Source: an uncultured Pelagibacteraceae bacterium
GTDB lineage: Bacteria > Pseudomonadota > Alphaproteobacteria > Pelagibacterales > Pelagibacteraceae
DNA length: 64,000 nucleotides
NCBI GenBank assembly: GCA_902619835.1
Contig: CACNFS010000003.1
Location: 1 to 64,000 of the forward strand
Reading direction: 5' to 3'
Both the position numbers and the translations under genes were made by a program. Positions within the stretch are counted from its first letter, which is position 1, and every line of letters starts with the position of its first letter. Below are positions 1 to 64,000 of the stretch, piece by piece. The notes below the pieces were generated by a model, which worked only from the letters and a program-made list of their open reading frames with translations, did no database searches and had not been told where the DNA came from.

Positions 1-1
1 C

Positions 2-352
2 AATCAAGCGAAAAAAATTGGCAAACTTTTTAGAGAAAAAAAAGTTAAAATTGATCAAGTTTTATCAAGCCAGTGGTGTAGATGCAAAGATACCGCAAAA
101 TATGCTTTTGGTAATTTTAAAGAATTTTCCGCGTTAAATTCTACTTATACTCCACCATACGACCAAAATGAAAAAAAACAGATTAAGGACTTAAAAAAAT
201 ATGTAAATAATTGGAATGGTAAAGGGGGAAATCTAGTTTTAGTTACGCATTATGTAATTATCTTGGCAATAACCGGAGAGACAACACGATCTGGTGAACT
301 AGTCATAACTGATAAAAATTTTAAAGTTTTATCTACAATTAATACTTTTTAA
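2..352 (+). CDS. Histidine phosphatase family protein (SixA-like), 5' truncated by window edge
   Basis: Frame from nt 2 reads NQAKKIGKLFREKKVKIDQVLSSQWCRCKDTAKYAFG...LVLVTHYVIILAITG...STINTF*; C-terminal histidine-phosphatase pattern (S.W.R..DTA, VTHY). Not in the supplied ORF track because it has no start. Confidence 0.75.
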   Translation, partial: NQAKKIGKLFREKKVKIDQVLSSQWCRCKDTAKYAFGNFKEFSALNSTYTPPYDQNEKKQIKDLKKYVNNWNGKGGNLVLVTHYVIILAITGETTRSGELVITDKNFKVLSTINTF

Positions 353-693
353 AAAAATAAAAAATATCCAACTGTTATTAAAATTAAATATTCAATAAAT
401 GTTTTAATTTTTAAAAGAGTGTTCTTATCCTGAAATTTATTATTGATGAATAAAGTTAATCGAGAAAAAGCCAAGTGAACCAAAATAATACTCAAAGCTA
501 TACCAAGTAAAGCATGGTAAAAGCTAAAATTTTTAAGGCCATAAAAGCAAGCTGCGATAAAAGTGAACCAGGATATATTAGTTACAAATAAAGTTATTAA
601 AATACCTGATCCTTTTTTAAAAATACTCTGAGACTTAATAAATGTATATGACCACAAAAGAGTGAATAAAAAACCTGCGTATTTAATTATCAT
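349..693 (-). CDS. Small hypothetical integral membrane protein
   Basis: 114 aa ORF with several hydrophobic segments; flanked by convincing genes; no family recognised. Confidence 0.5.
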   Translation of the reverse strand: MIIKYAGFLFTLLWSYTFIKSQSIFKKGSGILITLFVTNISWFTFIAACFYGLKNFSFYHALLGIALSIILVHLAFSRLTLFINNKFQDKNTLLKIKTFIEYLILITVGYFLFF

Positions 694-743
694 GAGCCAA
701 TATTGTAATTGCGGTAAAGTTCAAAGGCAAATATAAAAGTAAT

Positions 744-1460
744 ATGATCATTAAACTTGTGTTTGCTTTTGGGGCTGGATTTATAAGTTTTCTCACCCCT
801 TGTGTACTTCCAATTATCCCGGGTTATATTTCATATATTACTGGAAAAGATTTAGGAGAAATAGATAAAGACAAATCAATAGTTTTGACTAAAACTATTC
901 TTTTTTCACTTGGTTTCTCATTTGTTTTTATAACACTTGGAGCGGCTGCCTCTGCATTAGGAAACGTACTTCTTTTCTTTTCGAGTGAGTTAAGGATAGT
1001 CGCAGGATTAATAATTATTATTTTTTCATTACAAATGTTAGGTTTTTTAAATTTTTCTTTTTTAAATACTGAAAAAAGAATTCAGACTAATTCAAATTAC
1101 AAAGACAATTATGCATTTCCTTTTATAGTTGGCGCGGCTTTTGCATTTGGCTGGACACCATGTATTGGTCCAGTTTTAGGGTCTATAATTGCTTTATCTG
1201 CTACAGAAGCTACAATTAGTAAAGGAATTTTATTATTATCATTTTATTCTTTAGGTTTAGCTATCCCATTTATATTATCCGGGTATTACATGAGTAGATT
1301 TTTAAATACTAAAAAAGGTTTTGGAAAATATTATGGGACTATTACAAAATCTGGCGGAGCTATTCTTTTAATAACTGGCATCTTGATTACTACAAATTAT
1401 ATTCAAGTTATAAGTTATTATATTTTGACGACCTTTCCAATTCTCGCTAAGGTTGGTTAA
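744..1460 (+). CDS. ccdA: Cytochrome c biogenesis protein CcdA family
   Basis: GAGFISFLTPCVLPIIPGYISYITG and FAFGWTPCIGPVLGSI motifs; 6 hydrophobic segments. Confidence 0.9.
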   Translation: MIIKLVFAFGAGFISFLTPCVLPIIPGYISYITGKDLGEIDKDKSIVLTKTILFSLGFSFVFITLGAAASALGNVLLFFSSELRIVAGLIIIIFSLQMLGFLNFSFLNTEKRIQTNSNYKDNYAFPFIVGAAFAFGWTPCIGPVLGSIIALSATEATISKGILLLSFYSLGLAIPFILSGYYMSRFLNTKKGFGKYYGTITKSGGAILLITGILITTNYIQVISYYILTTFPILAKVG

Positions 1461-2363
1461 TGAGCGAAATAACAGTCTTAGGAATATTTGTTGCTGACAT
1501 CAGTTTTTCTGGACCTAAAATTCCATCAATAGGTGAAACTATTCTGGGAAAAAAATATAATGTGGGTCCAGGAGGAAAAGGTTGTAATCAAGCCATAGCA
1601 ATTGCAAGACTTGGTGGAAATACAAATTTTATAAGTAAAATTGGTAAGGACGCATACGGAGATTTAGCTCTTAAAACTCTTGAAAAAAATAAAATTTCTA
1701 CAGAAAATGTTATTCAAGATGGCAATCAACAAACTGGTGTAGCTGGAATTTTAGTTGATCAAAATACTGGAAAAAATGCAATAAATGTAATTGTAGGCGC
1801 CCCAAGTTCTTTAAAAATAAGTGAAATTGAAAAACAAATTAATTTAATAAAAAAAATCAAAAATTTTTTTAACTCAATTAGAAGTTCCAAAAGATGTTAT
1901 TTTACATTGTTTGAAAACTGCTAAAGAAAATGGATGTACTACAATTTTAAATCCTGCACCAGCATCTGAAATTTCAAATGAGTTTTATAATAATATCGAT
2001 TTTTTTACACCTAATGAAACCGAGGCTGAATTTTATACAGGCATAAAGATTACTAATGATCAAGAAGCAAAGCAGGCAGCAGATAAACTAATAAATCTAG
2101 GAATAAAAAAAGTAATAATTACTCTAGGAGAAAAAGGTTTATTTTATTCTGATGGAAAAGAGGAAATTTATTTAAAAGCTAGTGCAGTAAAAGCCATTGA
2201 CACTACTGGAGCAGGAGATGCTTTTAATGGAAGTTTAGCTTTCAGTTTATTGAAAGAAAAACCTATTAAAGATTGTTTAGAGTTTGCAAATAAAGTTGCT
2301 GGAATATCTACAACTAAACTTGGAGCAGGGGATGCAATGCCTTTTATTCAAGATATTAAATAA
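1460..2363 (+). pseudogene. rbsK: Ribokinase (PfkB family), split by a +1 frameshift in an 8-A run (nt 1849-1856)
   Basis: ORF 1460..1924 (VGPGGKGCNQAIAIARLGG) and ORF 1911..2363 (ILNPAPA..., DTTGAGDAFNGSLAFSL) are the two halves of one ribokinase; shifting frame at the A run restores ...INLIKKSKIFLTQLEVPKDVILHCLKTAKENGCTTILNPAPA. Confidence 0.85.
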
Positions 2364-2365
2364 TT

Positions 2366-2818
2366 TTATTCAGGCTTAAAAATTAAACAAAGACCATTAT
2401 TACAAAATCTTTTACCACTTTTTGTTGGTCCATCGTTAAACACATGTCCATGATGCGCGCCGCATTTAGCACAATGATATTCGGTTCTTTTCATTCCAAA
2501 TTTATAATCTATCTTAGTTTTAAATGCTCCAGGTAAAGCCTCTGAAAATGATGGCCAACCAGTGCCACTGTCGAATTTACTAGTAGAAGCAAAAAGTTTA
2601 TTTCCACAATTAGCGCAATGATAAAAACCCTTTCTACTTTCTCTAAGTAAATCGCTAGAAAAGGGTCTTTCAGTACCCTCGTTAAACATTATTTCTTTTT
2701 GTTTTTTTGTAAGGTTCTTATTGATAATTTTTTTTGTATTAGCAAATAGTGAGTTTAAAGGAAGAATGAAAGAAGATAAAATTGTTAAGCTTAAATATTT
2801 TAAAAAATTTCTCCTCAT
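2366..2818 (-). CDS. msrB: Peptide-methionine (R)-S-oxide reductase with Tat-like signal peptide
   Basis: GTERPFSSDLLRESRKGFYHCANCGNKLF, SGTGWPSF, RTEYHCAKCGAHHGHVFNDGP, RFCNNGLCLIF; N-terminus MRRNFLKYLSLTILSSFILPLNSLFA. Confidence 0.93.
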   Translation of the reverse strand: MRRNFLKYLSLTILSSFILPLNSLFANTKKIINKNLTKKQKEIMFNEGTERPFSSDLLRESRKGFYHCANCGNKLFASTSKFDSGTGWPSFSEALPGAFKTKIDYKFGMKRTEYHCAKCGAHHGHVFNDGPTKSGKRFCNNGLCLIFKPE

Positions 2819-3075
2819 TTTCCATCTATTATTTTATCTAATTCGCCATTTCTATTGGCTTCTTGAAGTTTGTCATTACCACCAATGTAATGATCGCCGA
2901 TAAAAATTTGAGGAATAGTTCTTGCGCCATTGGTTCTTTGTAACATTTCTTTAGCGTTAGCTGGATCTGCCCAAATATCAATTTCTTCAATTACAACATT
3001 TTTTGTTTTTAATAACGCTTTGGCTGCTGCACAAAATGAGCAAGGATTGCCAGTGTACATTGTGACTTTTTTCAT
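2815..3075 (-). CDS. grxC: Glutaredoxin 3
   Basis: 86 aa; VTMYTGNPCSFCAAAKALL, TIPQIFIGDHYIGGNDKL. Confidence 0.92.
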   Translation of the reverse strand: MKKVTMYTGNPCSFCAAAKALLKTKNVVIEEIDIWADPANAKEMLQRTNGARTIPQIFIGDHYIGGNDKLQEANRNGELDKIIDGK

Positions 3076-3077
3076 GA

Positions 3078-3374
3078 TTAATATATATCAGTTAATTTAA
3101 TTTTTTCTCTAAGTTTTTTCCTACCTAATTGAAACTTTTTTCTGTGCTTAATGCTGGTATTGTGCACTCTTTTTCTCCACAAACGGAAGGAACCTGGTTT
3201 TAAATTTTTTCTCATTATCTTAATAACTTGAGACTCATTTTTTCCAGTTTTTTCTTTTATCTCTTCAAAAGTAATCCTATCGGCCCATGCAGCCCAAATA
3301 ATCCAATTATCATCCTTTTCCTTTGGCTCAGGGTTTTTAACTTTTGTTTGAGGGATAAAACTTTTCTTCTTCAT
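3078..3374 (-). CDS. DUF2805 / TIGR03643 family protein
   Basis: IIWAAWADRITFEEIKEKTGKNESQVIKIMRKNLKPGSFRLWRKRV pattern typical of DUF2805. Confidence 0.8.
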   Translation of the reverse strand: MKKKSFIPQTKVKNPEPKEKDDNWIIWAAWADRITFEEIKEKTGKNESQVIKIMRKNLKPGSFRLWRKRVHNTSIKHRKKFQLGRKKLREKIKLTDIY

Positions 3375-3387
3375 AAACTTATATATA

Positions 3388-4014
3388 GTGATTAATAAAA
3401 TGTTTCCAACAGACTATATAATATTTTTACAAATCATTTTATTTTTATTTATTTCACCAGGCCCTCCTAGAGTTGTAATAGTTTCACACACATTAAATTA
3501 TGGATTAAATAGATCTGTTTGGACTGCTTTGGGAGATATATCTGCAAATACTATCCAAGCTATTTTAGTAGTTTTTTTAATTGGTTCTTTTTTAAGCGAT
3601 AACCCACAAGTCCTTTCCTATTTAAAATGGGCAGGGATATTTTATATAATTTATTTAGCCTATGACACCTTTACTTCAAAAATTCGAAGTTTTAATTCTA
3701 AAAATCAAAATTTAAAATCACCACTATCATTTTATAAAGATGGATTATTAGTTGCTGGCTTAAGTCCTAAAGCTCTTTTGTTTTTTGGAACAATTTTTCC
3801 TACTTTTATTAATTTCGGATCAAACATTATTTCACAGTTTTTAATATTATTAATTACATACGTAGTTTTAGATTTTTTAACGTTAATGATTTATGGATTA
3901 GCAGCTGAAAAAATTTCTGTATGGTTGAAAAGCAAACCAAAGCTATTAAATACAATTTCTGCGTGTGTTCTTATAATTTTAGCAGTTTACATTGCTGCGA
4001 CACAGAATTTTTAA
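3388..4014 (+). CDS. LysE family translocator
   Basis: 208 aa; FLFISPGPPRVVIVSHTLNYGLNRSVWTALGD, multi-TM. Confidence 0.85.
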   Translation: MINKMFPTDYIIFLQIILFLFISPGPPRVVIVSHTLNYGLNRSVWTALGDISANTIQAILVVFLIGSFLSDNPQVLSYLKWAGIFYIIYLAYDTFTSKIRSFNSKNQNLKSPLSFYKDGLLVAGLSPKALLFFGTIFPTFINFGSNIISQFLILLITYVVLDFLTLMIYGLAAEKISVWLKSKPKLLNTISACVLIILAVYIAATQNF

Positions 4015-4065
4015 TCAATTCTAACTGTTGTCAAAATCTCTATTTCTTGTTTTAATTATTTAATT

Positions 4066-4098
4066 TTAATTAATTAATTAATAACAAGAAGGGAAATA
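4066..4098 (+). promoter_or_regulatory. Leader with TTAATTAATTAATTAATAACAAGAAGGGAA element
   Basis: taattttaattaattaattaataacaagaagggaaata immediately upstream of the SBP ATG; near-identical leaders at 10943 and 20831. Confidence 0.5.
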
Positions 4099-5340
4099 AT
4101 GAATAAAATAGCAAAACTATTTGTTACATTTATTTCAGCAATAACTTTAGCACTTGTTTCTTTTACTTCTTCTTTTGCAAAAGTAGAAGGTGAATACATT
4201 GTGTTAGGTTCTGCAATATCTCTTACAGGTAAATACTCTTCAAATGGTGTTCATACTCAAAATGGTTATAACATGGCCGTTGACAGAATTAACAAAATGG
4301 GTGGAGTAGAAGTACAAGGTAAGAAATATAAGTTTGAGATCATTTATTATGATGATGAGTCAAACCCAAAAAGAGCCGCTCAGTTAGCTGAAAGACTAAT
4401 TAAACAAGATGGCGTTCATTATATGCTTGGACCATACAGTTCAGGTTTAACGAAAGCCATTGCACCAGTAACCGAGAAATATAAAATTCCTATGGTTGAA
4501 GCGAATGGTGCATCTAGATCTTTATTTACTAAAGGATACAAATATTTGTTCGCGGTGTTATCACCAGCTAACCAATACCTTGAAGTAGCTATCGATTTAG
4601 CGGTAGAAAAAAACGGTGGTAAAGGAGTAAAAATTGCTCAAGCATTTGAACAAGATGCTTTCTCACAAGACGTGAGACTTGGTATTTTAGATGCAGCGAA
4701 AAGAACTGGATCTGAGATCATCATCGATGACAAACTACCAAAAGAACTTAACGATATGGCAGCTACATTGGCTAAAGTAAAAGCTGTTAAGCCAGATGTA
4801 CTTGTTGTATCAGGTCACACAAAAGGCGCATTAACTGCAATCAGACAAATTTCTGAAATGAAAGTTGATGTTCCTATGTTAGCGATGACACACTGTGATG
4901 CTGCAAAACTTTCTAAACAACACGGAAAGAAATCAGAATTCGCATTGTGTGCTTCTCAGTGGCATAAAAATTTATCTTACAAAGATAAATTCTTTGGCTC
5001 TGGTAAGAAATACGCTAAAGACTTCCAAAAAGAATTTGGATATGACCCGCCATATCAATCAGCAGAGTCTTCTGCAGCATTGCTAGTGTTTAAAGATGCG
5101 TTCGAAAGAGCAAATTCTTTTGACAGAGATGCAGTTAGAGATGCGCTAGTTGATACTGAAATGCAAACTTTCTATGGAAACATTAAATTTGGACCTGGTG
5201 GCCAAAACGTTGCCAAGCCAATGATCTTGTTCCAAGTAAGATGTAAAGGCGATGATTGTGAGAATAGAGTAGTAGCTCCTACAAAATGGGCTTCTGATAA
5301 ATTCTATCATCCAATCCCGAAATGGTCTGAAAGAAGCTAA
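4099..5340 (+). CDS. Amino-acid/branched-chain amino-acid ABC transporter substrate-binding protein
   Basis: Signal peptide; IVLGSAISLTGKYSSNGVHTQNGYNMAVDRIN; LivK/Peripla_BP_6 pattern; followed by livHMGF. Confidence 0.9.
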   Translation: MNKIAKLFVTFISAITLALVSFTSSFAKVEGEYIVLGSAISLTGKYSSNGVHTQNGYNMAVDRINKMGGVEVQGKKYKFEIIYYDDESNPKRAAQLAERLIKQDGVHYMLGPYSSGLTKAIAPVTEKYKIPMVEANGASRSLFTKGYKYLFAVLSPANQYLEVAIDLAVEKNGGKGVKIAQAFEQDAFSQDVRLGILDAAKRTGSEIIIDDKLPKELNDMAATLAKVKAVKPDVLVVSGHTKGALTAIRQISEMKVDVPMLAMTHCDAAKLSKQHGKKSEFALCASQWHKNLSYKDKFFGSGKKYAKDFQKEFGYDPPYQSAESSAALLVFKDAFERANSFDRDAVRDALVDTEMQTFYGNIKFGPGGQNVAKPMILFQVRCKGDDCENRVVAPTKWASDKFYHPIPKWSERS

Positions 5341-5358
5341 TAACTTCTGAATAATTTG

Positions 5359-5390
5359 AAAAGCCCCTAGTTTTCTAGGGGCTTTTCTTT
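5359..5390 (+). terminator. Rho-independent terminator/attenuator-like hairpin after SBP
   Basis: aaaagcccctag-tttt-ctaggggctttt followed by ctttt; 12-bp perfect stem. Confidence 0.85.
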
Positions 5391-5409
5391 TATAAGTTTT
5401 TAAAATTTT

Positions 5410-6303
5410 ATGGACTTTCTTATTTTTAAAGCTCCAATGTTAATGATCCAAGCCTCTTTGGACGGAATTCTTTTAGGAATTTTATTTGCACTAATTGCTT
5501 ATGGCATGGCTCTTCAATGGGGCGTGATGAACATAATCAATATTGCACAAGGTGATTTAGTAATTCTCGGAGGATATATAGCATACACTATTTATCTTTG
5601 GGGAATTCATCCTGCATGGGGAGTTATTATTTCTCCAATTATAATGTTTTTTGTTGGATGGGTACTCTACAAGTTAGTAATCAATAAAGTTGTGGACCGA
5701 GATTTATTTATTTCTATTTTAGCCACTTTTGGTATTGCAATTGTATTTCAGCAACTAATGAATTTTATTTTCGGTGCAGACGTGGTTGTGGCACAATCTG
5801 AATATGGAACAACAATGTTATTTGATAATTCAGTAACTCTGCCAAATTCAAAAATATTCTCTGCTTTTATAAGCGTTTTATATGCAATAGCTCTAGTTAT
5901 TTACATGAGAAAATCTAAACTTGGAAGAGCTATAAGAGCTACAGCACAAAATGCTAGAGCTGCAAAAATTTTAGGTGTAGATACAGAAAAAGTTTATGCT
6001 GCAACTTTTGGAATAAACGCTGCCTTATGCGGAATTGCAGGAGCTTTAATTTCAATAACTCTAACACTTCACCCTTATGTAGGACTTCCATATACAGTAA
6101 GATCCTTCATGATAGTTATCGTTGCAGGTCTTGGAAATTTACCCGCGGTAGCAGTTTCGGGGATGGGGTTAGGTCTTTTCGAAGAATTTGCTGATTATAT
6201 TTTAGGAACAGAATTTAGAATAGGAGCAGTATTTTTACTCTTAGTTTTAATATTAGTTTACAGAAGATTTAAACTTTCGAAAAAAAGGGAGTATTTAAAA
6301 TAA
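5410..6303 (+). CDS. Branched-chain amino-acid ABC transporter permease (LivH-type)
   Basis: WGVMNIINIAQGDLVILGGYIAY; AAKILGVDTEKVYAATFGINAALCGIAGAL. Confidence 0.92.
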   Translation: MDFLIFKAPMLMIQASLDGILLGILFALIAYGMALQWGVMNIINIAQGDLVILGGYIAYTIYLWGIHPAWGVIISPIIMFFVGWVLYKLVINKVVDRDLFISILATFGIAIVFQQLMNFIFGADVVVAQSEYGTTMLFDNSVTLPNSKIFSAFISVLYAIALVIYMRKSKLGRAIRATAQNARAAKILGVDTEKVYAATFGINAALCGIAGALISITLTLHPYVGLPYTVRSFMIVIVAGLGNLPAVAVSGMGLGLFEEFADYILGTEFRIGAVFLLLVLILVYRRFKLSKKREYLK

Positions 6304-7368
6304 ATGGAAAAAGTAAAACAAAAGGATTTAATTTTATACTCAGGTCTAATTATTTTAGGTTTAGCTGCACCATATTTATTTTCTGCTTTTAAAGTTCAGC
6401 TTACATATCTTTGCGTCTTGATTGTTCTAGCAATGACTTGGAATTTACAAGGTGGAGAGATGGGCTACAATACCTTTGGAAATATTCTTTTCTATGGTTT
6501 AGGAATGTATTTAACTGCCTCGGTTCAAGTGGGAATGTTTTTTCCGTTAGCTGAGTGGACTGAAAGTGGTGGAGAAAAAACATTTGTTCATACTACTGCA
6601 CAATATTTTCAAGGAATAGGTGTCGGATTATTAGTTTCAGCAATTGTTCCTGCTGTTATTGCCGGTGCTATAGGTTATGCTATTTTAGGTTTGAGAGGTC
6701 ATTACTTTGCAATTTGCACTTTAGGTTTAGGTATCGCGGCAGGTGAAATTGCCGGCGGAATAGAAATAATTGGAGCTGGCCAAGGTTTCACCACACCACC
6801 TTTCCCTGCTGAAATAGTTGACACAGAAGCTAGAGGAAAGTTTTTCTACTTTTTAAGTTTTGCATTATTAATCGGAACATTTGTTTTTGTTAAATATATT
6901 TACGGCTCTAGATTTAGATTAATTTTAAACGCAATTAGAGATAATGAGGATAAAGCGGAAGCCATGGGTATTCAAACTATGAAATATAAAATTGTAGGCT
7001 GGATGTGTTCAGCATTTTTCTGTGGTCTTGCTGGCGGAATTATGGGTGGACTAATTGGATACATAGATTCAACTGATGTTGCGTTTGATGGAAGAGAAAT
7101 GGGAGTATTTATGGTTCTTATGGCAATTCTTGGTGGTAAAGGAACTTTGTGGGGACCAGTAATTGGCGCAACATTATTCCATTTTTTTAAAGAAGGTCTT
7201 TGGACATTAATACTAGGCTGGCAGTATGTTGCGTTAGGAGTTTTAATCGTTGTAATCGTAGTCTACTTCCCAGAAGGATTAATGGGTTGGCTGAGAGAAA
7301 AATATCCTGAAAGATTTGGTGAAGTGATTGATGATAAAGATCGAAAAGCACAGGTAGAACTTAAATGA
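6304..7368 (+). CDS. Branched-chain amino-acid ABC transporter permease (LivM-type)
   Basis: AIRDNEDKAEAMGIQTMKYKIVGWMCSAFFCGLAGG; position after livH. Confidence 0.92.
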   Translation: MEKVKQKDLILYSGLIILGLAAPYLFSAFKVQLTYLCVLIVLAMTWNLQGGEMGYNTFGNILFYGLGMYLTASVQVGMFFPLAEWTESGGEKTFVHTTAQYFQGIGVGLLVSAIVPAVIAGAIGYAILGLRGHYFAICTLGLGIAAGEIAGGIEIIGAGQGFTTPPFPAEIVDTEARGKFFYFLSFALLIGTFVFVKYIYGSRFRLILNAIRDNEDKAEAMGIQTMKYKIVGWMCSAFFCGLAGGIMGGLIGYIDSTDVAFDGREMGVFMVLMAILGGKGTLWGPVIGATLFHFFKEGLWTLILGWQYVALGVLIVVIVVYFPEGLMGWLREKYPERFGEVIDDKDRKAQVELK

Positions 7369-8099
7369 GTATTTTAGAAGTCAAAAATGTGAGCAAATCC
7401 TTTGGCGGCGTACAAGCAAATGTAGATATATCAGTTTCTGTAGAGCAGGGATCAATTGTTGGTTTAATAGGACCTAATGGTTCAGGCAAAACTACTTTAT
7501 TTAATTCTATTGTTGGGACTCATCCAATTGATAAAGGTTCTATTGTTTTCAATAATACAGAGGTATCAGAGATGCCTGTACCGGCAGTTGCTAAATTAGG
7601 TTTGTTAAGAACCTTTCAACAAACAAGAATTTACTCAAAACTTAATTGCGTGGAAAATATGCTGATAAGTCATAAAGCTAGTGATTCCGGATTTATTTTT
7701 GCAAAAGTACCTGCAGAACTTACTGAGAAAGCAGAAAATCTTTTAAACTTTGTTGGTCTTTACCAAAAAAGAAATTTGAGAGCAGGGGATCTATCATTCG
7801 GGCAGCAAAAATTACTAGAGTTAGCAATGGCTTTAATGAACGAACCTAAGATGCTTTTACTTGATGAGCCTACAGCTGGAATTAATCCAACTTTAATTAA
7901 TGGAATTATAGATAGACTGATCAAAATAAATAAAGATTATGGAATTACGTTGTTAGTTATAGAACACAATATGAAAGTAATTATGAGTCTAGCACAAAGA
8001 ATTTTCTGTTTAGCGCACGGCAAAATGCTAGCGGAAGGATCACCAGATCAAATTAAAAACGATAAGCGTGTTGTTGATGCTTATTTAGGAGCTCAGTAA
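7365..8099 (+). CDS. ABC transporter ATP-binding protein (LivG-type)
   Basis: Walker A GPNGSGKTTLF, LSFGQQKLLELAMAL, LLLDEPTAGINP. Confidence 0.93.
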   Translation: MSILEVKNVSKSFGGVQANVDISVSVEQGSIVGLIGPNGSGKTTLFNSIVGTHPIDKGSIVFNNTEVSEMPVPAVAKLGLLRTFQQTRIYSKLNCVENMLISHKASDSGFIFAKVPAELTEKAENLLNFVGLYQKRNLRAGDLSFGQQKLLELAMALMNEPKMLLLDEPTAGINPTLINGIIDRLIKINKDYGITLLVIEHNMKVIMSLAQRIFCLAHGKMLAEGSPDQIKNDKRVVDAYLGAQ

Positions 8100-8884
8100 T
8101 GGCAAATCAATATGACGTTTTAGGTAAAGCACCTGGGTTAGAGGACCTTAATAAGCTATCTCCAAATGATGTTCATTTAACCATTAGAGGTTTAAATGCA
8201 GGTTATGGAAAGATGGAGATACTTCATAATTTTGATTTAACAGTTAGTAAGGCACAATCTTTGTGTCTGATTGGACCTAATGGGGCTGGAAAATCTACAA
8301 TACTTCATTCTATTTACGGTTTCACAAATATATTTGATGGAAAAATTGAATTAGAAGGCAATGAAATTACAAAATTAACTCCTGCACAAAAGTTAAGTAA
8401 AGTCGGAATAGCTTATATCTTACAAGATAATTCAGTGTTTCCAGACATGACAGTAGAGGAAAATCTTTTAATGGGCGGATATATTAAAGATAAACAGGAT
8501 GAGGCTTATGAAGAGGCAGAGAGAATTTTTCAAAAATATGAAAGATTAAGAAATAGAAGAAATCAACCTGCGAAAGTTTTATCTGGTGGTGAAAGAAGAT
8601 TATTAGAAATCTCCAGGGCTTTAGTTATGAAACCTTCAGTATTATTAGTAGATGAGCCATCAATTGGTTTAGAACCAAAATACATAAATATGGTTTTTGA
8701 AATTTTAGAAGATCTTCAAAAAGCTGAAAAGAAAACAATCATCCTTGTAGAGCAAAATGCGAAAAAAGGATTAGAATTTGCCGACATTGGTTATGTTTTA
8801 GTTTCTGGACAAACTGCTATTGCGGGTAAAGGAGACGATCTTTTAAAAAATCCTGACGTAGGAAGATTATTCCTAGGTGGATGA
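8099..8884 (+). CDS. ABC transporter ATP-binding protein (LivF-type)
   Basis: GPNGAGKSTILHSIYG, LSGGERRLLEISRAL, LLVDEPSIGLEP. Confidence 0.93.
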   Translation: MANQYDVLGKAPGLEDLNKLSPNDVHLTIRGLNAGYGKMEILHNFDLTVSKAQSLCLIGPNGAGKSTILHSIYGFTNIFDGKIELEGNEITKLTPAQKLSKVGIAYILQDNSVFPDMTVEENLLMGGYIKDKQDEAYEEAERIFQKYERLRNRRNQPAKVLSGGERRLLEISRALVMKPSVLLVDEPSIGLEPKYINMVFEILEDLQKAEKKTIILVEQNAKKGLEFADIGYVLVSGQTAIAGKGDDLLKNPDVGRLFLGG

Positions 8885-9585
8885 TTAATTTAAAAGTTTT
8901 TCTTACAGGTTTAAAATCTCTAAAAGGTTCTAGAAGTCCAGCCATTCCTTTAGCGGCTTGCTTCATAGCTCTCGGAGCCTTATTAAAAGATGCAGGATTT
9001 AATATTCAACAAAGTGCTGCCTCAAGCTTATTTACTTATGCTTTGCCTGGTCAATTAGTTATGGCTGAATCGCTTTTAGTTGGAGCTTCAATTATAAATA
9101 TTTTTATAGCGGTATGGTTAGTTAATTTTAGACTTTACCCTATGACAGTCTCCTTATTTCCATTGCTTGATCACAAATCTCAACCAAAATGGAAGTACTA
9201 TTTATCCTGTCATTTCTTAGCGGTAACTTCCTGGTTAATAGCTAAAGATGGTTACAAAAAAATAGATAAAAAACATCGAATTGATTTTTGGATTGGAATA
9301 GGAATTGGAACCTGGTCTACAGCAATATTGATGACAGTAATTGGATATTTATCTGCAGACTATCTCAATAAAGAAATGTTAATTGGTCTTGCTATAGTCA
9401 ATCCTGTTTATTTCTTTTGTATGATGATAGGTGCAATGAAAAATTTAAGTATATCTATTGCCGTTGTTGGAGGAACTATATTAGGTCCTGTAATTTATTT
9501 AATTTCAACAGAGTGGGCTTTATTATTTGCTGGTCTTATTGCTGGAACTATTGCTTTTATATTTGGAGGAAATAATGGCAAGTAG
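8881..9585 (+). CDS. azlC: AzlC family branched-chain amino-acid permease
   Basis: AIPLAACFIALGALLKDAGFN, YALPGQLVMAESL; ATGA overlap with livF; followed by AzlD. Confidence 0.82.
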   Translation: MINLKVFLTGLKSLKGSRSPAIPLAACFIALGALLKDAGFNIQQSAASSLFTYALPGQLVMAESLLVGASIINIFIAVWLVNFRLYPMTVSLFPLLDHKSQPKWKYYLSCHFLAVTSWLIAKDGYKKIDKKHRIDFWIGIGIGTWSTAILMTVIGYLSADYLNKEMLIGLAIVNPVYFFCMMIGAMKNLSISIAVVGGTILGPVIYLISTEWALLFAGLIAGTIAFIFGGNNGK

Positions 9586-9901
9586 TCAAATTATAATTCT
9601 TGCAATTATAGCAACATCAATTGCAACTTTTATTTCTCGTTTTATGGGTGCACTTACTTCTGAGAAAGTAAGCGTTAAGTCAAAAGTTTTTCAATGGTTT
9701 AATTGTGTTGCTTATTCAACTTTAGCAGCACTACTGGGTAGAATGATCATTTTTCCAGCTGGGGTGCTTGCTGACTCTGATTTGACTATTCGATTAGTAG
9801 TTTTAATAATTTGTGTTGCTTTATTCATAATTACAAAGAAAAATTTAGTAATTCCAACAATTATCTCGGCAATTTTTTTAGGAGTTTTGACTAACTTTTA
9901 A
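9575..9901 (+). CDS. azlD: AzlD family protein (start re-assigned from 9527 to the ATG at 9575)
   Basis: ~108 aa, MASSQIIILAIIATSIATFISRFMG...; small multi-TM partner after azlC; upstream aggaggaa RBS-like sequence precedes the 9575 ATG. Confidence 0.75.
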   Translation: MASSQIIILAIIATSIATFISRFMGALTSEKVSVKSKVFQWFNCVAYSTLAALLGRMIIFPAGVLADSDLTIRLVVLIICVALFIITKKNLVIPTIISAIFLGVLTNF

Positions 9902-9920
9902 ATTATGTTAAAATTTTTGA

Positions 9921-9977
9921 ATGGAACCGATTTTATTTGTGTTTATCGCAATGTGGATAGTAGGAATATTAGATTAG
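9921..9977 (+). CDS. Possible 18-aa hydrophobic micropeptide MEPILFVFIAMWIVGILD
   Basis: Complete ATG..TAG mini-ORF filling most of the gap between azlD and csiD; hydrophobic. Could be chance. Confidence 0.25.
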   Translation: MEPILFVFIAMWIVGILD

Positions 9978-9984
9978 ATCACTT

Positions 9985-10881
9985 ATGAGTTTTTCAATTT
10001 CAAATCATCAAAATTCCAAAAGAGTTCGTGTAATAAAATTTAAGGAGAGTGATTTAGATAGATTAATTTTTCCCTTTAAAAAACATTCAATTTTGTCTTT
10101 AGAATATAAACCTTTTTCAAGGTTTAGCTTAGCTAAAAGTTTAGACGAGGTATTCGGAAATAAATTGAGTAAAACTTTAAATGAGATACTCAATGATCGT
10201 AAAACAGGCACTGCAATTATAGAGCCTGAAATCGAAAATAAAAAATTTGATAAGGACTTTCTTGTTAAGTTATCTACCGGTCTCGCCTATTTAGTTGGAA
10301 ATCCAAACTTTGACTCAATGACAGGAAAATACTACGCAAGATTTCACGTAAGGCATCAAGATAGCAGCGACTCTTACCTTAGAAAAGCTTATACAAATTT
10401 AGATCTTCATACTGACGGCACTTACGTCAAGGAAAAGACAGACTGGTTGATAATGACAAAAATGGAGGAGAATAATGTAAGCGGAGGAGAAAGTGTTATT
10501 CTTCATTTAGACGATTGGGAACATCTTGAAGATTTAAGCAATGATCCTATTGGATTAGAAAATTTTACATGGGGCTCTCCAAAAAGTAAAAATGTCGAAT
10601 ATAAGGTTGAACATCCGGTATTTTCTAAAGATAAAAATGGAAAACCTATAATTTCTTATATTGATCAGTTCCCAGAGCCAAAAAATATGGATCAAGGTCT
10701 TTTTCTTCAAAAACTTTCAGATGCTTTAGAAGAAAGTAAAAATAAAATAAGTTTTCCATTACCAGTAGGATCGACAATTTTTTCTAATAATTATTTTTGG
10801 TTACATGGTAGAAAAGCATTTAAAGAGCATTCTGGGCTATCTAGAGAATTACTTCGTATTAGGGGAACTTTCTTTCACTAA
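9985..10881 (+). CDS. glaH: CsiD/GlaH family Fe(II)/2-oxoglutarate-dependent glutarate 2-hydroxylase
   Basis: KYYARFHVRHQDSSDSYLRKAYTNLDLHTDGTYVKEKTDWLIMTKM, HLDDWEHLEDL, YIDQFPEPKNMDQG, NNYFWLHGRKAF closely follow the E. coli CsiD motif order. Confidence 0.9.
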   Translation: MSFSISNHQNSKRVRVIKFKESDLDRLIFPFKKHSILSLEYKPFSRFSLAKSLDEVFGNKLSKTLNEILNDRKTGTAIIEPEIENKKFDKDFLVKLSTGLAYLVGNPNFDSMTGKYYARFHVRHQDSSDSYLRKAYTNLDLHTDGTYVKEKTDWLIMTKMEENNVSGGESVILHLDDWEHLEDLSNDPIGLENFTWGSPKSKNVEYKVEHPVFSKDKNGKPIISYIDQFPEPKNMDQGLFLQKLSDALEESKNKISFPLPVGSTIFSNNYFWLHGRKAFKEHSGLSRELLRIRGTFFH

Positions 10882-10942
10882 TTATAATCATTCTAAAAAT
10901 ATATGTAGTTGACTCTCAATAATATTTTTATTTTAATATCGT

Positions 10943-10971
10943 AATTTAATTAATTAACAGAGGGGAATAAT
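10943..10971 (+). promoter_or_regulatory. Leader with TTTAATTAATTAACAGAGGGGAATA element
   Basis: Shared element with 4066 and 20831 leaders; upstream TTGACT at 10909-10914 and TTTAAT at 10932-10937 (17-nt spacer) give a plausible promoter. Confidence 0.5.
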
Positions 10972-11952
10972 ATGTTCAATAATTTGAAAAAATTAATTAG
11001 CTTAGTTTTCGCTACTGTTCTTTTAACTTCAATCTCAACAACTAGTTTTGCAATCGATAAATTACATTTCATTATCGGTGGTGGCGCTGGCGGTGGTTGG
11101 GATGGAACTGCTAGAGGAACTGGGGAGGCCTTAACTAAAGCTGGTTTTCTTAAAAGTGCTTCATTTGAAAATATGTCAGGTGGTGGTGGAGGAAAAGCTC
11201 TATCTTACATAATCAATACGAAGCCAGAAGGAACTATACTAGTTCAATCAACACCGTTAGTATTAAGATCAATCACAAGACACAAAGGATACGTAAAAGG
11301 TTCTGGTGTATTATCTTATAAAGATGTTAAACCAATCGCTGGTGTAATCGGTGATTACGGTGCAATCGCAGTTGCTAAAAACTCACCATATAAAAACTTC
11401 AAAGATGTAGTTGATGCTTACAAAAAAGATCCTAAGTCAATTAAAATGGCTGGAGGTTCTGTAAGAGGTAGTATGGACCATTTAATTGGTGCACTTGCAT
11501 TTCAAGAAGCTGGCGCAAATCCAAATAACGTTGTGTATGTTCCATATGATGCTGGAGGTAAAGCATTAGCTGGACTTTTATCTGGAGAAACTCAAATTCT
11601 TTCAACTGGTTTAGGGGAAGTAATGGGTGCAAGAGATCAAGTAAGAATAATTGGTATTACAGCTCCTAAAAGAGTAGGTGATGCTCCAGAGGTACCAACT
11701 TTAAAAGAGCAAGGTTTCGATGTTCAATTTGTTAACTGGAGAGGTTTCTTTGCTCCTAAGAGTATGCCGAGTGGAGATGTTAAGAAGATTGCGAAAATGC
11801 TAGGCGATGTTCAAAAAACTCCAGAATGGGAAACAGTTAGAAAAAGAAATGCTTGGGTTAATATTTATAATCCTGGTAGTAAATTCGACAGTTTCTTAAA
11901 GAAACAGACAAAAGAAATGACGAAGTTAATGAAAAAACTAGGCGTAATCTAG
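10972..11952 (+). CDS. tctC: Tripartite tricarboxylate transporter substrate-binding protein (TctC/Bug family)
   Basis: Signal peptide; HFIIGGGAGGGWDGTARGTGEALTKAG; followed by TctB and TctA. Confidence 0.9.
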   Translation: MFNNLKKLISLVFATVLLTSISTTSFAIDKLHFIIGGGAGGGWDGTARGTGEALTKAGFLKSASFENMSGGGGGKALSYIINTKPEGTILVQSTPLVLRSITRHKGYVKGSGVLSYKDVKPIAGVIGDYGAIAVAKNSPYKNFKDVVDAYKKDPKSIKMAGGSVRGSMDHLIGALAFQEAGANPNNVVYVPYDAGGKALAGLLSGETQILSTGLGEVMGARDQVRIIGITAPKRVGDAPEVPTLKEQGFDVQFVNWRGFFAPKSMPSGDVKKIAKMLGDVQKTPEWETVRKRNAWVNIYNPGSKFDSFLKKQTKEMTKLMKKLGVI

Positions 11953-11975
11953 TTTATTAACTTAGGGGAAGAGCA

Positions 11976-12446
11976 GTGAAAATAAATTCAGTTAAAATTA
12001 TTTCGCTGCTCTTCTTTATTTTATCAGCTTTTTATTTATATACAGCTCACCAAATACAAGTTTTCGCCTTTGATGAAGGCGCACCTTTTAATGCTAAAAC
12101 CTTTCCAATTTACTTAGGTTATGCTGGAATGTTTTTTTCAGGTTTAAAAATTATTTTACCAGACCAAAAACCGGTTGTAGTTGACTACAAATATTTGGAA
12201 TTTAAAAAGACAATTTTATTAGTGTTAACCATGGTTATTTATGGGGCAACAATACTAAAAGTTGGTTTCTTTTTATCAACTTCACTTTTTTTAGTCTTTT
12301 CATACTATTTTTTGGGAGAGAGAAGATGGAGGTATATTATAATTTTTTCTTTTCCATTCGTTGCAATATTTATGTATTTACTTCACGGAATGCTACAAGT
12401 TTATCTTAGGGATCCATTATTAAAATTTATAGGAATAATGGGATGA
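11976..12446 (+). CDS. tctB: Tripartite tricarboxylate transporter small membrane subunit TctB
   Basis: 156 aa, 4 TM; FDEGAPFNAKTFPIYLGYAGM; between tctC and tctA. Confidence 0.85.
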   Translation: MKINSVKIISLLFFILSAFYLYTAHQIQVFAFDEGAPFNAKTFPIYLGYAGMFFSGLKIILPDQKPVVVDYKYLEFKKTILLVLTMVIYGATILKVGFFLSTSLFLVFSYYFLGERRWRYIIIFSFPFVAIFMYLLHGMLQVYLRDPLLKFIGIMG

Positions 12447-13945
12447 TAGAAGGAATTTTAATCGGAATAAAAACTGCTTTATCTTTGCAAAACCTAATTA
12501 TGGTGATGATAGGATGTTTTGCGGGAACAATTATTGGAATGCTTCCTGGTTTGGGCCCGATGACAGCGATTGCTTTAATGATACCAATCACATATGGCTT
12601 TGATCCTGCAACTGGTTTAATTTTAATGGCGGGTGTTTATTATGGAGCTGTTTTTGGAGGGTCCACTTCCTCTATCTTAATTAACGCGCCAGGCGTTCCT
12701 GGTACAGTAGCTACTTCATTTGATGGTTATCCAATGGCTCAACAGGGAAAAGCTGGAAAAGCATTGGCGATAGCTGCTTATAGCTCTTTTGCGGGTGGAA
12801 CTATTTCAGCAATCTTCCTATTAATTGCAGCGCCTAGTTTATCTAAAATAAGTTTATCTTTTAGATCTCCAGATTATTTTGGCTTAATGATACTTGGTTT
12901 AACAGCAGTGGCTGCTTTTTCCTCAAAAGGAAACTTTTTAAAAGCTATGATGATGTGTGTTTTGGGTTTGATGTTAGCATCAGTTGGTCAAGATACCTTA
13001 TCTGACATTCCTAGATTTACTTTTAATACGATGAATCTATCAGACGGTATAAGTTTCGTTTTAGTTGTAATGGCAACGTTTGCTATGAGTGAAGCTTTAA
13101 CTATTATTATAAAAGGAAATGATCCTTCAAAAGCAGCGAAACAGATTTCATTAACAGATTTAGGCTCTATAAAAGTAAATAAAGAGGAAACAAAGCAGAT
13201 GGCTGCTACTATTCCTCGCTCCTCAATATTAGGTTTTATTATCGGAGTTTTGCCTGGAGCTGGAGCAACAATCGCATCTTTCTTAGCTTATGGAATGGAA
13301 AGAAATTTTGTGAAAAATGAAGAAAAAGAAAAATTCGGAAAAGGAAGTGTTCAAGGATTATCAGCTCCAGAAACAGCAAATAACGCAGCTTGCTCTGGAT
13401 CTTTTGTGCCTTTGCTCACATTAGGTATCCCAGGAAGCGGAACCACGGCAGTTATGCTAGGTGCATTATTAGGATTTGGTATTCAACCAGGTCCGAGGTT
13501 ATATCAAACTAATCCAGATATATTTTGGTCAGTTATTATGTCAATGTATATAGGAATGGTAGTTCTTTTAATTCTTAATCTTCCATTAATCCCTTACATT
13601 GCTAGAATATTAGCAGTTCCTAGAACATTTTTAATTCCAATGATTTTGTTTTTTTCAGTAACTGGAATTTATCTAATGTCATTTAATAATTTTGATATTT
13701 TTTTAATGATTGGTATTGCGGTTGTAGCAACAATTTTGCGTTTATATGATTTTCCAATGCCACCTTTAATCTTAGCCTTTGTTTTAGGTGGTTTAATGGA
13801 GGAAAACTTGAGAAGATCTTTATTAATAAGCGATGGGTCATGGTCCTTTTTATGGGACAGGCCACTAACTGTTATTATAATGTTAACTATAATATTGATA
13901 GTAATTTGGCAGGTGTATAGAAGCTTTATTAAAAAAACGTATTAG
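12443..13945 (+). CDS. tctA: Tripartite tricarboxylate transporter large membrane subunit TctA
   Basis: GMLPGLGPMTAIALMIPITYG, GVYYGAVFGGSTSSILINAPG, PETANNAACSGSFVPLLTLGIPGSGTTAVMLGAL. Confidence 0.96.
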   Translation: MIEGILIGIKTALSLQNLIMVMIGCFAGTIIGMLPGLGPMTAIALMIPITYGFDPATGLILMAGVYYGAVFGGSTSSILINAPGVPGTVATSFDGYPMAQQGKAGKALAIAAYSSFAGGTISAIFLLIAAPSLSKISLSFRSPDYFGLMILGLTAVAAFSSKGNFLKAMMMCVLGLMLASVGQDTLSDIPRFTFNTMNLSDGISFVLVVMATFAMSEALTIIIKGNDPSKAAKQISLTDLGSIKVNKEETKQMAATIPRSSILGFIIGVLPGAGATIASFLAYGMERNFVKNEEKEKFGKGSVQGLSAPETANNAACSGSFVPLLTLGIPGSGTTAVMLGALLGFGIQPGPRLYQTNPDIFWSVIMSMYIGMVVLLILNLPLIPYIARILAVPRTFLIPMILFFSVTGIYLMSFNNFDIFLMIGIAVVATILRLYDFPMPPLILAFVLGGLMEENLRRSLLISDGSWSFLWDRPLTVIIMLTIILIVIWQVYRSFIKKTY

Positions 13946-14029
13946 TTTAAGTGTTAATTGTTGTAATTTTGTCACGCAAAAAATTAGGAATTTCAAGCTT
14001 TTTTAACCAAAATCTTAGATTCGAAGAGT

Positions 14030-14058
14030 TTGACAGCTTTAAAAACAATGAGTATGAA
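14030..14058 (+). promoter_or_regulatory. Sigma70-type promoter TTGACA-17 nt-TATGAA for the outer-membrane protein gene
   Basis: TTGACA 14030-14035, 17-nt spacer, TATGAA 14053-14058, 35 nt before the ATG at 14093. Confidence 0.65.
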
Positions 14059-14092
14059 TGTTTAAAGTTAATTTATAAATTAAGGGCAAAAT

Positions 14093-14758
14093 ATGAGAAA
14101 AATACATCAATTCATCGTTGTGTTGATCATGGTTGCATTTTCAAGTGCATCATACGCAGAGATGAAATACGGTGTGTCAGGCGCGTTAACTTTTATTAAC
14201 GCAAGCGGTACTGAGACAGAGGGAGGTGAAACAAACACCTTTGACACTGATTATGACAACTTTGCTGTTATTCCATCAGTCTTTGCAGAATACTCTTTCT
14301 CAGATAAAATATCAGTTGGTTTAGACTACGTTCCATTAAAAGCTGACGTTAGTGATAAAACTAAGAAAAGAACTGATACTGAAACTTCTGTAACTGGAAC
14401 TGCGACTACAACCTCGACGACTAGAGAACAGTCTGCTAACGCCGAGTTAGAGAACCACATAACATTATATGCAAACTATTATCTTGAAAATGGAGCATAT
14501 CTAAAAGGTGGGGTCGCGAATGTTACACTTAACACAGATGAGTCTTTAGCTACTGGATCAAAATACGGTAATGTAGACATTATGGGATACGTGATTGGAA
14601 TTGGTACAGATTCTGGAAATTGGAGAACTGAAGTTCTTTATACAGATTATGAAGACATAAGCTTAACTTCTTCTGTTGCAAGAACAGGTGTTACAACAAA
14701 TAACAAAATTGACGCTAATCTAGACACACTAGCTTTAAAAGTATCTTACGCTTTTTAG
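14093..14758 (+). CDS. Outer-membrane beta-barrel protein
   Basis: Signal peptide MRKIHQFIVVLIMVAFSSASYAEM; alternating amphipathic strands; ends KVSYAF (C-terminal aromatic). Confidence 0.8.
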   Translation: MRKIHQFIVVLIMVAFSSASYAEMKYGVSGALTFINASGTETEGGETNTFDTDYDNFAVIPSVFAEYSFSDKISVGLDYVPLKADVSDKTKKRTDTETSVTGTATTTSTTREQSANAELENHITLYANYYLENGAYLKGGVANVTLNTDESLATGSKYGNVDIMGYVIGIGTDSGNWRTEVLYTDYEDISLTSSVARTGVTTNNKIDANLDTLALKVSYAF

Positions 14759-14782
14759 TATAAGACTTTTTAATTAAAAATT

Positions 14783-14816
14783 AAAAAAACCCACCGTTAA
14801 TAGGTGGGTTTTTTTT
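14783..14816. terminator. Bidirectional rho-independent terminator
   Basis: aaaaaaacccacc-gttaata-ggtgggttttttt between convergent genes. Confidence 0.88.
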
Positions 14817-15201
14817 ATAACCTCACGTATTTTTTTTCCCTATCAACTGCCCAGTCTTTTGTACCATTAGCAACAATAAACAAGAATCCACCTGCTAAAC
14901 CAATATTTTTTAGAAATGATACTAATTGAGATTGATCTGAAAAATCAAAATGAAAAAGAAATGCAGTAGTTAAACAGAAAATCGCAAGAATACCCGCAGC
15001 TATTCTTGCTTGATAGCCTACAATTACAAGAACTGGTAAAATTATTTCAACAGCTATCGCGGGAAAAATGAAAAAACCTGGCACCCCAAAACCTTCCATC
15101 CAATTCATTGATCCTTCTAAATTAAAAATTTTATTAAAGGCTGAGATTAAAAATAAAGCTGAGATTAGAACTCTTCCAATAAAATCTACAATATTTGCCA
15201 T
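14815..15201 (-). CDS. DoxX family protein
   Basis: IGRVLISALFLISAFNKIF, WMEGFGVPGFFIFPAIAVEIILPVLVIVGYQARIAAGILAIF. Confidence 0.85.
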   Translation of the reverse strand: MANIVDFIGRVLISALFLISAFNKIFNLEGSMNWMEGFGVPGFFIFPAIAVEIILPVLVIVGYQARIAAGILAIFCLTTAFLFHFDFSDQSQLVSFLKNIGLAGGFLFIVANGTKDWAVDREKKYVRL

Positions 15202-15252
15202 TATAAAAAACTAGATTGATTGTAGAGTAAAGTCAAAAAAAGATAGTTTAAT

Positions 15253-16329
15253 TCAGGTTTTTTTTAAAAATCTCAATATTATAGGCACTATAAACAATAT
15301 CATTAATAGGCGAATGATATGATGAAAAGAAACGAATTCTGGATCAAGATCAAAGAAAATTGCTATCACCGCAACTTCATAGATTCCCCCAGGGCAATAC
15401 GACAATAGTAAAGTAAAGAAGTTTTTATCTATTACTAATCCTGCAACTACTGCTGCTGCTATTCCTAATATAACCAATAAAAAAGTTGCTACAAAACTAT
15501 GTAATGCATTTTTTACAATTTCACTAAATGTTTTATCAGCGAATCTACATCCAACTGAAGATCCTAAAATTAATAAACAATAATCGATAATGTTGGGAGA
15601 TATTTGATAACTTGCAACTTCTGTAATCTGCAATAAACCACTTGCAACCAATGTACCTGTCAACAAAGCAGCTGGAGCTTTAATCTTTTCAAAGAATAAA
15701 ATTAAAACCACTGATGATACGATTAAAATCGTTAAGTGGTAAAAATTTTGATCTGAAATTATCTCTTCAGAACTATTTAGTTTTTCAACTTCGTAAAAAC
15801 TATTTACGATAAAAGGAAATACTGTAATTATAATAATTAATCTTATTAGATGAGATGTAGCTACTTGGCTTAAATCAGTTTTTGCATCTTCAGCTAAAAT
15901 CATTAGCGGGCCTAATGCACCTGGTGCAGCCGAAAAAATAGATGTTTTTTTTTCATATTTAGAAAACTTTTCTAAATATTTTGAAACGAGTAGAACACTT
16001 GAAATTATATAAATTAGCATAATAAAAGAGGTCCAAATCCAATCATGCATTTGACTGAACAAATCTTTGTCAATGTAATTACCAATATAAAGACCAAGAA
16101 TTATTAATACCGAGGACAATATTAACCTCGGCATTTTAGTTTTAAGACCCATTAATGAGGCCAAAGAAGTTATTAGCATTGGCCCTAAGAACCAGGCTAA
16201 AGGAATATTAAAATATTGAGCTATTATTGCACTTGGAATGGATATTATGATGACAGATATAAACGGTATTGAAAATATCTGTTTAAAATTTTCTTTATTA
16301 AAAGGAATAGCTTGGTTATTCTGCATCAT
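15253..16329 (-). CDS. AbrB family transporter (AbrB duplication-type membrane protein)
   Basis: PLAWFLGPMLITSLASLMG, APGALGPLMILAEDAKTDLSQVATSHLIRLIII, YCPGGIYEVAVIAIFFDLDPEFVSFHHIIRLL. Confidence 0.85.
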   Translation of the reverse strand: MMQNNQAIPFNKENFKQIFSIPFISVIIISIPSAIIAQYFNIPLAWFLGPMLITSLASLMGLKTKMPRLILSSVLIILGLYIGNYIDKDLFSQMHDWIWTSFIMLIYIISSVLLVSKYLEKFSKYEKKTSIFSAAPGALGPLMILAEDAKTDLSQVATSHLIRLIIIITVFPFIVNSFYEVEKLNSSEEIISDQNFYHLTILIVSSVVLILFFEKIKAPAALLTGTLVASGLLQITEVASYQISPNIIDYCLLILGSSVGCRFADKTFSEIVKNALHSFVATFLLVILGIAAAVVAGLVIDKNFFTLLLSYCPGGIYEVAVIAIFFDLDPEFVSFHHIIRLLMILFIVPIILRFLKKT

Positions 16330-16331
16330 TC

Positions 16332-17096
16332 ATGATTTTAGGATTTATAGGAACTGGTAAAATTTCATCATCAATTATTTTTGGTATTTTTAAATCAAAG
16401 TTAAAAATTAAGAGAATTTATATATCTTCAAGAAATAGAAACATAGCTAAAAAACTATCTAAAAGTTATGGAAAAATAAAAGTATTAAACAATAATCAAG
16501 AAATTATAGATAAATCCTCAATAGTATTATTGGGTGTTACGCCTAATGTTGGCAATAAAATATTACCTAAATTAAAATTTTCAAAAAACAAAAAAATAAT
16601 TAGTCTTATTTCGACAATTAATTTAAAAAAACTTAAAAAAATCACAAAGAATAAAAATATTGTAAGAGTTATACCTTTACCTCCAATTGAAATTAAAAAG
16701 GGACCAGTAATTGTTTGTCCTCCAGGTAAATTTGCTAAAAATATTTTCAAACATTTAGGGCAAGTTTTAGAAGTAAGAAATGAAAAACTAAGCTATAAGT
16801 TTTGGTCGACAGCTTCTTTAATGGCAGCATACTATGAGATACTAAATACTAGTTCTAAATGGTTAATAAAAAAAGGCATTAACAAAAAGCTGGCTGATAA
16901 GTATGTAGCTGAATTATTTCTGGCGTTAAGTCAGGATGCTTTAAATAAATCATCTCAAGGATTTAAAAAACTCGTAGCGGACTCTCAGACCCCAAAAGGC
17001 CTAAATATGCAGGTTCTTAATGAATTGAAAAAAGGAAAATTCTTTACTAAGTTCACCAAAGCTCTTGAAAATGTAAATAAAAGAGTAAGTAAATAA
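16332..17096 (+). CDS. Pyrroline-5-carboxylate reductase family protein (ProC-like)
   Basis: LGFIGTGKISSSIIFGIFKSK Rossmann motif; IVRVIPLPPIEIKKGPVIVCPPG; SPGG-like region degenerate (DSQTPKGLNMQVL). Confidence 0.8.
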   Translation: MILGFIGTGKISSSIIFGIFKSKLKIKRIYISSRNRNIAKKLSKSYGKIKVLNNNQEIIDKSSIVLLGVTPNVGNKILPKLKFSKNKKIISLISTINLKKLKKITKNKNIVRVIPLPPIEIKKGPVIVCPPGKFAKNIFKHLGQVLEVRNEKLSYKFWSTASLMAAYYEILNTSSKWLIKKGINKKLADKYVAELFLALSQDALNKSSQGFKKLVADSQTPKGLNMQVLNELKKGKFFTKFTKALENVNKRVSK

Positions 17097-17099
17097 ATC

Positions 17100-18011
17100 A
17101 TGGAATATTTTATACAACAATTGGTTAACGGGATTACTTTAGGCTCAATTTATGGACTTATCGCAATTGGTTACACCATGGTCTATGGAATTATTGGAAT
17201 GATTAATTTTGCTCATGGAGATATTTTTATGATTGGAGCTTTTGTTGCTTTAATATCGTTTATTATCTTTGGTTTAACAGGGGTGGCATTGCCAATTATT
17301 TTACTTTTAGTTTTACTAATAGCTATGCTTTTCACGGCTTGCTATGGATGGACAGTTGAAAAATTAGCTTACAAACCGTTAAGGGGATCTTTTAGATTAG
17401 CTCCGCTTATTTCTGCTTTAGGTATGTCAATTGTATTGCAAAACTATGTTCAAGTTTCTCAAGGTGCAAGAGTAAAACCAATGCAGCCATTATTTTCAGG
17501 CGGATTAGAGTTTTTTAAGAATTCGGAATTTATTGTTACGGTAAGTTATCTCCAAATTTTTATTGTTGTACTAACAATTATTTTAATGGGAATATTTACA
17601 TATTTAATCACTAAAACTGATTTAGGAAGAGCACAAAGAGCGTGTGAACAAGATAGAACAATGACTGCTTTACTCGGAATTAATGTTGATAGAACTATTT
17701 CAATTACTTTTATAATTGGATCTTCATTGGCATCAGTAGCAGGAATGATGTTTGTACTTTATTATGGAGTAATTGATTTTTACATTGGATTTTTAGCTGG
17801 TATCAAAGCTTTTACTGCAGCAGTATTAGGCGGAATAGGATCGTTGCCTGGAGCAATGTTAGGTGGCTTGTTAATCGGACTTATAGAAACCTTCTGGGCT
17901 GGATATGTTTCTCTTGAATATAAAGATGTTGCAGCTTTCAGTGTTTTAATTGTAGTTTTAATTTTCTTTCCAACCGGATTTCTTGGAAAACCTGACATCG
18001 AGAAAGTTTAA
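17100..18011 (+). CDS. livH: Branched-chain amino-acid ABC transporter permease LivH
   Basis: GYTMVYGIIGMINFAHGDIFMIGAF; RACEQDRTMTALLGINVDRTISITF. Confidence 0.94.
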   Translation: MEYFIQQLVNGITLGSIYGLIAIGYTMVYGIIGMINFAHGDIFMIGAFVALISFIIFGLTGVALPIILLLVLLIAMLFTACYGWTVEKLAYKPLRGSFRLAPLISALGMSIVLQNYVQVSQGARVKPMQPLFSGGLEFFKNSEFIVTVSYLQIFIVVLTIILMGIFTYLITKTDLGRAQRACEQDRTMTALLGINVDRTISITFIIGSSLASVAGMMFVLYYGVIDFYIGFLAGIKAFTAAVLGGIGSLPGAMLGGLLIGLIETFWAGYVSLEYKDVAAFSVLIVVLIFFPTGFLGKPDIEKV

Positions 18012-19279
18012 TGGAAAAGAAAGATATCATTCAGTCATTTAAAGATAGTTTATTTACAGGCTTGATTGCTTTAGCTTTGTTTGGTCCAATTGTAGGTTTA
18101 AGAACTGTATCAAAAGGTGAAGGGCTATTCATAACTCCACAATGGGGAGTAGTTTTTTTACTTGTTGGATTATGTATTTTAGGAAGATTTTTAATTAATA
18201 TTAATTCTGCAAGAAGAAAAGAATTTAAAATTTTTTCAACACTGTCATCTAAGTTTTCTAGTATTACCGAGGATAAAGCTAAGCACTTTGCAATTACTGG
18301 CATTTTATTTGCAGTAGTATTTCCATTTCTTCCATTTACCGACAGATACTTTATGGATGTAGCAATAATGATATTAACTTATATCATGTTAGGATGGGGT
18401 TTAAACATTGTAGTTGGTTTAGCTGGTCTTCTTGATTTAGGTTATGTAGCTTTTTATGCAGTCGGCGCTTATTCTTACGCACTGATTGCCACTACGTTCG
18501 GTTGGTCTTTTTGGATCTGTTTACCTTTGGCTGGAGTGTTTGCAGCTTTTTTTGGAATTTTACTTGGTTTTCCAGTTTTAAGATTAAGAGGAGATTATCT
18601 TGCGATTGTTACTTTAGGATTTGGAGAAATTATAAGAATTATTTTGATCAACTGGTATGAGGTAACAAATGGACCTGACGGAATAACAGGTATACCGCGA
18701 CCATCTTTTTTTGGATTACCTTTTAAAAGATCTCCAGATGAGGGGGAAACAAGTTTCCATTTGTTTTTCAATCTTGAATATTCAACAATGCATCGAATAA
18801 TATTTCTATACTATTTAATTTTAGTATTAGCCTTGATAACGAATTACTTCACGCTAAAGATAAGAAAACTTCCTGTTGGTAGAGCATGGGAAGCTTTAAG
18901 AGAGGATGAGATCGCTTGTAAATCTTTAGGAGTAAATCCTACGAATACAAAACTAACTGCTTTTGCAATTGGGGCTATGTTTGGTGGTTTTGCTGGTTCA
19001 TTTTTTGCAACACGACAGGCATTTATAAGTCCAGAAAGCTTCACATTTATTGAGTCTGCAATTATTGTTGCAATTGTTGTACTTGGCGGCATGGGCTCAC
19101 AAACTGGAGTCGTTCTTGCATCAATTTTCTTAATTGGAATAACAGAAATGTTTAGAGATTTAGAGCAATTTAGAATGATCGCTTTTGGTGGAGCGATGGT
19201 TTTAATTATGGTGTTTAAACCAAAGGGAATATTAGCAAATAGGAAGCCGACTATTCTTATGCACGGAGATAAGAAATGA
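18011..19279 (+). CDS. livM: Branched-chain amino-acid ABC transporter permease LivM
   Basis: WGLNIVVGLAGLLDLGYVAFYAVGAYSYAL; REDEIACKSLGVNPTNTKLTAFAIGA. Confidence 0.94.
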   Translation: MEKKDIIQSFKDSLFTGLIALALFGPIVGLRTVSKGEGLFITPQWGVVFLLVGLCILGRFLININSARRKEFKIFSTLSSKFSSITEDKAKHFAITGILFAVVFPFLPFTDRYFMDVAIMILTYIMLGWGLNIVVGLAGLLDLGYVAFYAVGAYSYALIATTFGWSFWICLPLAGVFAAFFGILLGFPVLRLRGDYLAIVTLGFGEIIRIILINWYEVTNGPDGITGIPRPSFFGLPFKRSPDEGETSFHLFFNLEYSTMHRIIFLYYLILVLALITNYFTLKIRKLPVGRAWEALREDEIACKSLGVNPTNTKLTAFAIGAMFGGFAGSFFATRQAFISPESFTFIESAIIVAIVVLGGMGSQTGVVLASIFLIGITEMFRDLEQFRMIAFGGAMVLIMVFKPKGILANRKPTILMHGDKK

Positions 19280-20067
19280 GCAATTTATTATCAGTAGAAA
19301 ATTTGACAATGAAGTTCGGTGGCTTGACCGCAATAGATGATTTAAGTTTTGATGCAAAAAATAATCAAATTACTTCCATCATTGGACCAAATGGTGCAGG
19401 AAAAACTACAGTATTTAATTGCCTAACAGGATTTTATAAGCCTACCAATGGTCAAATGTTTTTACACAAAGAAGATAGCAAAATTTCACTAAGAAAATAT
19501 ACTGACTTTAAAATAGCTTATGTTGCAAAAGTAGCTAGAACTTTTCAAAATATTAGATTGTTTCCAGCAATGTCAGTTCTCGAAAATTTGTTAGTTGCTC
19601 AACACAATGAATTAATGGTAGCTTCTGGTTACTCTTTATTTGGTTTACTTAATCTTAAAACCTATAGAGATAAAGAAAAGCTAGCAGTTGATAAAGCGAG
19701 GTACTGGTTAGATATTATTGGTTTAACTCATAGAGCAGATGATAACGCAGGTGATCTACCATACGGAGATCAAAGAAAATTAGAAATTGTTCGCGCAATG
19801 TGTATTGAACCAAGGTTATTGTGTTTAGATGAACCAGCTGCAGGATTAAATCCAAAAGAGTCAGCTGAACTTAATAAACTTTTAAAATTTATCAAAACAG
19901 AAAAACAAACAGGAATTTTATTAATTGAACATGATATGAGTGTGGTAATGGGAATTTCCGACCATGTTGTTGTTTTAAATTATGGTAAAAAAATATTTGA
20001 AGGAACTGCCGATCAAACTAAAAATAGCAAAGAGGTTATTGAAGCTTATCTAGGAGTAGATGAATAA
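19276..20067 (+). CDS. livG: Branched-chain amino-acid ABC transporter ATP-binding protein LivG
   Basis: GPNGAGKTTVFNCLTGFYKPTNG, DLPYGDQRKLEIVRAM, LDEPAAGLNPKES. Confidence 0.95.
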   Translation: MSNLLSVENLTMKFGGLTAIDDLSFDAKNNQITSIIGPNGAGKTTVFNCLTGFYKPTNGQMFLHKEDSKISLRKYTDFKIAYVAKVARTFQNIRLFPAMSVLENLLVAQHNELMVASGYSLFGLLNLKTYRDKEKLAVDKARYWLDIIGLTHRADDNAGDLPYGDQRKLEIVRAMCIEPRLLCLDEPAAGLNPKESAELNKLLKFIKTEKQTGILLIEHDMSVVMGISDHVVVLNYGKKIFEGTADQTKNSKEVIEAYLGVDE

Positions 20068-20786
20068 TGCTAAAGATTACTAACGTTGAAACTTTTTATG
20101 GAAAAATTCAAGCTCTTAGAGGTGTTGATCTTGATGTAAATGACGGTGAAATTGTTTCTTTAATTGGCTCTAATGGAGCTGGTAAATCAACTTTACTTAT
20201 GACGATTAGTGGAGTGAATAAAGCTAGAAGAGGAAATATAGTTTTCAACGGTAAAAATATTGAGAACAAAGACCCTCACAAAATTGTTGATATGGGTATT
20301 TGCCAAGTTCCAGAAGGGAGAAGAATATTTTCAAGATTGACTGTAGAAGAAAATTTAAGATTAGGGGCCCATGCTAACGAAAAAGGAAAGCACTTTGAAA
20401 ATGATATTAAGGAAGTTTATGATTTATTTCCTGTCTTAAGTGATAGAAAAACGCAAAGAGGTGGAACACTTTCAGGAGGAGAACAGCAAATGCTGGCGAT
20501 AGGAAGAGCATTAATGAGTAAACCTAAAGTACTTTTATTAGATGAACCTTCGCTTGGAATAGCACCAAAACTGGTAAATCAAATTTTTGTTTCAATAAAA
20601 AATATTAATAAAGAAAAAAATGTTACTATTTTTTTAGTTGAGCAAAATGCTAAAAAGGCTTTGGAGCTTGCTGATAGAGCATATGTTTTAGTAAACGGAA
20701 AGGTGACCATAAAGGGTCCTGGTCAAGAGTTACTTAAAAATAAAGACATTCAAGCCGCTTATCTTGAAGGTGGGGCAAAAAATTAA
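20067..20786 (+). CDS. livF: Branched-chain amino-acid ABC transporter ATP-binding protein LivF
   Basis: GSNGAGKSTLLMTISG, PEGRRIFSRLTVEENLRLGA, LSGGEQQMLAIGRAL. Confidence 0.95.
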   Translation: MLKITNVETFYGKIQALRGVDLDVNDGEIVSLIGSNGAGKSTLLMTISGVNKARRGNIVFNGKNIENKDPHKIVDMGICQVPEGRRIFSRLTVEENLRLGAHANEKGKHFENDIKEVYDLFPVLSDRKTQRGGTLSGGEQQMLAIGRALMSKPKVLLLDEPSLGIAPKLVNQIFVSIKNINKEKNVTIFLVEQNAKKALELADRAYVLVNGKVTIKGPGQELLKNKDIQAAYLEGGAKN

Positions 20787-20830
20787 CTTTTTTTCATATT
20801 TACAATATTGGAATTAAGGTGTTCAATATC

Positions 20831-20864
20831 AATAATTAATTAATTAACAACAAAGGGAAATAAT
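20831..20864 (+). promoter_or_regulatory. Leader with AATAATTAATTAATTAACAACAAAGGGAAA element
   Basis: Third copy of the leader element found at 4066 and 10943, again directly before an SBP gene. Confidence 0.5.
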
Positions 20865-21968
20865 ATGTTAAGAACGTTCAATAAACTTCTTTCATTAATT
20901 GCCGGAACATTAATGCTTGCAACAGTATCAGCTAAAGCTGAAGTTGTTGTTGCTTCAGCCGGACCTATGTCTGGTCAGTACGCTTCATTTGGTGCTCAGT
21001 TAAAAGCTGGTGCTGAAATGTGGTTAAAGCACGTTAATAAAAAAGGTGGAATTAATGGTGAGAAAGTTAAATTAGAAATCGGAGATGATGCTTGCGATCC
21101 TAAACAAGCTGTTGCTGTAGCCAACAAATTTGCTGGTCAAGGTGTAACTTATGTTGCAGGTCACTTCTGCTCTGGTTCTTCAATTCCAGCTTCTGCGGTT
21201 TACAATGAAGAAGGAATTATACAAGTTTCACCAGCTTCAACAAATCCAGCGTTAACGGATAAAGGTGGTAAATATACTTTTAGAGTTTGTGGTCGAGATG
21301 ATCAGCAAGGTGAAGTTGCTGGTAAATTCTTAGCTGAAAACTATAAAGGTAAAAAAGTAGCTATCCTTCATGATAAAACTGCTTACGGAAAAGGTTTAGC
21401 AGATGCGACTAGAAAAAACATGAAGAAAGCTGGCCTTAAAGAAGCTATGTACGAAGCTTACACAGCAGGTGAGAAAGATTACTCTGCTTTAGTTTCAAAA
21501 CTAAAATCAAATAACATCGATGCAGTTTATCTTGGTGGTTACCACACAGAAGGTGGTTTGATCGTAAGACAAATGAGAGATCAAGGTATGAAAACTAAAT
21601 TAATCAGTGGTGATGCATTAGTTACAGCTGAGTATTGGGATATTACAGGAAATGCAGGCGAAGGTACTTTAATGACTTTCTCTCCAGATCCAAGAAATAA
21701 CCCTGCTGCTGCAGATGTTGTAAAAGAATTTAAAGCTGCTGGTATTGAACCAGAAGGTTATGTTCTTTATTCATACGCTGCGTTACAAGTATTCGAACAA
21801 GCTGCTAATCAAGCTGGAACAAATGATCCTGCTAAAGTTCTCAAAGTTATGAGAAAAGGTAAGTTTGATACTGTAATCGGTTCACTAAGCTTTGACAAAA
21901 AAGGCGATGTGAGCTTACCAGGTTATGTATTTTATGAGTGGAGCAAAGGTAAATACAAAGAACTGTAA
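20865..21968 (+). CDS. livK: Branched-chain amino-acid ABC transporter substrate-binding protein LivK
   Basis: Signal peptide; VVASAGPMSGQYASFGAQLKAGAEMWLKHVNKKGGINGEKVKLEIGDDACDPKQAVAVANKF. Confidence 0.95.
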   Translation: MLRTFNKLLSLIAGTLMLATVSAKAEVVVASAGPMSGQYASFGAQLKAGAEMWLKHVNKKGGINGEKVKLEIGDDACDPKQAVAVANKFAGQGVTYVAGHFCSGSSIPASAVYNEEGIIQVSPASTNPALTDKGGKYTFRVCGRDDQQGEVAGKFLAENYKGKKVAILHDKTAYGKGLADATRKNMKKAGLKEAMYEAYTAGEKDYSALVSKLKSNNIDAVYLGGYHTEGGLIVRQMRDQGMKTKLISGDALVTAEYWDITGNAGEGTLMTFSPDPRNNPAAADVVKEFKAAGIEPEGYVLYSYAALQVFEQAANQAGTNDPAKVLKVMRKGKFDTVIGSLSFDKKGDVSLPGYVFYEWSKGKYKEL

Positions 21969-21987
21969 ACCAATTGCTTAACTAATT

Positions 21988-22016
21988 TAAAAGGGGGCTT
22001 AGGCCCCCTTTTTTAT
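21988..22016 (+). terminator. Rho-independent terminator after livK
   Basis: aagggggc-ttag-gccccctt followed by ttttattt. Confidence 0.9.
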
Positions 22017-22032
22017 TTATAGAAAGGAATTT

Positions 22033-22368
22033 ATGGAAATAACTTACGAAGATTTTAAAAAAGTAATAATTAAAGTTGGTACTATCTTAGAAGCAAAAGT
22101 AAATGAAAAAGCAAGAAAACCCTCACTAGTAGTAAAGGTAGATTTTGGAAAAGAAATAGGTATTAAGCAATCTTCAGCGCAAATTACCCATTATTACACT
22201 CCAGAAAATTTAGTTGGCAAACAGGTTATCGGAGTTTGTAATTTTCCGACAAAAAATATAGCTGGTGTCGTTTCAGAAGTTTTAGTGCTTGGAGCAATTG
22301 AAAAGGATGGGAAAGTTGTCCTAGTGCATCCTTCTCAAAAAACTGATAATGGTTTAGAAATTGCTTAA
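22033..22368 (+). CDS. tRNA-binding (EMAPII/CsaA-like OB-fold) protein
   Basis: FKKVIIKVGTILEAKVNEKARKPSLVVKVDFGKEIGIKQSSAQIT; CsaA/YgjH-type. Confidence 0.85.
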   Translation: MEITYEDFKKVIIKVGTILEAKVNEKARKPSLVVKVDFGKEIGIKQSSAQITHYYTPENLVGKQVIGVCNFPTKNIAGVVSEVLVLGAIEKDGKVVLVHPSQKTDNGLEIA

Positions 22369-22806
22369 ATGAGTTCTGAAACATTTAATTGGAGTTGTAG
22401 ACATACATGGTCAAGAAGTGCCAAAAATACATTTTGGTGTTTACTTGGTTGCTCTATTGGTGACTTTGGAACTATTTTATTTTTTCAATTAACAAAAATT
22501 CCTTTTCCAGTTTTAGCAATTATGGTTCTAGCAATAATCAACGGAATTATCACAAGTATAATTTTAGAAACAATTATTTTATTAAGACAAAACTTTTCTT
22601 TTAAGTTAGCTTTTAAAACAGCTATTGGAATGAGTTTAATCTCAATGGTAAGTATGGAAATTGCAATGAATGCTACTGATTATTTTCTTACAGGAGGAGC
22701 TATTTTAACTTGGTGGGTCGTGCCGATAATGTTAGCTGTTGGATTCGTTACGCCTTGGCCATATAATTATTGGAGATTAAAAAAGTTCAACGAATCTTGC
22801 CACTAA
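22369..22806 (+). CDS. DUF4396 family membrane protein
   Basis: WSRSAKNTFWCLLGCSIGDFGTI ... YFLTGGAILTWWVVPIMLAVGFVTPWPYNYWRLKK. Confidence 0.75.
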   Translation: MSSETFNWSCRHTWSRSAKNTFWCLLGCSIGDFGTILFFQLTKIPFPVLAIMVLAIINGIITSIILETIILLRQNFSFKLAFKTAIGMSLISMVSMEIAMNATDYFLTGGAILTWWVVPIMLAVGFVTPWPYNYWRLKKFNESCH

Positions 22807-23333
22807 GTAATTTTGTTTAAGATTTTATCCTTAAAAATAAAATGATGAACAATCACTGCAAGTATATGCAGACTTACAAGTGCTAATAATAAGTAATTAG
22901 CGTAAATATGAACTTGGTAATAAGCATCAGCTAAAACGAAATTATCTTTTTCAAATCCATATTTAAAAAATATAAAATTAAGTGTTTCTCCCATATAAAG
23001 TTTTTTAAGAATGCCAGAAACAGTTATAGTAAAAATACTTAAATAAAGTAAGAAATGATTAGCCTTCCCGATAAATACTTGGCCTTTAAAAAAACTTTTA
23101 GTTTCAGATGGACTTGGGTTAAAAAATTTCCAAATTAGTCTAAACAAAGTAAGATAGAAAACGGTTATTCCAACTAGGATATGTATATTTTCAAGTTCAA
23201 TTCTTTCATCAGAGAATTCAAGCCCTACTAAATAAAATCCAAAAGGAACTTGGGCTATTAAGACAATAAATGTAACCCAGTGGAACAATTTGGCCAATAG
23301 TCCATATTCCTTTGGACTGTTAAGAATCTTCAT
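22803..23333 (-). CDS. Cytochrome b561 family protein
   Basis: LLAKLFHWVTFIVLIAQVPFGFYLVG; HILVGITVFYLTLFRLIWK; HIYANYLLLALVSLHILAVIVHHF (heme-ligand His spacing). Confidence 0.88.
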   Translation of the reverse strand: MKILNSPKEYGLLAKLFHWVTFIVLIAQVPFGFYLVGLEFSDERIELENIHILVGITVFYLTLFRLIWKFFNPSPSETKSFFKGQVFIGKANHFLLYLSIFTITVSGILKKLYMGETLNFIFFKYGFEKDNFVLADAYYQVHIYANYLLLALVSLHILAVIVHHFIFKDKILNKIT

Positions 23334-23351
23334 TATTAATTATAATTAAAC

Positions 23352-23834
23352 ATGTCATTTAAAAACACCATATCTAAATTCATTGTCTTAATAGTAGTAC
23401 TATTCTCTGTATTTTATATCTTTAATTTTGTCACAGATAAAAAAGAAGCTTTAGCTAATATTAACAATAAACAAATTGTTGAAGTTTTTAAGACACCCTC
23501 ATGCGGATGTTGTTATGGGTATGTTTTATTTTTAGAAGAAGAGAAATTCAAAGTAAAACAAACAGATATGAGAAGCCTTCATACAATAAAACAAAAATAT
23601 AATATCCCAGTAGAAATGCAGTCTTGTCATACTACTATTATGGGCAAATACTTTATTGAAGGACATGTCCCGTTTGAGGCAGTTAACAAATTATTAAAAG
23701 AGCAACCTGATATTGATGGTATAGCTTTGCCTGGAATGCCGATTGGCACACCAGGAATGCCAGGTGATAAAGATGAGCCTTATGTTATTTATCAACTTAA
23801 AGATGGGAAATCCTCTGTTTTCATGACAATATAA
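23352..23834 (+). CDS. DUF411 family metal-binding protein
   Basis: VEVFKTPSCGCCYGYVLFLEEEKFKVK, MQSCHTTIMGKYFIEGHVPFEAVNKLL, GIALPGMPIGTPGMPG. Confidence 0.9.
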   Translation: MSFKNTISKFIVLIVVLFSVFYIFNFVTDKKEALANINNKQIVEVFKTPSCGCCYGYVLFLEEEKFKVKQTDMRSLHTIKQKYNIPVEMQSCHTTIMGKYFIEGHVPFEAVNKLLKEQPDIDGIALPGMPIGTPGMPGDKDEPYVIYQLKDGKSSVFMTI

Positions 23835-23839
23835 ATTTT

Positions 23840-24289
23840 ATGATACGAAAGATAAAAATAATAAAAACACTTATTATTATTTTTTCTTTCAGCCTTTCTT
23901 TTTCTGCTAATGCTCAGACTGTGGAAGAAATTATTAAAGGTAGAAAAGCAATGTTTAGCGAAAACTATCAAAATGCTAAAAAAATATCCATATTACTGAA
24001 ATCTAAAAGAATCGAGGAGGCTAAACCTTTAATGAAAAAAATTTCAGATAATTATATAAAATTACTAGAATATTTTCCTGAAAATGCAAAAGAGGGGTTT
24101 AAAACAGGGGCACTACCGAGCATTTGGGAAAATAAAGATGAATTCAATGCTTTAATGAAAAAAGCATCAGATGATATGATTAAACTTGCCAAAGCTATTG
24201 AGACTGCTGAAGATCTAAGAGCAGCGCAGAAAAAACTAATGTGGAGCAATTGTTCGGCTTGTCATAGTAAGTTTAGAGCGCCTCATTAA
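23840..24289 (+). CDS. Cytochrome c' / class II-type c-type cytochrome
   Basis: Signal peptide; C-terminal CSACHSKFRAPH heme motif; helical body. Confidence 0.82.
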   Translation: MIRKIKIIKTLIIIFSFSLSFSANAQTVEEIIKGRKAMFSENYQNAKKISILLKSKRIEEAKPLMKKISDNYIKLLEYFPENAKEGFKTGALPSIWENKDEFNALMKKASDDMIKLAKAIETAEDLRAAQKKLMWSNCSACHSKFRAPH

Positions 24290-24295
24290 ATTTAA

Positions 24296-24883
24296 ATGCA
24301 ACTTTTTCCATTAATTTTATTCGGTATTGCAACTGCTTTTTCTCCTGGCCCAAATAATATTATGACATCTTATACAGCTTTTAATTTTGGATTTAGAAAA
24401 GCGATTCCTACAATGCTAGGAGTTATAATTGGATGGACGCTTTTAATTATTCTTTTGCAACTAACTTCTGGAGCTATTTTTCAAAAGTATGCATTTATTC
24501 AAACTACAATTAAAATATTAGGATCTATTTACTTGTTATATATGGCATACAAATTATCTTTTGCAGGACAAACAAAAGATAAGAAAATTGATCCAAAACC
24601 AGTTACTTTTTTGAATACTTTTTGGTTTCAATTTGTAAATCCTAAAAGCATTATAGTTGGACTAACCTCAATTTCTTTATTTATTGATACACAAAATAAT
24701 TACTTAAGAGACTCAATTGTTTTAACATTTGTTTGGTTTTTGATGGCTGTTGGAAGTCAAACAGCCTGGTGTTTAATGGGTAAATACATGAGAAAATTCG
24801 CCACAAGTGATAAATTTATTAAGAATTTTAATTATACAATGTCTTTTTTACTTATCGTTTGTGTGATTTTGTTCTATGTATAG
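24296..24883 (+). CDS. LysE family translocator
   Basis: ATAFSPGPNNIMTSYTAFNFGFRKAIPTMLGVIIG. Confidence 0.88.
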   Translation: MQLFPLILFGIATAFSPGPNNIMTSYTAFNFGFRKAIPTMLGVIIGWTLLIILLQLTSGAIFQKYAFIQTTIKILGSIYLLYMAYKLSFAGQTKDKKIDPKPVTFLNTFWFQFVNPKSIIVGLTSISLFIDTQNNYLRDSIVLTFVWFLMAVGSQTAWCLMGKYMRKFATSDKFIKNFNYTMSFLLIVCVILFYV

Positions 24884-24886
24884 CGC

Positions 24887-27562
24887 ATGAAATTTAATAG
24901 TAAAAATTCATTTAAATCATTAGATAATATTTCATCATTAGGTAAAGATTATAAGATCTTCAATTTAAAAAAAGCCGAAAAGAATGGCTTAGACGGAATT
25001 TCAAAGCTACCAAAATCTCTTAAAGTTTTATTAGAAAATCTACTTAGATATGAGGATGATTTAACAGTGGATAAAAAACAGATTTTAGCAATAAAAGAAT
25101 GGTTAAAAAATAAAAAGTCTAACACTGAAATAGCTTACAGACCTGCACGTACTTTATTACAAGATTATACTGGAATTCCTGCAATTGCTGACCTTGCGGC
25201 TATGAGAGATGCGGTAAAAGATAAAAATAAAAACCCAGACAAAATTAATCCATTATCTACAGTTGATTTAGTTATAGATCATTCTGTGATGGTCGACGAG
25301 TATGCATCAGGAAAATCATTTAATCAAAATGTTGAGAGAGAATTTTCAAGAAATGGTGAAAGATATTCTTTTTTAAAATGGGGGCAAAAAGCATTTGACA
25401 ATTTTAGAGTTGTTCCGCCTGGTACAGGAATTTGTCATCAAGTAAATTTAGAATATTTGTCTAAAGTTGTTTGGTCATCAAAAAGTGATAACCATTTGTA
25501 TGCTTATCCAGATACTTTAGTTGGAACTGACAGTCACACAACAATGGTGAATGGTTTATCAGTCTTAGGCTGGGGTGTTGGAGGAATAGAAGCTGAGGCC
25601 GCAATGTTAGGCCAACCAATTTCAATGTTAATTCCAGAAGTTATTGGCGTAGAGCTAAAAGGAAAATTAAAAGAAGGAACGACTGCAACAGACTTAGTTT
25701 TAATTATTGTTGAAATGCTAAGAAAAAAAGGTGTAGTGGGTAAATTTGTTGAATTTTATGGAGATGGTTTAAAAAATTTAACTTTAGCTGATAGAGCAAC
25801 AATTGCAAACATGGCTCCTGAATATGGAGCTACATGTGGTTTTTTCCCAGTTGATGATGAAACTCTTAAATATTTAAAATTATCTGGAAGAGATCAAGAA
25901 ACAATAGTTTTGGTCGAGAAATATTCTAAAGAACAAGGGCTTTGGGCAAGTAACGATGTTGTGTTTACTGATACCATTTCATTAGATGTTAGCAGTGTAG
26001 TAACAAGCATTTCTGGACCTAAACGACCCCAGGATAAAGTTTTATTGACAGAAGCCTCAAATGCATTTGCAAACGTTTATAAAGAAAATGCAAAAAGAGA
26101 TAAAGCTATCGAAGTTAAAGTTGAAGGTACTGACTTCAATATTAAAGATGGTGATATTGTTATTGCTGCGATAACATCTTGCACAAACACTTCGAATCCA
26201 AGTGTAATGCTCGGTGCGGGCCTTTTAGCGAAGAAAGCATATGAAAAAGGATTAAAAGTTAAGCCTTGGGTAAAAACTTCACTTGCACCAGGATCACAAG
26301 TTGTAACTGACTATTTAGAAAAAGCAGGTTTAAATAAATATTTAGATGAACTTGGTTTCAATTTAGTTGGTTATGGCTGCACAACTTGTATTGGTAACTC
26401 TGGACCTTTAAATAAAAATATATCAGATGCAATAAATAAAAATGATCTTTATGCTGTCTCAGTTTTATCTGGAAATAGGAACTTTGAAGGAAGAATTAAT
26501 CCAGATGTAAAAGCTAATTACTTAGCTTCACCTCCACTTGTAGTTGCTTATGCTCTGGCAGGTAATATGAATTTTGATATGTACAAGTCATCACTCGGTA
26601 AAGATAAAAATGGAAAAGATGTTTTCTTAAAAGATATTTGGCCAAGTAATAAAGAAATTGAAGATTTGATGTTAAGTTCTTTAAACGCAGAAATGTTTAA
26701 ACAAAGATATTCAAATATCTCAAAGGGACCTAAAGAATGGCAAGCTATCAACACAACAGATAGTGATATTTATAACTGGGAAGCTAATTCTACATATGTA
26801 AAAAGACCACCATTTTTTGATGATTTACCTGATCAACCAGAGGGCTTTAAACCAATTAATGACGCAAGAATTCTTTTATTATTAGCTGACACAGTAACTA
26901 CGGATCATATTTCACCAGCAGGAAGTATTAAAAAAGAAAGTCCAACTGGCGATTATTTTATGAAGCATCAAATACAACAAAAAGATTTTAACTCTTATGG
27001 CGCAAGAAGGGGAAATCATGAAGTAATGATGAGAGGAACTTTTGGAAATATTAAAATTAGAAATGAAATGGCTCCTGGTACCGAGGGTGGATTTACAACG
27101 TTGCAGCCAGATGGAAAAGTAATGAGTGTTTATGAAGCTGCAATGGAATACAAAAAAAGAAAAAATGATTTAGTTGTAATTGCTGGTAAAGAATATGGAA
27201 CAGGTTCCTCTAGGGACTGGGCAGCAAAAGGAACTAAACTTTTAGGTATTAAAGCTGTTTTAGCAGAAAGTTTTGAAAGAATACACAGATCAAATTTAAT
27301 TGGAATGGGTGTTCTACCCTTACAGTTTAAAGAGGGTTTTGATCGAAAAAAATTGAAAATTACAGGAGCAGAGTTAGTTTCTGTTGTAGATATTGACAAA
27401 GGTGTCAAGCCAAGACAAGAGTTGACTTGTGAAATTAAATATCAAGACGGAACTAGCAAAAAAATTCCAATGCTTTGTAGAATTGATACTGCTAATGAAG
27501 TGGAGTATTACAAAAACGGAGGAATTTTACAGTATGTTTTAAGAAATATGCTTGCTAATTAA
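24887..27562 (+). CDS. acnA: Aconitate hydratase AcnA
   Basis: 891 aa; VGTDSHTTMVNGLSVLGWGVGGIEAEAAMLGQP, ITSCTNTSNPSVML, GCTTCIGNSGPL, AGKEYGTGSSRDWAAKG. Confidence 0.98.
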   Translation: MKFNSKNSFKSLDNISSLGKDYKIFNLKKAEKNGLDGISKLPKSLKVLLENLLRYEDDLTVDKKQILAIKEWLKNKKSNTEIAYRPARTLLQDYTGIPAIADLAAMRDAVKDKNKNPDKINPLSTVDLVIDHSVMVDEYASGKSFNQNVEREFSRNGERYSFLKWGQKAFDNFRVVPPGTGICHQVNLEYLSKVVWSSKSDNHLYAYPDTLVGTDSHTTMVNGLSVLGWGVGGIEAEAAMLGQPISMLIPEVIGVELKGKLKEGTTATDLVLIIVEMLRKKGVVGKFVEFYGDGLKNLTLADRATIANMAPEYGATCGFFPVDDETLKYLKLSGRDQETIVLVEKYSKEQGLWASNDVVFTDTISLDVSSVVTSISGPKRPQDKVLLTEASNAFANVYKENAKRDKAIEVKVEGTDFNIKDGDIVIAAITSCTNTSNPSVMLGAGLLAKKAYEKGLKVKPWVKTSLAPGSQVVTDYLEKAGLNKYLDELGFNLVGYGCTTCIGNSGPLNKNISDAINKNDLYAVSVLSGNRNFEGRINPDVKANYLASPPLVVAYALAGNMNFDMYKSSLGKDKNGKDVFLKDIWPSNKEIEDLMLSSLNAEMFKQRYSNISKGPKEWQAINTTDSDIYNWEANSTYVKRPPFFDDLPDQPEGFKPINDARILLLLADTVTTDHISPAGSIKKESPTGDYFMKHQIQQKDFNSYGARRGNHEVMMRGTFGNIKIRNEMAPGTEGGFTTLQPDGKVMSVYEAAMEYKKRKNDLVVIAGKEYGTGSSRDWAAKGTKLLGIKAVLAESFERIHRSNLIGMGVLPLQFKEGFDRKKLKITGAELVSVVDIDKGVKPRQELTCEIKYQDGTSKKIPMLCRIDTANEVEYYKNGGILQYVLRNMLAN

Positions 27563-29068
27563 ATGAGAAATATAAAAGTTAAAGTTCATCCGTCAAAATC
27601 AAACCTAAAAAAAGAAGATCAATTAGCTTGGAAAATTGCTGAGATTGCATCAGATAAAGCGAAATTAGATAAAGATGCGGTTGATATGGTAATTAATAGA
27701 ATTATTGATAATGCATCAGTAGCTATTGCTTCTTTTAATAGAGCACCAGTTACATCAGCAAGAGCAATGGCTCTAGCACATTCTAAAAAAAAAGGTGCTA
27801 CAGTTTTTGGTTTAAATCCAAAAATTAAAGTAGATTGTGAGTGGGCTGCATGGGCAAATGGAACAGCTGTGAGAGAATTAGATTATCATGATACCTTTTT
27901 AGCAGCGGATTACAGTCATCCAGGTGATAATATTCCTGCAATCTTAGCAGTTGCACAACAAAAGGGATGTAATGGTAAGGACTTAATAAGAGGAATACTT
28001 ACCGGTTATGAGGTGCAAGTAAACTTAGTAAAAGGCATTTGCTTACATGAACATAAAATTGATCATATTGCTCACCTAGGCCCGAGTATTGCGGCTGGTC
28101 TAGGAAGTTTATTAAATTTAAAAACTGATGTGATTTATCAATCTGTCCAACAAGCATTACATATAACCGTCTCTACAAGACAATCTCGAAAAGGAGAAAT
28201 ATCTAGTTGGAAAGCTTTTGCGCCAGCACATGCTGGTAAACTTGCGGTGGAGGCAGTCGATAGATGTATGAGAGGTGAGGGCGCTCCTTCACCAATTTAT
28301 GAGGGAGAAGATAGCGTCATAGCTTATGTTTTATCTGGACCAGATAAAGAATACACGGTTCCATTGCCAAATGTAAATGAGCCTAAGCGAGCAATACTTG
28401 AAACTTATACCAAAGAACATTCAGCAGAATACCAATCCCAAGCTTTGATTGATTTAGCTAGAAGCTTAAATAAAAAAATTTCTAATATTGTTGACATTGA
28501 AAAAATTTTAATTGAAACAAGTCATCATACTCACAACGTAATTGGTACTGGAGCAAATGATCCCCAAAAAATGGATCCAAAAGCAAGTAGGGAAACTTTA
28601 GATCATTCAATAATGTATATTTTTGCAGTAGCGCTAGAAGATGGTGCTTGGCACCATGTCAAATCCTACACTCCTAAAAGAGCTCAAAGAAAAAGTACTG
28701 TTGAACTTTGGCAAAAAATTTCAACTAAAGAAGATCCAAAATGGACTGAAAAATATCATGATCCTAACCCCAAAAATAAATGTTTTGGTGGTAAAGTAGT
28801 CATAACAATGAAAGATGGGTCCACAATATCAGAGGAAATTAACGTTGCAGACGCACATCCAGCTGGCAAAAGACCTTTTTCGCGGAAAGAATATATAAAT
28901 AAATTTAAAAGTTTAACTAAAGACATTATTTCAAATAAAGAGTCAGATAGATTTTTAAAGTGTGTACAAAATCTTCCAAAATTAAAAGCAAAAGATTTAA
29001 TAGGTTTAAATGTAGAGGTTAACTCATCAGTGAAAAATAAATCCAAAAGCAGTAAGGGTATCTTTTAA
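27563..29068 (+). CDS. prpD: MmgE/PrpD family protein (2-methylcitrate dehydratase-like)
   Basis: [66 protein letters not shown]. Confidence 0.9.
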
Positions 29069-30031
29069 TTATTTGATTTTCTTTGCTAAGTCATTAGCAC
29101 TTAACCAAGCATTTTCAACTTTAGGACCGATAAACCAATCAGCGCACAACCCTAACCTCAATTTTTTGTTCCAGTAACTTTTTAAGGGTGAACCATTAAA
29201 ATTATATGAATATTTCCATCCGTGTGTTTTTTTGAAAATAATTTTATTTTTTCTATACCCTGTAAAGTTTAAAAATTTTGAAACCAAAGTATTTTCTGCT
29301 TTGTTACTGTTTTTATAATGATTTATGTTTTTTTTAGCCCACTCAACCGAGGACTGCAATGTCCAAAGAGAATTTGAAGAGTTAAATCTACTTTTACTAT
29401 TTTCATGAGCTGCCCAAGTTAAAATATCATCGTTAAATTTTATACTACTTACTGAAACAGTTTTTTGATTTTTAAAAGCTATCATTGTTGTAATGTTTGG
29501 CTCCATATTTATCTTTAAATCCAATATTTTTTTTTCTAAATATTTACCTGCTATTTTTTTTGATTGAGGGAATGGACAAGTTAATATTATCGACTTAGCT
29601 TGAATATATTCACCATTATCTAGTTTTATTTCCCAGAAGAATTTATTATTAAAAATTGATTTGACTGAAGATTGAAAACTTTTTTTTATTTTTTTGGTAT
29701 AAAATTTAGAGATAAAATTATTACCTTTCATGCCAATAAATTTTTCTGAAATTTCTTTTTTTTCAAATGTAAAATCTAAATGATTTCCAGTCCAAATTTT
29801 TGCTTCTTTTTTTTTACAAAGAGTTTTTATAAAATTTAAAAATTTTTTTGATTTTGGAGAAATATATTGAACCCCATGGTCAAAACTTAAATTTTTTTTA
29901 AATCTTTTATTTGATGCGCGTCCTCCTGGGCCTCTTGCTTTATCAAGAATATGTACAGAGTACTTTTTTGAGAGAAGGTAAGCTATTGTAGAGCCAGATA
30001 CACCTGACCCTATAACACAAAAGTCCAACAT
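29069..30031 (-). CDS. NAD(P)/FAD-dependent oxidoreductase (renalase/amine-oxidase-like)
   Basis: DFCVIGSGVSGSTIAYLLSKKYSVHILDKARGPGGRASNKR; GLCADWFIGPKVENAWLSANDLAKKI. Confidence 0.87.
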   Translation of the reverse strand: MLDFCVIGSGVSGSTIAYLLSKKYSVHILDKARGPGGRASNKRFKKNLSFDHGVQYISPKSKKFLNFIKTLCKKKEAKIWTGNHLDFTFEKKEISEKFIGMKGNNFISKFYTKKIKKSFQSSVKSIFNNKFFWEIKLDNGEYIQAKSIILTCPFPQSKKIAGKYLEKKILDLKINMEPNITTMIAFKNQKTVSVSSIKFNDDILTWAAHENSKSRFNSSNSLWTLQSSVEWAKKNINHYKNSNKAENTLVSKFLNFTGYRKNKIIFKKTHGWKYSYNFNGSPLKSYWNKKLRLGLCADWFIGPKVENAWLSANDLAKKIK

Positions 30032-30648
30032 TATAAGAATAAAAATTTATATTTTTCGTTAATTGAAAGAACTTCATAACTTACAAGCCCTCCAATTATT
30101 AATTGTATTGAAATTACCAAAATTACAAACAAGCCTAAATATCCAAGCCACATATGTTTTTTGATATATTCAGCAAAATAACTAGCAAGAGTGGCAATCA
30201 AAAATACTGATAATAACAAACCTATTACCATTAAATGAAAATTCCCTTTCGAAGCGGCTACTACTGCAATAGTATTATCGAAACTTAATGTAAGATCAGC
30301 AATTAAAACTTGATAAACCCCAACACTAAAGCTTTTGGTTTCAGCAGATTTTAGTTGAGGTGTTTTAATTTTATTTTTACCGAAAAAGTCTTGTCTTAAA
30401 TTGTTAATTACCCATAAAAGCAGAACTCCGCCAAGGATTTTTATCCAAGCAAATTCGAACAGATAATTAGCTCCGGATGCAAAAACAATTCTAAACAAGA
30501 ATGCTGCAGCAACACCCCATGCTATAATTTTTCTTCTATTTTCTGTTGCAAATCCCGCAGCGATTAAACCTATTATGATCGCGTTATCCGCAGCCATAAC
30601 TATATCTATGAGGATTATTTGTAGGGAGATAATTACTTGCTCTAACAT
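30031..30648 (-). CDS. TerC family integral membrane protein (start re-assigned to Met at 30648)
   Basis: MLEQVIISLQIILIDIVMAADNAIIIGLIAAGF; LIADLTLSFDNTIAVVAASKG; upstream 41 codons of the tracked ORF overlap the divergent MATE gene. Confidence 0.88.
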   Translation of the reverse strand: MLEQVIISLQIILIDIVMAADNAIIIGLIAAGFATENRRKIIAWGVAAAFLFRIVFASGANYLFEFAWIKILGGVLLLWVINNLRQDFFGKNKIKTPQLKSAETKSFSVGVYQVLIADLTLSFDNTIAVVAASKGNFHLMVIGLLLSVFLIATLASYFAEYIKKHMWLGYLGLFVILVISIQLIIGGLVSYEVLSINEKYKFLFL

Positions 30649-30695
30649 TCGAGAATCAATGTATATAAGGTTATTAAGATATATTAAAGAATAAA

Positions 30696-32021
30696 ATGGA
30701 ACTGTTAAAAAGCTCATCAAAATTTTCAAAAAAACAAATAATTTTGTTGTCCATACCGGTTTTTTTTTCAAACATGGCTATTCCATTAGTAGGAATGGTT
30801 GATACAGGTTTGATGGGTAATCTAGGTGAAACTAAGTATTTAGCAGCAACCAGTATAGCTACATCGGTTATGACAATGATTGTTTGGAGTTTTGGTTTTT
30901 TAAGAATGGGGACTGTTGGAGTAGTTGCACAGGCTTATGGTAGAAGTGATTATAGAGAGATAGTAAAAACGATTTTAAGAAATATAGTTCTTGCTCTAAT
31001 TGCAGCATTTATAATAATTATTTTCTTCCCGGCTTTAAAAATTGCAATAAATTATTTTTTTTCTCCCTCTGATGAAACAGAGGTATTAATAAAAACTTAT
31101 TTAAATGTAAGAATTTTTTCAATTCCTGCAGAATTAATTATTTATGTTTTAGTTGGTTTTTATCTAGGTATACAAAAAACTAAAATTTCGAGTTTTTTAA
31201 TAATTGTTCTATCAAGTTTGAATATCATTTTTAGTTCTCTACTAGTTTTAACATATGATTTAAAAGTTTTTGGTGTAGCTCTAGGAACATTAATTTCGAG
31301 TTATATAACCTTAATCATTTTCACGATATTTACCTACAATTTTATTATTCAAAAATTCAAAGTAATTCCTAAATTTGAAAATTTAGTAGTAAGATCTAAA
31401 TTACTCAAACTTTTTCATATAAATTTAAATATTTTTATAAGAACTTTATTTCTCACATTTGCTTTTCTATGGGTAACTTATCTTGGTTCAAAAATTGGAG
31501 AAGATTATTTAGCAGTTAATACAATATTAATGCAATTTATAATTTTATCATCATTCTTCTTAGATGCCTACGCATTTTCGACTGAAGGGATTGTAGGTTT
31601 TGCTGTAGGAAGAAGAAACCGAAAATCTTTTTTAGAAGTTGTAAGAAATTCTATTCAGGTAAGTTTTATCACTGCTATTATTATATCAATAATTTATTTA
31701 TTGTTTTTTAAAGAAATAATTTACATAATTACTGATATTGAGATTTTAAGATTTATTTCTTTTCAACATATCTTATGGGTAATTATAATTCCACCAATTG
31801 CATGTTTTTGTTATCAATTAGATGGAATATTTATCGGAGCATCACAAACAAAAGAAATTAGAAATGCAATGATAGTATCTGTTTTGATTTATATTGGAGC
31901 ATCGATCTTCTTAACAAAATATCTAGACAATCACGGTATTTGGTTATCTCTTCTATTATTTATGATATTAAGATCCTTAACGTTACAGTATTATTTTAAA
32001 AATATTTTGAAAAAATTTTAA
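30696..32021 (+). CDS. MATE family efflux transporter
   Basis: LSIPVFFSNMAIPLVGMVDTGLMGNLGETKYLAATSIATSVMTMIVWSFGFLRMGTVGVVAQAYGR. Confidence 0.92.
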   Translation: MELLKSSSKFSKKQIILLSIPVFFSNMAIPLVGMVDTGLMGNLGETKYLAATSIATSVMTMIVWSFGFLRMGTVGVVAQAYGRSDYREIVKTILRNIVLALIAAFIIIIFFPALKIAINYFFSPSDETEVLIKTYLNVRIFSIPAELIIYVLVGFYLGIQKTKISSFLIIVLSSLNIIFSSLLVLTYDLKVFGVALGTLISSYITLIIFTIFTYNFIIQKFKVIPKFENLVVRSKLLKLFHINLNIFIRTLFLTFAFLWVTYLGSKIGEDYLAVNTILMQFIILSSFFLDAYAFSTEGIVGFAVGRRNRKSFLEVVRNSIQVSFITAIIISIIYLLFFKEIIYIITDIEILRFISFQHILWVIIIPPIACFCYQLDGIFIGASQTKEIRNAMIVSVLIYIGASIFLTKYLDNHGIWLSLLLFMILRSLTLQYYFKNILKKF

Positions 32022-32884
32022 TGCAATTTTTATATAAAATACCAGGTTATATTTTACTCTTATTTGGTGGATTTTGTTTAAGCTGGGGAGGACTCATTAT
32101 TAGATCTTTTGAAGAAGCAAGTATTTGGCAAATTTTATTTTTAAGATCAATTTTTTTTCTATTAGCTCTTTTAGCTTTTCTATATGCAACTTATAAAAAA
32201 AATATATTTAATATAATTAAGGAGTCTGGCCTTCCAGGATTACTAGGTGGTTTTATAATGTCTCTTAGTTTTATCGCCTTTATAGTTGCAATGAGCAATA
32301 CCTCAGTAGCAAATGTCGTTTTTATAATAAGTACACAAACTATGTTTCTAGCTATATTCGGCTACTTTTATTTAAAAGAAAAACTATCTTTAGTTAGTTC
32401 GGCTTCGATCTTTCTTGCTATGAGCGGTATTATTATAATGGTTGGAGACTCCATTACAGGAGGATCATTATTTGGAAATATAGTGGCATTAGCAATTCCA
32501 ATAAATTTTGCAATTTATGTAATGATAATAAGGAAAAATACCAAAGTTGATATGATTCCAGCAATATTTTACTCTGGATTATTTAGTTTGATTTACGGTT
32601 TTTTCTTAACAGAGTCTTTTGAATTCACTAAACATGATCTTTGGATGGGTTTTCTTCTCGGAGTCCCCCAATTAGCATTTGGTTTTATTTGTATAACTAT
32701 TGGATCAAGAACGGTAGAGTCAGCGACAGTTGGGCTTTTAATGTTGATGGAAACTTTATGCGCACCAATTTGGGTATGGTTATTTTTGAGTGAAATTCCT
32801 CCAATAAGTGTATTTTTAGGTGGCGCGGTCATTGTTTCCGCAATAATATTGAAGAGCTTTGATAAAAAACAAAGTAAGACTTGA
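32021..32884 (+). CDS. DMT/EamA family transporter
   Basis: 10-TM hydrophobic pattern; GGFCLSWGGLIIRSFEEASIWQILFLRSIFF; SNTSVANVVFIISTQTMFLAIFGYFYLKEKLS. Confidence 0.9.
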   Translation: MQFLYKIPGYILLLFGGFCLSWGGLIIRSFEEASIWQILFLRSIFFLLALLAFLYATYKKNIFNIIKESGLPGLLGGFIMSLSFIAFIVAMSNTSVANVVFIISTQTMFLAIFGYFYLKEKLSLVSSASIFLAMSGIIIMVGDSITGGSLFGNIVALAIPINFAIYVMIIRKNTKVDMIPAIFYSGLFSLIYGFFLTESFEFTKHDLWMGFLLGVPQLAFGFICITIGSRTVESATVGLLMLMETLCAPIWVWLFLSEIPPISVFLGGAVIVSAIILKSFDKKQSKT

Positions 32885-32914
32885 ATAATTTACATTTGAC
32901 TTTTTAATGTATTT

Positions 32915-33080
32915 AGAGGAAAGTCTCAGGCATAACGGGAGAGACCATTTAGGCGCCGAAGGAGCAACCACCCCGGAAACTCTCAGGCAAAAGGACCGTT
33001 ATCGTAATAACTCTGGAAAGCAGGCGAAAGCCTCACCGAAGGATTAAATCTCTCAGGTACATAGACAGATGGGGTTAAGC
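32915..33080 (+). ncRNA. Tandem glycine riboswitch upstream of gcvT
   Basis: GCGCCGAAGGAGCAA...GGAAACTCTCAGGCAAAAGGACCG (aptamer 1) and GCCTCACCGAAGGATTAAATCTCTCAGGTACATAGACAGATGGGG (aptamer 2); P1 of aptamer 1 = ATAACGG 32932-32938 / CCGTTAT 32996-33002; immediately before gcvT. Confidence 0.95.
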
Positions 33081-33094
33081 AAGAAAGAGTTATT

Positions 33095-34189
33095 ATGGAA
33101 GTACAAAAAACAGCTTTATACAATTATCATAAAAATTTAGGAGCAAAATTTGTTCCGTTTGCTGGCTATGAAATGCCTATTCAATATAAAGATGGTATTG
33201 TTAAAGAACATATTTCTACAAGAACACACGCTGGATTTTTTGATGTTTCACATATGGGGCAATTTTTTTTAGAAGGGGATGAAACATTAGTAGAGTCATT
33301 AGAAAAAATTATACCAGCAGATTTAAAAAATTTGAAAATTAATCATTCAAAATATTCTTTTTTACTTAATAATGAAGGTGGAATAATTGATGATTTAATT
33401 ATTACGAGAACAGAAAAAGGTTTTTGTATAATCTTAAACGCAGCTTGCAAGGAAAATGATATAAAACAAATTTCTCAATTTTTAAAAAAACATCATAAAC
33501 ATCTTTTAAACAACGATTTATCTTTAATAGCGTTGCAAGGACCGAAATCAGTAGAGATTTTAGAAAAATTAATTCCGGGCGTTGCTAATTTAAAATTTAT
33601 GACAGGAAACAATTTTGAGTATGAAGGTGAAAATCTATATGTAACAAGATCTGGATATACAGGTGAAGATGGTTTTGAAATCTCAATTTCAAACACAAAA
33701 GTCGAAAAGCTTATCGATTACTTAATTTCAAATGAAGTTAAACCAATAGGTTTAGGAGCTAGAGATACATTAAGATTAGAGGCAGGTCTGTGTTTATATG
33801 GCCATGATTTAAATGAAAAAATAAATCCAGTAGAGGCTAATTTAAAATGGGCTATAGCAAAAAAAAGGAAAGAAGTTGGCGGCTTTAATGGATGGGAAAA
33901 AATAAAAAATTTATTAGCAAACGGAAGTGAAAAAATTAGAGTTGGTATAAAGCCAGATGGAAAAGTTATAGCTAGAGAAAATACAAAAATCTTTTCGTTA
34001 GATAATAATGAAATAGGATTCGTTACTAGCGGTACTTTTGGTCCGAGCGTGAACGCTCCAGTTGCAATGGGATATGTTAAATCAGAATTTTCTGAAGTAG
34101 GAACATCTATTCAGCTTGAAGTAAGAGGAAAAAAATATGGGGGTAAGATTTCTGAACTTCCATTTTATAAAAAAAGTTATGTTAAATAA
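33095..34189 (+). CDS. gcvT: Glycine cleavage system T protein (aminomethyltransferase)
   Basis: FVPFAGYEMPIQYKDGIVKEHISTRTHAGFFDVSHMGQ; GLGARDTLRLEAGLCLYGHDL. Confidence 0.97.
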   Translation: MEVQKTALYNYHKNLGAKFVPFAGYEMPIQYKDGIVKEHISTRTHAGFFDVSHMGQFFLEGDETLVESLEKIIPADLKNLKINHSKYSFLLNNEGGIIDDLIITRTEKGFCIILNAACKENDIKQISQFLKKHHKHLLNNDLSLIALQGPKSVEILEKLIPGVANLKFMTGNNFEYEGENLYVTRSGYTGEDGFEISISNTKVEKLIDYLISNEVKPIGLGARDTLRLEAGLCLYGHDLNEKINPVEANLKWAIAKKRKEVGGFNGWEKIKNLLANGSEKIRVGIKPDGKVIARENTKIFSLDNNEIGFVTSGTFGPSVNAPVAMGYVKSEFSEVGTSIQLEVRGKKYGGKISELPFYKKSYVK

Positions 34190-34201
34190 GGGGAAACAAA
34201 T

Positions 34202-34582
34202 ATGAGTGAAAAAAAATTTTCTAAAAAACATGAATGGGTTTCACTAGATGGAGACGTTGCTACAGTCGGAATAACTAAGCATGCAACAGAAATGCTTGGT
34301 GACATTGTTTTTGTGGAGGTTCCTGATGCAGGTAAAGTTGTAGAAAAAGAAGGTCAAGCAGCTGTTGTAGAGTCTACTAAAGCTGCGAGTGATGTTTATT
34401 CTCCTATTTCTGGAGAAATTACTGAGGGAAATAAAGCCATTGCAAATGATCCTGGAAGCGTAAATACTGACCCTGAAGGTGCCAGCTGGTTTTTTAAGTT
34501 AAAGATTAAAGATAAAGGTGAGTATGACTCCCTAATGTCAAAAGACGAATATGATAAATTTTGTAAGGAGAACCCTAGCTAA
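34202..34582 (+). CDS. gcvH: Glycine cleavage system H protein
   Basis: [32 protein letters not shown]...[19 protein letters not shown] (lipoyl Lys). Confidence 0.97.
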
Positions 34583-37450
34583 ATGATTGACGATAACTCA
34601 AAAGAATTTATTAAAAGACATATTGGTCCTTCTGAAGAAGATCAGTCAAAAATGTTGCAATATGTCGGGTATAAATCATTAGAGGATTTAATGAGTAATA
34701 CAGTACCAGAAAAAATCTTATTAAAAGACGATCTTAAGATTGATCAGCCAATGTCAGAGAACGATGCTTTAAAAAAATTAAAATCTATATCTAAAAAAAA
34801 TAAAATCTTTAAAAATTTTATTGGAATGGGATACTATAACTCTATTACACCTAATGTAATTCTTAGAAATATTTTAGAAAATCCAGGATGGTACACGTCT
34901 TATACACCTTATCAGCCTGAAGTGGCGCAAGGTCGTCTTGAAATGCTTTTAAATTTTCAACAATCAATTATTGACTTAACAGGCATGGATATAGCTAACG
35001 CTTCTTTATTGGATGAAGCAACAGCAACAGCAGAAGCAGTAGGTTTAAGTCAGAGATTAGATAAGATTAATTCAAAAAAAATATTTATTTCAAGCAATTG
35101 TAATCCTCAGACAATTGATCTCATTAAGACTAGAACAAATCCTTTTGGTTTAGAATTGATCATTGGTGATGAAAAAAAAGAACTTTCAAAAATTAATGAA
35201 GATATAATTTGCGGTGTTTTATCTTATCCGGGAACTTTAGGTGAGATAAACGATCCTAGTGAAAGCATCAGTCAAATTCACAAAAAAAACGGAAAAGCCA
35301 TTTTGGTTTGTGACTTATTGGCTTTAGCTAGATTAAAAACTCCAGCTGAACTTGGAGCTGACATCGCTGTCGGTAGTGCTCAAAGATTTGGTATTCCAAT
35401 GGGTTACGGCGGGCCTCATGCTGCATTTTTTGCTACAAAAGAAGAATTTAAAAGATCAATGCCAGGAAGAATAATAGGCGTTTCAAAAGATAGACACGGA
35501 AAAAAAGCTTACAGGCTTTCTTTACAAACTAGAGAGCAACACATTCGAAGAGATAAAGCGACAAGCAATATTTGTACTGCTCAAGCTTTATTGGCTATCA
35601 TTTCTGCTGCTTTTGCAATTTATCATGGACCTGAAGGAATACTTAAAATTGCGAATAGAACTTCTAAATTAGCAAAAATTTTTGCTGATAATATTAAAAT
35701 AAGCGGTTTTAAAATTCTATCAGATCATTTCTTTGATACCGTTACGATTAAAACCAATGAAAAAACAGATCCTATTTTCGAGGCTGCACTAAAAGAGAAT
35801 ATAAACCTTAGAAAAGTTGATAAAGATCATTTATCTGTTGCGTTTGATGAAGCAAAAAAACTTGATGATGTAAACTTATTGTTAAAAATATTCGGAATAA
35901 CTCAAGTAATTAAACAAGACGTTAAGGTGGAATTAGATAATCTCCCAAAAAATCTTTTAAGAACTTCAAAATACTTAACTCATCCAGTTTTTAACAAATA
36001 CCATTCTGAAACTGAGATGTTAAGATATCTAAAAAAACTAGAAGATTGCGATATTGCACTTAATAGATCAATGATTGCTTTAGGATCTTGTACAATGAAG
36101 CTCAATGCAACAGCAGAATTAATTCCTATTACTTGGAAAGAGTTTTCACTTCCACATCCTTTTGTTCCTACAAATCAAATGGAGGGTTATAAGATTCTTT
36201 TTAATGATCTAATAAATGATCTGAAAGAAATTACTGGATATGACGCAGTTTCTTTACAGCCTAACTCAGGGGCTCAAGGAGAGTATGCAGGTCTAATGAC
36301 TATAAGAAAATTCCATAAAAATAATAAACAAGAAAACCGTAACGTTTGTCTAATTCCTGACTCAGCTCATGGAACTAATCCAGCAAGTGCCCAAATGTGT
36401 GGGATGAAGGTGGTTGTAGTTAATTGTGACGAAGATGGAAACGTGGATATAGACGATCTTAAAAATAAAGCTGAAAAACACTCAAAAGACTTAGCTGCTT
36501 TAATGGTTACTTACCCCTCTACTCATGGAGTATTTGAAGAAAAAATTATGGATATTTGTGAAGTAATTCATAAGCATGGTGGACAAGTTTATATGGATGG
36601 AGCAAATCTAAACGCACTTGTAGGTGTCGCAAAACCAGGGAAATTTGGACCAGATGTCTGTCATATAAATTTACATAAAACATTTTGTATACCGCACGGT
36701 GGAGGCGGACCAGGAATGGGCCCAATCGCTTGCGCTAAGCATCTAGCTGATTTTTTACCAACACATGAAATTATTAAAGAGGCAGGCCCTAAGAATGGAA
36801 TGGGAGCTGTATCAGCTGCACCTTGGGGTAGTTCAAGCATACTTCCAATATCCTGGATGTATATAAAGATGATGGGCGCTGAAGGATTGAAAAAAGCATC
36901 ACAAGTTTCAATTTTAAATGCGAATTACATTTCAAAAAAATTATCTAAAGATTACAAAGTTCTTTATACGGGTAAAAATGGAAATGTAGCTCACGAATGT
37001 ATAATTGACATTCGACCAATTAAAGCAAGTTCAGGAATCTCTGAGGAGGATTTAGCTAAAAGGCTAATTGACTTTGGCTACCATGCTCCAACAATGTCAT
37101 GGCCTGTTGCTGGCACAATTATGATTGAGCCAACTGAAAGTGAAAATTTAGAAGAGATAGATAAATTTTGTAATGCTCTTATAAAAATTAAAAAAGAAAT
37201 TAATTTAGTGGAGTCATCAAAGTTTGACAAAATAGATAACCCACTGAAAAATGCACCTCATACTTATGGCGAATTAGCTTCCAATGAGTGGAAGCATGCT
37301 TACTCAAGAGAGGAAGCGGCTTTTCCCACTGAGTATGTAAAAAACAATAAATATTGGGCACCAGTTGCAAGAGTAGATAACGTTTTTGGAGATAGAAATT
37401 TAGTGTGTTCATGTCCTTCAATGGATGAATATAAAGATGAAGCTGCTTAA
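34583..37450 (+). CDS. gcvP: Glycine dehydrogenase (aminomethyl-transferring) P protein
   Basis: 955 aa; FIGMGYYNSITPNVILRNILENPGWYTSYTPYQPEVAQGRLE; HINLHKTFCIPHGGGGPGMGPI. Confidence 0.98.
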   Translation: MIDDNSKEFIKRHIGPSEEDQSKMLQYVGYKSLEDLMSNTVPEKILLKDDLKIDQPMSENDALKKLKSISKKNKIFKNFIGMGYYNSITPNVILRNILENPGWYTSYTPYQPEVAQGRLEMLLNFQQSIIDLTGMDIANASLLDEATATAEAVGLSQRLDKINSKKIFISSNCNPQTIDLIKTRTNPFGLELIIGDEKKELSKINEDIICGVLSYPGTLGEINDPSESISQIHKKNGKAILVCDLLALARLKTPAELGADIAVGSAQRFGIPMGYGGPHAAFFATKEEFKRSMPGRIIGVSKDRHGKKAYRLSLQTREQHIRRDKATSNICTAQALLAIISAAFAIYHGPEGILKIANRTSKLAKIFADNIKISGFKILSDHFFDTVTIKTNEKTDPIFEAALKENINLRKVDKDHLSVAFDEAKKLDDVNLLLKIFGITQVIKQDVKVELDNLPKNLLRTSKYLTHPVFNKYHSETEMLRYLKKLEDCDIALNRSMIALGSCTMKLNATAELIPITWKEFSLPHPFVPTNQMEGYKILFNDLINDLKEITGYDAVSLQPNSGAQGEYAGLMTIRKFHKNNKQENRNVCLIPDSAHGTNPASAQMCGMKVVVVNCDEDGNVDIDDLKNKAEKHSKDLAALMVTYPSTHGVFEEKIMDICEVIHKHGGQVYMDGANLNALVGVAKPGKFGPDVCHINLHKTFCIPHGGGGPGMGPIACAKHLADFLPTHEIIKEAGPKNGMGAVSAAPWGSSSILPISWMYIKMMGAEGLKKASQVSILNANYISKKLSKDYKVLYTGKNGNVAHECIIDIRPIKASSGISEEDLAKRLIDFGYHAPTMSWPVAGTIMIEPTESENLEEIDKFCNALIKIKKEINLVESSKFDKIDNPLKNAPHTYGELASNEWKHAYSREEAAFPTEYVKNNKYWAPVARVDNVFGDRNLVCSCPSMDEYKDEAA

Positions 37451-37459
37451 TCTTTTTTA

Positions 37460-38686
37460 ATGAAAGTTGCTGTTATCGGCTCAGGCATTTCAGGATTATC
37501 CTCCGCATATTTTCTCTCAAAAAAATATAAAGTTGATTTATACGAAAAAGACGACCATTTTGGAGGACACTCTTATACTTACGACATCAAAGAAAATGGC
37601 AAAGTAGTTCCAGTAGACCTTGGATTTATTGTTTTTAATGAGATCACGTATCCAAATTTAATAAATTTTTTCAATGAATTAAATGTTCCTTATGAAAAAA
37701 GCGACATGTCTTTTTCTGTATCGATAAAAAATAGCAACGTTGAGTATAGCGGAAGCGGTTTAAGTGGTATTTTTACTAATAAATTGAATCTATTTAATTT
37801 TAAATTTTTATATATGATTAGAGAAATTATCTCATTCTACAAAACTGCACCAGGATTATTACAAAGTGAAATTAAAGATGAAACATTAGGGAATTTTCTT
37901 AACAAAAAAAAGTTTTCAAAATACTTTATCGATTACCACTTGATGCCCATGGTTGCTGCTATCTGGTCTATGCCATTTAATAAAGCAAAGGAAATGCCAT
38001 TAAAATTTTTTTTGAATTTTTTTACTAATCACGGCTTATTTAAATTTAAGAATAGACCACAATGGTTTACAGTTTCAAACAGAAGTAGAGCTTATGTAAA
38101 AAAAGTTACAGATAAAATAAGTGGTGAAATTTTTAAAAATTACAAAGTCGACAAGTTAATTAGAAGCGATGACAATATCAGAGTAATTATTGGCAATGAA
38201 TATGTTGACTACGATCAAGTAGTTTTAGCCTCACATGCAGATCAAAGCTTAAAAATGATCGAAAAACCAACTGATCAAGAAAAGAACATTTTGGAAAAAT
38301 TTAATTATGTAAAAAATGAGGCTTATTTACATACCGATGAAAGACTAATGCCTCGTAAAAAAAAAGCTTGGTCTAGTTGGAATTCTGTTTCAGAGGAAGA
38401 AAAAACATGCATTACTTATTGGCTGAATAAACTTCAAAACTTAGAAACTTCTAAAAATTATTTTTTAACTTTAAACCCTATTTATAAAATTAATGAAAAT
38501 TCTGTTATAAAAAAAGTTTATTTTACTCACCCATATTTAAACTCAAAGAATACCGCGCTTCAAAAAGATCTAGGATTAATACAAGGTAAAAAAAGGACTT
38601 GGTTTTGTGGAAGTTATTTTGGTTACGGTTTTCATGAAGATGGATTAAAATCTTCTTTAGATTTAATAAATAACTTTAAAATTTGA
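37460..38686 (+). CDS. FAD-dependent oxidoreductase (flavin amine oxidase-like)
   Basis: VAVIGSGISGLSSAYFLSKKYKVDLYEKDDHFGGHSYTYDI; adjacent to DUF1365 and CFA synthase. Confidence 0.9.
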   Translation: MKVAVIGSGISGLSSAYFLSKKYKVDLYEKDDHFGGHSYTYDIKENGKVVPVDLGFIVFNEITYPNLINFFNELNVPYEKSDMSFSVSIKNSNVEYSGSGLSGIFTNKLNLFNFKFLYMIREIISFYKTAPGLLQSEIKDETLGNFLNKKKFSKYFIDYHLMPMVAAIWSMPFNKAKEMPLKFFLNFFTNHGLFKFKNRPQWFTVSNRSRAYVKKVTDKISGEIFKNYKVDKLIRSDDNIRVIIGNEYVDYDQVVLASHADQSLKMIEKPTDQEKNILEKFNYVKNEAYLHTDERLMPRKKKAWSSWNSVSEEEKTCITYWLNKLQNLETSKNYFLTLNPIYKINENSVIKKVYFTHPYLNSKNTALQKDLGLIQGKKRTWFCGSYFGYGFHEDGLKSSLDLINNFKI

Positions 38687-39444
38687 TGAACTCCTGTATT
38701 TATAATGGTGAAGTAACTCATACAAGATTTAAACCTGTAAGACATTTTTTTAAATATAAAACTTTTTCATTATTAGTTGATTTAGATGAAATCGATCAAT
38801 TAGACAGATCAGTAAATATTTTCTCCTATAATAAATTTAATATCTTCAGCTTTTATGACAAAGATCATGGAGAGCGTGACGGAAGTAATTTAAAGGAGTG
38901 GGTTCTTAAAAATATTAACAAGTTCAATATAAACGGTAAAATTAATAAAATTAAATTACTTTGTTATCCAAGAATTTTTGGATATGTGTTTAATCCCTTA
39001 AGTATTTTTTATTGCTACGAGGACAATAAATTAAAGGCAATTTTTTACGAGGTAAAAAATACTTTTAATGAGCAGCATACATACATTTTTAAAATTAAAG
39101 ATAACGAGGAAATAGCTCAAAAATGCAAAAAAAAGTTTTATGTATCACCATTTATGGACATGGAAACTTACTATAATTTTAAATTACTTAATCCAAATGA
39201 TAAACTCTCAGTCTTTATTAAACAAACAGACTCGACAGGAACAATTTTAACAGCTACCCAAACAGGAGAGAGAAAGGAATTGAGCTCTAAACAACTCGTA
39301 GTTAATTTTTTTAAATATCCTTTAATGACAATTAAAATTATTGGTTCGATACATTTTGAAGCATTACTTTTATGGAAAAAAGGAGCAATATATAGAAAAA
39401 GAGATGCTAAATTAAAAAATAATTTAAGTTACGAAGAATATTAA
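38683..39444 (+). CDS. DUF1365 family protein
   Basis: CIYNGEVTHTRFKPVRHFFKYKTFSLLVDLDEI; YPRIFGYVFNPLSIFYCYED; PFMDMETYYNFK. Confidence 0.92.
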   Translation: MMNSCIYNGEVTHTRFKPVRHFFKYKTFSLLVDLDEIDQLDRSVNIFSYNKFNIFSFYDKDHGERDGSNLKEWVLKNINKFNINGKINKIKLLCYPRIFGYVFNPLSIFYCYEDNKLKAIFYEVKNTFNEQHTYIFKIKDNEEIAQKCKKKFYVSPFMDMETYYNFKLLNPNDKLSVFIKQTDSTGTILTATQTGERKELSSKQLVVNFFKYPLMTIKIIGSIHFEALLLWKKGAIYRKRDAKLKNNLSYEEY

Positions 39445-40634
39445 TGAGTCTAAAAAAAATTTCAGAAAAATTTGTTTTGAACAAATTAAAGAAAATTTCG
39501 CAAGGAAATCTTAAACTAATTAATTATGATGGACAAGTTTTTCACTTTGGCGACTTAGAAAGCAAATTATCCTCAAATATCAAAATTAACAATCCTAATT
39601 TTTATTTAAACGTCGTTATGGGTGGAAGCTCAGCTTTAGGAGAAGCGCATATGAAAAAAGATTTTTATACATCAAATTTGACTGATTTAATTGAGCTTAC
39701 TGCGAGAAATATCAACACAATCTATTCTTTTTCAGGAAGTTTAAAATTACAAAAAATCAAAAATTTTCTGAAAAAAATATTTGCATCAAATACAAAGTCT
39801 AAAAGTATAAAATATATTTCAAAACATTATGATTTAGGGAATGAATTTTTTTCATTATGGCTTGATCAATCTCTTACTTATTCTAGTGCAGTTTATAAAA
39901 ACGAGAAAGATAATTTAGAAATCGCTCAAAGAAATAAATTTCAAGAACTTATTAATTTAATGAATATAAAAGACGGCAATAAGGTTTTAGAAATTGGATG
40001 TGGTTGGGGCGGTTTCGCTGAATTCCTAGCTAAAAATTATGATGTAAGTGTGGATTGTATTACGATTTCAAAAAATCAATATGAATTTACAAAAAAAAAG
40101 ATATTCAACTCAGGTTTAAACAATAAAGTTAATGTAAAGTTTTTAGATTACAGAGACCTTCAGGAAAAATATGATCACGTAGCTTCAATAGAAATGATTG
40201 AGGCTGTCGGTGAAAAATATATGGACCAATATTTTGGCACAATAAAAAAAGTGCTTAATAATAATGGAACTGCTGCTATTCAAGGTATCGTGATAAAAGA
40301 TGTTTTATTTGAAAGATATAGGGCAAATGAAGATTTTATTCAAAAATATATATTTCCAGGTGGTTTTTTACCTTCAATTAAATTTATGGAAAATATTATT
40401 AAAAAAAATGACCTCAAACTTGAAAAAATTAATACTTACTCGGATGATTATGCCAGAACTTTAGCAACTTGGAGAAAAAATTTTTTAGGTGTTTGGGAAA
40501 AAATTAGTCCACTTGGTTTTGATGATTATTTTAAGCGAATGTGGGAATTTTATTTATCCTATTGTGAAGGAGGTTTTAAGTCTAGAAACATTAACTTGAT
40601 TCAATTCTCTATGTCTAATAGATATTCGTCATGA
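39444..40634 (+). CDS. Cyclopropane-fatty-acyl-phospholipid synthase family SAM methyltransferase
   Basis: ISKHYDLGNEFFSLWLDQSLTYSSAVY; LEIGCGWGGFAEFLAKNYDVSVDCITISKNQYEF; EMIEAVGEKYMDQYF. Confidence 0.93.
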   Translation: MSLKKISEKFVLNKLKKISQGNLKLINYDGQVFHFGDLESKLSSNIKINNPNFYLNVVMGGSSALGEAHMKKDFYTSNLTDLIELTARNINTIYSFSGSLKLQKIKNFLKKIFASNTKSKSIKYISKHYDLGNEFFSLWLDQSLTYSSAVYKNEKDNLEIAQRNKFQELINLMNIKDGNKVLEIGCGWGGFAEFLAKNYDVSVDCITISKNQYEFTKKKIFNSGLNNKVNVKFLDYRDLQEKYDHVASIEMIEAVGEKYMDQYFGTIKKVLNNNGTAAIQGIVIKDVLFERYRANEDFIQKYIFPGGFLPSIKFMENIIKKNDLKLEKINTYSDDYARTLATWRKNFLGVWEKISPLGFDDYFKRMWEFYLSYCEGGFKSRNINLIQFSMSNRYSS

Positions 40635-41155
40635 AAAAATTTATAATACTATTTCTACTAATTTTAACAACAGGATGTGCAAACAAAATGAAACCAACTG
40701 ATTTTAAAGACCAAAAACCAAGACTAGTTATTGAAAATTATTTATCAGGCAATGTTAAAGCTTGGGGAGTATTACAAAATAGATCTGGAAAAGTTACAAG
40801 ACAATTTAAAGCTGATTTAAACGGAAAATGGGATGGCTCCAAGTTAATTTTAGATGAAGTTTTTGATTGGAACGATGGGGAAAGACAAACTCGTCAATGG
40901 ACAATTAAAAAAATTGATGAGCATAATTATGATGGAACAGCATCTGATGTAGTTGGAACAGCTAAAGGATATTCATACGGTCCAGCTTTTAAATTTGAGT
41001 ATGTATTACTTGTGCCAGTTAAAGGCAAAAATATTAAAATTACTTTTGATGATTGGATTTTCATGCAAGACGAGCGTGTGGCAATAAACAGAGCTACAAT
41101 GACTAAATTCGGAATTAAAGTTGCTGAATTAACTGTAATGTTTGTAAAAGATTAA
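40631..41155 (+). CDS. DUF3833 family lipoprotein
   Basis: Lipobox LTTGC; VKAWGVLQNRSGKVTRQFKADLNGKWDG...LDEVFDWNDGERQTRQWTI. Confidence 0.85.
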   Translation: MKKFIILFLLILTTGCANKMKPTDFKDQKPRLVIENYLSGNVKAWGVLQNRSGKVTRQFKADLNGKWDGSKLILDEVFDWNDGERQTRQWTIKKIDEHNYDGTASDVVGTAKGYSYGPAFKFEYVLLVPVKGKNIKITFDDWIFMQDERVAINRATMTKFGIKVAELTVMFVKD

Positions 41156-41156
41156 T

Positions 41157-41747
41157 ATGTTCGAACTTCCTAAATTAGATTACGCTAATTCGGCTCTTTC
41201 TCCAATAATGTCTGAACAAACTTTGGATTTACATCACGGTAAACACCATCAAACATATATTACAAATCTAAATAATTTAATAAAAGGTTCCGATTATGAA
41301 AAATTGTCTTTGGAAGATATAATTAAAAAATCTTCTATCGAAAAAAAAATAGGTATTTTTAACAATGCTAGCCAGCACTGGAATCATAATCTTTTTTGGA
41401 AATGCATGAAACCTAATGGCGGAGGAAATGTTCCATCTAAACTTGAAAATAAGATAAAAAAAGATTTCGGAAGTTTTGAAAAATTTAGGGAGGAATTCAT
41501 CAATGCTGGAGTTACTCAATTTGGATCTGGTTGGTGTTGGTTATCTTTAAAAGAAAAAGAAGATAAGCTTGTAGTAACTAAATCACCAAATGCTGAAAAC
41601 CCAATAATTCACAATATGAAACCTATATTAGGGTGTGATGTTTGGGAGCATTCTTATTACTTAGATTACAGAAACAAAAGACCAGCTTACTTAGAAAATT
41701 TTTTTGATAAACTAATTAATTGGGAATATATCGACTCTCTTCTTTAA
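41157..41747 (+). CDS. sodB: Superoxide dismutase (Fe/Mn)
   Basis: LDLHHGKHHQTYITNLNNLIKG, FNNASQHWNHNLFWKCM, FGSGWCWL, DVWEHSYYLDYRNKRPAYLENFFD. Confidence 0.96.
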   Translation: MFELPKLDYANSALSPIMSEQTLDLHHGKHHQTYITNLNNLIKGSDYEKLSLEDIIKKSSIEKKIGIFNNASQHWNHNLFWKCMKPNGGGNVPSKLENKIKKDFGSFEKFREEFINAGVTQFGSGWCWLSLKEKEDKLVVTKSPNAENPIIHNMKPILGCDVWEHSYYLDYRNKRPAYLENFFDKLINWEYIDSLL

Positions 41748-42500
41748 CTATCTTTTGACAAGCTTGTCTACTAAAAATAAATAAATTCTATAAGGTAATA
41801 TTCTTAAAAATTTTAAAGTTAAAGTTAAGCCTTTTGGGAAATGAATTTCAAAAGCATTTCCTTTCACTAATCCATTAAATATTTTTTCTGCAGCGTATTT
41901 AGGAGTTTTTAAAAACGGCATAGGAAATTCATTTTTATCAGTCAATGGAGTTTTAATGAAACCTGGTGATATAACAGAGACTCTTACCCCAAATTTTTTA
42001 AAATCAAAGTAAATACTTTCACTAAAATTAGTTAGAGCAGCTTTTGAAGGACCATAACCACTAGAATTAGGCAGTCCCCTATAACCAGCTATCGATGAAA
42101 CAATAGAAATGTGTCCAGATTTTTTATTTTTAAAATAATCTTCAACAGATTTTACACAGTCGATTACACCCAAAAAATTAACATTCATTACATTTTTAAT
42201 TTTATCTGGATCTATATTTTGCTCATCTTTTGGTTCATAAGTCCCGCTTGAAAATAGACATATATCTAAATTTTCAAACTCTTTAATAATATTTTTAAAA
42301 ACGTCGCTTATTTGAGATCGATTTGTTACATCTAACGGAAACGATTTAATATTTGGATTTTTAGCTAATTCATCAAGTAACTCTTTTCTTCTAGCAGATA
42401 CAGCTACTTTCCATCCTTCATTAGCAAATTTTTCAGCTACAGCCTTTCCTATCCCACTACTTGCACCTGTAATCCATATTTTTTTCTGATTTTCTGACAT
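41748..42500 (-). CDS. SDR family NAD(P)-dependent oxidoreductase
   Basis: WITGASSGIGKAVAEKFANEGWKVAVSARR; SGYGPSKAAL. Confidence 0.92.
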   Translation of the reverse strand: MSENQKKIWITGASSGIGKAVAEKFANEGWKVAVSARRKELLDELAKNPNIKSFPLDVTNRSQISDVFKNIIKEFENLDICLFSSGTYEPKDEQNIDPDKIKNVMNVNFLGVIDCVKSVEDYFKNKKSGHISIVSSIAGYRGLPNSSGYGPSKAALTNFSESIYFDFKKFGVRVSVISPGFIKTPLTDKNEFPMPFLKTPKYAAEKIFNGLVKGNAFEIHFPKGLTLTLKFLRILPYRIYLFLVDKLVKR

Positions 42501-42521
42501 TAATTAGTTATATCTCATATT

Positions 42522-42986
42522 ATGACAAAGAATAAATATTTATCTTTAACTATAATTTTATTAATTACCTTTGTAGCACCTGCAATAGGAGGTTATGCGA
42601 CATCAGCATTTAAAGAGCCCTGGTACTCACAGATAATATTGCCAAGTTTTAACCCTCCAAGTTGGGTATTTGCACCTGTATGGTCGAGTTTATATTTTTT
42701 GATGTCATTAGCTATTTGGAAAATATGGATAAAAATTTTCGATAGTAAATTAATTAAATTATATTTTGTGCATATATTTTTTAATAGCACGTGGACCATT
42801 GTATTTTTTGGATTTCACCAAATTGGTTTAGCATTAATAAATCTTATTATAATTTTAGTATTTATAATTATTTTGATGAAAGAATACTTTAGCAAAGATA
42901 AAATTAGTTTCTATTTAATGATACCCTACATATCTTGGACAAGCTATGCGTTGGTTTTAAATAGCGCAATATTTTTATTGAATTAA
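42522..42986 (+). CDS. tspO: TspO/MBR family tryptophan-rich sensory protein
   Basis: PWYSQIILPSFNPPSWVFAPVWSSLYFLMSLAIWKIW; 5 TM. Confidence 0.92.
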   Translation: MTKNKYLSLTIILLITFVAPAIGGYATSAFKEPWYSQIILPSFNPPSWVFAPVWSSLYFLMSLAIWKIWIKIFDSKLIKLYFVHIFFNSTWTIVFFGFHQIGLALINLIIILVFIIILMKEYFSKDKISFYLMIPYISWTSYALVLNSAIFLLN

Positions 42987-43453
42987 AACCATCTTTTTGG
43001 ATAAGTTCTTTTCAAGATAAATTTATTAATCAAAACCGATAGAAAAATTATAACAATAGTTCCGACAAATACTGGAAAAATAATATAATTAAGTGATACA
43101 TCAGCAAATAAAGCAATAAGAGGATTCGCTGCAGCTGGCGGATGTATTATTTTTAAATACATCATGAATGTAACAGTCGTTCCAACCGATAAACCAAGAG
43201 TGATAAATGAGATACCAAAAAATTCATTAAATAAAATTCCAATAATAATTCCTAAAAGGTGCCCAAAAAAAATATTTCGCGGTTGAGCAAACTCACTTTC
43301 GTGAAAGACTAAAACTATGAGAGTTGTAGAGCCAAAAGAGAACATTAACCAAAATCCTGTGGATGTTTCAAAGCTTAAAAATGATAATATTCCTATAATC
43401 ACTGAAGCTGCTACTCCTGCCACTAAAGGCTCAAAATTTTTAGATATTTTCAT
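42983..43453 (-). CDS. HPP family membrane protein
   Basis: FGSTTLIVLVFHESEFAQPRNIFFGHLLGIIIGILFNEFFG; IIHPPAAANPLIALF. Confidence 0.9.
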   Translation of the reverse strand: MKISKNFEPLVAGVAASVIIGILSFLSFETSTGFWLMFSFGSTTLIVLVFHESEFAQPRNIFFGHLLGIIIGILFNEFFGISFITLGLSVGTTVTFMMYLKIIHPPAAANPLIALFADVSLNYIIFPVFVGTIVIIFLSVLINKFILKRTYPKRWF

Positions 43454-43488
43454 ATATATTTTATTTTAAATTAAGTTATATACACATA

Positions 43489-44280
43489 ATGAATTATAAA
43501 AAATCATTCAACTTTTTAAAAAAATTACCTTCAAAATTAAACTTATTTTATAAGAAAAAATCTAAATCTGGAATAAAAGTAAATAATAAATCTAAATCAA
43601 AAAAAGATTTTGATCCTGTGACAAATTTTGACAGAGCTTTCGAAAAATATATTCGAACTCTAATTAATAAGAATTTTCCTAATGACTCAATTATTGGAGA
43701 AGAATTTCAGGACAAGCCTTCATCAAATCATTTAAAATGGTCTATCGATCCTATTGATGGAACAAGAGCTTTCGTTATAGGTGCACCGACATGGTCAAAT
43801 TTAATTAGCTTGTCATATCATGACAAATCACTTTTAGGATTAGCTAATTTCCCAGAGCTTAATAAATATTATATAAATAACAAAAGTCATTCTTATGTTT
43901 TTAAAAATAATAAAGGATTTGTCCTTCGATCATCTAATAATGACAATCTAAAAACTATAAAAATTATTGGAAATTTTCACGGAACTTTAAGTTATGAAAG
44001 ACAGCGTAAAGTCATTAAAAAGTTTGGTTGGTCATTTAGGTTAGCTGGATTTGATGCCTTAAATTATTGTTTACTCGCAGAGGGGAAAGTTGATGCAGTT
44101 ATTGAGGCAAATTTAAAACCTTATGATATACTCCCATTAATACCAATTATAAAAAATTCTGGAGCAATAGTTACTAATTGGGATAATCAAGCTGCGGAAA
44201 ATGGAGGCAATATTTTGGCTACATCAAATAGAAGTTTACATCATAAAATTCTAAAACTTTTAAAACCTTTTGCAAAATAA
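43489..44280 (+). CDS. hisN: Inositol-monophosphatase family protein, probable histidinol-phosphatase
   Basis: DPVTNFDRAFEKYIRTLI, IIGEEF, WSIDPIDGTRAFVIGAPTWSNLISL, AEGKVDAVIEANLKPYDILPLIPIIKNSGAIVTNWDN. Confidence 0.82.
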   Translation: MNYKKSFNFLKKLPSKLNLFYKKKSKSGIKVNNKSKSKKDFDPVTNFDRAFEKYIRTLINKNFPNDSIIGEEFQDKPSSNHLKWSIDPIDGTRAFVIGAPTWSNLISLSYHDKSLLGLANFPELNKYYINNKSHSYVFKNNKGFVLRSSNNDNLKTIKIIGNFHGTLSYERQRKVIKKFGWSFRLAGFDALNYCLLAEGKVDAVIEANLKPYDILPLIPIIKNSGAIVTNWDNQAAENGGNILATSNRSLHHKILKLLKPFAK

Positions 44281-44802
44281 ATGATTAACTTGTTCGTAAG
44301 CAGAATATTCAGAGCTATAAAAATTGATATAGAATTATTTGAAGAGGTAGAAAAAGATAAAAAAGCAACTTTTCAAGCTGGTGGAGTTGTTGTTTTGTCT
44401 AGTTTAGCAGCTGGCGTTGGATCGATACATTTAGGAGCAACAAATTTTTTGATTGCTCCAGCTTTGTCATTACTTAGTTGGTATGTTTGGGCTTACATAA
44501 TTTATTTTGTTGGTGTTAAATTATTTGGAGACAATAAAACTAAAAGTGATCACGGTGAGCTTTTAAGAACAATTGGATTTTCAAGCGCACCAGGACTAAT
44601 TAGAGTTTTTGGTGTAACTCCTGAACTTATGACAGTAACATTTGTTGGATCAGCTTTTTGGATGTTAGCATGTATGGTGGTAGCTGTTAAATCTGCTTTA
44701 GATTATGATAGTTTATGGAAAGCTTTTGGTGTTGTGGTTGTTTCCTGGATAGTTCAGGCTTTTTTCTTATTTTTAATACTAGTTTTATTTAAAGGAATTT
44801 AA
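44281..44802 (+). CDS. Yip1 family membrane protein
   Basis: TFQAGGVVVLSSLAAGVGSI ... LSWYVWAYIIYFVGVKLFGDNKTKSDHGELLRTIGFSSAPGLIRVFG. Confidence 0.72.
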   Translation: MINLFVSRIFRAIKIDIELFEEVEKDKKATFQAGGVVVLSSLAAGVGSIHLGATNFLIAPALSLLSWYVWAYIIYFVGVKLFGDNKTKSDHGELLRTIGFSSAPGLIRVFGVTPELMTVTFVGSAFWMLACMVVAVKSALDYDSLWKAFGVVVVSWIVQAFFLFLILVLFKGI

Positions 44803-44963
44803 AGCGGAAATATTCTTTTAGAAAGATGGCAACTATTACAAATTTTGTAGTTATAAATTATTAAATTTTGTTTTACAGTTTCATCTTCATTTTTGCACTC
44901 TTCACATATATTATCTATTTTTCTGCCATCATTATCTATGACAATATGATCATCGTTTTTCAT
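44799..44963 (-). CDS. 54-aa zinc-ribbon-like small protein
   Basis: Manual translation: MKNDDHIVIDNDGRKIDNICEECKNEDETVKQNLIIYNYKICNSCHLSKRIFPL; paired CxxC motifs (CEEC/CNSC); fills the gap between Yip1 gene and msrA; absent from supplied ORF track. Confidence 0.6.
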   Translation of the reverse strand: MKNDDHIVIDNDGRKIDNICEECKNEDETVKQNLIIYNYKICNSCHLSKRIFPL

Positions 44964-44986
44964 AAATATTAATATATCATCAAATA

Positions 44987-45559
44987 ATGAAAAAATATTT
45001 TATTATTATTTCAATTTTTCTAATTAACCATTTTGCAAATGCTCAAGAATATAAAAAAGCTTACTTTGCTGGTGGATGTTTTTGGTGCATGGAGGAGTCA
45101 TTTGATCAAATTAATGGAGTTATTTCTACTATTTCGGGTTATTCTGGTGGAAATTTAAAAAACCCAACTTACCAAGATGTTATTTACAAAGACACTGGCC
45201 ATGTAGAAGCTATAGAATTAACATACGACCCTAAAATAATTAATTTTGAAAAACTTTTAGATATTTATTGGAAAAATATTGACCCTTTTGATTCTGCAGG
45301 ACAATTTTGCGATAAAGGAAAAAGCTACAGATCAGTAATTTTTTTTCAAACACAACCAGAAAAAGAATTTATTGATAAATCCTTTAAAAAATTGGAAAAA
45401 CTATTTAACAATAAAATTGTAACTTTAGTTTGGAAATTTGAGAAATTTTATCCTGCCGAAGATTATCACCAAGATTATTATGAAAAAAACTTTATTAGAT
45501 ACCTTATGTATAAAAAGGGGTGTAAAAGAGAAGAGACCTTGAAAAAAATATGGAATTGA
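44987..45559 (+). CDS. msrA: Peptide-methionine (S)-S-oxide reductase with signal peptide
   Basis: AYFAGGCFWCMEESFDQINGVISTISGYSGG; signal MKKYFIIISIFLINHFANAQ. Confidence 0.95.
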   Translation: MKKYFIIISIFLINHFANAQEYKKAYFAGGCFWCMEESFDQINGVISTISGYSGGNLKNPTYQDVIYKDTGHVEAIELTYDPKIINFEKLLDIYWKNIDPFDSAGQFCDKGKSYRSVIFFQTQPEKEFIDKSFKKLEKLFNNKIVTLVWKFEKFYPAEDYHQDYYEKNFIRYLMYKKGCKREETLKKIWN

Positions 45560-46005
45560 AAAAATTACTTATAACAATTTTTTTTGTTGGTTTGTTAAAT
45601 TCTGCTGAAGCAGAAATGATTAAGCCTGCAGAAAATTTATCTGCTTATGATGTAATAAAAATTCAATTAAATGCTCTCAAGAATAATGATAAGGATGACA
45701 CTGGGATAAAACAAACTTGGTTATTTGCTCATCCAGATAATAAAAAAATGACCGGGCCTTATGATCGATTTAGAATAATGCTTTATGATGTGCACTACAG
45801 AATCCTTTTAAATCATTTCTCTCATAAAATAGATTTAATCACGAAAACTGATAACAAATTTGTTTATGGAGTAAAAGTTTTAAGTGATGAAAAAAAACAA
45901 TTCTTCTATTTATGGCATGTTGAAAGAGGAAATGACAAAGATTGTAAAAGTTGTTGGTTTACCTCTGGTGTCTCAATGCCAACAGATCAAGGTAATTCAA
46001 TTTGA
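45550..46005 (+). CDS. Secreted hypothetical protein (DUF4864-like)
   Basis: Signal peptide; LSAYDVIKIQLNALKNNDKDDTGIKQTWLFAHPDNKKMTGPYDRFRIML. Confidence 0.6.
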   Translation: MELKKLLITIFFVGLLNSAEAEMIKPAENLSAYDVIKIQLNALKNNDKDDTGIKQTWLFAHPDNKKMTGPYDRFRIMLYDVHYRILLNHFSHKIDLITKTDNKFVYGVKVLSDEKKQFFYLWHVERGNDKDCKSCWFTSGVSMPTDQGNSI

Positions 46006-46202
46006 AAAGACCTCCCTTTGCAATTAGATATTTAATAATTGGTGCAATATTAGTTTTGCCACCAATACTAAGCACTCATTATGGAACAATTTATTTGGGA
46101 AAAAATAATGGGGTTCTACTAGGTTTCTCCGTAGGAATTATTTGCGTATCATTTGCTTGTTGGAAACTTTTCATAGATGGTTGGAGAGATGACGAGGACT
46201 AA
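46002..46202 (+). CDS. Small membrane protein (TTG start)
   Basis: 66 aa, two TM segments; 4-nt overlap with upstream gene and 1-nt with downstream gene. Confidence 0.55.
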   Translation: MKRPPFAIRYLIIGAILVLPPILSTHYGTIYLGKNNGVLLGFSVGIICVSFACWKLFIDGWRDDED

Positions 46203-47338
46203 TGAAATTTGAAATCTCAAGAGAAGGAGCTTTGAAACAGCTTGGTGTTTTTATAAACAGTGAACTAGCAAATTATAGTTTCAAAAGAAATTTTGATTTA
46301 GGACCAAATGACAAAACGAATGTATCTTGCTTATCTCCTTATATTACCCATAGATTGATTACTGAGTACGAAGTCGCAAAAATAGTTTTAGCAAAGTTTC
46401 CATATCAAAAAGTGGAAAAATATATTCAAGAAATATTTTGGAGAGTTTATTGGAAAGGTTGGTTGGAGCTTAGACCTCAAGTTTGGTCAGATTTTTCAGA
46501 GGATTTAAAAGCGTTAAAGGAAGATGATAATTATAAAAAAGCTATTAATGGCGAAACTCAAATTGAATGTTTTAATGATTGGGTAAAAGAGCTTAAAGAA
46601 AATAATTATTTACATAATCATACGAGAATGTGGTTCGCTAGCATTTGGATATTTACTTTAAATCTACCTTGGCAAAAAGGAGCAGAATTCTTTATGAAAC
46701 ATTTATTTGATGGTGATGCTGCTTCTAACACATTGAGTTGGAGATGGGTTGCTGGACTTCAAACTAAAGGAAAGCACTACGTTGCTAAATCATGGAACAT
46801 AAGCAAGTTTACTAATAATAAATATAAGAATGTTAAATTAAATGAGAAAGCTTTATCTTTAACAGACAAAAGAGAATATAAATTAAATCCACTTAATTTT
46901 ATTATAGAAGATAATTCAAATGAAAATTTATTACTTTTTGAGAACGAGTTAAATTTAGAAAGTAAAGATTTAAAAAAATATAAAAATATTTACTTAATTT
47001 TATTAAGCAATAAGGCTCGAAAGCTAAAACTAGAACAAAAAGTGCTAGACTATAAATTACAGTTGGCTAATGATCAAAAAAAAAGATTTGAAGATTTACA
47101 GATCATAGATGAGGTAAAATTTCAAACTCTTGCCGATGAAATTAACTATTTTGATGTCATTCACCCATGTATAGGAGAGAATTTTTCTTTTTTAAATACT
47201 ATCAGAAAAAAGCGAAATTTAGAATTAAACTTTGTTTTGAGTGAGGAAGATAAATTTTCTTGGCAATTTTCTAATAAAGGATTTTTTAACTTTAAAAATA
47301 ACATTCCTAAAATTTTAACTAGTTTTAATTTACAATAA
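46202..47338 (+). CDS. Photolyase/cryptochrome-type FAD-binding domain protein with N-terminal FAD domain and novel C-terminal domain
   Basis: SCLSPYITHRLITEYEV, EIFWRVYWKGWLELRPQVW, LHNHTRMWFASIWIFTLNLPW..GAEFFMKHLFDGDAASNTLSWRWVAGLQTKGKHYVAKSWNISKFT match photolyase FAD-domain motifs in order, starting at residue 1. Confidence 0.85.
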   Translation: MKFEISREGALKQLGVFINSELANYSFKRNFDLGPNDKTNVSCLSPYITHRLITEYEVAKIVLAKFPYQKVEKYIQEIFWRVYWKGWLELRPQVWSDFSEDLKALKEDDNYKKAINGETQIECFNDWVKELKENNYLHNHTRMWFASIWIFTLNLPWQKGAEFFMKHLFDGDAASNTLSWRWVAGLQTKGKHYVAKSWNISKFTNNKYKNVKLNEKALSLTDKREYKLNPLNFIIEDNSNENLLLFENELNLESKDLKKYKNIYLILLSNKARKLKLEQKVLDYKLQLANDQKKRFEDLQIIDEVKFQTLADEINYFDVIHPCIGENFSFLNTIRKKRNLELNFVLSEEDKFSWQFSNKGFFNFKNNIPKILTSFNLQ

Positions 47339-47339
47339 T

Positions 47340-47465
47340 TTATTTAGAGGAACACTTCTTAGAACAATATTTTACTTTATCCCAATTTAGTCTCCATTTT
47401 TTTCTCCAAGTAAAAGGTTTATTACAAACCGGACAAGTTTTTTTAGGCAAATTAGCTTTTTTCAT
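47340..47465 (-). CDS. DUF2256 family protein (41 aa)
   Basis: Manual translation [52 protein letters not shown]......VKYCS..C is the DUF2256 signature; not in ORF track. Confidence 0.9.
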
Positions 47466-47811
47466 CATTAAGCAGATGTTTATTTTTTATAAATAGAAAA
47501 TAAGCTGCAATCTCATAGAAAATATTTAATAAGAAAAACAGAGGTTTAATTTTAAATATCTTATATAAAAAATTATATTTAGGAACATTTTTCCAAATTA
47601 TTAAAAAAGACTCTGCTCCATCAATTACTCTACCATCTTGTATAACATGCATTCTTCTTAAAAGTTCTTTATAAGATTTGGAAGTAATTTTCCGGGCTTC
47701 CTCATTATTAGTTACATCTATCCATTCTACGCTGTTATCACTATGTTTTTTGTAATGATTGATTTCGGCTCTACAAATATTACACGAATTGTTAAAAAAA
47801 ACTTTAACCAT
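47452..47811 (-). CDS. DUF393 (DCC-type thiol-disulfide oxidoreductase family) protein
   Basis: [57 protein letters not shown]. Confidence 0.9.
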
Positions 47812-49285
47812 TAGTATTTTCTTTTATAAAATTATTGGCAGCTTTGAAAATTCTTGTTTTTCTCTCTTTATTCATTTTTTCAGAAACTCTGACCATCATT
47901 GCAAGACGAGGATTTTTTAAGAAAAATTTCTTATTTCTATCTATAAACTTCCAATATAATCCGTCCATTACATCACACCAAGGACCTTTTTTAAAATGCA
48001 TCATTTTAAGAAAATAACTAGATCCACAAATATAAGGTTTAGTTGCAAATATTCCACCATCACTAAACAATCCCATTCCATAAACATTTGGCGCCATTAC
48101 CCAGTCAGAAGAATCTACGAACATTTCCATAAACCATTTATAAACTTGTTTTGGATTTATCTCACAAAGATTCATTATGTTAGCCAATATCATTAGTCTT
48201 TCAATATGATGTGACCAACCGAAGTTTTTAGCATTATTGATAGCATGGTCTAACGGATCTAATCCAGTACTTCCGTCATACCAGGATTTTTTCATTTTTC
48301 TTTTGTGATTAAAAAAATTAGTGTTATCTAACCGTTGATCATAGTTTTGATAAATCCCTCTCATAAACTCTCTCCAACCTATAATCTGTCTAATATAACC
48401 TTCTAAGGAATTCATTGGTACTTTACTTTCAATCTTCCTCAACTTTTCTATTATCTCTTCAGGAACTATTAAACCTAAGTTTATAAGTGGACTTAGCGCG
48501 CTATGAAAGACAGTATTTGATTTGTCTGTTACTGCATCCTCATAATCTCCAAAAAGCTTTATTCTTTCCTTTAAAAACTCATCTAACCACTTATTTGCGT
48601 CTTTTCTTGTTGTAGGAAACCAAAACTTATCAGTATTTCCAGGATGGTCTTTAAAATTAGAATTTATAAATTTTTTAAGAATAACAGTTTCTTTTGTCTC
48701 TTTGGTCTTAGAAATTACGGGAACTTTAATATTATTTGGAAGTTTTTTTCTATTGTCTTCATCAAAACTCCATTTATTTCCTTTCGGAGTTCCGTTTTTA
48801 TTCATTAATAAGTTCATTTTTGTTCTTACAATCTTATAAAAATTTGCCATGAAAGGTCTTTTATTTTTAGAAAGGTAATCCTTAAATTCCTGTCTCTCCA
48901 TTAAAAACATTGGAGACTTAACTTGGTTAATTTTAAGTGAATTTTTTTTTCCTACATTTAATATTCTTTTTTCAAAAAATTTATCCTCAATTTCAAAAAA
49001 AGTAATTTCTTTTATTTTTTTTTCTTTAATTATCTTTTCTAATTTTTTTTCGTACGACAATTTAAAATCTTTATTGACGTCTTTATATATCAAATTAAAA
49101 TTTTTTGATTTAAGCTCATCTTTAAACGATCTCATTGAAGACAAAAATAATAATATTTTTAATTTGTGATGTTTTTCAAAAGTACATAAACCATAGTCTT
49201 CTGCCATAAAAAAAGTATGGTCTTTATAGTCTGAGAGATATTTTGGGTTAAAAAGTTGATTTCCTAAAATTATAAAAAGCTTCAT
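47804..49285 (-). CDS. Cryptochrome/photolyase-related protein (FeS-BCP / PhrB (6-4)-type)
   Basis: LFIILGNQLFNPKYL, FFMAEDYGLCTFEKHHKLKILLFLSSMRSFKDEL; GYIRQIIGWREFMRGIY; SHHIERLMILANIMNLCEINPKQVYKWFMEMFVDSSDWVMAPNVYGMG; Cys-containing CGSSYFLKMMHFKKGPWCDVMDGLYW. Confidence 0.92.
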   Translation of the reverse strand: MKLFIILGNQLFNPKYLSDYKDHTFFMAEDYGLCTFEKHHKLKILLFLSSMRSFKDELKSKNFNLIYKDVNKDFKLSYEKKLEKIIKEKKIKEITFFEIEDKFFEKRILNVGKKNSLKINQVKSPMFLMERQEFKDYLSKNKRPFMANFYKIVRTKMNLLMNKNGTPKGNKWSFDEDNRKKLPNNIKVPVISKTKETKETVILKKFINSNFKDHPGNTDKFWFPTTRKDANKWLDEFLKERIKLFGDYEDAVTDKSNTVFHSALSPLINLGLIVPEEIIEKLRKIESKVPMNSLEGYIRQIIGWREFMRGIYQNYDQRLDNTNFFNHKRKMKKSWYDGSTGLDPLDHAINNAKNFGWSHHIERLMILANIMNLCEINPKQVYKWFMEMFVDSSDWVMAPNVYGMGLFSDGGIFATKPYICGSSYFLKMMHFKKGPWCDVMDGLYWKFIDRNKKFFLKNPRLAMMVRVSEKMNKERKTRIFKAANNFIKENTNG

Positions 49286-49369
49286 AAGTAATAAAGTACA
49301 TATTTTATTTAGATATTACACGCGTCATTATTTGCATGTAAATAACCTTTAATAATGTTATTTTTAATT

Positions 49370-50080
49370 ATGAAAAAAGTAATTTTAGGAGCAACTGGAT
49401 CAATTGGTTCCTCTTTAGCAAAAAACCTAGTTGATAGCGGTGATCAAGTGCACTTAGTTGGTAGAGACGAAAATAGTTTGTCGGAGTTAGCAAAAAATTT
49501 AAATTCTACATTTACGGTTTGTGATGTTTTAGAGGAGAACTTTTCTGATAAAATACTAAATGATTTAAAAGACGAGCCAATTAATGGTTTAGCTTTTTGT
49601 GTAGGTTCTATAGATTTAAAACCTCTTAAACTAACAAAAAAAAGTGACTTCATGCAGTCATTTAACTTAAATCTTATTTCAGCAACCGAGATTATTAAAT
49701 CGTTAGCAGATAATTTAAAAAAAAATAAAGGGTCAATAGTTTTGTTTTCGACAGTAGCTGTAAAACAAGGTTTTCCTAATCATGCTATTGTTTCATCTGC
49801 TAAAGGAGCAATAGAGGGTTTGACCTTAGCATTAGCTGCTGAATTTGCTCCTCATGTTAGAGTTAATTGTATTGCACCAAGTTTAACTAATTCTAAAATT
49901 TCTAATTTTCTTCTCAAAAATGAAAAAGTAGCTGAAGGTATAGCTAAAATGCATCCTATGAAAAGAATTGGTGAAGGTGGAGACTCAGCTTCTGTAGCAA
50001 AATTTCTTTTAACTGATGAAAGTTCTTGGATAACAGGTCAAATACTAGGAGTAGACGGGGGTAGATCATCTGTCGCATGA
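49370..50080 (+). CDS. SDR family oxidoreductase (alternative upstream ATG at 49355)
   Basis: MKKVILGATGSIGSSLAKNLVDSGDQVHLVGRD; SSAKGAIEGLTLALAAEFAPHVRVNCIAPS. Confidence 0.9.
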   Translation: MKKVILGATGSIGSSLAKNLVDSGDQVHLVGRDENSLSELAKNLNSTFTVCDVLEENFSDKILNDLKDEPINGLAFCVGSIDLKPLKLTKKSDFMQSFNLNLISATEIIKSLADNLKKNKGSIVLFSTVAVKQGFPNHAIVSSAKGAIEGLTLALAAEFAPHVRVNCIAPSLTNSKISNFLLKNEKVAEGIAKMHPMKRIGEGGDSASVAKFLLTDESSWITGQILGVDGGRSSVA

Positions 50081-50113
50081 CATTTTTAATAAAAATATTT
50101 ATATAAAAAAATT

Positions 50114-50596
50114 ATGAAAAAAATTTATATAGCAATATTCTCCCTACTATTAAGTTCTAGCTCGTTTGCTGCTGGAGGTGATAGCGGAGGTTCTTCAGAG
50201 GCTTCACTCTACGATGACGCTGTTAAGTTAGTTAAACGTGCAGGTAAATTAGAAAAAAAAGAAAAATTAGACAAAGCAAATAAGCTATACTCACAAGCAT
50301 TTAAAAAATTAGAAAAAGCACTTAAAAAAGATAAAAAAAACCCGGATATCCTTAACTATATGGGATTCACCTCAAGGAAAACGGGAAACTTTAAAATTGC
50401 AGAAAAGTTTTATCTTCAAGGTTTAAGCATAAATCCTAATCATAATGGAATTAATGAATATTTAGGCGAGCTTTATGTTCAAACTAATCGTATGGACAAG
50501 GCTAATGAAAGGTTAAAAGTTTTAAAGGGATGCAATTGTAAAGAGTTTGGAGAACTTGAGTTAATAATAAAAACTCGAGGAACTAAAGTTTATTAA
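50114..50596 (+). CDS. Secreted TPR-repeat protein
   Basis: Signal peptide; LEKKEKLDKANKLYSQAFKKLEKAL..NPDILNYMGFTSRKTGNFKIAEKFYLQGLSINPNHNGINEYLGELYVQTNRMDKANERL. Confidence 0.85.
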   Translation: MKKIYIAIFSLLLSSSSFAAGGDSGGSSEASLYDDAVKLVKRAGKLEKKEKLDKANKLYSQAFKKLEKALKKDKKNPDILNYMGFTSRKTGNFKIAEKFYLQGLSINPNHNGINEYLGELYVQTNRMDKANERLKVLKGCNCKEFGELELIIKTRGTKVY

Positions 50597-50970
50597 GATA
50601 AATCTACAGCAAATTTTTTAAGTTTTTCAATTGGAATAAGCTCTAAGGTTTTAATATTTGTTTTTTTTAAAAAAATTGAGCAAGCAGCATCTTCCTCGAT
50701 TGCCCTTGCGTACCAAGTAGCGCAAACACACCAACAATCTCCATCTTTCAAACCCGAAAAACCTAACTCCGGATGCGGAGTTATTAAATCATTACCCACT
50801 TTCTTTGACCAAAGTAAGAATTTATCTGTTACTCTTGCACAAACTGTGTGGACACCTCTATCATTTTTATCTGTATTGCAACACCCGTCTCTAAACCAAC
50901 CAGTTAGCGGATCATTTGAGCAAGGCTCGAGAGGCTCTCCAAATACATTTTTTTGAACTTCATCATTCAT
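50593..50970 (-). CDS. DUF2237 family protein
   Basis: NVFGEPLEPCSNDPLTGWFRDGCCNTDKNDRGVHTVCARVTDKFL; GLKDGDCWCVCATWYARA. Confidence 0.92.
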   Translation of the reverse strand: MNDEVQKNVFGEPLEPCSNDPLTGWFRDGCCNTDKNDRGVHTVCARVTDKFLLWSKKVGNDLITPHPELGFSGLKDGDCWCVCATWYARAIEEDAACSIFLKKTNIKTLELIPIEKLKKFAVDLS

Positions 50971-51575
50971 CTTGAAAAAACGTTAGCAATTTTACTATCA
51001 ATTTCCAAATTAAATGAAAAAGATCTTCTTTCTCCACTTGATTTAAATGGATAAGCCGTATGCATTAAATAATGCGGGAAAAGAATTACATCTCCTACTT
51101 TTGGTTGATGGTTATAAATACTATCACTTAAAAACATCTTATTTCCATTAATGAAATCAATGGTACCATCTATTTTTGATTTATTAGAATTTTTTGAAAT
51201 AAATTTTGGAATTTTCAAATAACCCACACCAGAAATGTGTCCATCGTGATAATGAATAGGATTATAATCATTATTAAATTGTCTAACTACCCAAAAATTT
51301 TTTATTGAAATTTTTATTACTTTTTTTCCAATTGTTTGAAAAATATATTTTTTGACTTCATTAGATATTACTTTTTCTAAATTTTTTTTCACAAAAGGCT
51401 TTGGTAATTGAAATTCTTGTTTTACTTGTCCTACTAATTTTTTTGAGTAATCTAGTTTTTTTAATAAGCTTTTTTTATTTACAATCCGATCAACTTCATT
51501 ATTAATTTTTTTTATTAATTTACTTGAAAATTTTAATTTAGCAATTTTTGGACCAAATGGACTTATTACTCTCAT
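50967..51575 (-). CDS. 2OG-Fe(II) oxygenase family protein
   Basis: IHYHDGHISGVGYLKIPKF...IYNHQPKVGDVILFPHYLMHTAYPFKSSGERRSFSFNLEI (H-x-D...H...R pattern). Confidence 0.78.
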   Translation of the reverse strand: MRVISPFGPKIAKLKFSSKLIKKINNEVDRIVNKKSLLKKLDYSKKLVGQVKQEFQLPKPFVKKNLEKVISNEVKKYIFQTIGKKVIKISIKNFWVVRQFNNDYNPIHYHDGHISGVGYLKIPKFISKNSNKSKIDGTIDFINGNKMFLSDSIYNHQPKVGDVILFPHYLMHTAYPFKSSGERRSFSFNLEIDSKIANVFSR

Positions 51576-51577
51576 AA

Positions 51578-52087
51578 TTATAATTTTGTAGGGTTTTGCT
51601 GACCTTTGTAAACTTTTTCAGGATCAAATTTTTTTTCTTTTTCTTTAAATTCTAATTCAATTGCTTCAGTATTTTTAATTTTGCCTAAAGGTATTGACCT
51701 ATAAAAACATGACTTATATCCAACGTGGCAGCTTGCTCCATTTCCTATATCTACTGACATCCATAATGCATCCTGATCATCATCTATCCTCAAATCAATT
51801 ACTTTTTGCACAAAGCCACTTGTCTTTCCTTTGTGCCAAATATCTTTTCTGGATCTACTCCAATAATGAGCCTCTTTTGTTTCAATTGTTTTTTTTAAAG
51901 CTTCCTCATTCATATAACCATGCATTAATAGATCGCCTGAACTTCCATCAGTAGTAGTTACTGGTATGAGTCCTTCTTTATCAAATTTGGGAGATAGAAA
52001 CTTTCCCTCTTCTACCTCAAATACATTTTCTCTCTTTTTGAACATGAGCGTAAAATAATGAAAAAAAGACAAAATAGCAATTTGCAT
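51578..52087 (-). CDS. hisI: Phosphoribosyl-AMP cyclohydrolase (start may be internal Met at ~52045)
   Basis: LMHGYMNEEALKKTIETKEAHYWSRSRKDIWHKGKTSGFVQKVIDLRIDDDQDALWMSVDIGNGASCHVGYKSCFYR. Confidence 0.93.
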   Translation of the reverse strand: MQIAILSFFHYFTLMFKKRENVFEVEEGKFLSPKFDKEGLIPVTTTDGSSGDLLMHGYMNEEALKKTIETKEAHYWSRSRKDIWHKGKTSGFVQKVIDLRIDDDQDALWMSVDIGNGASCHVGYKSCFYRSIPLGKIKNTEAIELEFKEKEKKFDPEKVYKGQQNPTKL

Positions 52088-52119
52088 TAATCAAATATGT
52101 CCTATAAAACCTTGTAACA

Positions 52120-52728
52120 ATGAAATTAGTTAAAGACACAGATAAAAGCTCCTCAAAAAAGCCTGAAGTATCTGACAAACAGGCAGAAGAGGCCTTTAAA
52201 ACTATTCTTAAATGGATAGGAGAAGATCCAAATAGGGAAGGTCTTATTGAAACACCTAAACGAGTAATCAAAGCTTTTAAGGAATATTTTAAAGGTTATC
52301 AGCAGGATGCTGCAGCAGATTTATCCAAAACTTTTGGAGATGTAGAGGGTTATGACGATATGGTAGTGGAAAAAAATATAACACTTGAAAGTCACTGCGA
52401 ACATCATATGGCACCTATAATTGGAGTAGCGCACGTTGCTTATATTCCAAACAAAAAAGTTGTAGGACTAAGCAAATTAGCAAGAACGGTGGAAATATTC
52501 TCTAAAAGACTTCAAACCCAAGAGAGGCTTACAATGCAAATTGCTAAAACCTTAATGAACTCGTTAGATGCTAAAGGAGCAGCAGTTACAATTGACGCCG
52601 CTCATCAATGTATGACTATGAGGGGGGTCAAAAAGGAGAAGGCGACAACAGTTACTAACTATTTTTTAGGTTCTTTCAGAGAAGACCTAGGTATTCAAAA
52701 TAGATATTTAAGATATATTAAAAAATAA
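52120..52728 (+). CDS. folE: GTP cyclohydrolase I
   Basis: DPNREGLIETPKRVIKAFKEYFKGY; ESHCEHHMAPIIGVAHVAYIPNKKVVGLSKLARTVEIFSKRLQTQERLTMQIA. Confidence 0.97.
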   Translation: MKLVKDTDKSSSKKPEVSDKQAEEAFKTILKWIGEDPNREGLIETPKRVIKAFKEYFKGYQQDAAADLSKTFGDVEGYDDMVVEKNITLESHCEHHMAPIIGVAHVAYIPNKKVVGLSKLARTVEIFSKRLQTQERLTMQIAKTLMNSLDAKGAAVTIDAAHQCMTMRGVKKEKATTVTNYFLGSFREDLGIQNRYLRYIKK

Positions 52729-53730
52729 ATGTCTCAAAAATTTAAAGCTTTAGTAATAGACAATCAAAACGAAAATTTCACAAGAGAAATTAAAGAAATC
52801 GATACAACTCATCTCAAAGATGGAAATGTTTTAGTCAAAATAGACTATTCAAGTCTAAACTATAAAGATGCATTAATTTTAAATAATGGAGGCAAGATTG
52901 TAAGAAAATTTCCTTTCATCCCTGGTATAGATTTTTCAGGTACGGTAGTTGAAAGTGAAGATAGTAAATTTAAAAAAGATGATAAAGTAATTTTAACTGG
53001 ATTCAGGGTAGGGGAAGCTTACTTTGGGGGGTTTGCTCAATACGCTAAAGTTGATGCTAACTTTTTAATAAAAATACCAAAAGAGTTAGATACTCATAAG
53101 TCAATGATGCTTGGCACGGCAGGCTTTACAGCTCTTCTATGTTCTTTTGCAGTTAAAGCTAAAGAAGAATTGTTGCTAGGCGAAAAAGTAAAAGATGTTT
53201 TAGTAACTGGTGCTACGGGAGGTGTTGGAAGTATTGCAATAATGATTTTATCTAAAATGGGATATCACGTTCATGCTGCAACAGGAAAAAAGGATAAAAA
53301 TGATTATCTAAAGGGTTTAGGAGCAAAAAACATTATAGATAGAAAAGAATTTGAGGGAGAAAGTAAACTCCTAGAAAAAGGAGTTTGGGACGGAGTTGTT
53401 GACACCGTAGGTGGAGCTGCTTTAACAAAAATATTTGCACAAACAAAACCTGGCGGGATTGTTGCTGCGTGTGGAAATGCAGGAGGAATTAAAATCGACA
53501 CAAATGTAATGCCTTTTATAATAAGAGGAGTAAAATTATGGGGTATCGATTCATCTGGTTCCTCAATAAAAAGAAGAGAATTTGTTTGGGGTGAAGCAGC
53601 TAAATTGATTGATTTTTCCAAAGTTCAATCATTTACTAAAGAGCTTTCTTTTACTGAACTTTTAGATACTTACCCAAAGCTCCTTAAAGGTGATTTTTCA
53701 GGAAGAGCTATAGTAAATCCAAATAAATAA
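52729..53730 (+). CDS. acuI: Acrylyl-CoA reductase (AcuI)/YhdH-type MDR oxidoreductase
   Basis: VKIDYSSLNYKDALILNNGGKIVRKFPFIPGIDFSGTVVES; GWRVGE-like TGFRVGEAYFGGFAQYAKV; VTGATGGVGSIAIMILSKMGY. Confidence 0.85.
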   Translation: MSQKFKALVIDNQNENFTREIKEIDTTHLKDGNVLVKIDYSSLNYKDALILNNGGKIVRKFPFIPGIDFSGTVVESEDSKFKKDDKVILTGFRVGEAYFGGFAQYAKVDANFLIKIPKELDTHKSMMLGTAGFTALLCSFAVKAKEELLLGEKVKDVLVTGATGGVGSIAIMILSKMGYHVHAATGKKDKNDYLKGLGAKNIIDRKEFEGESKLLEKGVWDGVVDTVGGAALTKIFAQTKPGGIVAACGNAGGIKIDTNVMPFIIRGVKLWGIDSSGSSIKRREFVWGEAAKLIDFSKVQSFTKELSFTELLDTYPKLLKGDFSGRAIVNPNK

Positions 53731-53748
53731 ACTATAATCATCATAATT

Positions 53749-54639
53749 ATGGACTGGGATAAATTAAAAATTTTTCATACCGTTGCTGAGGCATCAAGTT
53801 TCACTAAAGCATCTACGATCTTAAATTTAAGCCAATCAGCTATAAGTCGCCAAATACAAGGTTTAGAGAATGATCTAAAAGTTCAGCTATTCGAACGTCA
53901 TGCGAGAGGGTTAGTTCTTACGGAAAATGGCGAATATCTTTTTAAATCAGCTCATGAAATTATTTCAAAGCTTAAAGATGTTGAGTCAAATTTAAGTGGT
54001 CAAAAAGATAAGATAAACGGAAAATTGGTTGTTACTACTGTCGTGAGTTTTGGAACTACATGGTTAACTCCAAGAATTAAAGAATTCATGGATCTTAACC
54101 CTGGTATTGAAATAGAATTAATATTTGACGATAGAGAACTTGACTTAGCTACTCGTGAAGCTGATGTAGCTATTAGGATGAGAAGACCTAAACAACTAAA
54201 TTTAATACAGAAAAAATTCGTAGACTTCAATTATCATATTTATGGTTCAAATGAATATTTAGAAAAAAATGGTTATCCAAAAACACTTAAGGATTTAGAT
54301 AAGCATAAGTTCATCACTTATGGCAAAGGCGCTCCCTCACCAGTTTATAATCCTGATTGGGTTTTAAAAGTTGGAGCAAAAGACGGAAAAAAAAGAAGAT
54401 CTTTAATGAAAGTAAATAGTGTTTATGGTTTGCTACTTGCAGTTCAAAGTGGAGTTGGTTTAGCTGCGCTTCCAGACTATATTACTTATAACATTAGTGG
54501 CATCACTAAAGTTTTACCAAACGAACCTGGTAAGCCAACGGAAACTCATTTTGTATACCCATCATCCTTAAAAAATAATGTGAGACTTATAGCTTTTAGA
54601 AATTTTTTATTTAGTAAAGTAAACGAATGGAAATTTTAA
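53749..54639 (+). CDS. LysR family transcriptional regulator
   Basis: MDWDKLKIFHTVAEASSFTKASTILNLSQSAISRQIQGLENDLKVQLFERHARGLVLTENGEYLF. Confidence 0.95.
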   Translation: MDWDKLKIFHTVAEASSFTKASTILNLSQSAISRQIQGLENDLKVQLFERHARGLVLTENGEYLFKSAHEIISKLKDVESNLSGQKDKINGKLVVTTVVSFGTTWLTPRIKEFMDLNPGIEIELIFDDRELDLATREADVAIRMRRPKQLNLIQKKFVDFNYHIYGSNEYLEKNGYPKTLKDLDKHKFITYGKGAPSPVYNPDWVLKVGAKDGKKRRSLMKVNSVYGLLLAVQSGVGLAALPDYITYNISGITKVLPNEPGKPTETHFVYPSSLKNNVRLIAFRNFLFSKVNEWKF

Positions 54640-55745
54640 TCTCATTTATAATTCCCTTTATAATACTACTTACAGTTGTAGTATTTATCCACGAATACGG
54701 CCATTATTACTATGCTAAGAAGTATGGAGTTGGTGTTACAGATTTTTCTATAGGATTTGGTAAAGAAATATTTGGCTTTAATGACAAATCTGGAACAAGG
54801 TGGAAATTCTGCGCAATTCCTCTTGGCGGATATGTAAAATTTTTTGGCGATAGAAATGTTTTTAGTCAAGCAGAGCAAGAAGAATTATTAAAAAAATATA
54901 GCAAAGAAGATCAAGAAAAGTTATTTGTAGTAAAACCTTTATATCAAAGATCTATAATAGTAGCGGCTGGACCTTTCGCAAATTTCTTATTAGCTATATT
55001 CATTTTTACATTCATTTACATGTTTGCTGGAAAAGATTTTACTCCTGCCCAAATACAGGAGGTTCAAATAGAAAGTCCTGCAGAGGAGGCAGGTATCAAG
55101 TCAGGAGATATTATTAAATCTATAAATGGCAAAGAGGTGAATAGTATAATGGAAGTTTCTGCGTTCATAAATTCCTCTTCATCAGAGACAATTGATATCG
55201 GCATATTAAGAAATGACAGTGAAATAACATTTTCTGTAAAACCTGAGGTAATTAAAGGCGAAGACTCTTTAGGTAATAAAGCAAATAAAAAGATTATAGG
55301 TATAAAAATAGCTCCTTTAAATGACGAAATTAATAGAGAAAGATTAGGCCCGGCAACCGCTTTGCTTTATGCTTTTAAAGAGACTTGGTTTGTAATTGAT
55401 GCTTCTTGGAATTTTATTATTTCAATGTTTAAAGGCACTGGAGACACCACGCAACTTGGTGGCCCTATAAAAATAGCTAAAATCACTGGTCAAGTTGTAA
55501 AACTGGGCTTTATAGCTTTTTTAAGCATTATGGCCTATATATCGATCAGTTTAGGATTTATTAATTTGCTGCCAATACCAATGTTAGATGGCGGACACTT
55601 AATGTTTTACGCTTTTGAGAAGGTTTTAGGCAGACCTTTAACACAAAGGACACAGGAGGGATTTTTTCGAATCGGTCTTTTTTTGCTACTTTCTTTAATG
55701 TTTTTTACAACATTTAATGATTTACGAGATTTAGGCTTATTTTAA
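54627..55745 (+). CDS. rseP: RIP metalloprotease (site-2 protease) RseP
   Basis: VVFIHEYGHYYYAKKYGVGVTDFSIGFGKEIFG; PDZ GIKSGDIIKSINGKEV; LLPIPMLDGGHLMFYAFE. Confidence 0.94.
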   Translation: MEILISFIIPFIILLTVVVFIHEYGHYYYAKKYGVGVTDFSIGFGKEIFGFNDKSGTRWKFCAIPLGGYVKFFGDRNVFSQAEQEELLKKYSKEDQEKLFVVKPLYQRSIIVAAGPFANFLLAIFIFTFIYMFAGKDFTPAQIQEVQIESPAEEAGIKSGDIIKSINGKEVNSIMEVSAFINSSSSETIDIGILRNDSEITFSVKPEVIKGEDSLGNKANKKIIGIKIAPLNDEINRERLGPATALLYAFKETWFVIDASWNFIISMFKGTGDTTQLGGPIKIAKITGQVVKLGFIAFLSIMAYISISLGFINLLPIPMLDGGHLMFYAFEKVLGRPLTQRTQEGFFRIGLFLLLSLMFFTTFNDLRDLGLF

Positions 55746-55768
55746 GCCATTTTTTTGATTAAAAAAGT

Positions 55769-55849
55769 CAATAAAATCAACGCTTTTTGATCATACAATA
55801 TATTGTGTTGATATTTACGTGAAACACCAAAAAAATGTTGATTTTATTG
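55769..55849. promoter_or_regulatory. Regulatory region upstream of HU gene: 13-bp inverted repeat around a 12-bp palindrome
   Basis: CAATAAAATCAAC (55769-55781) and its exact reverse complement GTTGATTTTATTG (55837-55849) flank ACAATATATTGT (55795-55806). Confidence 0.6.
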
Positions 55850-55887
55850 GATTTTTATAGAGATTGGTAAATAACTAAGGGGCATAA

Positions 55888-56163
55888 ATGAATAAAAAAC
55901 AATTAGTAGCAAAAATATCGTCCACACTGGGTCAAAGCAAAGCTGACGCCGAGAGAACATTTGATTCAATTACGACTATTATTTTGGATGCTTTAAAAAA
56001 TGACGATACTGTAAAAATAGCTGGTTTTGGTACTTACAAAGTAGCTAAAAGAAAAGCTAGGGTAGGGAGAAACCCGCGAACAGGCGAGTCAATTCAAATT
56101 GCTGCATCTCAGAAAGTTAAGTTTTTACCTGCTAAAAGCTTAAAAGAAATGTTTAATAGATAA
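55888..56163 (+). CDS. hup: HU family DNA-binding protein
   Basis: MNKKQLVAKISSTLGQSKADAERTFDSITTIILDALKNDDTVKIAGFGTYKVAKRKARVGRNPRTGESIQI. Confidence 0.97.
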   Translation: MNKKQLVAKISSTLGQSKADAERTFDSITTIILDALKNDDTVKIAGFGTYKVAKRKARVGRNPRTGESIQIAASQKVKFLPAKSLKEMFNR

Positions 56164-56173
56164 ACGTTTTATT

Positions 56174-56207
56174 TAGCCCTTATTTGAAAAATCTCAAATA
56201 AGGGCTA
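56174..56207 (+). terminator. Strong hairpin after HU gene (terminator without clear U-tract)
   Basis: tagcccttatttga-aaaatc-tcaaataagggcta, perfect 14-bp stem; followed by actacttgc, so U-tract absent. Confidence 0.6.
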
Positions 56208-56302
56208 ACTACTTGCAAAAAATGCATAGCTCAAATTAAGACAATTCAATTCTTTTTCAATAGTTAAAATCCTATAACGCACGCTTAACAAGGGAGTTAG
56301 TT

Positions 56303-57595
56303 ATGAAAAAATACTTAGGATACTTTTTAGCAGGTACGACCATTTATTTTGGTTTTGCGGGTCTTGGATATGCTGAGACTACGGTGTCTGCAGAAGTACA
56401 ATACATTTTTAATACCCTATTATTTTTAATGTCAGGTTTCTTGGTCATGTGGATGGCCGCAGGTTTTGCAATGTTAGAATCAGGATTAGTAACATCAAAA
56501 TCCGTATCAGCAATCTGTGCAAAAAATATAGGTCTTTATTCAATCGCCGGAGTAATGTTCTGGTTGGTTGGTTATAATTTAGCTTACGGTATCCCAGAAG
56601 GTGGATATATAGGTTCATTCACACCATGGAGTGATAACTCATCATTAGAGACAGGATATTCTGATGGATCTGATTGGTTTTTCCAGATGGTGTTCTGTGC
56701 TACTACAATGTCAATCGTATCTGGTACGTTAGCTGAAAGAATTAAGATCTGGCCATTTTTCTTATTTGCCGCAATTTTAACTGGAATTATCTATCCAATT
56801 TCAATGGGTTGGCAGTGGGGTGGTGGATGGTTATCGGTTGCCGGTTTTTCAGACTTTGCTGGTTCAACATTAGTACATGCTGCTGGAGGAGCCGCGGCTC
56901 TTGCCGGTGCAATTGTATTAGGTGCTAGAACTGGAAGATTTTCAGGAAAAGGCGAGGCTAAACCAATGGCACCATTTGCTGCATCATCAATTCCGTTAGC
57001 TACACTAGGAGTATTTATACTTTGGTTGGGTTGGTTCGGATTTAATGGTGGATCTCAGTTAGCTTCTGGAACGTTAGAAGACGTCTCAGCAGTTGCAACA
57101 ATTTATATCAATACGAATTTAGCTGCAGGCGGTGGTGTATTAGCCGCTGCAACTGTATCAAGAGTAATTGGTGGTAAAACTGATGTAGTAATGATGCTTA
57201 ACGGTGCGATAGCCGGTCTAGTAGGTATTACTGCAGAACCATTAACACCAAGTCCATTAGCTGCAATCTTTATTGGAGCAATAGCAGGGGTACTAATGTA
57301 CTTCTCAACAAAACTATTGTTTAAAATGAAAATTGACGATGTAGTTGGTGCCATCCCAGCACACTTAGTTGCTGGTGTATGGGGTACATTAGCAGTGCCA
57401 TTTACAAATGGAGATGTTTCTTTTGGAGCACAATTCCTAGGAACTATCTCAGTAGTGGTATTCGTATTCATAGTCTCGTTTATTGTTTTCCAAGTAATCA
57501 AAAATACAATTGGATTAAGAATAAGTAAAGAAGCCGAAAGACTAGGAACTGACAAAGCAGAAGTCGGTGTAATAGCTTACGGTATAAGAGACTAA
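56303..57595 (+). CDS. amtB: Ammonium transporter
   Basis: Signal peptide; FMVMWMAAGFAMLESGLV-type N-terminus (LVMWMAAGFAMLESGLVTSKSVSAICAKN); FAGSTLVHAAGGAAALAGAIVLGARTGRF. Confidence 0.97.
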   Translation: MKKYLGYFLAGTTIYFGFAGLGYAETTVSAEVQYIFNTLLFLMSGFLVMWMAAGFAMLESGLVTSKSVSAICAKNIGLYSIAGVMFWLVGYNLAYGIPEGGYIGSFTPWSDNSSLETGYSDGSDWFFQMVFCATTMSIVSGTLAERIKIWPFFLFAAILTGIIYPISMGWQWGGGWLSVAGFSDFAGSTLVHAAGGAAALAGAIVLGARTGRFSGKGEAKPMAPFAASSIPLATLGVFILWLGWFGFNGGSQLASGTLEDVSAVATIYINTNLAAGGGVLAAATVSRVIGGKTDVVMMLNGAIAGLVGITAEPLTPSPLAAIFIGAIAGVLMYFSTKLLFKMKIDDVVGAIPAHLVAGVWGTLAVPFTNGDVSFGAQFLGTISVVVFVFIVSFIVFQVIKNTIGLRISKEAERLGTDKAEVGVIAYGIRD

Positions 57596-57631
57596 TTAAA
57601 AATTCCCTCCCTCGTTAGTTGGGAAAAATTA

Positions 57632-57665
57632 TAAGGCCTAGTTCGGTTCCCCCGTCTAGGCCTTA
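57632..57665 (+). terminator. Hairpin between tandem amtB genes
   Basis: taaggcctag-ttcggttcccccgt-ctaggcctta then ttagtttt; 10-bp perfect stem. Confidence 0.7.
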
Positions 57666-57750
57666 TTAGTTTTACAAAGCTCGTATGCATTAAATTCATG
57701 ATTCAAATCTCTTAAATTTGATATCAAGACATCAAAAAAAAGGGGGAAAC

Positions 57751-59041
57751 ATGAAAAAAATTAACTTTCATTTTATTAGGTTGTATTTCTGCTTTACTAA
57801 TTAGCTCTCAAAGCTTCGCAGAAACTACAATGTCTCAAGAGGGACAATATATTTTTAATTCTCTAGGTTTTTATTTGGGTGGAGTATTAGTCGCCTTCAT
57901 GGCAGCAGGTTTCTGTATGCTTGAAAGTGGATTAGTGACTACAAAGAGTGTATCGACAATTGCCGCGAAAAATATAGGTAAATTCGCCATATGTTCGCTT
58001 GTATTTTTTTTAGTAGGATACAATTTAGCTTATGGAGTGCCAGAAGGTGGCTATGTAGGCTCATTTACGATTTGGACAGACTCATCTGATGCTGAAACTG
58101 GTTATTCAGGATATTCTGACTGGTTCTTTCAAACAATGTTCGTTTGTGCAACAGCATCAATAGTTTCAGGAGCAGTAGCAGAAAGAATTAAGATCTGGCC
58201 ATTCTTCATTTTTGCCGCAATCATGGCAGGTGTCATTTATCCAATTTCTATGGGTTGGCAATGGGGAGGTGGCTGGCTAGCCAGTGGTGGTTTCTCAGAT
58301 TTTGCTGGGTCAACTTTAGTACATGGATGTGGTGGAGCAGCCGCACTCGCTGGGGTAATAGTCTTAGGTGCTAGAGAGGGAAGATTTGGCAGAAAAGGAG
58401 AAAAGAAATCAATGCAACCTTTCGCTGCCTCAAGTATTCCATTAGTTACGCTCGGAACTTTTTTGCTGTGGTTTGGTTGGTTTGGCTTTAATGGATTTAG
58501 TCAACTAGCAATGGGAACTTTTGATGATGTAAATGCTATTTCCAAAATTGCAGTAAACACACATTTAGCTGGAGCAGCAGGAACTTTTACTGGCGCAGCT
58601 ATTACTAGATTAATTGGAGGCAAAACTGATATCGTAATGATGCTTAATGGCGCGTTAGCTGGTTTGGTAGCAATAACCGCAGAACCTCTAACCCCAGGGC
58701 CAATCGCAGCCATGGCCATAGGATCTATCGGAGCCATCATCATGTATTTTGGCACTAAAATGTTAGAGAGTTATGGTTTAGACGATGTAGTCGGAGCTAT
58801 TCCAGTGCATATGTTTGCTGGAATATTTGGAACACTTGTGGTTCCATTAACTAATCCAGACACATCTTTTGGGACACAATTCATAGGCACAGCATCCGTA
58901 TGTATATTTAGTTTCGTATTGTCTTGGGCTACTTTTACTGCTCTTAAGTCAACAGTTGGGCTAAGAATTAGTAAGGCAGCTGAAAAACTAGGAACTGATA
59001 AAGCTGAAGTCGGAGTGACCGCATACTCAATTAGAGACTAA
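57751..59041 (+). CDS. amtB: Ammonium transporter, second copy; signal peptide out of frame by one A in a 7-A run right after the ATG (in-frame ORF starts at 57830)
   Basis: In-frame body MSQEGQYIFNSLGFYLGGVLVAFMAAGFCMLESGLVTTKSV...; upstream same frame encodes LTFILLGCISALLISSQSFAETT, and the only ATG (57751, after agggggaaac RBS) is one frame off. Confidence 0.9.
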
Positions 59042-59050
59042 AAAAATAAA

Positions 59051-59084
59051 ATAAAAGGCTCGAGAAATCGGGCCTTTTATTCTT
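59051..59084. terminator. Rho-independent terminator after second amtB
   Basis: ataaaaggctcg-agaaat-cgggccttttat then tcttt; overlaps 3' end of the convergent gene. Confidence 0.85.
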
Positions 59085-60102
59085 TATTTTCTTCCCAAAT
59101 ACGTTCCCAATCAACGTTTGGAGATAAACCGAATATTGAATTTATATTAGTAAAATGAACAGCAAGAGAAGGTATAGGCGATATACACAATTCTTTCATA
59201 TAGATTTCATGTAATGGTTTTTCAAAGGGTGCATGCTCTTTCTTACACATGCTTAGGTATTTACCCCAATATTTCTCTATAATTTTTTTACTAGTTAAAA
59301 AAGTACATAAAGTTTCTTCCACCTTTCTCCAATGATAATTATGGCCTAAAAAATTCTGAGTTTTATCTGCTTTTGTATATAAATATGGGTAATCGGCTGG
59401 ACATATAATTATTTCATTTTTAATTTGAGAGGCTATTCTTTCATATGTCAAAATCATTTCACTTATCGAGTTATGTTGATGTAAATAGTCGTCCTCTACA
59501 AAATATATTAAATCCTCACATTTTTTTGCTTCTATTAAGGACTGGTTTATATTAGCCATATTAGAGATTTGATTAGATGAGACTTCCTGGCCTCTTTCAT
59601 TTATTTTTTCAATTTCATTCTCAAATTTAGAAACATCTAAATTGATTAAATCATAATTTGTTCCAAAATTTTTAAAAATTGTATCTATTTTTTCTAAATT
59701 TTCTTGAGAGGAATCATGATCAATAACTTTAAAACTGATTTTTATTTTTTTAAGTTGAGGGTTTGCTTTTATAGAATTTAATAATGATCTAATAGTCCTT
59801 AGAGTGTATTCAATTTTTTCTTTTTCAAATAATCTAGATTTATTTTGTGTTAACATATTCACGCTTGTACACGTTCTAATAATTATATCTAATGCCTTAA
59901 CCGGCCTAGTGATTTTCACTTTTCCTAGGGGGAGGTTAATTGAACTTTTGCCTATCAAGCTTAATTCATCGTTAATCCTCTTATCAACAGTTACTACTTC
60001 AAATGTATTTTGATCAATTATTTCAAAACCTAATTTTCTACATAATTTAATAAAGATTTTTTTTAAAAAACTTGAATTATTTGAGCTGCGAATATTTTTC
60101 AT
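59077..60102 (-). CDS. Glycosyltransferase-like protein (GT-A-type)
   Basis: ALDIIIRTCTSVN...RTIRSLLNSIKANPQLKKIKISFKVIDHDSSQENLEKI...LIYFVEDDYLHQHNSISEMI; DxD-like VEDDY. Confidence 0.65.
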   Translation of the reverse strand: MKNIRSSNNSSFLKKIFIKLCRKLGFEIIDQNTFEVVTVDKRINDELSLIGKSSINLPLGKVKITRPVKALDIIIRTCTSVNMLTQNKSRLFEKEKIEYTLRTIRSLLNSIKANPQLKKIKISFKVIDHDSSQENLEKIDTIFKNFGTNYDLINLDVSKFENEIEKINERGQEVSSNQISNMANINQSLIEAKKCEDLIYFVEDDYLHQHNSISEMILTYERIASQIKNEIIICPADYPYLYTKADKTQNFLGHNYHWRKVEETLCTFLTSKKIIEKYWGKYLSMCKKEHAPFEKPLHEIYMKELCISPIPSLAVHFTNINSIFGLSPNVDWERIWEENKE

Positions 60103-60140
60103 ACTAGTAAAATATATATAATAGTTTAATTATTTGATCT

Positions 60141-60539
60141 ATGAGTATTAAATCTTCACAAAAATTAGTTCAGGAAGCTAATGAAAATATTGAAACATTA
60201 AGTGCGAATGAAGTTAAGAGCTTGGTAGAAAAAGACGAAATTACTCTAATTGACGTAAGGGATATTAGAGAACTATGGAAGGAGGGAACTATAGAGAATT
60301 CAAAACATATACCGAGGGGGATGCTAGAATTTTGGCTAGATCCAAATAGCTCTTACTATCAGGAGAATAAGATAAAAGATTTAAAAAAGATGGTTTTATT
60401 TTGCGCTTTGGGATTTAGATCTGCTTTAGCTACAAAAGCTTTAGTTGATATGGGTTTTAAGAATGTTGCTAATGCAAGTGGTGGATTTGATGCGTTAAAA
60501 AACGCTGGACTAAGAGTAGTTCAAAAAGAAAAAAAATAA
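60141..60539 (+). CDS. Rhodanese-like domain protein
   Basis: EITLIDVRDIRELWKEGTIENSKHIPRGMLEFWLDP...LFCALGFRSALATKALVDMGFKNVANASGGFDA (active-site C). Confidence 0.93.
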   Translation: MSIKSSQKLVQEANENIETLSANEVKSLVEKDEITLIDVRDIRELWKEGTIENSKHIPRGMLEFWLDPNSSYYQENKIKDLKKMVLFCALGFRSALATKALVDMGFKNVANASGGFDALKNAGLRVVQKEKK

Positions 60540-60540
60540 T

Positions 60541-61131
60541 TTATTTACTAGCTTCTTTTAAAACAAACTCAATTCTATCTTGACCCCAAAAAATTTTATT
60601 ATTTGAAATAAATGTTGGTGCCCCAAAAACTCCTTTTTCATAAGCTTCACTAGTTCTTTTTCTTAGAGAGTCTTTTATAGATGAAGATGTAGCTCTTAAA
60701 ACAAAAGTCTTAGGATTGACATTTAAGTTTTTAAGTACTTTCTGAATTATATTGTCATCATTCATATTTAAACCATCCTGCCAAATTGCGTCAAAAATAT
60801 TATCAATATAATAACTTTTAAAATTGTCCTCCTCGGCTACAAAAACACCACGCATTAAATTTAAACTTCTGATTGGAAAATAAGAATTAAACTTAAATTT
60901 AACATTATTTCTCTCAGCAATTAATTTACAATCTCTAATCATATGTCTTGCTTTAGCAGGTATAAAAGCAGGTGCTTTAATTCCATGTAAATTATGTAAA
61001 CCTCCTAAAAGAATGGGCTTATATCTTACTCTAATAGAAGCTTTATGCTCTATTTTTCGTATTTCTTTGTGTGCAAGAAAAGAGTAGGGACTTATAAAGT
61101 CAAAATAAAAATCAAATGGTTTAATCATCAA
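60541..61131 (-). CDS. 2-hydroxychromene-2-carboxylate isomerase / DsbA-family protein
   Basis: FDFYFDFISPYSFLAHKEIRKI; RYKPILLGGLHNLHG; EAYEKGVFGAPTFISNNKIFWGQDRIEFV. Confidence 0.92.
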   Translation of the reverse strand: MMIKPFDFYFDFISPYSFLAHKEIRKIEHKASIRVRYKPILLGGLHNLHGIKAPAFIPAKARHMIRDCKLIAERNNVKFKFNSYFPIRSLNLMRGVFVAEEDNFKSYYIDNIFDAIWQDGLNMNDDNIIQKVLKNLNVNPKTFVLRATSSSIKDSLRKRTSEAYEKGVFGAPTFISNNKIFWGQDRIEFVLKEASK

Positions 61132-61591
61132 AGCTTATTTTTTTAGCAAAGAAAATTCTTATAAACCAGTAAACCACCAATCCAATTGGTCCAGAAAAAT
61201 ATGTTAAAATAAGAGATGGTATAGTAATTATCTTAGGCATAAAATATTTTCTAGCATCCCTTACTATCCAGGCCCCTGCAAACAAACTTATCGCTAGGAA
61301 ATGTAACCAGAAAATTAGTAACAAAATTTCATTAGAGAACATAGAATATAAACCATCTAATCCACTATATAGCTCAAAACCATCAAAAATACTTTTTTCC
61401 AAATAGAGATTGTAGGAGAGATAAGAATAGCCTATTGCTAATAGCAATGGAGCAACAATAGATTGAGTTAAAAAATTAGTAAAACCATGATTGGGAGCAA
61501 AAATTAATAACAACCAAAATGGCACAACTCCCCAATTAGCAACTAAATAAATATTATCTGGAGTGATGAAAGCTATTAGATCATTTAACAT
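61121..61591 (-). CDS. ABA4-like (DUF4281) family membrane protein
   Basis: WGVVPFWLLLIFAPNHGFTNFLTQSIVAPLLL; LHFLAISLFAGAWIVRDARKYFMP; LTYFSGPIGLVVYWFIRIFF. Confidence 0.85.
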   Translation of the reverse strand: MLNDLIAFITPDNIYLVANWGVVPFWLLLIFAPNHGFTNFLTQSIVAPLLLAIGYSYLSYNLYLEKSIFDGFELYSGLDGLYSMFSNEILLLIFWLHFLAISLFAGAWIVRDARKYFMPKIITIPSLILTYFSGPIGLVVYWFIRIFFAKKISFDD

Positions 61592-61617
61592 AAAAAATAA
61601 TATAGTATATTAAAATA

Positions 61618-62178
61618 ATGAATCCCACATTAAATAAAAGTGATTTTGAAGATCTAACCACGAATTTGAAAGATTTAGCTTATTCTTATCTTGAAAAATA
61701 TAATCCATCTAAACAACAGCTTAAAGTTTATTTACTTAAGAAATATTTGTTAAAAATTAAGGGCACTAAATCTAAAAAAGAGGTTACATCTATAATCGAT
61801 GAAATCATTTTGAACTTGGAAAAAAATAAACTTTTGAATGATGAAATGTACTCGGACTCAAAAGCTAGGATGTTTTTGAGAAGGGGTTATTCGTTAAATA
61901 AGATAAATCAATCGCTCAGAAATAAAGGGATTGATGATAAATATGTAAAACAAAGTATAGAAAAAATAAAAGAAGATCAAATTGAACCTGATTTCGTTTC
62001 AGCTTTAAAACTTTGTAGAAGAAGAAGAATAGGTCCTTTACGACCTGAAAGCAATCGTGAATTGTTCTATAAAAAAGATATGGGTATTTTAGCTAGAGGG
62101 GGTTTTAGTTTTGATTTATCAAAAAGAGTTTTAGATTTAGACTCGAAGGAGTTTAAGAAATTAATTAAAATCATCTGA
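61618..62178 (+). CDS. recX: Regulatory protein RecX family
   Basis: YLEKYNPSKQQLKVYLLKKY; LNDEMYSDSKARMFLRRGYSLNKINQSLRNKGIDDKYV; RRRIGPLRPE...KDMGILARGGFSFDLSKRVL. Confidence 0.85.
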   Translation: MNPTLNKSDFEDLTTNLKDLAYSYLEKYNPSKQQLKVYLLKKYLLKIKGTKSKKEVTSIIDEIILNLEKNKLLNDEMYSDSKARMFLRRGYSLNKINQSLRNKGIDDKYVKQSIEKIKEDQIEPDFVSALKLCRRRRIGPLRPESNRELFYKKDMGILARGGFSFDLSKRVLDLDSKEFKKLIKII

Positions 62179-62304
62179 TTTTTTCTTTTTCTCTTCTTCT
62201 ACTAAAATATCAAGTTTTCTTTTTAAAGCATTTCTAACAAGAATAAAAAAAAGAACTCCAAAAAAAGTTACAGACAAAATTATTATTAAAATAGTCTTAA
62301 ACAT
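62161..62304 (-). CDS. 47-aa single-TM small protein
   Basis: Manual translation MFKTILIIILSVTFFGVLFFILVRNALKRKLDILVEEEKKKKSDDFN; overlaps ends of both recX and cysQ; absent from ORF track. Confidence 0.55.
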   Translation of the reverse strand: MFKTILIIILSVTFFGVLFFILVRNALKRKLDILVEEEKKKKSDDFN

Positions 62305-63079
62305 TTAAATTCTCAGAGCGTTTAATTAGCAGACTAGGGTTCCTATAGTCCTCTTTTCCGTATAAAAATGGTTTTTCATCTAATGTTTTTATTATAGCCC
62401 CAGCATTCTGAGCTACCGCATGCCCAGCTGCGTAATCCCACTCATTTGCTCTTTCACTTGCTGCGTAAATATCATATTCCCCTGTTGCAATTACACAAAA
62501 TTTATAAGAGCTAGCCATTTTCACTATGGAAGAAACATTGTGTTCCTTCAACTTATTTAAAATCTTATCAGATGGTTTGTGAGAACTTGAGAGAGCAACA
62601 ATTTTGCCCTTAGGTTGTTTTTTTTTACAATTAATTTTTTTAGTATTATTTTTTTCGATAAGGTAACTCTCACCTGGTGCGTAAGAAAAAAAAAGTCTAT
62701 TTTTTTTTGGTACACCTACCAAGCCAAGTACTGGAACTTTATTAATTACTAAAGCTGCGTTTAGTGTATATTCATCTTTTCCCGCAATATATTCTTTTGT
62801 TCCATCTATAGGATCAATAAGCCAAAATACTTTCGATTTATTTTTTTGATCTAAATTCACTGTTTCTTCGGAAATAATATTAATGTTAGGAGTTAATTCA
62901 GAAATTTTTTTAGATATAAGTTCATTTACCCTTATATCTCCATTACTCACTGGAGATTTATCTTCTTTTATTTCTATTTTAAGACCTTCTTCATAAAGTC
63001 TAATGGACTCTTTACTTGCGTAATTGAATGTTTCAATTAATCCTTCAGCCAATTTTTTAAGCTCATCTTTACTCATCAT
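62297..63079 (-). CDS. cysQ: 3'(2'),5'-bisphosphate nucleotidase CysQ
   Basis: EDKSPVSNGDIRVNELISKKI; IISEE; FWLIDPIDGTKEYIAGKDEYTLNAALV; ANEWDYAAGHAVAQNAGAIIK. Confidence 0.93.
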   Translation of the reverse strand: MMSKDELKKLAEGLIETFNYASKESIRLYEEGLKIEIKEDKSPVSNGDIRVNELISKKISELTPNINIISEETVNLDQKNKSKVFWLIDPIDGTKEYIAGKDEYTLNAALVINKVPVLGLVGVPKKNRLFFSYAPGESYLIEKNNTKKINCKKKQPKGKIVALSSSHKPSDKILNKLKEHNVSSIVKMASSYKFCVIATGEYDIYAASERANEWDYAAGHAVAQNAGAIIKTLDEKPFLYGKEDYRNPSLLIKRSENLNV

Positions 63080-63242
63080 TTATCTTTTCCAGTCTAACAT
63101 TTTCAATATTAATAACTCTTTTACCGTAATTTTCAAAATTAACAGTGACTTTATTGCCTATAATAGATTGGACTTGACCAATGCCCCATTCCTTATTTGC
63201 AGGGTTTTTGACATAATCTCCTGGTTCAAAATCAATTAGCAT
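63069..63242 (-). CDS. DUF3553 family protein (57 aa)
   Basis: Manual translation [57 protein letters not shown]; matches DUF3553 pattern (EPG..V..P....WG.GQVQS..G..VTVNFE..GK); overlaps cysQ start; absent from ORF track. Confidence 0.9.
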
Positions 63243-63281
63243 TATGGAAAAAAAATAATAAATATATTATACACTTTAAAT

Positions 63282-64000
63282 ATGAATTCTCTAGGAATTA
63301 ATAAACTTAAAAAAGAAACTAAAGTTGTTGTTGCTATGTCTGGTGGCGTAGACTCTTCGGTAGTAGCTGCTTTGATGAAACAAGAAGGTTATAACGTTAA
63401 AGGTATTACGCTTAAACTTTATGATGATAATAAAGGCTCAAAAAAAGGAAGACAATGTTGCGCTGGTCAAGATATTATGGATGCTAAAAGAGTTTCTGAA
63501 AAAATTAATATTGCTCATGAAATTTTGTACTATCAAAAAAAATTTAAGTCTGAAGTTATTGACTCTTTTATAGATAGTTATGCAGCTGGAGAGACTCCAA
63601 TTCCTTGTGTTCAATGTAATCAAACAGTAAAATTTAGAGATTTATTCAAATATGCAAAAGAATTAAAAGCTGACGCATTGATTACAGGACACTATGTTTC
63701 AAGGGTTCAAACTAATGGTTATGCGAATATGTATAGAGCGAAAGATCACAAAAGAGATCAAAGTTATTTTTTATTTAATACTACACAAGAACAACTGAAT
63801 TTTTTGAGATTTCCCTTAGGTGAAATAGATAAGTCCGAAACAAGATCTATAGCAAAAAAACTAAATTTAAATGTTGCGGACAAACCAGATAGTCAAGATA
63901 TATGCTTTGTACCAAATGGAGATTATAGTTCAGTGATTAAAAAATATAGACCTGAGTCTTTTAAGAAAGGTAAGATAGTTGATTTATTTGGAAATCAAAT
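63282..64000 (+). CDS. mnmA: tRNA-specific 2-thiouridylase MnmA (3' truncated by window edge)
   Basis: [68 protein letters not shown]; ends in frame at window edge. Confidence 0.96.

Follow-up and report, generated by a model that had tools for sequence, protein, structure and literature searches.

Photolyases and cryptochromes are usually described as an antenna domain followed by a FAD domain, and the photolyase family has been proposed to descend from the short photolyase-like proteins (SPLs). In those parts of PMC9178010 and PMC9649867 that cite Xu et al. (2021), SPLs figure as proteins without the alpha/beta domain, and in PMC9649867 also as CPD repair enzymes. A literature search, outside whose scope the founding SPL study (Xu et al., 2021) lies, found no account of permuted or FAD-then-antenna photolyases.

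The window analysed here, a stretch of 64,000 nucleotides from an uncultured Pelagibacteraceae bacterium, carries on its forward strand (46202-47338) an ATG-started gene for a 378-aa protein of the photolyase family in which the FAD domain comes first, an architecture found also in homologues 53-93% identical to it. The original prediction had read this frame as starting directly at the FAD domain, with the usual N-terminal antenna missing, and both statements hold. PF03441 is the sole Pfam match in the protein (aa 75-200, profile positions 2-132 of 203, E 2.1e-16), its 60.4 bits against a cut-off of 27 placing the protein in the photolyase/cryptochrome superfamily, and the solved photolyases of the PDB align only from about chain residues 178-228, which is their own FAD domain. 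The protein thus lacks the N-terminal PF00875 antenna by which class I is recognised, and PF04244, the marker of the FeS-BCP photolyases, is likewise absent in the Pfam search. An antenna hidden upstream, in frame or behind a frameshift, was looked for and rejected, because the frame, open over 381 aa in all, is closed three codons 5' of the ATG, the start is shared with the Pelagibacter homologues, and the genes directly upstream (a 66-aa ORF, a DUF4864-like gene and MsrA) are not antenna genes. The host genome (925 kb, about 80% complete), which its relatives mark as SAR11-like, has three PF03441 genes, namely a class I photolyase that lies on a different contig, the FAD-first gene and an adjoining FeS-BCP gene.

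The FAD-antenna order is real and widespread. The survey of homologues that had been proposed as a check finds it kept across Pelagibacter and alphaproteobacterial families: Pelagibacter records contain homologues of equal length and start, the gene occurs in 25 of the 37 genomes searched from the genus of the window, and a sample of 190 alphaproteobacterial genomes has it in 16, from 12 families. As the C-terminal tail is conserved in about 80 Pelagibacter loci and in many alphaproteobacterial families, its presence is not due to chance. When a profile of this C-domain was run against Pseudomonadota, 23 of 399 genomes matched, all alphaproteobacterial and all in open frames long enough for both FAD domain and C-domain; within Alphaproteobacteria the count is 28 of 385, and in the genomes so searched the C-domain always goes together with a photolyase FAD domain. 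Plasmid-borne relatives are found in Ruegeria sp. TM1040, Niveispirillum, Novosphingobium, Asticcacaulis and Peteryoungia, mostly unannotated or labelled "FAD-binding domain-containing protein"; a protein common in SAR11 bears just this label even in the cultured Ruegeria sp. TM1040, where its accession is WP_011536985.1. No relative was detected in the viral contigs searched, phages gave FAD-domain matches only (25-27% identity), and among viral proteins the full model, used as a Foldseek query, found only ordinary viral photolyases, with weak matches.

The catalytic FAD domain covers aa 1-205 (46202-46816, forward strand), is modelled as helices between residues 7 and 203, and ends after the GKHYVAKSWNISKFT segment. 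In trees of FAD cores, which were built without the class III, DASH and plant-cryptochrome groups, the alphaproteobacterial FAD-antenna family forms one clade (100/98) that is sister to the SPLs (86/80) and not nested within them, and that stands apart both from class I (100/100) and from the distant FeS-BCP cores (100/100). With Deinococcus and Persicobacter included, all SPL-type cores fall on one side against class I (100/100). Judged from these trees, the FAD core clearly belongs with the SPLs, outside class I, and further features are shared with SPLs, such as the FAD-first layout without an N-terminal alpha/beta domain, the truncated end of the FAD domain, the HNH variant of the N341-R342 motif and an FeS-BCP companion; by contrast, the C-x2-C motif, part of the four Fe-S cysteines of some SPLs only, is absent from the window protein. 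Among PDB sequences, that of a class III enzyme (4u63) comes closest.

As for the residues, E77, W80, R81, N139, R142, M143, W157, D170, D172, N176, W180 and W182 (46430-46747, forward strand) align with E274, W277, R278, N341, R344, M345, W359, D372, D374, N378, W382 and W384 of E. coli PhrB, so that the FAD- and CPD-binding residues of class I CPD photolyases (E. coli PhrB, A. nidulans) are present. All of these except W384 (19/21) are kept in 21 of 21 aligned members, as are Y222, R226 and L237 (E. coli PhrB numbering), S235 being kept in 20 of 21; R342 is replaced by His, as in SPLs, and W306, the distal tryptophan of the triad, is missing. In E. coli photolyase the aligned residues serve FAD binding, CPD contact and the Trp chain. 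On the strength of the kept FAD and CPD residues, the His at R342 and the missing W306, the protein is predicted to be a CPD-type photolyase whose electron chain is altered and whose FAD domain would repair pyrimidine dimers with electrons that light drives from reduced FAD.

A different function, as a light sensor or another flavoprotein whose C-domain would be structural and free of chromophore, is rather unlikely, even though it is the alternative that survives best. It would fit the absence of W306 and the fast divergence of the C-domain, the mean column identity of which is 30%, as well as the fact that every sampled genome with a FAD-antenna gene has class I and FeS-BCP photolyases besides; it is opposed by the invariance of the FAD-binding and CPD-contacting residues and by the description of the related SPLs, in the part of PMC9649867 cited above, as CPD repair enzymes. 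Within the 190-genome sample, FeS-BCP genes (PF04244) occur in 16 of 16 genomes with the FAD-antenna gene vs. 39 of 174 others, with a Fisher value of 4e-10 that overstates the significance because the genomes are related, and a class I photolyase is likewise present in all 16. FeS-BCP genes also accompany all four SPLs of the sample, compared with 35 of 170 genomes that have neither an SPL nor the fused gene, and no genome of the sample combines an SPL with a FAD-antenna gene. S. elongatus likewise has a class I photolyase, an FeS-BCP enzyme and an SPL (PMC9178010). These patterns suggest that SPLs and the fused proteins take one and the same place as partners of the 6-4 enzyme.

Behind the FAD domain, a linker (aa 206-240, 46817-46921, forward strand), modelled without secondary structure and with pLDDT as low as 63, leads to an alpha/beta domain of the HUP type (aa 241-374, 46922-47323, forward strand), which the original prediction had taken for a relocated antenna-like domain. 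The structure prediction that it called for, an AlphaFold2 run on 29 Pelagibacter sequences, gives a full-length model of pLDDT 89.7 and pTM 0.90 with a folded alpha/beta domain at the C-terminus, in which strands 242-246 and 262-266 are followed by helix 279-295, strand 299-302, helix 304-313, strand 316-320, helix 325-338, strand 341-345 and three short helices. This is the order expected for a photolyase antenna domain. Photolyases and cryptochromes top the PDB list of the full model; the isolated C-domain retrieves by Foldseek HUP-type folds, phosphopantetheine adenylyltransferases (PPATs) first, then cryptochromes and PhrB. As modelled, the fold is by itself not decisive for the antenna identity of the domain, because PPATs, another HUP family, rank ahead of the cryptochromes.

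At the sequence level, the C-terminal 151 aa have no match in Pfam or NCBIfam, the PF00875 model does not match aa 241-374 directly, and a class I antenna model, run in HMMER, finds nothing significant on the fused proteins. A direct hhalign comparison of C-domain and class I antenna is colinear, with P between 0.0006 and 0.1 depending on the sets used, so that the direct signal is weakly visible and it is the antenna domains of SPL-type proteins, as intermediates, that decide the question of homology. PF00875 is still recognisable behind the FAD domain in two plasmid-encoded FAD-first proteins of Deinococcus (E 7e-4 and 1e-3), unlike in the window protein, and SPL relatives in Persicobacter have such a domain at the C-terminus too. 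In Deinococcus sp. QL22 the two parts are separate genes with a 4-base overlap, one for a FAD protein of 257 aa and one for an antenna protein of 173 aa (PF00875, E 2.3e-4), the pair being recorded as WP_249396019.1 and WP_249396018.1. An antenna profile built from the C-terminal and standalone domains of Deinococcus, together with Persicobacter, matches, in four of four alphaproteobacterial SPLs that had passed for antenna-less, a small ORF that comes immediately after the FAD gene (E 5e-21 in L121, 2e-18 in L120, 5e-16 in L122 and 5e-9 in L119); two of these ORFs are also weakly matched by PF00875 (E 0.04 and 0.1). These standalone antenna-domain genes, which adjoin the SPL FAD gene in front of them or overlap it by a few bases, lie at 978-1406 of L121, about 974-1408 of L122 and 1028-1420 of L119 (all reverse strand), and at 2115-2531 of L120 and 3166-3687 of L306 (both forward strand).

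That such domains are photolyase antennas is indicated by alignment A5, which, searched against 399 genomes, found one member of its own and 25 other places, all 25 being antenna domains N-terminal to FAD in ordinary photolyases (E down to 1e-10). The C-domain of the fused genes was not matched in this search, and since HMMER gave no significant match there either, the link to the C-domain of the window rests on profile-profile comparison and on the fold. The combined set SAB2 aligns by hhalign with canonical antenna domains over 137 columns (P 5.8e-11) and with the alphaproteobacterial/SAR11 C-domain end to end over 136 columns (P 2.2e-6; P 1.2e-5 for the Pelagibacter-dominated set), these P-values being those of single comparisons, not database-wide; reversed profiles gave P 0.2-0.6, and the best non-photolyase decoy family, the HUP protein CoaD, gave P about 0.003. 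The register extends to the terminal motif GFFNFKNNIP (aa 360-369, 47279-47308, forward strand), in which G360 and F362 are invariant and which is the counterpart of the VFTPFWK with which canonical antenna domains close. In the alignment with SAB2, GFFxFK stands against FFxYWK, and the earlier comparison of GFFxFK with VFTPF is borne out by Deinococcus QL22, where the sequence is TKFFGFWKR. Taken together, profile comparison establishes full-domain, in-register homology of aa 241-374 with the antenna domain that other photolyases have at the N-terminus, via the SPL intermediates and in agreement with the fold. It is highly unlikely that the C-domain is instead an accessory alpha/beta domain of other descent, such as a nucleotidyltransferase-like one, that only resembles an antenna. 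The PPATs at the head of the Foldseek list, the missing direct Pfam match and the weak direct comparison with class I speak for it, against which stand the end-to-end profile links in the same register, a CoaD match of just about 40 columns, and the constant tie of the C-domain to photolyase FAD domains; the A5 search and the SAB2 comparisons already mostly refute it.

The name given to the protein in the original prediction, a possible circularly permuted photolyase, suits the FAD-then-antenna order better than it suits the origin. A true permutation of a class I gene, by tandem duplication and loss of the outer halves, is the least probable reading. In its favour, the FAD-antenna order can formally be had from antenna-FAD by circular permutation, and the C-domain ends where canonical antenna domains end; against it, the FAD core groups with SPLs and not with class I, the antenna is not permuted internally, the PF03441 match extends only to position 132 of the 203 in the profile, similarly to SPL-type proteins, and split pairs of a FAD gene and a downstream antenna gene exist. 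The protein is very likely a photolyase of the SPL lineage with its antenna C-terminal to the FAD domain, derived most likely by fusion of an SPL gene with the antenna gene directly downstream, a route that the gene layouts point to because SPL relatives keep the antenna as such a separate gene. Given the SPL-type core and the split gene pairs, this is a swap of domain order, to which gene fusion probably led, and not a class I photolyase in permuted form. In class I photolyases the homologous antenna is N-terminal and the FAD domain longer at its C-terminal end. The C-terminal antenna presumably docks on the FAD domain, and may hold, or once have held, a light-harvesting chromophore. The FAD-first proteins of Deinococcus and Persicobacter (L302, L304, L305, L303 and L307) have the same FAD-then-antenna order, whereas their FAD cores are closer to SPLs than to the alphaproteobacterial clade; as the fused Deinococcus proteins stand beside alphaproteobacterial SPLs with a separate antenna gene (94/88), there was probably more than one event of fusion or fission.

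In comparison with SPLs as described, without any alpha/beta domain, the window protein differs by the antenna domain fused to its C-terminus, and the alphaproteobacterial SPLs themselves encode the domain as a downstream gene. It is therefore reasonably plausible, on the five split cases from which the idea of a downstream antenna gene in SPLs generally is drawn, that SPLs are not antenna-less, but receive an antenna subunit in trans from the gene directly downstream, which in alphaproteobacteria (including the abundant SAR11), Deinococcus and Persicobacter is fused C-terminally, photolyases then having two opposite domain orders. Should SPLs function with an antenna that is either a separate protein or fused at the C-terminus, the picture of the antenna-less SPL as ancestor of the family needs re-examining, and the split pairs permit a direct test of antenna docking and energy transfer in trans.

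The neighbours named in the original prediction were all correctly identified, which confirms a context rich in photolyases. A DUF2256-like gene of 42 aa (47340-47468, reverse strand), identified from its translation and found also in the relatives L161 and L167, lies tail to tail with the FAD-first gene, followed by a DCC1-like thiol-disulfide oxidoreductase (47452-47811, reverse strand; PF04134, formerly DUF393), which also lies close to the FAD-first homologue in L109, L117, L118 and L146. The next gene (47804-49285, reverse strand; PF04244 and PF03441) is the FeS-BCP-type photolyase, the constant genomic companion; it belongs to the same superfamily as the FAD-first protein and to the type of Agrobacterium PhrB and Rhodobacter CryB (prokaryotic 6-4 photolyases), from which the FAD-first protein differs by the absence of their PF04244 N-terminal domain. 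In several alphaproteobacteria (L111/L163, L141, L153, L176) the FAD-first gene has as its neighbour a class I photolyase or a portion of such a gene. In Asticcacaulis, a flavin amine-oxidase-like NAD(P)/FAD protein (PF13450/PF01593; L301, 1749-2693) directly precedes the fused gene, and what by eye resembles the end of a similar protein lies upstream of an SPL gene (L120, 2-331); such a protein is a possible electron donor. In Persicobacter psychrovividus, the FAD-first gene is followed, with overlapping frames, by one for a second, cryptochrome-like protein with an N-terminal antenna (L303, 2968-4542). A gene of the TspO/MBR family (42522-42986) is located near the photolyase cluster of the window, beside a short-chain dehydrogenase gene.
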